From an uncultured bacterium (lineage in GTDB: Bacteria > Cyanobacteriota > Vampirovibrionia > Gastranaerophilales > Gastranaerophilaceae): a stretch of DNA of 36,905 bases. Position 1 is the stretch's first letter, and each line of letters opens with the position of its first letter. A program made the translations under genes and the position numbers. This document shows positions 1 through 36,905 of the stretch, piece by piece. Below the pieces are notes generated by a model. The model was not told the DNA's origin and made no database searches. It saw nothing but the letters and a program-made list of their open reading frames with translations. The stretch covers positions 1 through 36,905 of the forward strand of contig CASFTJ010000016.1 in NCBI GenBank assembly GCA_949297715.1. The letters are read 5' to 3'.

Positions 1-4
1 TTTG

Positions 5-69
5 TATAAACCAAAAACGGTCGTTAACCGTTGGTAAATATATAAACCGAAAAGGGTCGTATTTTGGTT
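5..69. repeat. 20-bp direct repeats with dyad symmetry upstream of recombinase
   Basis: Two 20-bp copies, at 5-24 and 41-60, differ at two positions; both begin TATAAACC and end GGTCGT. Each is embedded in a dyad. The first has AACGGT (16-21) facing ACCGTT (27-32). The second has AACC-G-AAAA (45-53) facing TTTTGGTT (62-69). Paired dyads just upstream of a serine recombinase gene are typical of recombination or operator sites, so this is inferred to be a recombinase-binding or attachment region. The window starts here, so further copies may lie to the left. Confidence 0.55.
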
Positions 70-128
70 AATAGATGTGTAAAATAAAAGTAGGAATAAT
101 GCGTTTTTAGTTTACAGGAGGCATTTTT

Positions 129-731
129 ATGACAAATTATGCATATTTAAGAGTTAGTACAGTCTTGCAAGATACCGATAAAAATAAACTTGAAATACTT
201 AAGTTTGCAAATTCTCACAAACTCGGAAATGTTGAATTTATTGAAGAACACATAACAAGTAAAAAACATTACAAACAAAGACTTATAGGTCAACTGCTTG
301 AAAATATTAAACAGGGTGATGTGTTAATTGTTCCTGAACTTTCAAGGCTTGCACGTTCTGTTTCGCAAATATTTGAAATTATTGATATGTCGCAACAGAA
401 AGGTTTTACGCTCTACTCTTTGAAAGAAAATTTTTGTACATCCGACAAAACTATAACTTCTATAGTAACTTCAACGGTTTTTGCTCTTGTTGCTCAAATA
501 GAAAGAGAATTAATAAGCCTTAGAACAAAAGAGGCTTTACACGCAAAACAATTAAACGGCTTAAAACTTGGTCGTCCGCAAGGCAAAGGTAAATCTAAAC
601 TTGATGAACATAAAGACACTATTATTAAATTACTTGAATGTGGTGTGCCGAAAACTGTTATCGCTAAACAGTTTAATACTTCTACTGTTAATCTGTATAA
701 ATTCCTAAAATATAATAATAAATGTGCTTAA
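129..731 (+). CDS. Small serine recombinase (resolvase/invertase family)
   Basis: This 200-residue protein has the resolvase/invertase layout. The N-terminal catalytic domain starts YAYLRVST with nucleophile Ser10 and Arg8. The PELSRLARS motif at 69-77 carries the active-site arginines. A long helix (QIERELISLRTKEAL, about 122-136) follows, then a GRPQG hinge near 148-152 and a short C-terminal helix-turn-helix with LLECGVPKTVIAKQF. The length suits resolvases and invertases; the large phage-type serine integrases are more than twice as long. The start follows a good AGGAGG-type site at about 117-121. It is transcribed away from the element's replication genes and sits beside paired dyad repeats (5-69). 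It probably resolves or inverts the element and may be its integration enzyme, although no tyrosine or large serine integrase is visible here. Confidence 0.93.
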   Translation: MTNYAYLRVSTVLQDTDKNKLEILKFANSHKLGNVEFIEEHITSKKHYKQRLIGQLLENIKQGDVLIVPELSRLARSVSQIFEIIDMSQQKGFTLYSLKENFCTSDKTITSIVTSTVFALVAQIERELISLRTKEALHAKQLNGLKLGRPQGKGKSKLDEHKDTIIKLLECGVPKTVIAKQFNTSTVNLYKFLKYNNKCA

Positions 732-1030
732 ATACAGTAAAATCAAGTTTAAAGTACATTTTATATTAATTTATATTCTTAAATATACAAATAATAGTTT
801 ACCTTTAATATATGTTTGCTATTAATTTAATACCTATAGTACAAAATTTATTACAATTTATTTTCTATAAAATTTCAAATTCAACTATCATTACTTAATT
901 TTTCACTTTATTTTATTGAAAATTTAAAAATTCAGTGAATTTTTAAATAAGTAAAATTTATCAGGGCGAAAATGTATTAATTTCGGTAATTAATAAATTC
1001 ATATTTTTTTCAATTAATATAAATTTTATT
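732..1030. other. AT-rich intergenic stretch with a large palindrome
   Basis: No credible gene is seen on either strand. The stretch is very AT-rich. It contains a near-perfect palindrome at 922-948, with 13-bp arms (ATTTAAAAATTCA and its complement) around a single G at 935. It lies between the convergent ends of the recombinase gene (+) and the replication genes (-). The palindrome could extrude as a cruciform, bind a protein, or weakly terminate transcription from either side; no T tract makes termination convincing. Confidence 0.5.
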
Positions 1031-1059
1031 TAAAAAGGAGGAAGTTTGATACTTCCTCC
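1031..1059 (-). terminator. Rho-independent terminator of the element's leftward genes
   Basis: There is a perfect 9-bp stem, GGAGGAAGT (1037-1045) with ACTTCCTCC (1051-1059), and a 5-nt loop. Read on the minus strand it is followed by a run of five T and more AT-rich sequence. It lies 8 nt beyond the stop codon of the ATPase gene at 1068. Confidence 0.9.
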
Positions 1060-1067
1060 GATTTAAC

Positions 1068-2747
1068 TTAAAAAGGTAATAAATTATCGTCATCTCTAGG
1101 ATACGGTTTCCCATCTTCTGATATATCTTCATTAATTATAACTTGCGGTTTTTCCGACATCCATGCTTCAATTTCAGGAAATGTTTCATAACTGAAGAAA
1201 TAACCTCTTTGATTACCCTTTGTGTAATAAGATGCATTTGAAATTATTACATTATAGTCTTTCAATATCTCTGCATATTGAGATGGTTTCATTGGTATTG
1301 AATTAGGGTAAAAACTTTTATAGCATTTTGCAAAAGCTGTATTTAAGTTTTCAGCATGTTTGTTAGTATTAATATGCAATCCCATTTGTCCTTTATGCCT
1401 TAATTCTTTATAATCTATGCTTGCTTTCAATTTAGGGAATTGCCCTTTTATTAATTCTCTTATAACTGCGATGAACTTTTCAGCTTCATTTTCTTGCGTT
1501 AATTCTTCATATTTTACCAAAAAATCATCAAGTTCTGTCTTAAACATCTCTGTATTAATTACATCTGGTAAATTTATAACTTTAAGCATTATGTTAAAAC
1601 CTGTCAGTGTAATCGCAAGGTTTACACGACTGCGTTCATCTTTAATTATACTTAACTGTTCATAATTGTTATTAATCATTGAAATAACATCTGATACAGG
1701 TATTGTTGTAACTATATGTGGTATAATTATACTTAAATATTGTGCATATTGATTATACCTTTTAGCTTCAACGACATTGAATGTACCTGCTTCCCAAAAC
1801 GTTTGCATTAGCCTGTTTGAAATTGACGGTTCTTTATTGATTGCTGAATTTGTATTAAAAATTAATGTGCTGTTAATAGCTGTCATTGCTTCTTCATCAC
1901 CGCTTCTTTTCATTCTTCGTCTCGGTGTTCTGTCATATACAGGCTTGATAATCAATTCATTAAGATTATTTCTTAACTTGTCGCCAATTTCATTAATCAG
2001 TGCGGGGATACAAGCATTTTGCTGTAAATTAAACAAGATGTTTAATGCAGTATCATTTCCACTTCTTATATGTGAATTATCAAATCCAAATAAACAAGCA
2101 ATTAGCCTTAATACATTACTTTTACCTGTCTTTGTTGCACCCTCAAGGTAACCAATCGGATATCCTTTAAATTTATTGAATATCAAGGTTGCAAATGGTG
2201 CCGTCAATGCTAACGAGATTACCATTATGGGATTTATTCGATAATTATAAGTTTTTGTTATATTATATAATAGTGTTATCAATACAGCGGAAGCTGTCGG
2301 AAGATTTGCTGTTATATTAAAATGGGCTTTTGCTTCATTTAAATATTCAGCAAATTTTTCGTCTTTTTCTATATCTGCGATATTACAAATTTTTGGTATT
2401 GCAGATTTTAATTCTTCTGCTAATGTTACCTTAATCCTATCTGCATTTTTACATCCGCAATATGGATATGTTCCTGTGCCCGTTACCCAAAAATGTTTAT
2501 TCTCCACAAAGTTATAACCGGGATTATAACTTAAGTAGCTTGTCTGTACAAATTTCGCATCGTCTATAAGCTGATTTATGTAATTTTTTACTTCATCCTT
2601 TTTAAAATCAGCTATATAATGTCCATACTTTTCTAGGAATTGGTCAAGTCTGTCAGGATTATTAACTTCTGAAATCCCTGTGATTGCATACTTTTCAGTT
2701 GTATGCGGGCTTTTTATCTTAATCCGAAATTTATATGTCTTTTTCAT
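1068..2747 (-). CDS. DUF927-like replication ATPase/helicase of mobile element
   Basis: This 559-residue protein has a C-terminal P-loop ATPase region resembling DUF927/D5-type primase-helicases of plasmids, phages and integrative elements. Visible motifs are a Walker A GATKTGKS at about 203-210, a Walker B-like ALINEIGD at 249-256, a sensor-like TLIFNTN at 294-300 and a candidate arginine finger in SNRLMQ. The N-terminal half is unrecognised apart from CGC near residue 98. The start is ATG at 2747: AGGAGG lies 6 nt upstream of it, whereas a TTG two codons earlier touches the AGGAGG directly. The gene overlaps the DUF3854 gene by 17 nt, so the two are probably translationally coupled and work together in element replication. 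The family assignment is by motif only. Confidence 0.75.
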   Translation of the reverse strand: MKKTYKFRIKIKSPHTTEKYAITGISEVNNPDRLDQFLEKYGHYIADFKKDEVKNYINQLIDDAKFVQTSYLSYNPGYNFVENKHFWVTGTGTYPYCGCKNADRIKVTLAEELKSAIPKICNIADIEKDEKFAEYLNEAKAHFNITANLPTASAVLITLLYNITKTYNYRINPIMVISLALTAPFATLIFNKFKGYPIGYLEGATKTGKSNVLRLIACLFGFDNSHIRSGNDTALNILFNLQQNACIPALINEIGDKLRNNLNELIIKPVYDRTPRRRMKRSGDEEAMTAINSTLIFNTNSAINKEPSISNRLMQTFWEAGTFNVVEAKRYNQYAQYLSIIIPHIVTTIPVSDVISMINNNYEQLSIIKDERSRVNLAITLTGFNIMLKVINLPDVINTEMFKTELDDFLVKYEELTQENEAEKFIAVIRELIKGQFPKLKASIDYKELRHKGQMGLHINTNKHAENLNTAFAKCYKSFYPNSIPMKPSQYAEILKDYNVIISNASYYTKGNQRGYFFSYETFPEIEAWMSEKPQVIINEDISEDGKPYPRDDDNLLPF

Positions 2748-3690
2748 TTTCAACCTCCTGTCTGATTGTTATTATCTTTTCCACAACTTCAAAAGCAAAA
2801 TTAGTTTTCTTTATTATGTATTTTTTCTCTTTTTGTCGATAATAAAGATAAACTTCTTTGCTAAACTCAAAATATTTTTCAGGTAAATATTGAAGTTCAT
2901 TTTTAAGTTTTTCGCCAAATTTTTCAATATCAACAAGCATAGCTTTTCCAATGTTCAATTTCCGCCCTTTTATAACATAAGAAATTAACGTTTCAGGAAG
3001 AGGCTTAGCCTTTTCAATTAGCTTGTCTAAATTGGCATTATCCTTTGCAAGATAATCGTCTAAGCCTAATTTTTGTCCTTTGTTATAGGGCAAATAAATA
3101 ATTTTGCATAAAATATCGTTGTTAAGCAGGTAGTCAGATAAAGCTATCAATGCCTGTCTTACCTGTGGCTTAAACATTAAATCATTGTCATAACAAAGAT
3201 AAACCTCGGTATGGCTTGCTTGTTTTAACATTTCAACCAATTTTTTGAAATTTTCATTAATGCCGTCTTCTGTGGATTTTGATTTCCAATTCCAACAACC
3301 TGAAACAGAAACAGTATTATATCCTTCTTGTACTGCTTTGAGAGCCTTTTTAATACCTTCTGTGATAATTACTTTATCTTTATTGATATCAAAATCTATC
3401 GGATAAAAAAGATCTGTTTGAGTTTCGTATGGTGTTTCATACTTAATAGGCTTTCCTTTATTATCACATCGTGGGTTGTCTGCCTTAAATATGTAATAGT
3501 TGCTGTTAGGATAAAACATTATCCAACCGGAGCCGCCTACTTGCGAACTTATTTTTAAGTTCTTTTCTTTTACAAACTGCTGAATATCTTCAACACTTTG
3601 AAAGTACCCTTGAGTAACATACCTGTTAATTGTATCATCACTGATACCGCTGGCATGAAACTCCTGCTGATGTTTAGCTTTAAGAAACAT
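2731..3690 (-). CDS. DUF3854/TOPRIM-domain replication protein (CyRepA1-like N-terminal part)
   Basis: This 319-residue protein has an N-terminal segment (ASGISDDTINRY) typical of DUF3854 proteins. A TOPRIM-like core follows, with VIITEGIKKAL holding the acidic Glu at about 111, VYLCYDNDLM with the DxD-like pair at about 168-170, and LGLDDYLAKD near 209. DUF3854 domains occur in primases and in cyanobacterial CyRepA1 plasmid replicases, where they accompany a helicase. Here the helicase-like part is the next gene, overlapping by 17 nt. I chose ATG 3690 because AAAGGAGA precedes it at proper spacing; an ATG 15 codons upstream has no such site and adds an atypical lysine-rich tail. The likely role is primase/initiator of the element's replication. 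Confidence 0.78.
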   Translation of the reverse strand: MFLKAKHQQEFHASGISDDTINRYVTQGYFQSVEDIQQFVKEKNLKISSQVGGSGWIMFYPNSNYYIFKADNPRCDNKGKPIKYETPYETQTDLFYPIDFDINKDKVIITEGIKKALKAVQEGYNTVSVSGCWNWKSKSTEDGINENFKKLVEMLKQASHTEVYLCYDNDLMFKPQVRQALIALSDYLLNNDILCKIIYLPYNKGQKLGLDDYLAKDNANLDKLIEKAKPLPETLISYVIKGRKLNIGKAMLVDIEKFGEKLKNELQYLPEKYFEFSKEVYLYYRQKEKKYIIKKTNFAFEVVEKIITIRQEVENEKDI

Positions 3691-3757
3691 GAGTGTCTCC
3701 TTTCTTTTTTTTCGTGCATTACAACTGAACCACAACCTGCACGATAATTGTGATTAC

Positions 3758-3808
3758 CTGATTTGAACCGATTTTAAAGTTTCAATGTCAGAGTTTGACA
3801 GAAATCAG
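3758..3808. promoter_or_regulatory. Nested inverted repeats between excisionase-like and DUF3854 genes
   Basis: The outer arms are CTGATTT (3758-3764) and AAATCAG (3802-3808). The inner arms are TGTCA (3786-3790) and TGACA (3796-3800) around GAGTT. They lie in the 154-bp gap upstream of the replication genes, a sensible place for an operator or an RNA switch controlling replication. No clear promoter hexamers accompany them. Confidence 0.35.
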
Positions 3809-3844
3809 TTCGAATAATTATTATTTAATTGTCTAAAAAAATCT

Positions 3845-4087
3845 CTAACTAGCTTTGATGTCCACCTCCTCTGAATTCCAATGAGGATTTTGTTCTCGCA
3901 GCCATGCGAAAAATAAATCTTCATCTAGTAAAATTCTACGTCCGATTTTGACTACAACTTTATCAAAACCGTTAATGTCTTTGCAGAATACTAATTGTCT
4001 TAATTTCCCTAAAGTTATAAAACTATACTTTTTAGGGAAGTCAACTAGTAAAATTAAATTGGGTGGGGTAAATGTTTTGTTGTTCAT
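3845..4087 (-). CDS. Excisionase-like small winged-helix/HTH DNA-binding protein
   Basis: This 80-residue protein carries a pattern common in excisionase/AlpA-type MerR-like HTH proteins. SFITLGKLRQLVFCKDI forms the helix-turn-helix region and KVVVKIGRRILLDEDLFFAWLREQ is the wing and following helix. Such proteins bend DNA for excision or act as repressors or activators of element genes. AAAGGAG lies just before the ATG, supporting the start. The CAACTT/AAGTTG inverted repeat at 4132-4150 upstream may be its operator. It is followed at 154 bp by the replication genes in the same orientation. Confidence 0.72.
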   Translation of the reverse strand: MNNKTFTPPNLILLVDFPKKYSFITLGKLRQLVFCKDINGFDKVVVKIGRRILLDEDLFFAWLREQNPHWNSEEVDIKAS

Positions 4088-4131
4088 TTTTGTTCTCCTT
4101 TCGTTGTTGTGCTTACATATTCATTAAAACA

Positions 4132-4150
4132 CAACTTCGTAAAAAAGTTG
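4132..4150. promoter_or_regulatory. Inverted repeat upstream of excisionase-like gene
   Basis: The arms are CAACTT (4132-4137) and AAGTTG (4145-4150), 7 nt apart and about 45-60 bp upstream of the start codon at 4087. An autoregulatory operator is plausible. This is inference from position and symmetry only. Confidence 0.25.
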
Positions 4151-4249
4151 ATTTTTACTATTTTTTAAAATTTAAAACAAAAAGGGGTGAAAATACTCCC
4201 AAATGCGGTAATTTTATTATCAATATTTATAAATTAGGATATCAGAAAC

Positions 4250-4284
4250 CACGCATTTTTAAATATTATCTCCATAAATGCGTG
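4250..4284 (-). terminator. Hairpin at the 3' end of the zinc-ribbon gene (weak terminator)
   Basis: CACGCATTT (4250-4258) pairs perfectly with AAATGCGTG (4276-4284) across a 17-nt loop, and the stop codon at 4259-4261 lies inside the hairpin. No T run follows on the minus strand, so it may protect the mRNA end or attenuate rather than terminate efficiently. Confidence 0.35.
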
Positions 4285-5299
4285 ATATGAAACGATTTAA
4301 AGTTTCCACTTCTTTTTTTTGTTGATCATCCGTATTATTTCTTAACATTAGCTTCTCAATTATATACATTTTATATCTTAAATATTCATATCGTTTTTCT
4401 TTAGTTGCAATATTTTTCAAAGAACGTCTTACACTTTTAACCTTTCGTCCAGATAGTTTAGCAAACCTGTTAATGATACTATTACAATTTGAACAACAAC
4501 GATGTTTGTTATCTTGTTTCAAAGGATCGCACAAAAAACACGTTTTGGTATTAACATTTTCTAGCAATTCGTATATGTCTCTTATAGTTTTGCTGTATTT
4601 ATTATATTTTTGTCTTGAGGTAAGTTTACTAATTGGATTTGCCTCTGTAATAATTGGACTTTTATCAATTTTTTGAATTTTTTTACTTAAAATACCATAA
4701 TTCACCTGAATTTCTTTATTATTTAGAATTGCTGTTACAACACCAAAATTTTTATCTATAATATCTATATTAATACTGGTTATAGTTGAAAATTCATAAT
4801 TTTCATTAAACAATTTATTAACATGTTTAATACTGCCTAATCTTAGCATGCTACATACAATATTGTTGTCATTTTTTTCATAAATTATTAGATAATTATT
4901 TGTAAACAAAAATTTTAAAATATTTTTAATTAGCTTTTTATCATAATCTTTAGGTAAAATTATTTCTTGCTCTAGATATTTTTTTGGCAATTTTTGAATT
5001 AAACAGTACACAGCAAATGTATATTCTAAAATATTTATAAATGTCCTTTTCATCCTTTTTGTATCATAAGTAACATTGTAAATATCGAAAAAATCCATAC
5101 ATAAACAGTCAACAAAATCTAAAGGCTTATCTAATGTTCTTCTTTTTTTAGCTAAGTTTTCTTTAACCTCTTTGGTACAATTTCGCTCTTTCTTTTTATC
5201 TATAGTTTGAATTACTTCATTAAAATTAAAATTATTATAATTTTTTATAATGTAGCTAAAAAATTTTAATTTATTATATTCAAAATTGTCGATACGCAT
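4259..5299 (-). CDS. Unknown protein with a C-terminal zinc-ribbon and basic helical tail
   Basis: I do not recognise this 346-residue protein. It is lysine- and asparagine-rich, with no signal peptide or membrane segment. Four cysteines in two pairs, CFLC at 254-257 and CCSNC at 268-272, look like a zinc ribbon. They are followed by a strongly basic helical stretch (FAKLSGRKVKSVRRSLKNI, about 279-297), which suggests nucleic-acid binding. It is the first of the leftward element genes and lies nearest the tRNA-Glu remnant, where integration or replication-control genes often sit. The Shine-Dalgarno AAGGGG (5308-5313) is inside the right arm of a perfect 8-bp hairpin, so translation may be restrained. 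Replication, partition or regulation are all possible. Confidence 0.7.
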   Translation of the reverse strand: MRIDNFEYNKLKFFSYIIKNYNNFNFNEVIQTIDKKKERNCTKEVKENLAKKRRTLDKPLDFVDCLCMDFFDIYNVTYDTKRMKRTFINILEYTFAVYCLIQKLPKKYLEQEIILPKDYDKKLIKNILKFLFTNNYLIIYEKNDNNIVCSMLRLGSIKHVNKLFNENYEFSTITSINIDIIDKNFGVVTAILNNKEIQVNYGILSKKIQKIDKSPIITEANPISKLTSRQKYNKYSKTIRDIYELLENVNTKTCFLCDPLKQDNKHRCCSNCNSIINRFAKLSGRKVKSVRRSLKNIATKEKRYEYLRYKMYIIEKLMLRNNTDDQQKKEVETLNRFISRIYGDNI

Positions 5300-5307
5300 A
5301 AAAAATC

Positions 5308-5343
5308 CCCTTTTGAAAGCATATCAAATATTTCACAAAAGGG
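5308..5343 (-). promoter_or_regulatory. Hairpin hiding the ribosome binding site of the zinc-ribbon gene
   Basis: CCCTTTTG (5308-5315) and CAAAAGGG (5336-5343) are perfect 8-bp arms with a 20-nt loop. In the minus-strand mRNA the second arm contains the AAGGGG Shine-Dalgarno placed properly before ATG 5299. Pairing would sequester it. Confidence 0.5.
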
Positions 5344-5535
5344 CTAGTTTGTTATATAAATCTTAAATTTTTAAATATTAATACCTTGAATATTTCTACA
5401 TTTCAGCCACAAAAATGTTGGCAAAATGTTGGTAATATTGCTGAAAATGTATAAAAAAACATGAAAAAAGGTAACATTTGCATTTCTATAAAATTAAGTA
5501 ATAATAAGCGTTTCAGTATCATGCTCTTTCATTAA
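5344..5535. repeat. Intergenic stretch with iteron-like repeats inside an inverted repeat
   Basis: No gene is seen. TTTCAGC (5401-5407) and GCTGAAA (5440-5446) face each other across 32 bp that hold two copies of AAAATGTTGG (5412-5421 and 5423-5432). A third partial AAAATGT lies at 5444-5450. The arrangement resembles a protein-binding control site or small iteron cluster upstream of the first element gene. A replication origin is possible but unproven. Confidence 0.4.
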
Positions 5536-5560
5536 TTGTTACCTGTTGTTACCTGTTGTT
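5536..5560. repeat. Tandem 10-bp repeat abutting the tRNA remnant
   Basis: ACCTGTTGTT occurs twice in exact tandem (5541-5560), preceded by a half copy TTGTT (5536-5540). The period of 10 bp places each copy on the same face of the helix. It ends exactly where the tRNA-Glu remnant begins, so it may be arm-type binding sites or an attachment-site scar. Confidence 0.6.
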
Positions 5561-5610
5561 GCGGTAAAGAATAATGAGAATCTCCCGTCCTAACCACTAG
5601 ACGATACCGC
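5560..5610 (-). pseudogene. Collapsed tRNA-Glu lacking its T arm (probable attachment-site scar)
   Basis: Read on the minus strand from 5610, the sequence begins GCGGTAT and continues with a normal Glu-type D arm (GTCT AGTGGTTA GGAC). An anticodon arm follows with loop TTCTCAT, which would read CTC (Glu). Its 3' stem strand TATTC pairs imperfectly with GGAGA. Then, after only TT, comes TACCGC (5566-5561), which pairs with the acceptor 5' strand. The whole T arm and variable region are absent and no CCA is coded. A bacterial tRNA without a T arm should not function, so I call it a remnant produced by deletion or by element insertion in the gene's 3' half. Confidence 0.65.
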
Positions 5611-5692
5611 TAAATGATTTATATTTGTATTTTAATTCGCATATAACAGAATTGCAAGGACTTTTTAATCGTATAAATGGCAAAAAAGTGAC

Positions 5693-5721
5693 AAAAAAAA
5701 AAGTTGCCTAAAGAAGGCAAC
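5693..5721 (-). terminator. Strong minus-strand Rho-independent terminator
   Basis: GTTGCC (5703-5708) pairs with GGCAAC (5716-5721) across a 7-nt loop, and on the minus strand it is followed by ten T (5702-5693). No minus-strand protein gene lies upstream of it; pilT starts on the other strand at 6005. It therefore ends either a short RNA or antisense transcription. Confidence 0.85.
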
Positions 5722-5798
5722 ATTAAATAAACACGAGGATATTAAGAGAGAGAGTATAAAAAAAACTTTTTCTTTAATTTCGTCTTGCTATATTAGCG
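5693..5798 (-). ncRNA. Possible small RNA of about 105 nt
   Basis: A TATAAT hexamer on the minus strand (5810 to 5805) would place a start near 5798. The transcript would end at the terminator at 5693-5721, giving an RNA of about 105 nt with no convincing ORF. No good -35 is visible at the right spacing (AAGTTA at 17 bp is poor), so the promoter is uncertain. I do not recognise the RNA family. The region otherwise holds only pilT promoters. Confidence 0.3.
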
Positions 5799-5877
5799 AC
5801 ATCTATTATATTTTTACTATCTAATCATAACTTTTAAGATCCCTTACATTTATATAAAGTATTTGTATTTTATAAAA

Positions 5878-5905
5878 TTGACTTGTTTTATACTTTTGTT
5901 ACAAT
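5878..5905 (+). promoter_or_regulatory. Upstream pilT promoter
   Basis: TTGACT (5878-5883), a 16-bp spacer and TACAAT (5900-5905) form a good sigma70-type promoter reading toward pilT, about 70 bp above the second promoter. Confidence 0.55.
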
Positions 5906-5948
5906 CTTGTAATAAATCCTATAAATAAATGGGGATTTTGTAAAAAGG

Positions 5949-5977
5949 TTGTCATATACTGATAAAAATGATATAAT
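5949..5977 (+). promoter_or_regulatory. Proximal pilT promoter
   Basis: TTGTCA (5949-5954), a 17-bp spacer and a perfect TATAAT (5972-5977) lie 28 bp before the pilT start codon. Transcription should start near 5984, leaving room for the GAGGA ribosome site at 5995-6000. Confidence 0.8.
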
Positions 5978-6004
5978 CGGGGTGATAAGAATAGAGAGGA
6001 AAAT

Positions 6005-7120
6005 ATGTCAGATAGCAGTTTTGATATTGTTGCATTTTTAGAGAGAGCTGTTGCAATCGGAGCTTCAGATATTCACTTGTCGGTTAATGAATATCCGGCT
6101 ATAAGGAAAGATGGTAAGATAATAAAAATAAACATGCCGATTTTAACGGCAACAGATATAGATGAGGCTTACGGGACACTACTTCCAGCAAGTGTGAATA
6201 ATACAATGTTGGATAGTATTTGTGATTTGGATTTTGCTTATGAAATTGCAGGATGTTCAAGATTTCGTGTAAATTTGAGCAGGCAGTTGGGAAGGTTTTC
6301 TCTTGTAATAAGGACAATTCCATATGAAATTAAGACGGTATCACAATTGCATTTACCGCTTGCGATAGAGCAGTTCTCTACCTTAAATAACGGATTAGTT
6401 TTAATTACGGGTCCGACGGGAAGTGGTAAATCAACGACTATTGCATCTTTGATAGATTATATTAACCAGAATTATCCTAAGCATATTATTACTATTGAAG
6501 ATCCGGTTGAATTTATATTTAGTAATCGTAAGTCTATAATATCACAGCGTCAAATCGGTATAGATACACCATCATTTCCTGACGGTGTAAAATATGCATT
6601 AAGACAGGATCCTGATGTTATATTTATCGGTGAGATAAGGGATCGAGAAACAGTAATAAGTGCATTAAAGGCTGCAGAGACCGGGCATCTTGTATTTGCC
6701 ACAATTCACACAAATGACGCAGTTCAGACAGTTAACAGAATTGTAAACATGTTTGAACCAGCAGACAGACTTCATGTCAGAGGGCAGATAGCGCAGATTT
6801 TAAGAGGAACAGTTTCACAAAGGCTTTTACCGCAGGTAGATGGCATGGGTAGACGTCCGGCATGCGAGCTTTTAGTTGTGACTCCGACTGTTAAAGATTT
6901 TATAGAAAAAGATAAATTAGAAGACATATATGATCTTGTACGTAAAGGTTCATTCAATAATATGATAACTATGAACATGTCTTTATATAATTTATTTAGT
7001 GATGGTTTAGTATCAGAGGAAGTTGCGCTTGAATATTCAGATGACAAGAATGAATTGAAGCAGATGTTCCGAGGGGTATTCCATGGGACAGGTTCCGGAA
7101 AAGACAGAGATTCGCAATAA
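6005..7120 (+). CDS. pilT: Type IV pilus retraction ATPase PilT
   Basis: This 371-residue hexameric secretion ATPase would power pilus retraction at the inner membrane, for twitching or DNA uptake. The N-terminal PAS-like part contains ASDIHLSVNEYPAIRKDG (20-37). The core shows Walker A GPTGSGKST (136-144), the Asp box TIEDPVEF, Walker B DVIFIGEIRD (204-213) and the His box TGHLVFATIHT (227-237). The C-terminal region lacks an exact AIRNLI motif; TPTVKDFIEKDKLEDIY occupies that place, so a PilU-like paralogue is an alternative. Length fits PilT. Two promoters lie upstream, and recO starts 2 nt after the stop, so they are cotranscribed. No other pilus genes are in the window. Confidence 0.93.
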   Translation: MSDSSFDIVAFLERAVAIGASDIHLSVNEYPAIRKDGKIIKINMPILTATDIDEAYGTLLPASVNNTMLDSICDLDFAYEIAGCSRFRVNLSRQLGRFSLVIRTIPYEIKTVSQLHLPLAIEQFSTLNNGLVLITGPTGSGKSTTIASLIDYINQNYPKHIITIEDPVEFIFSNRKSIISQRQIGIDTPSFPDGVKYALRQDPDVIFIGEIRDRETVISALKAAETGHLVFATIHTNDAVQTVNRIVNMFEPADRLHVRGQIAQILRGTVSQRLLPQVDGMGRRPACELLVVTPTVKDFIEKDKLEDIYDLVRKGSFNNMITMNMSLYNLFSDGLVSEEVALEYSDDKNELKQMFRGVFHGTGSGKDRDSQ

Positions 7121-7122
7121 TT

Positions 7123-7884
7123 ATGAACAATTTTGTGACAGATGCGATTAATCTGAAAGCTTATAATTTAAGCGAATCGGATAAGATTATTGTAATGTAT
7201 TCAAGAGATAAGGGGCTTATAAGAGGAGTGGCCAAGGGTGTGAAAAAGCCTAAAAGCAAGCTTGGAGCCAGAATGGATCTTCTTGTCGCAAATAAGCTTA
7301 TGCTTTATAAAGGCAAAAATCTAGATACAATTTGTCAGGCAGAGGCTTTGAATACGTTTCACAAGATTCGTCAGAATATGGATAAAATCTTTTATTCACT
7401 TTACATAAGCGAGGTTGTGACAAATTTTGGGGTTGAAGATGATCCTTGTTCGGGTGAAATTTTTGACTTGTTGTATAAGGCATTAGAAAAAATTGCAGAG
7501 GCTTCAGATAAGGTAGAGATTTTGTTGTCTGTTTTAAAATTTCAGATGAAAATGATGTCGCTGTCAGGATTTGGAGTTGAACTTAATACATGCTTAAAAT
7601 GCGGTTGTGAGTTAAGGGAAGATAATATGTATTTTTCATCTTCTCTTGGCGGAGTTATTTGCAAGGAATGTAATCAAGCTTATGGAATTCCTGTTATTAT
7701 GCATTATAAACTCAGAGATTTTTTGAAAACTCTTGAGATAACTGATTTTAGTAATAAGAGTGATTTTGAAGAAAAAGCTACGGAAAAGATATGTTTGGTG
7801 TGTTTTGAGTTGCTAAAAGGTTATATAAATTTGCATTCACCGAAGAAATTTAATTCAACAAACATTTTACAAGAGATATGTTAG
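7123..7884 (+). CDS. recO: DNA repair protein RecO
   Basis: This 253-residue protein loads RecA onto SSB-coated single strands in the RecF pathway. The N-terminal OB-fold has the typical pattern (DAINLKAYNLSESDKIIVMYS, then GLIRGVAKGVKKPKSKLG). A helical middle follows, then a zinc-binding pair: CLKC at 157-160 and CKEC at 180-183. Size and layout match RecO. It follows pilT by 2 nt. Its stop codon overlaps the AGGAG of the membrane-protein gene downstream, so the three genes form one operon. Confidence 0.93.
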   Translation: MNNFVTDAINLKAYNLSESDKIIVMYSRDKGLIRGVAKGVKKPKSKLGARMDLLVANKLMLYKGKNLDTICQAEALNTFHKIRQNMDKIFYSLYISEVVTNFGVEDDPCSGEIFDLLYKALEKIAEASDKVEILLSVLKFQMKMMSLSGFGVELNTCLKCGCELREDNMYFSSSLGGVICKECNQAYGIPVIMHYKLRDFLKTLEITDFSNKSDFEEKATEKICLVCFELLKGYINLHSPKKFNSTNILQEIC

Positions 7885-7893
7885 GAGTTTTAA

Positions 7894-8316
7894 ATGTTTA
7901 AAAATTTGTTTGATTTATCTGTAAAAAGAAGCGGATTAAATGCATTAGGATTTTATATAGTATATGTATTGATTGGGGGGATAATAGCCGGAGCTTTTTG
8001 TGGAATGCTGGCAGTTGGGTATTGTTTTTTTAATACCAAAGCCTGTGAAGTAAACGGAGCGGCTATAGGTACTAAAATCGGGCAAATTTGGGGGCCGATT
8101 TTAGGTGCAATTTTTTCTGTAAGTATAGGATGTGCAATATTAACTTGTAAGAAATTGTGGAATTCGGTTGTTGCAGTTTTGTTATTTATTTTAGCGGTAC
8201 CTTTATCTTATATATTCGGTTGTTTAGGAGCTTTTATATTAATTTCAATAATATCTACTTTTGAAAATGGCAAGCAAGAAGCAATAGACGAAAATACAGA
8301 AAAAAATATTGAGTAA
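7894..8316 (+). CDS. Small unknown membrane protein
   Basis: This 140-residue protein has three or four hydrophobic segments: about 20-50 (GFYIVYVLIGGIIAGAFCG onward), 64-85, 91-108 and 108-122. A short charged C-terminal tail (NGKQEAIDENTEKNIE) follows. There is no cleavable signal. I do not recognise a family. AGGAG at 7883-7887 overlaps the recO stop and is well spaced to the ATG, so the gene is real and cotranscribed with recO. Confidence 0.75.
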   Translation: MFKNLFDLSVKRSGLNALGFYIVYVLIGGIIAGAFCGMLAVGYCFFNTKACEVNGAAIGTKIGQIWGPILGAIFSVSIGCAILTCKKLWNSVVAVLLFILAVPLSYIFGCLGAFILISIISTFENGKQEAIDENTEKNIE

Positions 8317-8321
8317 AATTA

Positions 8322-8400
8322 TCCTAAAGAATAGCCTTACGGACAATGAGAAAAGTTTTCTCCTGTTATAACTTTTAGGAAGAAGAGTTATAGGAGAAAA
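8322..8400 (+). promoter_or_regulatory. Structured leader that buries the ribosome binding site of the repeat-protein gene
   Basis: TTTTCTCC (8356-8363) plus TATAACT (8367-8373) pair with AGTTATA (8386-8392) plus GGAGAAAA (8393-8400). This gives 15 bp with a 3-nt bulge and a 12-nt loop, and it covers the GGAG Shine-Dalgarno of the gene at 8403. Two competing pairings exist. GAGAA (8348-8352) can pair with TTCTC (8358-8362), which would free the Shine-Dalgarno. The loop TTTAGGA (8374-8380) complements TCCTAAA (8322-8328), which could form a pseudoknot. This is the architecture of a translational switch (thermosensor, riboswitch or protein-bound leader), but no known riboswitch class is recognised. 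Confidence 0.6.
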
Positions 8401-8402
8401 AT

Positions 8403-9509
8403 ATGAAAAAAATAGTCTTATTTTTGGCATTAATTTTAATTGCCCCTGAAGTTTTAGCGGCCCCAAGAGTGATAAGAACATCACATCCTATTCCTTATAA
8501 TAGAAGTGTAAACCCTTTTGTTAGACCATATTACAGACATTATGGAGGTGGATATAACAGATATTATAACCGTTATTACGGGAGCAATCTAATAAGACCG
8601 TATTATTACGGAAATACGTTCGGGCGGATTTATAACGGGAATTACTATCCTGTTTATCAAGATACATCGTATTATAGAGTTTCGGAGGTGCCCGAAGCAG
8701 AAGTTAGTAGCACCTGCTCATGTGAAGATGAAAAATCTATTCAAGATAGGATGTTTAAAAATATATTTACAATGCGCCGGGAATTGTATATGGATAGTGA
8801 AAAAAAAGAAAATCCCGATTTAACTTACAGAACCAAGAGTTTGTCAGAGGATGAAATTAATTCGCTAATGAAAGTTTCCGATACAAAAAGTGTTGTTAAG
8901 GATTCACGACTTTCGCTTGTTGAGAAAAATGTATATGGAAAATCTTTCGAGCATCAATCAATGAATTTGCGTCTTAACAGGCTTGAAAAGGAGATGTTTA
9001 ACAAGACTTTTCCGACAATGGATGAGTCAGAAAGAATAAATAATATTTTTGTGAACTATAATGCAAACACAATTTCGGATAAAGAACTTTCCAAAATAGA
9101 AAAAAGTATTTTCAATAGAACATACAATGACACACCTGTTTCCGAGAGAATTTCGCGAATAGAAGAAGAACTTTTCGGAACAATACAATCAGGAGATTTG
9201 GATAACAGGTTGAAGAAGGTCGAGTCAGCACTAATGGCGAAGCAACAAAAAGCTCAGAGTCCTCAAGTTTCGCAATATGATGCTTGTTATGGCGGTTACC
9301 TTCCGCAGACGGGATGGAGAAACACTTTAGGAAGAGCGAATCGCTTTTTTAACGGTTATCCGACGGGCATAACTCCTCCCATACCTTCAATGCCTCCGTT
9401 TGGCATGGGTGGAAGCGGAATTCAGCAGGGATGGACAGATAACTGGGGCGGATATGCTTACAATAATACTACCCGAGGCGGGGGTATGGGGGTGCATATT
9501 ATTGACTAA
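8403..9509 (+). CDS. Secreted Tyr-rich protein with ~23-residue leucine/RLE repeats
   Basis: This 368-residue protein has a clear Sec signal peptide (MKKIVLFLALILIAPEVLAA, cleavage near 20). A Tyr/Arg/Asn/Gly-rich segment follows at 31-91, then CSCED, and a repeat region at about 169-275. The repeat units resemble LSLVEKNVYGKSF....LRLNRLE and LSKIEKSIFNRTY....ERISRIE. The C-terminal tail (about 290-368) is rich in Gly, Pro, Asn and Trp. The same repeat occurs in the protein coded at 26078. Function is unknown; the predicted place is periplasm, surface or outside the cell. Translation is probably controlled by the leader hairpin at 8356-8400. Confidence 0.8.
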   Translation: MKKIVLFLALILIAPEVLAAPRVIRTSHPIPYNRSVNPFVRPYYRHYGGGYNRYYNRYYGSNLIRPYYYGNTFGRIYNGNYYPVYQDTSYYRVSEVPEAEVSSTCSCEDEKSIQDRMFKNIFTMRRELYMDSEKKENPDLTYRTKSLSEDEINSLMKVSDTKSVVKDSRLSLVEKNVYGKSFEHQSMNLRLNRLEKEMFNKTFPTMDESERINNIFVNYNANTISDKELSKIEKSIFNRTYNDTPVSERISRIEEELFGTIQSGDLDNRLKKVESALMAKQQKAQSPQVSQYDACYGGYLPQTGWRNTLGRANRFFNGYPTGITPPIPSMPPFGMGGSGIQQGWTDNWGGYAYNNTTRGGGMGVHIID

Positions 9510-9598
9510 TAAAAAAATATCATTAAACTAATATCATACAAATAGATGTTTGTAGCACTTTCAAAATAACGGATAATTACAGTAAGAAAGTGTAGAAA

Positions 9599-10087
9599 AT
9601 GCCTTTTAGATACAGACTGCAAAAAGTACTTGATTTCAGAATAAGAAAGAAAGAAGAACAGTTACTTGTTGTTCAAAAAGCCCAGCAGGCGGTATTTATT
9701 GCAGAAGAAAACATCCGCAAGAATAACGAAGAAATTCGTGAAACACAGATAAATATGCGAAAAGCGGATCCGATGATGTATGATATTTACGATAAATACC
9801 TTATACATCTTTGGGAGAAGGCAGAGCAGCTTGAACAGATACGCGCAGAAGCTCAAAGAATATTAGACATAGAAAAAGCAAAACTTGTAAAGCTGGAGCA
9901 GGCGGTTAAAGTTCTTGAAAAACACAAAGAGAAGAGTCGAGAGGCATATCTTGAAGAAGAAAAGAAAGCAGAACTAAAAGGATATTCCGAACTCGGAGTT
10001 CAAAGATTTTTCAGGCAGTCGCAAGAGCGTCAGGAGGAAGAAGAATACGCAGAAATTCTAAGACAGCTTGAACAACTGGAGGGCTAA
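9599..10087 (+). CDS. fliJ: Flagellar export chaperone FliJ
   Basis: This 162-residue protein is almost entirely coiled coil. It starts MPFRYRLQKVLDFRIRKKEEQ, the usual FliJ opening, and is rich in Glu, Lys and Gln throughout. FliJ sits in the flagellar export gate with FliI and FliH and helps recycle substrate chaperones. The next gene, fliK, starts immediately after its stop. The ribosome site is weak: GAAAGTG (9586-9592) lies 6 nt from the ATG and can pair with CACTTTC at 9556-9562. Identification rests on the N-terminus, size and the neighbouring fliK-like gene. Confidence 0.85.
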   Translation: MPFRYRLQKVLDFRIRKKEEQLLVVQKAQQAVFIAEENIRKNNEEIRETQINMRKADPMMYDIYDKYLIHLWEKAEQLEQIRAEAQRILDIEKAKLVKLEQAVKVLEKHKEKSREAYLEEEKKAELKGYSELGVQRFFRQSQERQEEEEYAEILRQLEQLEG

Positions 10088-11029
10088 ATGAATATAGATA
10101 CAACCGTTTTATCGGCGGGAAGTGAGAAAAATAATTATATAGCAGCTTATCAGAATTCAAAGACTCAAAGCAATGAGGCTTTTAAGTTTCAACTTGATTC
10201 AATATCATCATCAAAGACAGAAACTTCAGACAAAGAAGTAGAAACGATAGATGGTGAAGCAGCGGAAGTTCAGGTAAAAGAGGACTTTTCTTCCGATGAT
10301 GATACTAAAGTTTCGTCTAAAGGAGAAGATAAAGCTCAAAAGACAGAAAACACAAAAGATAATCAGGTTAAGAACGAAACGCAGGATGAAAATTGCCAAA
10401 ATCAGTCAGGGCAAAATTCTCAAAACGGACAAAATCAGCAAAACCCTCAGTCTGCGATGTTGTCTGATGAAATTGCAGAGATGTTAAAGCTTAATTCCAA
10501 GTCAAACGGCGTAAATCAAATAAATAATACAACATTTAAAGCAGGTATAAGTGAAGATGTATTTAACAATTCTCCCAAAATTGACTATGCCTCAATTTCG
10601 ATGTCTGACGGCGATGCTCTGTTTTTTGCAAATTTAGTTACAAAAACGGATATGACAATGTCAAGTATTGCAGGAGAATTTCAAAAATCTTTAAATACCG
10701 CAAAGGTTCAAGAAGTTCAAAAAACAGCGAAGGTTTCAAGTGTTTTAATGGATGCTCTTGCAGACTCAATGAAAACAGGTAAAGCATTCAGAATAGATTT
10801 TGACAAAGATGTTTCTGTTGTAATGAGAGTAGATAAAGACGGCAACCTTAATGCCCATTTTATCCCTGGAGATAAAGCTGTAGAAGCGTATTTAAAGAAT
10901 AACATTTCTTATTTAAGAAGTCGCTTTGACGAAGAAAATCTTCCGTATAACGAACTTACATACAGCAAATACAAAGAACGTGAACAGGAATCCGAAAAAC
11001 GTAAAGATAAGGAGAATGATAATGAATGA
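10088..11029 (+). CDS. fliK: FliK-like flagellar hook-length control protein
   Basis: This 313-residue protein has a long low-complexity N-terminal part (1-130, rich in Ser, Lys, Asp, Gln and Asn), as expected of an export-dependent molecular ruler. A conserved C-terminal domain (about 215-295) follows, with FRIDFDKDVSVVMRVDKDG and YLKNNISYLRSRFDEENLPY, the pattern of the FliK C-terminal domain that switches export specificity through FlhB. Its ATG follows the fliJ stop directly, with GGAGG in the end of fliJ. The following gene overlaps its last 8 nt. The tail is highly charged (about 296-313, Glu/Lys-rich). The family call is good; the disordered half cannot be aligned by eye. Confidence 0.82.
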   Translation: MNIDTTVLSAGSEKNNYIAAYQNSKTQSNEAFKFQLDSISSSKTETSDKEVETIDGEAAEVQVKEDFSSDDDTKVSSKGEDKAQKTENTKDNQVKNETQDENCQNQSGQNSQNGQNQQNPQSAMLSDEIAEMLKLNSKSNGVNQINNTTFKAGISEDVFNNSPKIDYASISMSDGDALFFANLVTKTDMTMSSIAGEFQKSLNTAKVQEVQKTAKVSSVLMDALADSMKTGKAFRIDFDKDVSVVMRVDKDGNLNAHFIPGDKAVEAYLKNNISYLRSRFDEENLPYNELTYSKYKEREQESEKRKDKENDNE

Positions 11030-11858
11030 TTCTTACACCACGGCGTTGAACACTCAAAAATCAACCCAAAACTGGATGGACGTAATTGCTCATAACATGA
11101 CAAACGTCTATACACCGGGGTTTAGGGAAGAACAGGTAAACTTTAAGACCTTTTTAGGCGGAGCGATAGCTGACGGTTACGACAAGAAAACCGATCAGGG
11201 AAAATCAACTCCCGGTACATCAAAGGATAACTTGTTTTTGGAAGGTAAAGGCTTTTTCCTCACCAAAACTCCCGAAGGCAAGAGTGTTTACACCCGTCTT
11301 GGTGAATTTACATTTGACGGAGAAGGTGTTTATCGTGCAAAAAACGGAAATACCGTTCAAGGTTATATCTTGAATGATAAAGGCGAAATTATGCAAGGGA
11401 CAAAAGCCGTATCGCAGGATTTGTATGAACAAACCGCACTGAACGGAGGTGCTCTTGATGTTCCGACAACGAATATAAAACTTTGGATTGATCCGAGTAA
11501 CGGCAAGTTTTTAGGCAAATACGACGATTATGAGATTAAGGAAGACGGCACAATTTACGGAAAAGCCGACGGCGGCAAAAGATCCATCCCTTTATATAGA
11601 ATAACCACACGAAATTTTCATAACGCTGCAGCTTTGTACGAAATCAAGGAAGGCTATTTTATAGAAACAGAAGAATCCGGAAAACCTGTTCTTGGAATGG
11701 GTGAAATAAGATCAGGTCTGTTAGAAATGTCAAACGCTGATTTTAAAGGTAATATTTCGTATTTCCAAATGGCAAAATTGCAAATGGAAATTTCAAACAA
11801 GCTTATTTCAACAAACAAGGAGCTTTTAGAAGAAGCTTTGAGATTAGTCGGAAACTAA
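11022..11858 (+). CDS. Flagellar hook/basal-body rod protein (FlgE/FlgF/FlgG family)
   Basis: This 278-residue axial protein has the N-terminal rod signature, TALNTQKSTQNWMDVIAHNMTN with the following TPGFREEQVNF. The central part shows LEGKGFFLTKTPEG and YTRLGEFTFDGEGVY, and the C-terminus has the paired helix (GNISYFQMAKLQMEISNKLIS). The size fits FlgF/FlgG better than a full-length hook protein, but FlgE-like status cannot be excluded. I chose ATG 11022 because AAGGAG (11009-11014) lies 7 nt before it; an in-frame ATG two codons earlier is too close. It overlaps fliK by 8 nt, and the operon ends at the terminator at 11898. Confidence 0.9.
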   Translation: MNDSYTTALNTQKSTQNWMDVIAHNMTNVYTPGFREEQVNFKTFLGGAIADGYDKKTDQGKSTPGTSKDNLFLEGKGFFLTKTPEGKSVYTRLGEFTFDGEGVYRAKNGNTVQGYILNDKGEIMQGTKAVSQDLYEQTALNGGALDVPTTNIKLWIDPSNGKFLGKYDDYEIKEDGTIYGKADGGKRSIPLYRITTRNFHNAAALYEIKEGYFIETEESGKPVLGMGEIRSGLLEMSNADFKGNISYFQMAKLQMEISNKLISTNKELLEEALRLVGN

Positions 11859-11892
11859 TATTTAACTTAATTTTAACGGTTTAAACTCCATT

Positions 11893-12906
11893 TTACGAAG
11901 GAACTTTTTCGGGAAGTTCCTTTTTGTTTGCGTGTATTTTATCTAAAATTCTTATAATTTCATCTGAAAGATCAGATTTGTCTTTAATGTTAATTTTCAC
12001 AAGATTTGCAAATTCAGCCTTCTTAAATTCGTGAAGCCCTCTTGTTTTAAATATTTCTTCTAAAATTTTAACTCTTGGAACATCGGAATCAAGAAGTTTG
12101 ATATCAAGAAGCGAAATATTCTCAAAAGCGTAACCTAAAGTTCTTTCAACAAGTCCCTGCGGCAGAAGATCTTCAAATTCACCGCTTGCAAGAATATAAA
12201 CTTCATCAATATCTCTGAGTTTGTAATTGACTGCCCGAAGATTTTCTTCCGCATCTTTATCAAGCAGGACAAATATCGGCAGTTTAAGATATTCTGAAAG
12301 TTCATAATAAGTTTTTACAACTTGGTTTTTGCCTCCGGCAGAAATTATATGAACTCCGTTTTTGTCAAAATTAAACCCGTAAACATCCCCAAATGCGGGA
12401 AGAAGCGTTTCTTCCGTAATCCCTTCGCATATTATAACTTTTTCTACTGGAAAATGAAGCGAGTTTGTTTCTCTTGCTTTAGTTAGATTTTTTTCTGTGC
12501 CCAAAGCTTTAAGCCACTTCAGATTGTTAACTTCATTGTCAGAAATAAGCTTTGCTATTCCTTTGTAGTTAATTTTGTTTTTCAAAAGCTTTTGTGTTTG
12601 CGGATTTATTTTAAAAACAGAATTTTCATAATCGAAAAGTCTTTGATTTATGAGATAATCCCCAGCTTCATCGATGCCAAGCTCTGAAAGTGAAAAATTA
12701 ATAATCTGTTCAGCTAAATTTCTAACAATATCATAATCAAATTCGTCAAGTTCTTGTTTTTTGTATTTGGGATAGATAAGATTTCCCGTAATTATATCTT
12801 TATAAACTCTAAGGTATTTAATTTCCGTATGCTTAAATCTTGTAAGGCGTGATGCTGAAATAAGGATTTGTTCTTTAGTCAGCGGTTTAATTTTAATCTT
12901 TTCCAA
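11893..12906 (-). CDS. Stand-alone OLD-family TOPRIM protein without an ATPase domain
   Basis: This 337-residue protein ends in a TOPRIM domain like that of OLD-family nucleases. VEKVIICEGITEETLLPAFG (154-173) carries the acidic Glu161. IFVLLDKDAEEN carries the DxD pair at about 216 and 218. ILASGEFEDLLP (239-249) matches the C-terminal acidic motif. OLD proteins normally begin with an ABC-type ATPase, but there is no Walker A or B here; the N-terminal 150 residues are unrecognised and helical-looking. The start is TTG, with AGAGG five nt upstream and no better ATG. It may process nucleic acid in repair or defence. It lies convergent to the flagellar operon. Confidence 0.72.
   Translation of the reverse strand: MEKIKIKPLTKEQILISASRLTRFKHTEIKYLRVYKDIITGNLIYPKYKKQELDEFDYDIVRNLAEQIINFSLSELGIDEAGDYLINQRLFDYENSVFKINPQTQKLLKNKINYKGIAKLISDNEVNNLKWLKALGTEKNLTKARETNSLHFPVEKVIICEGITEETLLPAFGDVYGFNFDKNGVHIISAGGKNQVVKTYYELSEYLKLPIFVLLDKDAEENLRAVNYKLRDIDEVYILASGEFEDLLPQGLVERTLGYAFENISLLDIKLLDSDVPRVKILEEIFKTRGLHEFKKAEFANLVKINIKDKSDLSDEIIRILDKIHANKKELPEKVPS
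11898..11925 (+). terminator. Terminator of the fliJ-fliK-rod operon
   Basis: AAGGAACTT (11898-11906) and AAGTTCCTT (11914-11922) form a perfect 9-bp stem with a 7-nt loop, followed on the plus strand by TTT, part of a T run at 11921-11925. It lies inside the last codons of the opposing TOPRIM gene (ending at 11893), so one sequence serves as terminator on one strand and codes on the other. Confidence 0.85.
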
Positions 12907-12998
12907 TAGATCCTCTTTACATTTATTAACTTAATTAATTTAATATAGCAATTTTTTTGAGTTATTGTTGTTTATATAAATAATCGGAGTGTATTGTA

Positions 12999-14426
12999 GT
13001 GTATTCAGTAGGTTCATATCCAATATATTATAATTATAACACAACATCAGGCAAACATGCTGAAAAAGTTGAAGTTAGTGAAAATGCACCTAATGTTGCT
13101 GTAAATCGTTATGCTACAAATCCGATCAGCAATGACAGAATTACGTTTAATCCGGCTTTTGCAGCGTCAAAATTGAGAACCAGACTAAACAGTCAGGAGG
13201 AAAAAAATAAATATAATACAGTATTATCTCATCTGGACAGTTCATCAAAGAAAAAGATGAAAACGCTTTTGAAGTCCGGAGTTTTATTGAACGCAGAGTC
13301 AAACGACAATTCAACAGTTCTTGATAATTTGTATAACATAGCAGTAAACGAACGTGCTCAAGGTCTTTCAAGAGAAGATATTCTTAAAAATACGATAGCA
13401 ACAATAGCGGATCCGCATATTATAACCCAGCAATTTGGTGATATTCCCGTAAATATAAGAGAACATATTCTGGAAAATTATATGAAGGAAAACAATTTTG
13501 ATACCGCCCAGAGAAAAACCACAGAAAGCGATATAAATGTAGAACATTCCGGAACTTGTGTGGCATCAAGTATTGAATTTAATCTTGCTAAAAAAATGCC
13601 TGCCGAATTTGCACGTTTTGCGGAAGGGTTAACATCTCCTGCTATGTCGGTTAAGAAGAATATAAAAATGAAAAATCTGACAGATAATACGCTTGATTCT
13701 ATCTGGCTTTTGAACGCATTTGAAATCCCTTTTAAAATGGACGATTATGATAATGCAAATATTACATTTGCACCCGATAAAAATGCCATTATAAGAGCAA
13801 GAATACAGACAACAAACCGAGATCCGAACGAAAGATCTGCTTTGGATGTATTAATGCAGTCAACTTTTATGCAAGTCGGTTCACAACAGACTTATGACAG
13901 CTTAAGTGACAAGCGTAAAGGCAAATTTAACAACAACGATAAAGGTTTAATCGAATTTGAAAAGACTTTTACTGAATCAGTGGTAGAAGATAAAAATAAA
14001 ATATCAGTTACATATCAAAAAGTAGATGATGATGCTCGTTTGATAGGTTACGAAACAGATTTTGAGACAATGAAAAAACAGATATCGGATGCTCTTAATC
14101 TTGGCGAAAATGTAATAATAGGTTATACGGAAGTCGATAAAAATAACAAAATTATAAACGGTCATGAAATTACAATAACAGGACAAAAATATGATAAATC
14201 CGGAAATCTGATTTATGTATGTAATGATACAGATGATGATATACCTTCGGCTATTGAATACAGAGCAGATATTTTACTTCCGAAAATCCATCATGCAGGG
14301 CTTCCGCAATCAGTTGTGAAAGAAGATGTAAATCTTGTAGAAAACTGGGTAGAAGGTTTGAAATCATACAAGGAAATGAAGAAAAATCATATAGCGCCAC
14401 CTGAACCCCTAAAAAATGCTGCTTAA
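12999..14426 (+). CDS. Unknown protein with possible papain-like Cys/His/Asn centre
   Basis: This 475-residue protein has no Sec signal and a hydrophilic, Asn/Ser-rich N-terminus (about 1-60). I do not recognise a family. Three motifs are spaced as in papain-like or C39-type cysteine peptidases: HSGTCVASSIEFNLA with Cys187 at the start of a helix, NGHEITITGQKYD with His389, and LIYVCNDTDDD with Asn409/Asp410. This makes a peptidase or transglutaminase-like fold plausible, not proven. The start is GTG with CGGAGTG 8 nt upstream. It is followed after 79 bp by the metallophosphatase gene in the same direction. Both lack Sec signals and lie among flagellar export genes. Confidence 0.7.
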   Translation: MYSVGSYPIYYNYNTTSGKHAEKVEVSENAPNVAVNRYATNPISNDRITFNPAFAASKLRTRLNSQEEKNKYNTVLSHLDSSSKKKMKTLLKSGVLLNAESNDNSTVLDNLYNIAVNERAQGLSREDILKNTIATIADPHIITQQFGDIPVNIREHILENYMKENNFDTAQRKTTESDINVEHSGTCVASSIEFNLAKKMPAEFARFAEGLTSPAMSVKKNIKMKNLTDNTLDSIWLLNAFEIPFKMDDYDNANITFAPDKNAIIRARIQTTNRDPNERSALDVLMQSTFMQVGSQQTYDSLSDKRKGKFNNNDKGLIEFEKTFTESVVEDKNKISVTYQKVDDDARLIGYETDFETMKKQISDALNLGENVIIGYTEVDKNNKIINGHEITITGQKYDKSGNLIYVCNDTDDDIPSAIEYRADILLPKIHHAGLPQSVVKEDVNLVENWVEGLKSYKEMKKNHIAPPEPLKNAA

Positions 14427-14505
14427 TTTTTCGTCACAATTTGTGTTTAAAAATGCAAAAAAAAATATTCAGCAGATTTAGAATGAATGAAACAAGGTAA
14501 ATGTT

Positions 14506-16095
14506 ATGATAAATTTTAATTCATATCAGAATAAAAACCTCTTAAAGCAATATCAAAGTGCTCAACAGACAAGTCCTGTGCAAAATAAAAATGATGATAA
14601 AAACTCGCCTGTAAAGACGAGTATTTTTTATATAAACGATGTTCACGGGCAGAATATAAGAATGGAAAGGCTAATTAGTGCCGTAACACAATTTGACAGT
14701 TTTGTGCCTTCCGGAAATGACAAATTAAAGCTGGCCTCAGGCGACATAATGCTTGGAGAGGATGAAAAATCGGTTAAGACAGCAGACAAGTTTTTAAATC
14801 TTGCTGGAATAATGGCGACGGTTGTGGGTAATCACGAATGTGATATGCCGACACAACAGTTTGTTAAATTGGTTGATGATAAAAAGTATAAACTGCTCGG
14901 TATAAATATGAATCCTCCAAAAACAAATCCATTGAGCAAGTATATAGAAAAATCCTACGTACAAGAAATTAACGGAAATAAATACGGTATTATAGGTCTT
15001 GTTCCAAGCGATATGGCCTTGCACGTAAAACTTCAGGAGCATTTGCCCGAACTTGCGGTTGAACCTGATTTGGATAAGAGTATTAGGCAAATACAAAATG
15101 AAGTGGATAAATTTAAAGAGCAGGGCATAAATAAAGTTATACTTCTTTCTCATTCAGGTTACGGAAATGACGTAAAAATTGCACAGCAGGTTAAGGGTAT
15201 TGACGTAATACTTGGGGCGCATACTCATAACCTTCTTGAAGATGTAAAAGAAGGCAAAAATTTGTTTTATTCACCGAACGGAGAGCCTGTGGTTATAACT
15301 CAGGTTGGTCGTGACGGAAAGAATTTTGGTGTTTTAAATCTTGAGTTTGATAAAGACGGTGTTATTACTAAAGTTCAAAATAACGTAGGTAAAACAGAAC
15401 GATACGGAAGAAATCTTGTAGCCAGAAAGGCATTTGAAAAAATTCTCGGTAAACCTGAAATTGTCGGTTACTTATCAAAAGTAGAAAAATTCCCGAAAGA
15501 TATGTATGTTCAGGAAAATGCTCATTGCAACTTTATTGTTGATGCAATGAAGGACATGTTAGGAACTGATATTGCGCTTATGAATGCCGGTAATATAAGA
15601 GGTCAATTTGAAACAGGCCGAGTTGATACAAGAGATTTAGCCGTAATTTCACCTTTTGCAAATAAGGTGGTCGTAATAGATTTGACAGAAGAAGAAATTG
15701 TTAATGCAATAAAACGCAGAATTGAAGTTTCAATAAAATCAAGCTCTCACCGCCCCGGTATTGTACAGGTTTCGGGTTTGAAGTATTCCTTCGATAATCA
15801 GGGCAAACTCTTGTCAATGTCCTTTGTTGATAAAAATAACCAGGAACACCCGATAGATATTAATAACCCGCGAAAAGATAAAAAATATTCCGTAGCTTCA
15901 GATGATTTTTGTATCATAGGTGAAGACGGCGGATTAGGGCTGCCGCACAGACTTAAGGACGCGAAAAAAATCTTCAATCACGACAAAGATGTGGTCGTTG
16001 CCCAATACATAAAAAAACAAACTAAACCTATAACCGTAAAATCAGACGGTCGTATCGTAAATGTGGATGACAGAGAAAATAAGGCTAAGGCTTAA
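14506..16095 (+). CDS. UshA-like bifunctional metallophosphatase/5'-nucleotidase without signal peptide
   Basis: This 529-residue protein has the two-domain 5'-nucleotidase layout. The metallophosphatase motifs are FYINDVHGQ, LASGDIMLG, VGNHECD, LLSHSGYG and LGAHTHN. The C-terminal nucleotide-binding domain has ALMNAGNIRGQFETGRV and VISPFANKVVV, and a late CIIGEDGGLG. Known members hydrolyse nucleotides or UDP-sugars outside the cytoplasm and carry a signal peptide. This one starts with about 35 polar residues (MINFNSYQNKNLLKQYQSAQ onward) and no hydrophobic core. It may therefore act in the cytoplasm or leave by another route. AAGG lies upstream of the ATG. Its stop codon overlaps that of the opposing sigma-factor gene. 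Confidence 0.9.
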   Translation: MINFNSYQNKNLLKQYQSAQQTSPVQNKNDDKNSPVKTSIFYINDVHGQNIRMERLISAVTQFDSFVPSGNDKLKLASGDIMLGEDEKSVKTADKFLNLAGIMATVVGNHECDMPTQQFVKLVDDKKYKLLGINMNPPKTNPLSKYIEKSYVQEINGNKYGIIGLVPSDMALHVKLQEHLPELAVEPDLDKSIRQIQNEVDKFKEQGINKVILLSHSGYGNDVKIAQQVKGIDVILGAHTHNLLEDVKEGKNLFYSPNGEPVVITQVGRDGKNFGVLNLEFDKDGVITKVQNNVGKTERYGRNLVARKAFEKILGKPEIVGYLSKVEKFPKDMYVQENAHCNFIVDAMKDMLGTDIALMNAGNIRGQFETGRVDTRDLAVISPFANKVVVIDLTEEEIVNAIKRRIEVSIKSSSHRPGIVQVSGLKYSFDNQGKLLSMSFVDKNNQEHPIDINNPRKDKKYSVASDDFCIIGEDGGLGLPHRLKDAKKIFNHDKDVVVAQYIKKQTKPITVKSDGRIVNVDDRENKAKA

Positions 16096-16754
16096 TAATC
16101 ATACTGCTCGCGGCTGTTTAGATATTCTTTTATAAAGTTCAAGGAGGATTGTACAATACGGGTAACACGAGAAGGTGAAAGACCGATTTGAGTTGCAATA
16201 TCTTTTACCTGCATATTTCTGTAAAATCTATATTCAACAACAGTTCTTTCCTTTGGCGGAAGTTTAGAAATCGCAGCCCTAATCATTCTGCCTAATTCTG
16301 TAATTTCCGCCTGTTCATCAGGCTTTGCGTGAGGATCCTTCAGAAAATCAAACGGTGAATCGTTGTCACTGGCTGCAGCCGCAAGCCCGTCAATAGACAA
16401 AACAGTTTCGTAAATGGTTTCACGGATTTTAGCCTTTTGCATGTCCATTCCTTCGACTTCTTCTTCCGACGAAACCTCATCATCAGCGGCATGCTTCATT
16501 GAATACCATTTGTATCTTATACGAAGTTCATTTCTTATTGCCCATCTTACGGCTGTTGCTATGTATGCAAGGTTGTAATTCTCTAATTGTTCTGCTGTTT
16601 TATTGGCAATTATACCTTGAACAGCAATAATACCTATTGATAAAAGTTCCTCATATTCAACCATATGAGAAGGTATTCTTCTATGTTCAACCTTTGCAAC
16701 TTTTCTTACTATATCAAGGTATTTTTGTAATCTGTTTTGTTCTTGCATAATCAT
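16092..16754 (-). CDS. Sigma-70 family sigma factor, FliA-like
   Basis: This 220-residue alternative sigma factor has a region 2 (YEELLSIGIIAVQG, then YIATAVRWAIRNELRIRYKWYS), a variable acidic linker, and a region 4 helix-turn-helix (SKLPPKERTVVEYRFYRNMQ, then VKDIATQIGLSPSRVTRIVQ). It begins 2 nt after the flhB stop on the same strand with no clear ribosome site, so it is probably translated by coupling. That context, as in many flhB-flhF-fliA operons, suggests the flagellar sigma factor, but the sequence alone does not separate it from other group 3 sigmas. A paralogue lies at 35179-35790. An ATG two codons in is an alternative start. Confidence 0.85.
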   Translation of the reverse strand: MIMQEQNRLQKYLDIVRKVAKVEHRRIPSHMVEYEELLSIGIIAVQGIIANKTAEQLENYNLAYIATAVRWAIRNELRIRYKWYSMKHAADDEVSSEEEVEGMDMQKAKIRETIYETVLSIDGLAAAASDNDSPFDFLKDPHAKPDEQAEITELGRMIRAAISKLPPKERTVVEYRFYRNMQVKDIATQIGLSPSRVTRIVQSSLNFIKEYLNSREQYDY

Positions 16755-16756
16755 GA

Positions 16757-17854
16757 TTATTTTTTAGTCTTAGGCTCTTGCCCTATTGTACTTCTATTAG
16801 GATTATTTTTCAAGTTGTAAACAAAAAGTAAAATTTCAGCAATTGCTTTGTATAGTTCCGGCGGAATCTGGTGGTTAAGGTCTACCATTTTGAATAATGC
16901 CCTTGCAACAGGCGGATTTTCTATTACCGGAACATTGTGGTCTTTTGCTATTTGTATAATTTTCTTTGCGATAAGCTCTGTTCCTTTGGCAATAAGTGTT
17001 GGTGAATCCATTTCTTCTGCTTTATACTTAAGTGCACATGCTATATGGATTGGGTTTGTGACGACGAAATCAGCATCAGGAACCGAATCCATCATACCTC
17101 GTTGAAGCATTTGCATACGTCTTTGGCGAAGTGCCGCCTTAACGTTCGGATCTCCTTCTGTGTTTTTGTATTCATCTTTAATCTCTTTAAATGACATTTT
17201 TTGGTCTTTTAAAAATTTCCATTTCGTAACCCCATAATCTGCTGCTGCGATTACAAGGAATGCAATGCAGGCTTTAAAGATAAATTCCGTAATAAGCTTT
17301 CCGAATTCTATCAAAACCGCAAAGTTGTTGTCTATTGCCGCAAGCATTAAGATATGCTCAATATGATCCATATAAACAACCCAGCCGATATAACCGAGCA
17401 GAATAACTTTTACAATATTTTTGAAAAGTTCAAACAGGGTTTTAATAGACATAATATTTTTGAAATATTTAGTCGGGTTAAGTTTATCAAGTTTTGGCAT
17501 CAAAGGTGCTGTTGCAACAAGCGGTCCGACCTGTATAAAATCTGCCAAAATTGCGACAAACCACGCAAGAAAAAGTATTGGTCCGATTATTAACAAAGCT
17601 GCTTTTACCGTAATTGTAAATATATAAGCCATTCCGACTTCATCAAGGTGGGCATTTGGAATCTGCTCGTACATAAGCGTGAAAAGCTGTGCAATTTGAT
17701 CCCATACAAATGGAGCAACTCCAACTATTGCTGAAAATAAAACAAGCAATGAAACTGCGGTTGAAAAATCTTTAGATTTTACAACCTGACCTTCTTTTCT
17801 TGCCTGTTCAAGTTTCCTTGGGGTGGCATCAAATTGTTTATCTTCATCACCCAT
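16757..17854 (-). CDS. flhB: Flagellar export switch protein FlhB
   Basis: This 365-residue protein has the FlhB opening ATPRKLEQARKEGQVVKSKD, four membrane segments (about 32-52, 75-105, 142-162 and 183-206), the linker and the cytoplasmic domain. The autocleavage site reads VVTNPIHIACALKY, so the usual NPTH is NPIH at 267-270. Asn and Pro, the residues that support cleavage, are kept. FlhB controls the switch from rod/hook to filament export with FliK, whose gene is at 10088. AGGAAG precedes the ATG, with an extended -10 promoter upstream. The C-terminal tail is lysine-rich. Confidence 0.96.
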   Translation of the reverse strand: MGDEDKQFDATPRKLEQARKEGQVVKSKDFSTAVSLLVLFSAIVGVAPFVWDQIAQLFTLMYEQIPNAHLDEVGMAYIFTITVKAALLIIGPILFLAWFVAILADFIQVGPLVATAPLMPKLDKLNPTKYFKNIMSIKTLFELFKNIVKVILLGYIGWVVYMDHIEHILMLAAIDNNFAVLIEFGKLITEFIFKACIAFLVIAAADYGVTKWKFLKDQKMSFKEIKDEYKNTEGDPNVKAALRQRRMQMLQRGMMDSVPDADFVVTNPIHIACALKYKAEEMDSPTLIAKGTELIAKKIIQIAKDHNVPVIENPPVARALFKMVDLNHQIPPELYKAIAEILLFVYNLKNNPNRSTIGQEPKTKK

Positions 17855-17877
17855 ACTACTTCCTTTTCTTAATGAAT

Positions 17878-17886
17878 ATTATAGCA
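17878..17886 (-). promoter_or_regulatory. Extended -10 promoter of flhB
   Basis: On the minus strand TGC TATAAT (17886 to 17878) forms an extended -10 element 23 bp before the flhB ATG, with no good -35. The same TGC-TA-AAT pattern lies before metF and the AsmA-like gene. Confidence 0.6.
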
Positions 17887-17916
17887 TGGTCAAAAATAAT
17901 TTATAAAATGCTTAAG

Positions 17917-18318
17917 TTAAGCATTATTTGCCTTTTCATTTTCTTCTTTTACAAGCTGCTCTGCTTTTTCTGCAATTCGGTTCTGGTCATCAGCCCATTT
18001 TCGGAGTTTTAATTGTAGCGGTTCCATTTTTTTATAAATTGGCCATGTTATTAAATAGCCGAATATTCCGGCGCCAAGTCCTACAATTAAGTTTATTTTT
18101 GTGTGTTTTTTAGCAAGTTTATTAAGCTCTTTAGCTGTACGGTTTTTATTATTTTGGGTTAAAATAAATTTATCCATAGTTTCAAGTACCCCAAAAGTAC
18201 CTGCTGCTGAGGCCCAAAACTCTGCACCTTTGTAGCTATCTTTTAAAACATTATACTTTCTTTCTTCCTCAGTTTTAGAATAAGTGTATTTGGATGTGAA
18301 ATTCGGTTGAATTTGCAT
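17917..18318 (-). CDS. Unknown small protein with one or two membrane segments
   Basis: This 133-residue protein starts MQIQPNFTSKYTYSKTEEER, a polar N-terminus with no cleavable signal. It has a hydrophobic stretch at about 75-92 (INLIVGLGAGIFGYLITW) and a weaker one near 33-45. A Lys/Glu-rich helical tail (about 97-133) may be coiled coil. A strong AAGGAGG lies just before the ATG. It follows deoC by 45 bp on the same strand and precedes flhB, which has its own promoter. I do not recognise the family. Confidence 0.7.
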   Translation of the reverse strand: MQIQPNFTSKYTYSKTEEERKYNVLKDSYKGAEFWASAAGTFGVLETMDKFILTQNNKNRTAKELNKLAKKHTKINLIVGLGAGIFGYLITWPIYKKMEPLQLKLRKWADDQNRIAEKAEQLVKEENEKANNA

Positions 18319-18363
18319 AAAATCCTCCTTGTAATATTTTAAAACCTCTAAAAAATATTTTTG

Positions 18364-19020
18364 CTAGTCAGCGTTTACAATTTTTACTCCGCTGCTTGTT
18401 CCAAGTCTTTCTGCACCTGCTTTGAGCATTTTTATTGCGGTTTCTTTATCTCTTATTCCGCCTGAAGCTTTTACTTTTAACCCGTAAGGAAAAACTGTTT
18501 TATACATCAATTCAACATCTTCAGCTTTTGCGCCGACTCCGCCTTTTACAAAACCTGTTGAGGTCTTTACAAAATCCGCTTTTGCTTCAATACAAAGTTC
18601 GCATGCTTTTTTGATTTCTTCCTTATCAAGCAAATCTGTTTCTAAAATAACTTTCAGCGGTTTATCTTTGCAGGCTGATTTTACGGTTTCGATGTCATAT
18701 TTTACAAATTCATAATCCTTATTTTTTAAGGCCGTAACGTTAATAACCATATCAATTTCATCAGCTCCGTCTTCTATGGCTAGTTTTGTTTCGTAAGCCT
18801 TTACTTCAGGTCTGTTTGCGCCAAGAGGAAACCCTACTACTGTCACGATTTTAACGTTACTTTCTTTAAGATTTTCTTTTGCAAGCTTTACATACATAGG
18901 GTTCACGCAAACCCCAAGAAATTCATGCTTTTTGGCTTCTTCAAAAAGTTTTATAAAGTCTTCTTCCTTTGCATCTTGTTTAAGCAGTGTGTGTTCAATA
19001 TGTTTGTTTAAGTTTTCCAT
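18364..19020 (-). CDS. deoC: Deoxyribose-phosphate aldolase
   Basis: This 218-residue TIM-barrel class I aldolase splits 2-deoxyribose 5-phosphate into glyceraldehyde 3-phosphate and acetaldehyde, in deoxynucleoside catabolism. It opens with HIEHTLLKQDAKEEDF. GADEIDMVINV holds the conserved Asp90, FVKTSTGF the Schiff-base Lys152, and LKVKASGGIR the second Lys184. The length is normal. AATAGGAGA precedes the ATG. It lies 11 bp after metF on the same strand, so the two are one transcript although their pathways differ. No other deo genes are in the window. Confidence 0.97.
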   Translation of the reverse strand: MENLNKHIEHTLLKQDAKEEDFIKLFEEAKKHEFLGVCVNPMYVKLAKENLKESNVKIVTVVGFPLGANRPEVKAYETKLAIEDGADEIDMVINVTALKNKDYEFVKYDIETVKSACKDKPLKVILETDLLDKEEIKKACELCIEAKADFVKTSTGFVKGGVGAKAEDVELMYKTVFPYGLKVKASGGIRDKETAIKMLKAGAERLGTSSGVKIVNAD

Positions 19021-19031
19021 AAGCTCTCCTA

Positions 19032-19883
19032 TTATAAAATGTTGTCTAAAATTTTTGATGTTGAAAATGCTTTATTAAGTGTAAAAAAGTGAAGCCCTTT
19101 TACTTTGTTTTCAATCAGTTCGGCGCATTGTTTTGTTGCAAATTCTATGCCGAGATTTTTTATATAGTCTTTGTCTTGGGAGTGGTTTATAATTTTTTCT
19201 TTTAATTCTTTTGGAATGGTCACTCTTGCAAGCGGCATAATTTTTTCAAGCTGTTTAAAGCTGATAATCGGCATAATCCCTGCGATTACAGGAACTTGTA
19301 TCTTAGCTTTTTCAAGTCTTTCAAGGTAAGCAAAAAACTTATCGTTTTCAAAAAACATCTGGGTAAAAATGGCATCGGCGCCTGAGTTAATCTTCTTTTT
19401 TAAGTTTTCAATATCATTTTCTATTGTTTTGCTTTCCAAGTGCCCTTCAGGGTAGCCTGCTACTGCTATCGAAAAATCAGTATTGGTTTTAATGTATTCT
19501 ACAAGGTTGTTTGCATAGCAAAAGTAATTGCAAATTTCGTTACTATTCTCAGGGTAATCCCCTCTTAGTGCCAGCACATTTTCTGTTTTAAGCGATTTTA
19601 AAAAACTTATATGAGAATCAATTTCTTCTTTGAAACGGTTAATGCAGGTTATATGGGGCATTATATCCGTGTCGAATGTTTGTTTAAGCTTTTCTAAAAC
19701 TGTTTTGTATGCTCGGCTTTTTTTACCGGTTGCACCGCAGGTTAGTGAGAAAAATTGCGGGGTATATTTATTTAAAATTGTTATTTCATTTTGTAATTTT
19801 TTAAATTTTTCTTCGTCGTCGGGCGGAAAAATCTCAAATGATATAATCGTTTTTTCGGATTGGTAGATCTCTCTTAATTTCAT
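19032..19883 (-). CDS. metF: Methylenetetrahydrofolate reductase
   Basis: This 283-residue FAD-dependent TIM barrel makes 5-methyl-THF for methionine synthesis. It shows SFEIFPPDDEEKF with the catalytic Glu near 17, FFSLTCGATGKKSRAY, NVLALRGDYP, VAGYPEGH and DAIFTQMFFENDKF, and ends GLHFFTLNKA, all typical of MetF. Length matches bacterial MetF, without the eukaryotic regulatory domain. No ribosome site precedes the ATG. An extended -10 (TGC TATAAT) ends only 6 nt before the start codon, so the mRNA is predicted to be leaderless. deoC follows at 11 bp. Confidence 0.96.
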   Translation of the reverse strand: MKLREIYQSEKTIISFEIFPPDDEEKFKKLQNEITILNKYTPQFFSLTCGATGKKSRAYKTVLEKLKQTFDTDIMPHITCINRFKEEIDSHISFLKSLKTENVLALRGDYPENSNEICNYFCYANNLVEYIKTNTDFSIAVAGYPEGHLESKTIENDIENLKKKINSGADAIFTQMFFENDKFFAYLERLEKAKIQVPVIAGIMPIISFKQLEKIMPLARVTIPKELKEKIINHSQDKDYIKNLGIEFATKQCAELIENKVKGLHFFTLNKAFSTSKILDNIL

Positions 19884-19889
19884 AAGCTG

Positions 19890-19898
19890 ATTATAGCA
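19890..19898 (-). promoter_or_regulatory. Extended -10 promoter of metF, giving a leaderless mRNA
   Basis: TGC TATAAT on the minus strand ends at 19890 and the ATG begins at 19883. A normal 6-7 nt discriminator puts the transcription start on or next to the A of the ATG. Confidence 0.6.
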
Positions 19899-19939
19899 TG
19901 TTTTTAGTAATATTGCAGAATTTTATTATAAATTCTATA

Positions 19940-19979
19940 TTAAAAAGCACCTTTTTTATATTAAAAAGATGCTTTTTAA
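19940..19979 (-). terminator. Long hairpin, terminator of the phosphohexomutase gene
   Basis: TTAAAAAGCA (19940-19949) pairs with TGCTTTTTAA (19970-19979). After one C-A mismatch, an inner CTTTTT (19951-19956) pairs with AAAAAG (19963-19968). The stop codon at 19997 lies just upstream on the minus strand. The AT-rich stem is long, but the T tract is interrupted. Confidence 0.65.
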
Positions 19980-19996
19980 ATTCGATTTTTCAGATA

Positions 19997-22264
19997 TTAG
20001 AAACTGTATTGGGGAATTTCAAATTTTTCGTTATTAGCGTCTTTATCCACGAATGCAAGGTAATAATCCATCGCCTTATCTTTTGCGGAGTTATAGAATT
20101 CATCATCAATGTATTTTTTGTGAATTTCAGTTCTAAAACCGCTGTAATTTCCCATATTAGCGGCGTAAAGCTCAAGAACGCTTTTATCAATTCCCGCTCC
20201 GTAAGCTTTTGTTTTGGCGTCTGTTCCTGACGGGCGGATTTCTATAAATTTGTCGTTAAATTCAAGATATGTTCCGTCGCCTACAAATTTTATAGACAAA
20301 AGATTGTCGAAACAAAGGCTCTTGAAGGAATCGTTCAGAACTTCTTTCACATCATCAAGTGTCATTTTACCTTCTTTAACAGCTATTGCCATTGTAAGAT
20401 AGAATAAATCGTTTTCTGTTCTTTTCTTTTCGCCTTCGGCTTTTGATTTTTTAAGTTTTTCAATATCAGGCTCGGATTCGTTGTAATAAGCTATATCAAT
20501 TCTTGTGTCATATCGGCCTTTTATCGAGCATTCGTCGAAGATTCTGACTAAATTTCTTGACAATGATATGTCTTGAAGGCTTGCGATTAAAGCTGATGCA
20601 ACAATTATAGCTTCCGTTGCACTCTTTTCTCTCATCGCAACCGCAAATCTTCCGGAATTTGATTTTATGAGATCTTCCGTTCCCATAATCATTCCGCCGC
20701 TTTCTTCTCCCGCAAAAATCAAACGAGGATTTACACCGAGGTTTATTGTGTTTGAAAATACGTCGTCTACCAAAACTTCTTTATCAGGATTGTTCTTAAG
20801 TTTTAATTCGACTTTTTTCATTATGTTTGCTATTTCTTTAAATCCGACAGGAACATTTACAACTTTAACTCCCTGATGTTTCGCCCATTCATCCCAGCTT
20901 AGGGCAGAGGCGGTTGTTTTTATCATAAATCTCGGGTGATTATCCCACAATCCTTGTGCTTTAAGCTGCTTTGCCTGAAAATCCATAAGCATTAAGAAGG
21001 CTTGATTTGCCGTGAAAATCGTCAAAATTGATTTTTCGTCAAGTTTGATGTAATCAATTCCTGCTTCTTCAAGTTTCGGTGCTCTTAGAATTGTTTCTTT
21101 CTGCGCAATTGTAAGTCTGTCATGATCAGGATCCGTAATCAGAACAGTCGTCAAATATGGCATGTCTTTAAGTTTTTCTTCGTAGTGCATTGTCTCAATT
21201 ACAGGGAAATACTTCTTGCCGTCAGGGCGTTTTGCAAGAACCGTTGCGTCTACTGAATAATCGTAGAAAGCTTTTTCTCCCTTTGGTGTGTGGTCGTATT
21301 TGCCGATTGAGTGGAAGAAAGGATCTTCTTCCGTGTTAAACCATACAAATTTATCCGAAATATCAAGCTTCTTTAATACTCTGCTTAACGTTCTGTGAGC
21401 TGAGCCGCCAACATTTTCTATTACTATTTCTCCTTCAAAATTCTTTATGAGATTAAGGTTGTGTTTTTGTGCAACTCCGGATTTAAGGTATTCAACATAA
21501 AGGTTTGTGCCGTCTTCAAGTGATTTCATTATTTTTTCGTCTATAAGCTGGCTGTCGTTTTTTGCTATTTTAATTTCGTAAGTACCTTTCTTTTCTGTTT
21601 CTTCAAAAATTTCTCTTATTTTATCGACAAATTCAAGACTTTCTTCCGGAAGATACTGGCTGCCTTGTGAGTTCAAGTCTTTTGTTGCATTTTTTACGGA
21701 AATTCCGTGAGAAGATGTGATGTATTCTCCGCCTAAAAGGTCAAGTTTGAATGCTAAAAATGATGCAAGCCAAATAGGAATTGTTTTTCTGCCTTCGGGA
21801 AGAAGTGTTTTAATCCCTTGAGCTGCCTGGATTCTTGCAATAGCCTCCAAATATAAATCCGAATTGTAACGGACTTCTCTGCCTGCTATTTTTAGAATTT
21901 CTTTTCCCTGATATTTTTCTCTTGCAACAAGTGCTTTGGCTAAAGTTGCAAGAACGATTCCGACAAGGTTAATCGGAAATCTTGTGTCTTGCGGGAAAAG
22001 AATGTTCTGCGGACCTCTTATGCCTGCTGTTGAAACTTTCGCTTCTTTTGCATAATTTGCAAACCACTCTTTTAAGTTTAATCCTTCAGGATTTTTTTCT
22101 TTATCATAAGCTTCAAGATGCTCTCTTTTTAATGTAAAAGTAAATTCGTTTTTGTTGTCAAAATTCATTAAATCAAGCTGTTTTATATAATTAGGTGTCT
22201 TTTCGTAAACGCTTTCAAAAAGCTCGTTTTCAAGCTGATTGTTTGATTTTTTGATTGCGGTCAT
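19997..22264 (-). CDS. Long alpha-D-phosphohexomutase (phosphoglucomutase/phosphomannomutase family)
   Basis: This 755-residue protein has all four domains of the family in order: STAGIRGPQN near 78-87, the active-site serine loop YITSSHGIS at 181-189, the metal loop ITDPDHDRL with Asp378/380/382, the sugar loop FAGEESGG at 517-524 and the phosphate loop RPSGTDAKTKAY at 677-688. The family usually has about 450-580 residues; extra length lies before domain 1 and around 190-300 and 585-620. The serine loop reads TSSHG instead of the usual TASHNP. It would interconvert hexose 1- and 6-phosphates for glycogen or envelope sugars; the substrate cannot be told. AAGGAG precedes the ATG, and it is divergent from plsC. 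Confidence 0.85.
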   Translation of the reverse strand: MTAIKKSNNQLENELFESVYEKTPNYIKQLDLMNFDNKNEFTFTLKREHLEAYDKEKNPEGLNLKEWFANYAKEAKVSTAGIRGPQNILFPQDTRFPINLVGIVLATLAKALVAREKYQGKEILKIAGREVRYNSDLYLEAIARIQAAQGIKTLLPEGRKTIPIWLASFLAFKLDLLGGEYITSSHGISVKNATKDLNSQGSQYLPEESLEFVDKIREIFEETEKKGTYEIKIAKNDSQLIDEKIMKSLEDGTNLYVEYLKSGVAQKHNLNLIKNFEGEIVIENVGGSAHRTLSRVLKKLDISDKFVWFNTEEDPFFHSIGKYDHTPKGEKAFYDYSVDATVLAKRPDGKKYFPVIETMHYEEKLKDMPYLTTVLITDPDHDRLTIAQKETILRAPKLEEAGIDYIKLDEKSILTIFTANQAFLMLMDFQAKQLKAQGLWDNHPRFMIKTTASALSWDEWAKHQGVKVVNVPVGFKEIANIMKKVELKLKNNPDKEVLVDDVFSNTINLGVNPRLIFAGEESGGMIMGTEDLIKSNSGRFAVAMREKSATEAIIVASALIASLQDISLSRNLVRIFDECSIKGRYDTRIDIAYYNESEPDIEKLKKSKAEGEKKRTENDLFYLTMAIAVKEGKMTLDDVKEVLNDSFKSLCFDNLLSIKFVGDGTYLEFNDKFIEIRPSGTDAKTKAYGAGIDKSVLELYAANMGNYSGFRTEIHKKYIDDEFYNSAKDKAMDYYLAFVDKDANNEKFEIPQYSF

Positions 22265-22299
22265 TGCTTTCTCCTTATTTAATACTGCTATATAGCTGA

Positions 22300-22348
22300 A
22301 TTATATAAGAAAAATAACTATTGTTCAATATTTATTTTGATATATAAT
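22300..22348. promoter_or_regulatory. Back-to-back promoters with overlapping -35 boxes
   Basis: For the acyltransferase genes (+): TTGTTC 22321-22326, a 16-bp spacer and TATAAT 22343-22348. For the phosphohexomutase (-): TTGAAC (22328 to 22323), a 17-bp spacer and TATAAT (22305 to 22300). The two -35 hexamers share four bases in TTGTTCAA, so polymerase should bind one side at a time. Confidence 0.75.
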
Positions 22349-22372
22349 ATTTTTAAGGGAGTCAAATAAATA

Positions 22373-23038
22373 ATGAGTAAAGAACCTAAGAATTATTCCA
22401 AAAGACCTGTTGAAACTTTCAATAAATGGAGATCACTTTTTCAGATAATTGTATGTAAGTTTTTCTATATGATTAGATTAAAGCTTGTGTATAGGCTAAA
22501 AGTAGAAGGGCTGGAAAATGTTCCAAAGGATAATGCTTATATAGTTTGTCCGAATCATCTTTCAACACTTGATCCACCGCTTGTTGCCGCTGTTATGCCG
22601 AGAAGAGTTTCTTTCATGGCTAAAAAGGAATTGTTTGATATAAGGTTTTTAAGATGGTGGATTGATTGGTTAGGTGCTTTTGCAGTCAATAGAGAAAGCC
22701 TTGGGCCTTCGACAATTAAAACCGTTATGAATATTAAAAAAAGTAAATGGGTATTTGGTATTTTCCCGCAGGGAACAAGAGGTGAGGTCGGCGTAATTGA
22801 AAATATCTCTAAAGGTTTTGCTGGACTTGCTAAAATAACTAAGTGTTCTGTGCTTCCTGTTGGAATTACAGGTACTAACGAAGTTAAAAGAATTCCGTTT
22901 TCGGGACAGATTATCGTCAAAATAGGTAAGCCTATTCCTTACAGTGATGATACGGAAGAAGTTGTTTCTCAATGGATTGCACAAATTCAAGAATTGACGG
23001 GCTTTAAATATCTTGAAGCTGAAAATAAAGTTAGTTAG
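22373..23038 (+). CDS. plsC: 1-acyl-sn-glycerol-3-phosphate acyltransferase (PlsC family), first copy
   Basis: This 221-residue membrane-associated acyltransferase makes phosphatidic acid from lysophosphatidate. The catalytic NHLSTLDPP (HX4D) is at 61-69 and the acceptor-binding FPQGTRG near 136-142. A later LPVGITGTNEV and KIGKPIPY are typical. A hydrophobic segment near 22-38 may anchor it. AAGGGAG precedes the ATG by about 10 nt. A second copy follows after 12 bp. One of the two may use a different acyl acceptor. Confidence 0.92.
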   Translation: MSKEPKNYSKRPVETFNKWRSLFQIIVCKFFYMIRLKLVYRLKVEGLENVPKDNAYIVCPNHLSTLDPPLVAAVMPRRVSFMAKKELFDIRFLRWWIDWLGAFAVNRESLGPSTIKTVMNIKKSKWVFGIFPQGTRGEVGVIENISKGFAGLAKITKCSVLPVGITGTNEVKRIPFSGQIIVKIGKPIPYSDDTEEVVSQWIAQIQELTGFKYLEAENKVS

Positions 23039-23050
23039 GAGTTTAGAGTT

Positions 23051-23755
23051 ATGGCTGGAAAACAAAGAAATTATAATAGAAGGTATCCGTCAGAATATGG
23101 AATATTCAGGACAATGTTTTATATGACTTTTCTTTATGTTGTCGTTGTTTCCTTTATGAAAATTTTTTATAATTATGAAATTACCGGCAGAGAAAATCTT
23201 CCGAAAGAAAAGAAAAACGGTAAATTTATTTATACCGCAAATCACGTATCAATTTTTGATCCGCCTATGCTTTCAATGGCAATAGGCAAGCCTATCGCTT
23301 ATATGGCAAAGAAAGAACTTTTTGATCCAAAGGAGAAGCTTAGCTGGCTTGTAAAAAGATTAGGTGCTTTTGCTGTGGACAGATCAAAACCGGAGATTGC
23401 AACTTTTAAAACAGTAAGAGATATTCTATCTACCAGTTGGTCTTTAGGAGTTTTTCCTCAGGGCGGAATCAGACCTTACGGAAAGATTGATGAGGTTAAA
23501 AAAGGTTTTGTTGTGATTGCAAAAAATGCTAAAGCTGATATTATTCCGGTCGGAATTGAAGGGTTTGACGGGTATCCGAAACTTAAACCTTTTACAAGAC
23601 GCAATGTTAAGCTTCGAATCGGCAAGCCTATTTCATATAAACTTCCTGAGGAAGAAATTATCTGGCAGTGGGGTGAACAAATGTCAGAACTTGCTGGATA
23701 TGAAAATCTGCTTCCACGTCCTGTAGCAGGAAGTGAAGTAAAAGCTGGAGTTTAA
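23051..23755 (+). CDS. PlsC-family acyltransferase, second copy
   Basis: This 234-residue protein is a paralogue of the preceding one. It has a hydrophobic anchor (TMFYMTFLYVVVVSFM, about 20-35), the HX4D motif ANHVSIFDPP near 65-74, and YMAKKELFD in common with copy one. The acceptor motif is FPQGGIRP where copy one has FPQGTRG, so the usual Thr is lost and one residue is added. That may change acceptor choice. AGGAG overlaps the previous gene's stop, so the pair is one operon. The C-terminal tail is proline/valine-containing and about 13 residues longer than in copy one. Confidence 0.9.
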   Translation: MAGKQRNYNRRYPSEYGIFRTMFYMTFLYVVVVSFMKIFYNYEITGRENLPKEKKNGKFIYTANHVSIFDPPMLSMAIGKPIAYMAKKELFDPKEKLSWLVKRLGAFAVDRSKPEIATFKTVRDILSTSWSLGVFPQGGIRPYGKIDEVKKGFVVIAKNAKADIIPVGIEGFDGYPKLKPFTRRNVKLRIGKPISYKLPEEEIIWQWGEQMSELAGYENLLPRPVAGSEVKAGV

Positions 23756-23884
23756 TATTTTTTCTTTAGTAATTTTTTTTATGAGCATCTTTTTTTAAAT
23801 AATTAATTTTTAATTAAAAACTAAACGCTGATATTTTTTTGGGTTAAAATGTAATTATGGTTAGACAAAAATAAGGAAAATGCT

Positions 23885-24724
23885 ATGTGGGATTATTCGG
23901 AAAAAGTAATGGATCACTACAGAAACCCCAGAAATGTCGGCAAAATTGATAACGCTGATGCAATCGGTGAAGCCGGTTCTCTTACCTGCGGTGATTCTTT
24001 GAAAATATATCTAAAAATTAAAGACGGAATTGTAACTGATGCAAAATTCCAGACTTTCGGGTGCGGAAGTGCGGTTGCAAGTTCAAGTATTTTGACAGAA
24101 ATGATTATCGGAAAATCTGTCGAAGAAGTTAAAAAGATTACTAATAAAGATATAGCGGATCAGCTTGGCGGACTTCCTCCTGAAAAGATGCACTGCTCTG
24201 TTATGGGGTATGAAGCTTTGGAAGATGCTCTTAAAAACTTTGATGACTTAACAGATTTGGATGATTTACGAAATGAAAAACCTGCTGAAAAAATAGTCTG
24301 TACTTGTTTTAATGTAACGGAAAACTTAATCTGGGATGCGATTAAGCAAAATGGGCTTAGGACTGTAGAAGAAGTTACAAATTATACAAAAGCGGGCGGT
24401 GCTTGCGGAAAGTGCAAGGGGCTTATTCAGGATATAATTGATACTTATTATAAAAAAGAGGAAAGTCACAAAGAAGAAAGTTCGCTTTCTCCGGCTCAAA
24501 AAATCTTAAAGATAAACAAAATTATTGAATCGCAGATTTCACCCGAGCTTCAAAAGGATGGCGGAGATATTACTCTGGTTGATATCGACGGGAATAAGGT
24601 GCTTGTAAAACTTAGAGGAAAATGTTCCGGATGCAAAAATTCGCATTTGACGCTTAAAGCATTTGTCGAAAGCACTTTAAGAGAAACAGTTGATAAGAAT
24701 ATTGACGTAATTGAGGTGGCATAA
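23885..24724 (+). CDS. nifU: Three-domain Fe-S scaffold NifU
   Basis: This 279-residue protein has the full NifU layout. The IscU-like scaffold (1-125) opens MWDYSEKVMDHYRNPRNVG, with cluster cysteines in LTCGD, FGCGS and MHCSV. The central [2Fe-2S] BFD-like domain contains VCTCFNV and ACGKCKG. The C-terminal Nfu domain has LQKDGGDITLV and KCSGCKNS. It builds Fe-S clusters with sulfur from NifS, whose gene overlaps by 1 nt. No nitrogenase genes are present, so a general Fe-S supply role is inferred, as in other anaerobes using a NIF-type system. A TAAGGA site precedes the ATG. Confidence 0.97.
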   Translation: MWDYSEKVMDHYRNPRNVGKIDNADAIGEAGSLTCGDSLKIYLKIKDGIVTDAKFQTFGCGSAVASSSILTEMIIGKSVEEVKKITNKDIADQLGGLPPEKMHCSVMGYEALEDALKNFDDLTDLDDLRNEKPAEKIVCTCFNVTENLIWDAIKQNGLRTVEEVTNYTKAGGACGKCKGLIQDIIDTYYKKEESHKEESSLSPAQKILKINKIIESQISPELQKDGGDITLVDIDGNKVLVKLRGKCSGCKNSHLTLKAFVESTLRETVDKNIDVIEVA

Positions 24725-25917
24725 TGGATTTGATATATTTAGACAACAATGCAACGACTAAAGTTGCGCCTGAAGTTTTGGAGGTTATGCTTCCGTATTT
24801 TAAAGAAGAATATGCCAATCCTTCAAGTATTTATGAGTTTGCCAAAAACGCAAATCATACCGTAAGGGATTCAAGAGGTGTTATAAAAGATTTTCTTAAT
24901 GCAGCAAATGAAAAAGAAATTTTATTTACTTCCTGCGGTTCAGAAAGTGCAAATACCGCTATTCGCGGCGTTTTGAATATGAACAAAAACAAACGCCACA
25001 TAATAACTACAAAAGTTGAACATCCTTGCGTTTTAAATCTTTATCAAACTCTTGAGAAAGAAGGTTATAAGGTTGATTATATCGGAGTAAATTCTAACGG
25101 TGAACTTGACCTTGCACAATTGGAAGAATCTATAAATTATGATACTGCGTTAGTGTCAATTATGTATGCAAACAACGAAACGGGTGTTATTTATCCGATT
25201 GAGAAAATTTCTGAAATTATTAAATCAAAAAATAAAGAAACTAAATTCTTTGTTGACGCAGTTCAAGCAGCAGGGAAAATTCCGATAGATGTTCAAGCTT
25301 TGGGAGTTGATTTACTTGGAATTTCCGGCCACAAGTTCCACGCACCTAAGGGTATCGGAGTTTTGTATCTCAATTCCAAAACTCTTATAACCCCTCTTAT
25401 TATCGGCGGGCATCAGGAAAGAGGAAAGCGTGCGGGAACTGAAAATGTTCCGTATATCGCAGGAATTGCTAAGGCCGCTGAACTTGCAGCTGATGGTATG
25501 AAATATGAGTTAACTGAGGTTAAGCGTCTTAGAGATAAGCTTGAGGCTGGAATTATTAAAAATATTTTTAATTCAAGAATAAACACAAGTATTTCAAACA
25601 GAGTTCCAAACACAACAAATATTGGATTTGAATATATTGAGGGTGAACTTATTCTTCTTCACCTGAGCGATCTTGGTATCTGCGCAAGTTCAGGAAGTGC
25701 CTGCACATCGGGTTCTCTTGAACCGAGTCACGTTTTAAGAGCTATGAATGTACCGTTTACTGCAATTCACGGTAGTATAAGATGGTCGCTTTCAAGATAT
25801 ACTAAAGAAAGCGAAATTGATTATGTCTTAAAAGTTCTGCCCGGAATTATCGACAAGATTACGGCTCTTTCGCCTTATCAGGATGAACTTGCTAATCTTA
25901 AAAGACTTAGAGGCTAA
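24724..25917 (+). CDS. nifS: Cysteine desulfurase NifS
   Basis: This 397-residue PLP enzyme takes sulfur from cysteine for the NifU scaffold. It opens MDLIYLDNNATTKVAPEVLE. SGHKFHAPKG carries the PLP Lys204, VKVEHPCVL-like TTKVEHPCVL lies near 96-104, and ASSGSACTSGSLEPSHVL carries the active-site Cys327 in its mobile loop. Length and motifs fit the NifS/IscS class I group. The ATG shares one base with the nifU stop, and GAGGTG in the end of nifU serves as ribosome site. A strong terminator follows at 25943. Confidence 0.97.
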   Translation: MDLIYLDNNATTKVAPEVLEVMLPYFKEEYANPSSIYEFAKNANHTVRDSRGVIKDFLNAANEKEILFTSCGSESANTAIRGVLNMNKNKRHIITTKVEHPCVLNLYQTLEKEGYKVDYIGVNSNGELDLAQLEESINYDTALVSIMYANNETGVIYPIEKISEIIKSKNKETKFFVDAVQAAGKIPIDVQALGVDLLGISGHKFHAPKGIGVLYLNSKTLITPLIIGGHQERGKRAGTENVPYIAGIAKAAELAADGMKYELTEVKRLRDKLEAGIIKNIFNSRINTSISNRVPNTTNIGFEYIEGELILLHLSDLGICASSGSACTSGSLEPSHVLRAMNVPFTAIHGSIRWSLSRYTKESEIDYVLKVLPGIIDKITALSPYQDELANLKRLRG

Positions 25918-25942
25918 AAATAATAATTCTTTTTTATAGTCT

Positions 25943-25976
25943 AAAAGCAGTATGAATTTTTTTCATACTGCTTTTT
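25943..25976 (+). terminator. Terminator of nifU-nifS
   Basis: AAAAGCAGTATGAA (25943-25956) pairs perfectly with TTCATACTGCTTTT (25962-25975) over a loop of five T, and a T run lies at the end of the right arm (25972-25976). Confidence 0.95.
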
Positions 25977-26077
25977 GCTTAAGGATTTATAAGTATTTTT
26001 AATTTTTTTAAAATTGCAGCTTCGTAGAATAGTTTTCAATCACGCAAAACTTTATTCTGTCTTTAAGGAGTTGCAAT

Positions 26078-27049
26078 ATGAAAAAACAAATTCTTACAAT
26101 CGGTATTATTTTGGGTTTGGCGTTAGGTTCTTCTGCTGTGTTTGCGGATACTAATACGCAAGTTATTGATAAGCTCGAAAACTCGCTTTACGGTTTTACT
26201 TACTCATCAGAAAATGAAACCTCAAGGCTTGATCGTATTGAAAATACGGTTTACGGAACAGTATCAACAAAGCCCGCAGCACAGAGGATTGCAAGGTTAA
26301 AGAAAGATATGGCGACGGATTTAATCGGACAGGAAATTGAGCCGACAACCGATACTTTTGCTGAAGATAATTTTGAAATTGAAGAAGCCCCTGTTGCCTC
26401 CTCAAATATTAATTATCCTGCGGTTGATGAGCTTGAAGAAATTGTTTTTAATAAAGTCACCCCGAAAGAAGATATTAAAAAAAGGCTTTCAAAATTAGAG
26501 ATGGAAACTTTTGGGAAAGAATATTCTAATGACGATTTGGCAACACGTACTGACAGGCTGAAGGCCGAAATTAAGCCAAAATCTCTTATGGATAATTACA
26601 TCGCGCAATCTTCAAATGATTTTTATGATGATTACGTGCCGCCGTTGGATTCCGATTACCATTTGGATAAGTATCAAAGTTATGACGGTTTTGGTTATGA
26701 CAGTTTTAATGCGCGCCAAAAAGCTATGCAGGATAGTTTTGACGCTCAAAGATACTCCCGCATGGCTGACAGCGGTAAAAATTACAGTCTTACGACGGTC
26801 GAAAAAAATGTTCTTAATAAAACCTACAAGAATGATTCGACTGAGAACCGACTTTCAAGATTAGAAAGTGCTATGTTCGGTACTAATTTTGCATCTGATG
26901 ATAATGAAACCAGAATTAATCGTATTTCAAGCGCTTACAAGGCTCAAAAATCCGCCGATAAATATGATACAAACAAGTTCTCGCAAAATATTACAACTGC
27001 CGTTCAAATTGGAACGTTACTCTTAATGGTTCTGGCATGTATTTTGTAG
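26078..27049 (+). CDS. Exported ~23-residue repeat protein with C-terminal membrane segment
   Basis: This 323-residue protein starts with a signal peptide (MKKQILTIGIILGLALGSSA, cleavage near 23). It carries at least three pairs of a ~23-residue repeat at about 30-73, 117-160 and 238-282. Examples are IDKLENSLYGFTY....SRLDRIE, VDELEEIVFNKV....KRLSKLE and LTTVEKNVLNKTY....NRLSRLE. An acidic spacer lies at 83-110 and a Tyr/Asp-rich spacer at 173-212. The last residues (about 306-323) are a hydrophobic segment that may anchor it. The same repeat builds the protein coded at 8403. AAGGAG precedes the ATG. I know no function for it. Confidence 0.8.
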   Translation: MKKQILTIGIILGLALGSSAVFADTNTQVIDKLENSLYGFTYSSENETSRLDRIENTVYGTVSTKPAAQRIARLKKDMATDLIGQEIEPTTDTFAEDNFEIEEAPVASSNINYPAVDELEEIVFNKVTPKEDIKKRLSKLEMETFGKEYSNDDLATRTDRLKAEIKPKSLMDNYIAQSSNDFYDDYVPPLDSDYHLDKYQSYDGFGYDSFNARQKAMQDSFDAQRYSRMADSGKNYSLTTVEKNVLNKTYKNDSTENRLSRLESAMFGTNFASDDNETRINRISSAYKAQKSADKYDTNKFSQNITTAVQIGTLLLMVLACIL

Positions 27050-27060
27050 AATTTGCATAA

Positions 27061-27109
27061 AAAAAACCGCAGAAATTGGTTTTAAAGAATTTTCTGTGGT
27101 CTTTTTTAT
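27061..27109. terminator. Bidirectional terminator between convergent genes
   Basis: ACCGCAGAAA (27066-27075) pairs with TTTCTGTGGT (27091-27100). The plus strand then has CTTTTTTAT and the minus strand a run of T. It serves the repeat-protein gene (+) and the AsmA-like gene (-). Confidence 0.9.
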
Positions 27110-27132
27110 ACATTATAATTGTGCTTTTTTGA

Positions 27133-30100
27133 TTATTGTGCCGTCTCTGTTGCTGGCTGAGCTTGTGAAGACGTTTTTTTGAATAAGTTCATAATCTCAT
27201 CAACACTGTCTTTTACGTTTTGAACCTGATTTTTTATATCTTCCTTTGCTTGCTGTGATTGTTGTTTTATGTCTGAGGCGGTATTTTTCAGGCTTTCTTT
27301 AGTTTGAGTTTGAATCTCTTTAACATTTTCAATATTTGTTTTAATGTTTTGTTTTAAATTTTCGGTGCTTGTTTGAACCTGCTCTTTAAGACTTGTTGAT
27401 TCAATTGCAGACATATCAGGATTGTTAAGCCATTTGAACGATTTAACCGCACTTGTGCTTTCAATTCCGCCGTTAAATTCTACTTTAAAGTCTTTATAAA
27501 CAGTGTCCCCGCCTGTAAGTGACGGGATATTTTCAGTTTTTTCTCCTGCAGGGTTCGTTGTAACTGTTTTTATAATACTTGAGGTTAGAGTGCCGAATTT
27601 AGGAATATATGAGGTAAGCTTATCCACAGAAAGCTCTCCTAATGGCCCTAATACTGCAACAACATCAGAACTTAAACGACCTAATATAATAAGGTTTGCT
27701 GTTCCGTTTAGAATATTGTATTTACCCGTTATATAGTATGCCGTATTCTCGCCCGCAGAGGTAATTGAACTTATATTTGCCCAGCCGTCGTTAAATGTTA
27801 TATTGCCTTTTATGTAGTCAAAATTGGCACTTTGTTTAATTACATCAACGCTTGATAATGCCGCTACTGCAGCTTTTAAAATGATATTTGACATAATGTT
27901 ATTTGCGGATAAAAGCATTTCAATACGGCCGATTCCTGCAAATGCTCCTTCTTTTATGTTAAACGAAACTTGACCTTTTAGATTTTTTATTAATTCAACA
28001 TCTGTAGCACCTGAGGTTGTAACATTTGCTGTAAAACCTAAAGTTCCTGTTAATGCGTTTTTAATTCCAGCCGCACCATTGATTGCAGAAGCTGCATCCA
28101 ATCCTTCACCGGTCAGGTCAACTCCTATTTTTCCGTTCATTATGTTATATGAAACATTACCTTTTATATTGCCTTTAAAGGTTGAGCCGGTAATATTTGA
28201 AAGATACAAAATTCCGTTGTTCAAATTGTAAGTGAAATCAGCAGCAAGGTTTTCTGCGACAATTCCGCCTGATGTTAACTTGGCTAAAGTCCCCTTTCCG
28301 TTTGCAACTGCTCCTGATAAGTTCATATCAAGATTTTCAAGTTTTACAAGCATATCAGGAAGTTCTATAAGCGGAATAGAAACATTCCCTTTTAAGGTCG
28401 GATTTAGAGGCGTTCCGCCGATTAACAAATCGCCTTTTGTTTTTATTAAAGAATTTTTGCCCATCATTGGTATCGGCATTGAAATATATGAGGGGATAGA
28501 AAAATCTATTGCCATATTTTGCGTTTTTGAAAGATTGCTTATACTTCCTGTCGCTAAAGCTATATTGTTACCATTTACGGCAAGCCCGATTTTGTCTATT
28601 TTCAAAGTGTCATTTGCAAATTTTAACTCTGTATTTAAAGTTGCAGGTTTGTTTTTCATTAAATCAATGTCTAAAATTGACAGGTAATTGTCAGGTGTAA
28701 TATTAAGCGAAGCATTGATTAATTGCTGTTTAAGATTTCCGGTAATTGAAACTTTTAAAGGAAGTTTACCTTTTGCGCTCATATCCTTTCTAAAATCTGC
28801 CGGAATTATATTATATAAATCTGATGCAACAAGATTTCCGTTTGCATTAATATTTATACTTACGTCTTCGGGATCCGCATAATCATTTATGCTTCCGGTG
28901 ATATCAATTCTTGAGTTGTCAAGCATTATGTAAGCATTATCAATATTAAGGTCTTTTTCATTAAGAGTTACCTCACTTTGAGGTATTTTAACCGTCGCAA
29001 ATGGTGAGATTATATCCGCTGAATTGATATTCAAAAGACCTTCATAAGTACCGTCGTTTGTGGTTATATCAAAAATCGCTTTGTTTAATTTAAGTGTTGT
29101 GTCTGAAGCTATGTTTTTGATGTTAACATTGTCGGCACTTAGGCTTACAGAAGGTATTGGAGAGGTTAATTTACCTTCTAAAATTGCTTCAGCGGATAAA
29201 GTTCCTGAGTTAAAATTGTTTTCTTTTAAAAGTGAAAATTGCCCTGCTGCTGCAATAAGTGCTTTTATAAGCAATTTGTCTGCGGTAAGATGCAAATCAG
29301 TTTCGGCTTTATCTGATATCGTTCCGTAAAATTTTAAAGGCTGATTAAATACACTAAATGATACATCTTTAAAATTTAGGTTGTTATTTGAAAGATCAAT
29401 ATCTGCTTTTATTTTGTCTATTAAAATATTATAAAGTCCATAAGAAATACTCGCTTCCGGAATTTTTAAGTAGCCTGTGGATTTAATTTTTTTCTTATCC
29501 CCTGTTATTGATAAATCTGCATCAATGTTTCCTGTCCCGCTTAAGGTATTTAAATCTTTTATCCCAAAGGATTTTGCAATACTGTCAATTAGATTTATAA
29601 TATTGTTTATTCCTGCGTTTGAGATTAAACGCAAGTCAATTTCAGGATTTTTTCCTGTTTTGATTTCTCCGTTTAATGAGGTTATTTCTTGTAAAGATTT
29701 GGAGGTGTAGAAGGTTGAATTGAGGGTGATGCTTTTTGACTTAAACTCCATATTAAAAGAGCTTTCGGGAAGTGTTTGACCGTCTACTGCGACTGTTAAT
29801 CCGTCAATTGAGGTTTTGCCAAATATATTAATATCATCAAAAGTCCCTTCTGTTTTTATATCAGCCGTTAAGTTTGCGGTAAGTTTGTTTTTGTGAATTC
29901 CGTCGAAAATATCAATGATGTTTATTGCAGGAGTTGTTTGTGCTGTCTTTGTTGTCACATTGAAGTTGCTTTCAGTCTGCTCAGGCTGTGGTGCAAATAC
30001 TACATCATTTATGTCTTGCTGTGGCATTACGTAGTTTTTGATTTTGGCATCATAAGAAAAATGTTTTGAACCGTCCAGATAAAGTGAGCCGTTTGATGTG

Positions 30101-30711
30101 ATTTTTACCTTTTTGTTGAAGATAAAATCCGTTAATTTAAATTCAGGCGCATCAAAATAGTATTTTTTATTTGTTTTTTTAGATAAAAATTCAACATTAA
30201 ACTTTTTTAAATAAATGTTAGGAAGTTTGTTTGATAATTTAAACCCAAATGGAAGCCCGGGGGCTGAGGCTGATTCCTGCTGCTCTTGAGCCGTTATCGG
30301 CATAGCTTTTAAGTAGTCTTCCAAAAGAAAATGTCCGTCTTTTTCGACTTCTAAAAAGATTTTTATATTTTCTGCTGAAATTTTATCAAGTTCTATTCTT
30401 CTGATTAACAAAGGGATAAGGGAAAGTTTTATCTCAAAATCATCAAGAGATGCTATATTTGCACCCTTTTGAGGAGAAAGTTCTGCGTGGGATAATTTTA
30501 TACCTGCTGTAAGTTTCGGGGTTGTCACAAGTTTTAAGTCATTTAATATGACCTTAAATCCGCTCAGGTGCTCTATTTGTTCTGTAATTTCTGTGTTATG
30601 TGATTTTATGTAGGAATTTACAAAAAACGGAAATATAAGAAATGCAATATACAATACTGCCAGTATGCCGATTACGGTAAATCCCGCCGTTTTAATAGCT
30701 TTTTTTATCAT
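27133..30711 (-). CDS. AsmA-like (DUF748/TamB-related) envelope protein
   Basis: This 1192-residue protein has a short cytoplasmic start, one membrane anchor at about 10-32 (TAGFTVIGILAVLYIAFLIF), then a long periplasmic region. An N-terminal AsmA-type domain (about 33-150, with FKVILNDLKLVTTPKLTAGIKL) leads into repeated beta-strand blocks typical of bridge-like lipid-transfer proteins, and an AsmA C-terminal-type block lies at about 850-1040. The last about 110 residues form a Gln/Lys-rich coiled coil (VQTSTENLKQNIKTNIENVK onward) and a Ser/Ala/Thr tail. A role in phospholipid transport or outer-membrane upkeep is inferred from the family. GAGAGGGA precedes the ATG and an extended -10 (TGC TAAAAT) lies at 30762 to 30754. 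Confidence 0.8.
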   Translation of the reverse strand: MIKKAIKTAGFTVIGILAVLYIAFLIFPFFVNSYIKSHNTEITEQIEHLSGFKVILNDLKLVTTPKLTAGIKLSHAELSPQKGANIASLDDFEIKLSLIPLLIRRIELDKISAENIKIFLEVEKDGHFLLEDYLKAMPITAQEQQESASAPGLPFGFKLSNKLPNIYLKKFNVEFLSKKTNKKYYFDAPEFKLTDFIFNKKVKITSNGSLYLDGSKHFSYDAKIKNYVMPQQDINDVVFAPQPEQTESNFNVTTKTAQTTPAINIIDIFDGIHKNKLTANLTADIKTEGTFDDINIFGKTSIDGLTVAVDGQTLPESSFNMEFKSKSITLNSTFYTSKSLQEITSLNGEIKTGKNPEIDLRLISNAGINNIINLIDSIAKSFGIKDLNTLSGTGNIDADLSITGDKKKIKSTGYLKIPEASISYGLYNILIDKIKADIDLSNNNLNFKDVSFSVFNQPLKFYGTISDKAETDLHLTADKLLIKALIAAAGQFSLLKENNFNSGTLSAEAILEGKLTSPIPSVSLSADNVNIKNIASDTTLKLNKAIFDITTNDGTYEGLLNINSADIISPFATVKIPQSEVTLNEKDLNIDNAYIMLDNSRIDITGSINDYADPEDVSININANGNLVASDLYNIIPADFRKDMSAKGKLPLKVSITGNLKQQLINASLNITPDNYLSILDIDLMKNKPATLNTELKFANDTLKIDKIGLAVNGNNIALATGSISNLSKTQNMAIDFSIPSYISMPIPMMGKNSLIKTKGDLLIGGTPLNPTLKGNVSIPLIELPDMLVKLENLDMNLSGAVANGKGTLAKLTSGGIVAENLAADFTYNLNNGILYLSNITGSTFKGNIKGNVSYNIMNGKIGVDLTGEGLDAASAINGAAGIKNALTGTLGFTANVTTSGATDVELIKNLKGQVSFNIKEGAFAGIGRIEMLLSANNIMSNIILKAAVAALSSVDVIKQSANFDYIKGNITFNDGWANISSITSAGENTAYYITGKYNILNGTANLIILGRLSSDVVAVLGPLGELSVDKLTSYIPKFGTLTSSIIKTVTTNPAGEKTENIPSLTGGDTVYKDFKVEFNGGIESTSAVKSFKWLNNPDMSAIESTSLKEQVQTSTENLKQNIKTNIENVKEIQTQTKESLKNTASDIKQQSQQAKEDIKNQVQNVKDSVDEIMNLFKKTSSQAQPATETAQ

Positions 30712-30753
30712 ATAATCCCTCTCTTAACTCTATTTAAATATCCCTTTAAGTAT

Positions 30754-30762
30754 ATTTTAGCA
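30754..30762 (-). promoter_or_regulatory. Extended -10 promoter of the AsmA-like gene
   Basis: TGC TAAAAT on the minus strand lies about 43 bp before the ATG at 30711. It has no clear -35 and resembles the flhB and metF promoters. Confidence 0.4.
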
Positions 30763-30783
30763 TAAATTATTTATTAATTATGA

Positions 30784-31653
30784 TTATTTTTTTAATTTTA
30801 CGGGTTCATGATTCCATTTGATTTTTTCATTTTTCCTAAACCAGGTTAGCTGGCGTTTGGCATAATTCCTTGTGTTTTGTTTTAATTTATCCTTAGCCTC
30901 TTCAAGTGTAATTGCTCCGTCAAGGTAGGCTGTCATCTCTTGATATCCGATTGTGCATATTAGATTTTTAATCCGTCCGTGTTTTTTCAGTAAATGTTTG
31001 GTTTCTTCGATTAAACCTTTTTCTATCATTAAATCTACACGTTTGTTTATTCTTTCATACAAAAGTTCCCTCGGACAATTTATTCCGATCCATTCTACAT
31101 CATATAAAGGTTCTTTTTTATATTCCGATAGTGGTTTTTCAAGATGTTCCGCCATTTCTATTGCTCGAATTATTTTCTTTTTGTCATTAGGATCAATTTC
31201 TGCTGCTCTTATTGCGTCTAATTTTTGTAATTTTCTGTGTAGTTCTTCTGAAGAATATTCTTTTAATTTTTCTCTCAATTCGTAATCAGGTTCAATTCTC
31301 GGAACATCATAATTCTCTAGCAAAAGTCTGAAATATAATCCTGTTCCGCCTGTTATAATCGGAAGCTTCCCTCTTTTTAAAATATCAGATATAGCTTTTT
31401 GCGCATCATCTGCGTATAACCCTGAGGAATAATCAACTTCGGGTTCTACTATATCAATCATATAATGCGGAATCCCTTTTCTTTCTGCAAGCGTCGGTTT
31501 TGCGGTTCCTATGTCAAAACCCTTATAAACAAGTCGTGAATCTGCGGATATAACTTCACCGTTTGTTTTTTGGGCAAGATTTATTGCAAAATCAGTCTTG
31601 CCTGAGGCTGTCGGGCCTACTATTGCTATTACCTTAGGCTTTGGGTTCTTCAT
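30784..31653 (-). CDS. miaA: tRNA dimethylallyltransferase MiaA
   Basis: This 289-residue enzyme adds the dimethylallyl group to A37 of tRNAs reading UNN codons. It shows the P-loop GPTASGKT (13-20), VISADSRLVYKGFDIGTAKP, IPHYMIDIVEP, IITGGTGLYFRLLL and, near the end, TIGYQEMTAYLDG and QNTRNYAKRQLTWFR, all diagnostic. Length is normal. Its first codons overlap the end of the upstream membrane-protein gene by 20 nt, so it is translated in a coupled operon. There is no strong ribosome site apart from GAAGAA. Confidence 0.97.
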   Translation of the reverse strand: MKNPKPKVIAIVGPTASGKTDFAINLAQKTNGEVISADSRLVYKGFDIGTAKPTLAERKGIPHYMIDIVEPEVDYSSGLYADDAQKAISDILKRGKLPIITGGTGLYFRLLLENYDVPRIEPDYELREKLKEYSSEELHRKLQKLDAIRAAEIDPNDKKKIIRAIEMAEHLEKPLSEYKKEPLYDVEWIGINCPRELLYERINKRVDLMIEKGLIEETKHLLKKHGRIKNLICTIGYQEMTAYLDGAITLEEAKDKLKQNTRNYAKRQLTWFRKNEKIKWNHEPVKLKK

Positions 31654-32482
31654 TTGATTCTTCTTCGCAAAATTCTTTCTCGTAAAAGCTGAATATAAGC
31701 ACTACTATATATACAATAAAGTAAAAATAAATTACCATTATCAGTATGTATAGCAAAGGATGAACGAGTGTAAATGTGCTTAAAAAAGACATTATAATAT
31801 TTAAAATTGAGATATAAATAAATAATAAAATGGTTTTGGAAAATTTAATAAAAAGTTTTCCTATTGACTTGAAAAGTGCTATCAAAGGGTTCATTGTCTT
31901 ATATATAATTTCCGGAATCCATAGCATAAACAAATAAGACATAACTGTTGTCGTGCCCATTATAAGCAAATTCCACATACATAGTTTTTGCAATTGTTCC
32001 AAATCAAGAGAACTGATAAACAATTTCATATCTTGGGTTGAGGATAATGCTGTTGAAAGCTGTTCAGGTGTAAAGACGTTTCCGATAAATTCGCGTCCTA
32101 TTGCAAACACCAGATAAGCCGTAATTGATACTATCAATATGAATGCCAGAGACATTAATATAAAAGAAATAAAATATTTACCTATTCCGTATGGAATATC
32201 TTTAAAAAGATTCATTGTTGCTTTTGCACGGTCTTCGTCCATTACATATACTACTTTTGAAATTTGTATGGCGTTTTTGACCATATAAAACCAGCCTGAT
32301 AAAAATGCGCCTGTCATAAATAATACTGTAAGAAATGCCAACCCAATTTCTGCTGGTGTATCTACTACTGCATTTGAAAATGCAAAATAAAATGATAATA
32401 TCCACATAAAAAGTACAAGCGGTATCGCCAATATTATACAATCATTTGCTGTTTTAAATGCCTCTTTAAAAAGTTTGAACAT
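31634..32482 (-). CDS. Unknown polytopic membrane protein
   Basis: This 282-residue protein has about six membrane segments, near 16-36, 46-68, 105-130, 165-190, 215-235 and 240-265. A polar loop lies at 135-160, and the C-terminal tail is acidic (EKEFCEEESNEEPKA). There is no signal peptide. No family can be named with confidence; it resembles small integral-membrane proteins of unknown role. It overlaps miaA by 20 nt and shares its transcript. AAGAGG lies 13 nt before the ATG, a longer spacing than usual here. Confidence 0.75.
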   Translation of the reverse strand: MFKLFKEAFKTANDCIILAIPLVLFMWILSFYFAFSNAVVDTPAEIGLAFLTVLFMTGAFLSGWFYMVKNAIQISKVVYVMDEDRAKATMNLFKDIPYGIGKYFISFILMSLAFILIVSITAYLVFAIGREFIGNVFTPEQLSTALSSTQDMKLFISSLDLEQLQKLCMWNLLIMGTTTVMSYLFMLWIPEIIYKTMNPLIALFKSIGKLFIKFSKTILLFIYISILNIIMSFLSTFTLVHPLLYILIMVIYFYFIVYIVVLIFSFYEKEFCEEESNEEPKA

Positions 32483-32527
32483 ATATTTATATTAACCTCT
32501 TGATTTCAAATTAACATAACCGACGGT

Positions 32528-33700
32528 TTACTTAAGAATTTCTTCCTGTATTTCTTCTTTAATTTTTTCGGGTTTTGTACCTGCCTCCATTGCCCTTTTA
32601 CGTTTTCTTCTTCTCATTAAATCAACGAAGGCTTCTAAACGAGTTAAATATCCTGCTTTCCCGGTTTGTTCGTCCATAATTAAAGGTAATATAGGTATGT
32701 CACAATTCTCTCTCATTGCGGGAAATATATTCTGTGACATTATTTCAGGCATACAGGTGAACGGGCTTATGTGAATTATACCATCTATCCCTCTTTCATT
32801 TGCGTAAGCTACATCCGATACACATTCAAGTGCATCTCCGCCGATATCTCGCATTAAATAAGGTTGGGCAAGCCTGTTTGCTCTTTGTAGGTGCGTTTCG
32901 CCTTTTCTGAAGATTTTTGGAATTATTGCATCCTTTAAAAATCCGCTTACAGTAAGACTTTTTCTTGTCTCAACTCCCATTTTGCCCAATTCTTTCACTA
33001 TATCTTGGTTTGAAAATTTGTCGCAAACAAGATAAATCTCGCCTGTTATATCAACATTTAAAACTTCTTTTTTAGCATCATATTCAACTTTGTCCATCTC
33101 CGCAAAGGCAAGTTTTTTAGCTTTGTTAAGCTGGCGGGTGTTCATTGCTTCATCTACAATTTTTAAGGCTTTATTAAACTGCTTTTCTGCATCCCCGAAA
33201 TGTAGTTCCCTTGCTCTTAAATAAGATAATCTTGCCTGTAAGTCATCCAGCAAAAAAACTTTTCTTATCGCAAGAATTATCGCTCTTACAAATAAAACAG
33301 GATCATTTTTCCCTGAAATTTCTTTTAAAAAGTTATAAAATCCCTGAATTCCGTCATAAAGCTGTAACTCAATATAATTTGCGTGATATCCCAAATCATC
33401 AAGTGCATTGTTAATACATTTGCCGTATTCTCCAAGTCTGCAGCATCCGGGAGATGATATCATCGCAACATAATCCGCTCCGCCTTCTATAGCCTCAATA
33501 AAGTTGCCCATAATAAGCTTATAAGGAAGACAAATTGCTTCAGGTGAATATTTTGTCCCGAGAGAAAGTGTTCTTTTGCTTGTGTATGGCGGAATGAAAG
33601 GTTCTACCCCTATTTTTCTTAACGCTGCCGACCATGCTATATATATTGTTCCCATGTGTGGAAATGCTACTTTTATTTTTTTATTCTTTTTATCTGTCAA
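32528..33700 (-). CDS. 2-hydroxyacyl-CoA dehydratase activase-related protein (DUF2229-like)
   Basis: This 390-residue protein resembles the CoA-dehydratase/activase-related proteins often called predicted nucleotide-binding or CoA-protein activases. It starts KIKVAFPHMGTIYIAWSAAL and holds YSPEAICLPYKLIMGNFIEA, MISSPGCCRLGEYGKC and IHISPFTCMPEIM. The cysteines at CLPY, PGCCRLGEYGKC and FTCMPE are those expected to bind an iron-sulfur cluster. The ATPase partner that many homologues carry N-terminally is absent. The start is TTG, with AAAGG nine nt upstream. It follows gcvPB by 48 bp. The substrate is unknown. Confidence 0.78.
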   Translation of the reverse strand: MTDKKNKKIKVAFPHMGTIYIAWSAALRKIGVEPFIPPYTSKRTLSLGTKYSPEAICLPYKLIMGNFIEAIEGGADYVAMISSPGCCRLGEYGKCINNALDDLGYHANYIELQLYDGIQGFYNFLKEISGKNDPVLFVRAIILAIRKVFLLDDLQARLSYLRARELHFGDAEKQFNKALKIVDEAMNTRQLNKAKKLAFAEMDKVEYDAKKEVLNVDITGEIYLVCDKFSNQDIVKELGKMGVETRKSLTVSGFLKDAIIPKIFRKGETHLQRANRLAQPYLMRDIGGDALECVSDVAYANERGIDGIIHISPFTCMPEIMSQNIFPAMRENCDIPILPLIMDEQTGKAGYLTRLEAFVDLMRRRKRKRAMEAGTKPEKIKEEIQEEILK

Positions 33701-33748
33701 TTTAATATGCCTTTCATCTGTGTTTTATTATATATTTTTAAATTGAAT

Positions 33749-35173
33749 TTAATTTTTGAAACTTAAATCCGGATGTCTTGCTGCCATAGTTTCATCCACT
33801 CTTTTTACAGGTGTAGAATGAGGCGCTGATAGAAGTTTTTCAGGATTTGAATTTGCTTCTTCGTATATTTTAATCATTGTCTTAACAAATTCATCCAATC
33901 TTTCTTTCGTTTCGCTTTCTGTCGGCTCTATCATCATTGCTTCGTGAACTATCAACGGGAAATAAACCGTTGGCGGATGAGTGTTTTCATCCATTAATGC
34001 TTTTGCTGTATTTAAAGTTGAAACACCTGTTTTGTGTTTTAAATCTTCGCCTGAAAGTACAAATTCGTGTTTACAAATTGTGTCAAATGGAAGTGTGTAG
34101 TATTTCTTTAACTGTTCTTTCAGGTAATTCGCATTCAAAACTGCATTTTCGCTGGCTTCTTTAAGGTTTTTGCCCATCATAAGAATATATGCGTATGCCC
34201 TTACCAAAACTCCGAAGCTTCCGTAAAAGTCCCGAACATTCCCTATTGTGTGTTTTATGTTGTAGTTTCTGAAATATTTTTCTCCGGCAAAATCAATAAC
34301 GGGAGATGGTAAAAATTCTTTTAAATTTTCAACTACACCAACGGGACCTGCACCGGGGCCTCCGCCTCCGTGGGGTGTCGCAAAGGTTTTGTGAAGATTC
34401 AGGTGAACAACGTCAAACCCCATAAGTTTCGGATTTGTGTAACCCATTATCGCATTGAAATTCGCTCCGTCATAATAAAGAAGTGAACCGTTTTCATGCA
34501 TTATTTTTGAAATTTCAAGAACCTGTTCTTCAAAAATTCCTAAAGTATTAGGATTTGTCATCATTATAGCCGCAACTTCAGGGGTTAATACGGATTTTAA
34601 ATCTTCAATGTCTACTTGACCTTTTTCGTTGGATTTAACCTGTACGATTTCAAAGCCGCAAAGGGCTGCGCTGGCAGGGTTTGTACCGTGAGCGGAATCA
34701 GGTACTATTACTTTTTTTCTTATATCACCTTTAACTTCAAAATACTTCTTAATTATCATCATACCTGTCAATTCGCCGTGAGCTCCGGCTGCAGGTTGTA
34801 GAGTAAACGCATCCATGCCTGTTATTTTTTTTAGGGCTTCTTGAAGTTTGTACATTAATTCAAGCGCACCCTGGCAATCTTCATCGGGCTGCGAGGGGTG
34901 AAGGTTGGAAAATCCTTCAAGTGAAGCTAATAATTCGTTCACTTTAGGGTTATATTTCATTGTGCAGGAACCTAAAGGATAAAAACCTTTCTCAATACAA
35001 AAATTTCTGTCAGAAAGCTCTTTATAGTGTCTTAAGACTTCAAGTTCGCCTATATTGGGCAAACCGCAATCACCTGTGCGTAAAAACTTGTTTTCTATAA
35101 TATCTAAATCAGCCTTTTCGTCGGTTAATAATATCCCGTTTGTGTTGTTATTTTTCTCAAAAATGGTTTCCAT
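33749..35173 (-). CDS. gcvPB: Glycine dehydrogenase (decarboxylating) subunit 2
   Basis: This 474-residue PLP-binding half of the split P protein of the glycine cleavage system releases CO2 from glycine and passes the aminomethyl group to the H protein. PLP Lys262 lies in [55 protein letters not shown] and [10 protein letters not shown] are all typical. Length fits subunit 2 of the two-subunit form. The partner gcvPA and the T and H genes are not in the window. It starts 5 nt after the sigma-factor stop, so the two genes are coupled. Confidence 0.97.
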
Positions 35174-35178
35174 AAAAG

Positions 35179-35790
35179 TTAAATAATTCCCTGTTTTTTC
35201 AAATCTTTTTTTATTTTATCAAGCCCTGTCTGGATAATTCTTGAAATTCTTGACTGTGATATGTCAAACTCCTCGGATATTTCTCTAAGCTTTTTCTCTT
35301 TAAAAAATTTGTATTCTATAAGTTCTCTTTCTCTTGCAGGAAGCTTTTTCATTGATTCCAGAATATGTGCTTTAAGTTCTGCAAATTCTATTGATTCTTC
35401 CGGGGTTTTGTCTTCTGCCTTAATCTGTGTCGGCATATCGGCTTCCTGCATTTCATCTATTGATAAAATGGTTTTGTAAACTTCTAAACGAAGTTCTTGA
35501 GATTCTTCAGCTTCCTGCATTTGCTGCTTTTTGTTTTTAAGTGTGTACCATTTATACCTGCGTCTAACTTCATTACGAATCGCCCATTTTATTGCAGTGG
35601 AAAGGTAGGTGTTGTTGTAGTTTTCCGGAGAATTGTTCTTGAAAAGTACATAAAGAGTGTGATTCCCGATATTAATTAATTCCGGAAGCTCTATCAAATG
35701 CGAAACTGAAAATTTTTGATATTCAACCTTTGCAATTGTTTCGATTAAATTTTTGTAATCCCTGAGGTTAACCTTTTGTTCAGCTGTCAT
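35179..35790 (-). CDS. Sigma-70 family sigma factor (paralogue of the flagellar-linked one)
   Basis: This 203-residue protein has a region 2 ([22 protein letters not shown]), a linker, and a region 4 ([20 protein letters not shown], then [20 protein letters not shown]). It is clearly paralogous to the sigma coded at 16092 (same WAIRNE...RYKWY block). It is upstream of gcvPB with a 5-nt gap. AGGAT lies about 14 nt before the ATG, so initiation is weak or the start is uncertain. Target promoters are unknown. Confidence 0.87.
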
Positions 35791-35929
35791 AACTACAACA
35801 CTTTATCCTAAGAATCTGATTCCTGCAAATATAATACCAAAAAAAAATATAGATTACCAGATAATTTAAATTTCCTTAACATAATTATATATTGATTAAC
35901 ATTACAATGTATATCTATAGGAGAAAAAT

Positions 35930-36814
35930 ATGAAGGTTTTATTTTGCACAGACGGTTCCAAGATTAGTTATAATGCGCTCGGCAATTTTTCAATGTGGGC
36001 TGGAGATGCTATTATTGATGTTATTTGTGTAATTGATTGGAGTTTTTTGCCTGAAAACGTGAGGGTAGAGGCTTCGGGATTCAGCAATACGTGCGCAAAT
36101 ATTGCTGATGATATTCTTTTGTATACCAAAAATGAAATTGAAAATTTAGGGATGCTTTGCGGAGAAACTTTTAAATATTGCGGAAGTGCTGTTGAGAGTA
36201 TTTTAGAGCAGAGCGAAAAAGAGGATTATGATGTAATTCTTTTAGGTTCTCACGGGAAAAAGGGAATTCAAAAATGGCTCGGCTCCGTATCCAGAGAAAT
36301 TGCTTATGGGGAAAGGCTTACTACTTATATATCAAAGCAGGAAAATTCGGGGGTAAATATACTGTTTGCAACCGACGGAACTGACAGTGCAAATTTAGCG
36401 ATTACCAAAGCTCTTGAAAATTTAAATCTTGAAAATAAGCAAATATTTTTGTGTACGGTTAATGAAACTGCAGATATGTTGTTTTTAAACGGTAACCTTG
36501 ATTCTAATTGGATTATGTCAATTGAAGAAAAACAGCAAAATTTTTCGATGGAGGCTCTAAAGGATTTAAAAGAGAGGTTTAAACATAAAGGGCTTATGAC
36601 CGCAGAGGAAGTTGTTTTAAGCGGAAACCCCGCACAAAAAATTCTTGACTATGCTTCTGCGAAAAATATCGACCTTATTGTGACAGGAAGCCGCGGTAAA
36701 AATAAAATGCAAGATTTTCTACTTGGTTCTGTAAGTAAAAAAATTCTGGAAAACGCAAAATGTGACGTTTTAATAGTTAAAGACGACTTTAAACACAAGG
36801 AGAAACAAGAATAA
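35930..36814 (+). CDS. Tandem universal stress protein (UspA family)
   Basis: This 294-residue protein has two fused Usp domains, 1-140 and 142-285. Each opens with the strand and Asp (KVLFCTDGSK; NILFATDGTDS). The second carries a full ATP loop, GSRGKNKMQDFLLGSVS (G-2x-G-9x-G-S). The first has GSHGKKGIQKWLGSVS, one residue shorter, and lacks the usual final strand, so only the second domain may bind ATP well. These proteins respond to stress or energy state. AGGAG precedes the ATG in a 19-nt segment identical to that before the gene at 8403. It is divergent from the sigma-factor gene. Confidence 0.92.
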   Translation: MKVLFCTDGSKISYNALGNFSMWAGDAIIDVICVIDWSFLPENVRVEASGFSNTCANIADDILLYTKNEIENLGMLCGETFKYCGSAVESILEQSEKEDYDVILLGSHGKKGIQKWLGSVSREIAYGERLTTYISKQENSGVNILFATDGTDSANLAITKALENLNLENKQIFLCTVNETADMLFLNGNLDSNWIMSIEEKQQNFSMEALKDLKERFKHKGLMTAEEVVLSGNPAQKILDYASAKNIDLIVTGSRGKNKMQDFLLGSVSKKILENAKCDVLIVKDDFKHKEKQE

Positions 36815-36825
36815 TCAAATATCAT

Positions 36826-36905
36826 TTATGAGAAAATCTTGAAGCTTCTTTCAACGTTCTTTTCGATTACGCTCTTGATGCTGTCGTATTCTGTCTGAAG
36901 TGCAT
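36826..36905 (-). CDS. C-terminal end of an unknown protein (partial)
   Basis: An open frame enters from the right edge on the minus strand and ends with TAA at 36826-36828. The last 25 codons read ALQTEYDSIKSVIEKNVERS and then FKIFS. The start is outside the window. The sequence looks like an amphipathic helix. It is convergent with the stress-protein gene, and only 11 bp separate their stop codons. The frame is supported only by openness and codon style. Confidence 0.5.
   Translation of the reverse strand, partial: ALQTEYDSIKSVIEKNVERSFKIFS

Follow-up and report, generated by a model that had tools for sequence, protein, structure and literature searches.

A three-helix module with four conserved Glu and Arg residues in exported proteins of one bacterial class

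The window, a stretch of 36,905 nucleotides of DNA from an uncultured bacterium, carries two distant genes coding for exported proteins, P0001 and P0002, which differ from each other outside their signals and a repeated element that they share. This raises the question of what the shared element is, how far it extends among bacteria and what it may do.

Two exported proteins with a common element

P0001 (8403..9509, forward strand) is an exported protein of 368 amino acids, as deduced from the translation and the alignment of its orthologues, with, in order, a signal peptide, a Tyr/Asn/Arg-rich N-terminal part, two modules and a conserved Gly/Pro-rich C-terminal tail. The modules were located by profile match and AlphaFold at 8898..9059 and 9075..9236 of the forward strand, each with three helices. 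The invariant residues among orthologues are E174, R190, E195 and R211 in the first module and E233, R249, E254 and R269 in the second one. The C-terminal tail beyond the modules (9390-9509) is also kept in the orthologues, with TGxTPPI ... GxGVxILD at the extreme C-terminus, and reads TGxTPPI ... GMGVHIID in P0001 itself; it could possibly serve in sorting or in binding.

P0002 (26078..27049, forward strand, 323 amino acids, from translation and AlphaFold) is an exported protein that starts with a signal peptide, continues with three modules set apart by disordered spacers and finishes with a C-terminal hydrophobic helix (ITTAVQIGTLLLMVLACIL). Its modules, assigned by profile match and AlphaFold, are located at 26153..26314, 26411..26575 and 26777..26941 of the forward strand. 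The hydrophobic helix (26990-27049) reaches the last residue of the protein, without positive charge behind it, and may be an anchor in either the inner or the outer membrane. Both N-terminal signals are of Sec type with AxA-like ends read from the sequence, VLA|AP in P0001 and VFA|DT in P0002, in agreement with the first-pass annotation, which had described two exported proteins with otherwise different sequences.

That annotation had also claimed that the two proteins share a repeat, and the comparison of P0001 with P0002 by BLASTP gave an E-value of 4e-10. Profile-profile alignment of the two orthologue families, which had been named as a test of the claim, succeeded with a probability of 99.8% and an E-value of 7e-30. 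In the same way, an independent profile, for which 75 modules were taken from families of the class other than the window's own, picked exactly P0001 and P0002 among all open reading frames of the window (full-sequence E-values of 1e-27 and 7e-45, respectively) and gave zero matches against 500 shuffled P0001 sequences. The two and three modules found by profile correspond to the two repeat pairs reported earlier for P0001 and the at least three for P0002. A profile search of the 2.02 Mb host genome at E < 0.4 retrieved these five copies in P0001 and P0002 and none elsewhere.

The module, its signature and its predicted fold

The sequence alignment of the five window copies to one another showed four invariant residues in the order E-R-E-R. 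The repeat unit is a module of about 54 residues with three helices, consisting of a half-unit, a full unit and a half-unit, that is, of two overlapping helix-loop-helix units of 21-23 residues each. The unit of about 23 residues described at first thus stands as a period inside the module but not as a free repeat, since each supposed pair is one module. Helix 1 exhibits the pattern hxxhExxhF and is followed by an 8-residue loop (G/N-K-T-Y-like), helix 2 the pattern RhxxhExxhFG followed by the second loop, and helix 3 the pattern RhxxL. The Glu is present and the Arg absent (position 4) in helix 1, and the Arg is present and the Glu absent (position 50) in helix 3, a distribution that would follow from a pairing of every Glu with the Arg one helix further on.

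The resulting signature, E-x15-18-R-h-x-x-h-E-x14-17-R, counted with a slightly wider pattern, was found in 279 of the 294 modules that were collected from 122 proteins, a set that contains close orthologues and does not amount to 294 independent cases, compared to 0.1% of shuffled modules. Its four positions are conserved at 100% (E), 100% (R), 98% (E) and 99% (R), and the E-to-R spacing is nearly always 15, 16 or 18 and very rarely 17. Beyond the E/R and hydrophobic positions the module surface is variable, and no conserved residues of catalytic type were found in the module. The proteins contain one to four modules.

AlphaFold modelling of the two-module part of P0001 (33 aligned sequences) predicted six helices, at model residues 7-17, 26-38, 47-62, 65-76, 85-97 and 105-123, with a mean pLDDT of 84 and a pTM of 0.52. 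These helices, interrupted by loops, are 11-16 residues long, except for the final one of module 2 with 19. The invariant Glu lies about four residues ahead of the end of one helix and the Arg about three residues past the start of the next one, and the pairs E9-R25 and E30-R45 (module numbering) probably form salt bridges over the loop. The modules have pLDDT values of about 80-92 in P0001 and 73-89 in P0002, where the spacers are mostly below 50 and the overall pTM is low (0.24); helix 3 of P0002 module 3 is predicted to be continuous with the C-terminal hydrophobic helix (model H276-322). Of the stacked helical hairpins that had been suggested for an AlphaFold check, the helices were recovered but the stacking array was not, the models showing closed modules with disordered spacers. 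The 21-23-residue period would also suit a true 23-residue solenoid stacking into a long rod; since no module of the collected proteins goes beyond 2.5 units, and with the disordered linkers and low pTM of P0002, we give this explanation hardly any credence.

The three-helix module is an undescribed domain family. No match over the curated cut-off or with a convincing E-value was obtained in Pfam (2025 copy), NCBIfam or PHROGs, the Pfam scan covering 46 and 66 modules plus both proteins, and literature searches returned no description of the repeat, as the first-pass annotation had supposed in recognising no named family. Matches to Trimer_CC, TolA_bind_tri, GpsB, lipoate ligase, DUF1465 and TssO were all under cut-off and were rejected. 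Structural searches gave no nameable relative (best Foldseek E-values of 2.3 and 3.8, VIA-align Z of at most 3.2), although one may still exist. Profile matches in the PDB were weak, with a best E-value of 0.0066, and most of them paired helix 2 with a short coiled coil: the GpsB C-terminus (E 0.0066-0.009), CNGA3, coronin-1A, A27 and KCNQ1, several of which are parallel trimers.

The R-h-x-x-h-E motif is present in helix 2 of nearly all modules, and RhxxhE is a motif of short parallel trimeric coiled coils and of trimerisation (PMC5940361). Helix 2 (R-L-x-R-L-E) is in this respect like the trimers of coronin-1A type (Trimer_CC) and TolA_bind_tri. These have a continuous helix of several heptads, whereas helix 2 of the module comprises about 13 residues, is ended by Gly/Asn and is flanked by two further helices that lack the Arg (helix 1) or the Glu (helix 3). 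Together with the coiled-coil matches, the motif is a lead toward self-association and not a proof, because some 13 residues of helix do not suffice to make a coiled coil stable by themselves. The C-terminal helix of GpsB (5an5; NF010725) also contains a stretch, RLSNLEKHVFG, near the helix-2 consensus RLsRLEkkvFG, with a match of 19.2 bits against a cut-off of 91 over 17-24 residues. GpsB is a cytosolic, membrane-associated protein with an unrelated N-terminal domain, unlike the exported module proteins.

Spread, architectures and putative role in the envelope

The module is almost universal in the class and, as far as tested, restricted to it within the phylum. The 46-module profile at E 1e-5 matched 191 of 194 class genomes and, in a sample of the phylum, 136 of 292 genomes, all from the class. 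The class-wide 66-module profile matched 183 class genomes; among 203 genomes of the phylum outside the class it gave nine matches at E 0.001-0.05, where about ten are predicted by chance. A GTDB-wide scan with P0002 retrieved near relatives only, all Gastranaerophilales MAGs, the closest named records being Candidatus Gastranaerophilales MAGs, and tblastn of P0002 found no plasmid or phage spread. The class is presumably Vampirovibrionia, the non-photosynthetic relatives of cyanobacteria. It includes common gut bacteria and also has predatory members; an exported domain present throughout it offers a direct handle on how distinct the envelope of these cyanobacterial relatives is, and the module lets hundreds of 'hypothetical proteins' gain annotation together.

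Exported proteins were found in every module architecture examined. A simple hydrophobicity count gave a signal-like N-terminus in 116 of 122 module proteins, two of the other six being truncated or mis-started frames. In other families of the class, the module is combined with tails that are rich in Gly and Met (L080, L121) or C-terminal and hydrophobic (L111, L117, L137), with TPR (L109), with TPR and PDZ (L091), with CAP (L116 over the Pfam cut-off, L112 slightly under) and, by a weak match, with a matrixin-like sequence containing HxxxH (L129). Also in these other families, one-module exported proteins carry a divergent CAP-like domain (L112, L114, L116, L125, L139), and some of their genes are near an SLH gene (L211-L213); this proximity, seen in family f12, was dropped as evidence since a RibD-like gene intervenes.

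Our preferred reading, tentative and held at a little under an even chance, is that the module is a non-catalytic, extracytoplasmic protein-protein contact module of the cell envelope, probably homotypic. The Glu near the end of one helix would bridge the loop to the Arg that opens the following helix within its first turn, and modules would join one another into homotypic oligomers of the envelope. In this model P0002 is the membrane-tethered member, with a cleaved signal, three modules on flexible spacers and the C-terminal hydrophobic helix; P0001 would be a soluble or wall/outer-membrane-associated member with its Tyr/Gly-rich tail; and in other proteins the module would take their TPR, PDZ, CAP or protease-like domains to that location too. 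Bacteria of this group are inferred to possess two membranes (PMC3787301), so that P0001 and P0002 are expected to work on the cell surface, on a membrane or within the periplasm. The putative role as a periplasmic or surface scaffold that the first-pass annotation had suggested is plausible. The module, its invariants, its class-wide spread and its exported architectures are shown by the data, whereas the salt bridges, self-association, P0001-P0002 binding and the exact compartment are inferences of this model. Among exported helical OM-wall connectors, Omp-alpha resembles P0002 in its C-terminal hydrophobic helix, and the coiled coil of SlpA has a conserved R-E bridge with residues five apart, comparable to what is proposed for the module (PMC9388160); P0001 and P0002 differ from these connectors by having no SLH, no long coiled coil, and small separate modules. 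A further-reaching and rather unlikely version would make the module the common link in a network, particular to the class, of the periplasm or outer envelope, in which homotypic contacts gather P0002-type, P0001-type and enzyme-bearing (CAP, TPR-PDZ) proteins in one scaffold defining the class envelope.

The multi-copy, modular design in exported proteins with varied partners (CAP, TPR, PDZ, protease-like) is shared with the envelope-targeting SLH and LysM modules, and confinement to one class points to an envelope ligand peculiar to that class. The module could then target its proteins to an envelope polymer other than protein, be it peptidoglycan, LPS or a secondary wall polymer, an explanation that we regard as possible but on balance improbable: there is no sequence match to SLH or LysM, the conserved residues are other ones, and the invariants look structural, a helix core with E/R pairs, unlike a polar/aromatic binding pocket. 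SLH was found in 55 of 60 class genomes, and the module as a substitute for SLH was rejected since both coexist. Alternatively, the beads-on-a-string prediction, with its disordered linkers, low overall pTM and variable surface, would fit a module that binds no ligand itself and acts as a structural spacer, or as a rigid bead along a flexible chain. Conservation of the E/R residues in 98-100% of modules class-wide exceeds what a plain spacer needs, and two-module proteins with little else occur (L035, L036), which makes this a distinctly unlikely explanation compared with a contact module.

Gene neighbourhood

FliJ-, FliK- and hook-type flagellar genes (9599-11858) directly follow P0001 on the same strand. 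A P0001 orthologue directly precedes fliJ-fliK-hook-type genes at nine examined places (the window, L190 and L199-L205), which would suit a flagellum-assembly protein, but does not adjoin them in L191-L198 and L206-L209. FlhA was detected in 140 of 194 class genomes, fewer than the module, and no genome of family f8, which has the most modules (7-24 per genome), gave an FlhA match. A flagellar function of P0001 is accordingly very unlikely, and flagellar assembly as a general role was rejected because the linkage exists only in some genera and modules are plentiful where FlhA was not detected. Neither flagella nor SLH absence therefore accounts for the family.

In several genera, though not in others, P0002 orthologues have nifU-nifS on one side and an AsmA-type gene on the other. 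P0001 and P0002 do not share an operon, and some genomes have a diverged P0001 or none, so that the two proteins need not form a dedicated pair. Beside P0002, a gene at 27133-30711 codes for an AsmA/YhdP-like protein of 1192 amino acids; such proteins shift lipids between membranes in other bacteria. Among the flagellar genes, an OLD-like TOPRIM gene (11893-12906) keeps its position in L175, L190, L201, L204 and L205. The left end of the window (129-3735) carries a resolvase-like gene and two more genes that resemble those of mobile elements.
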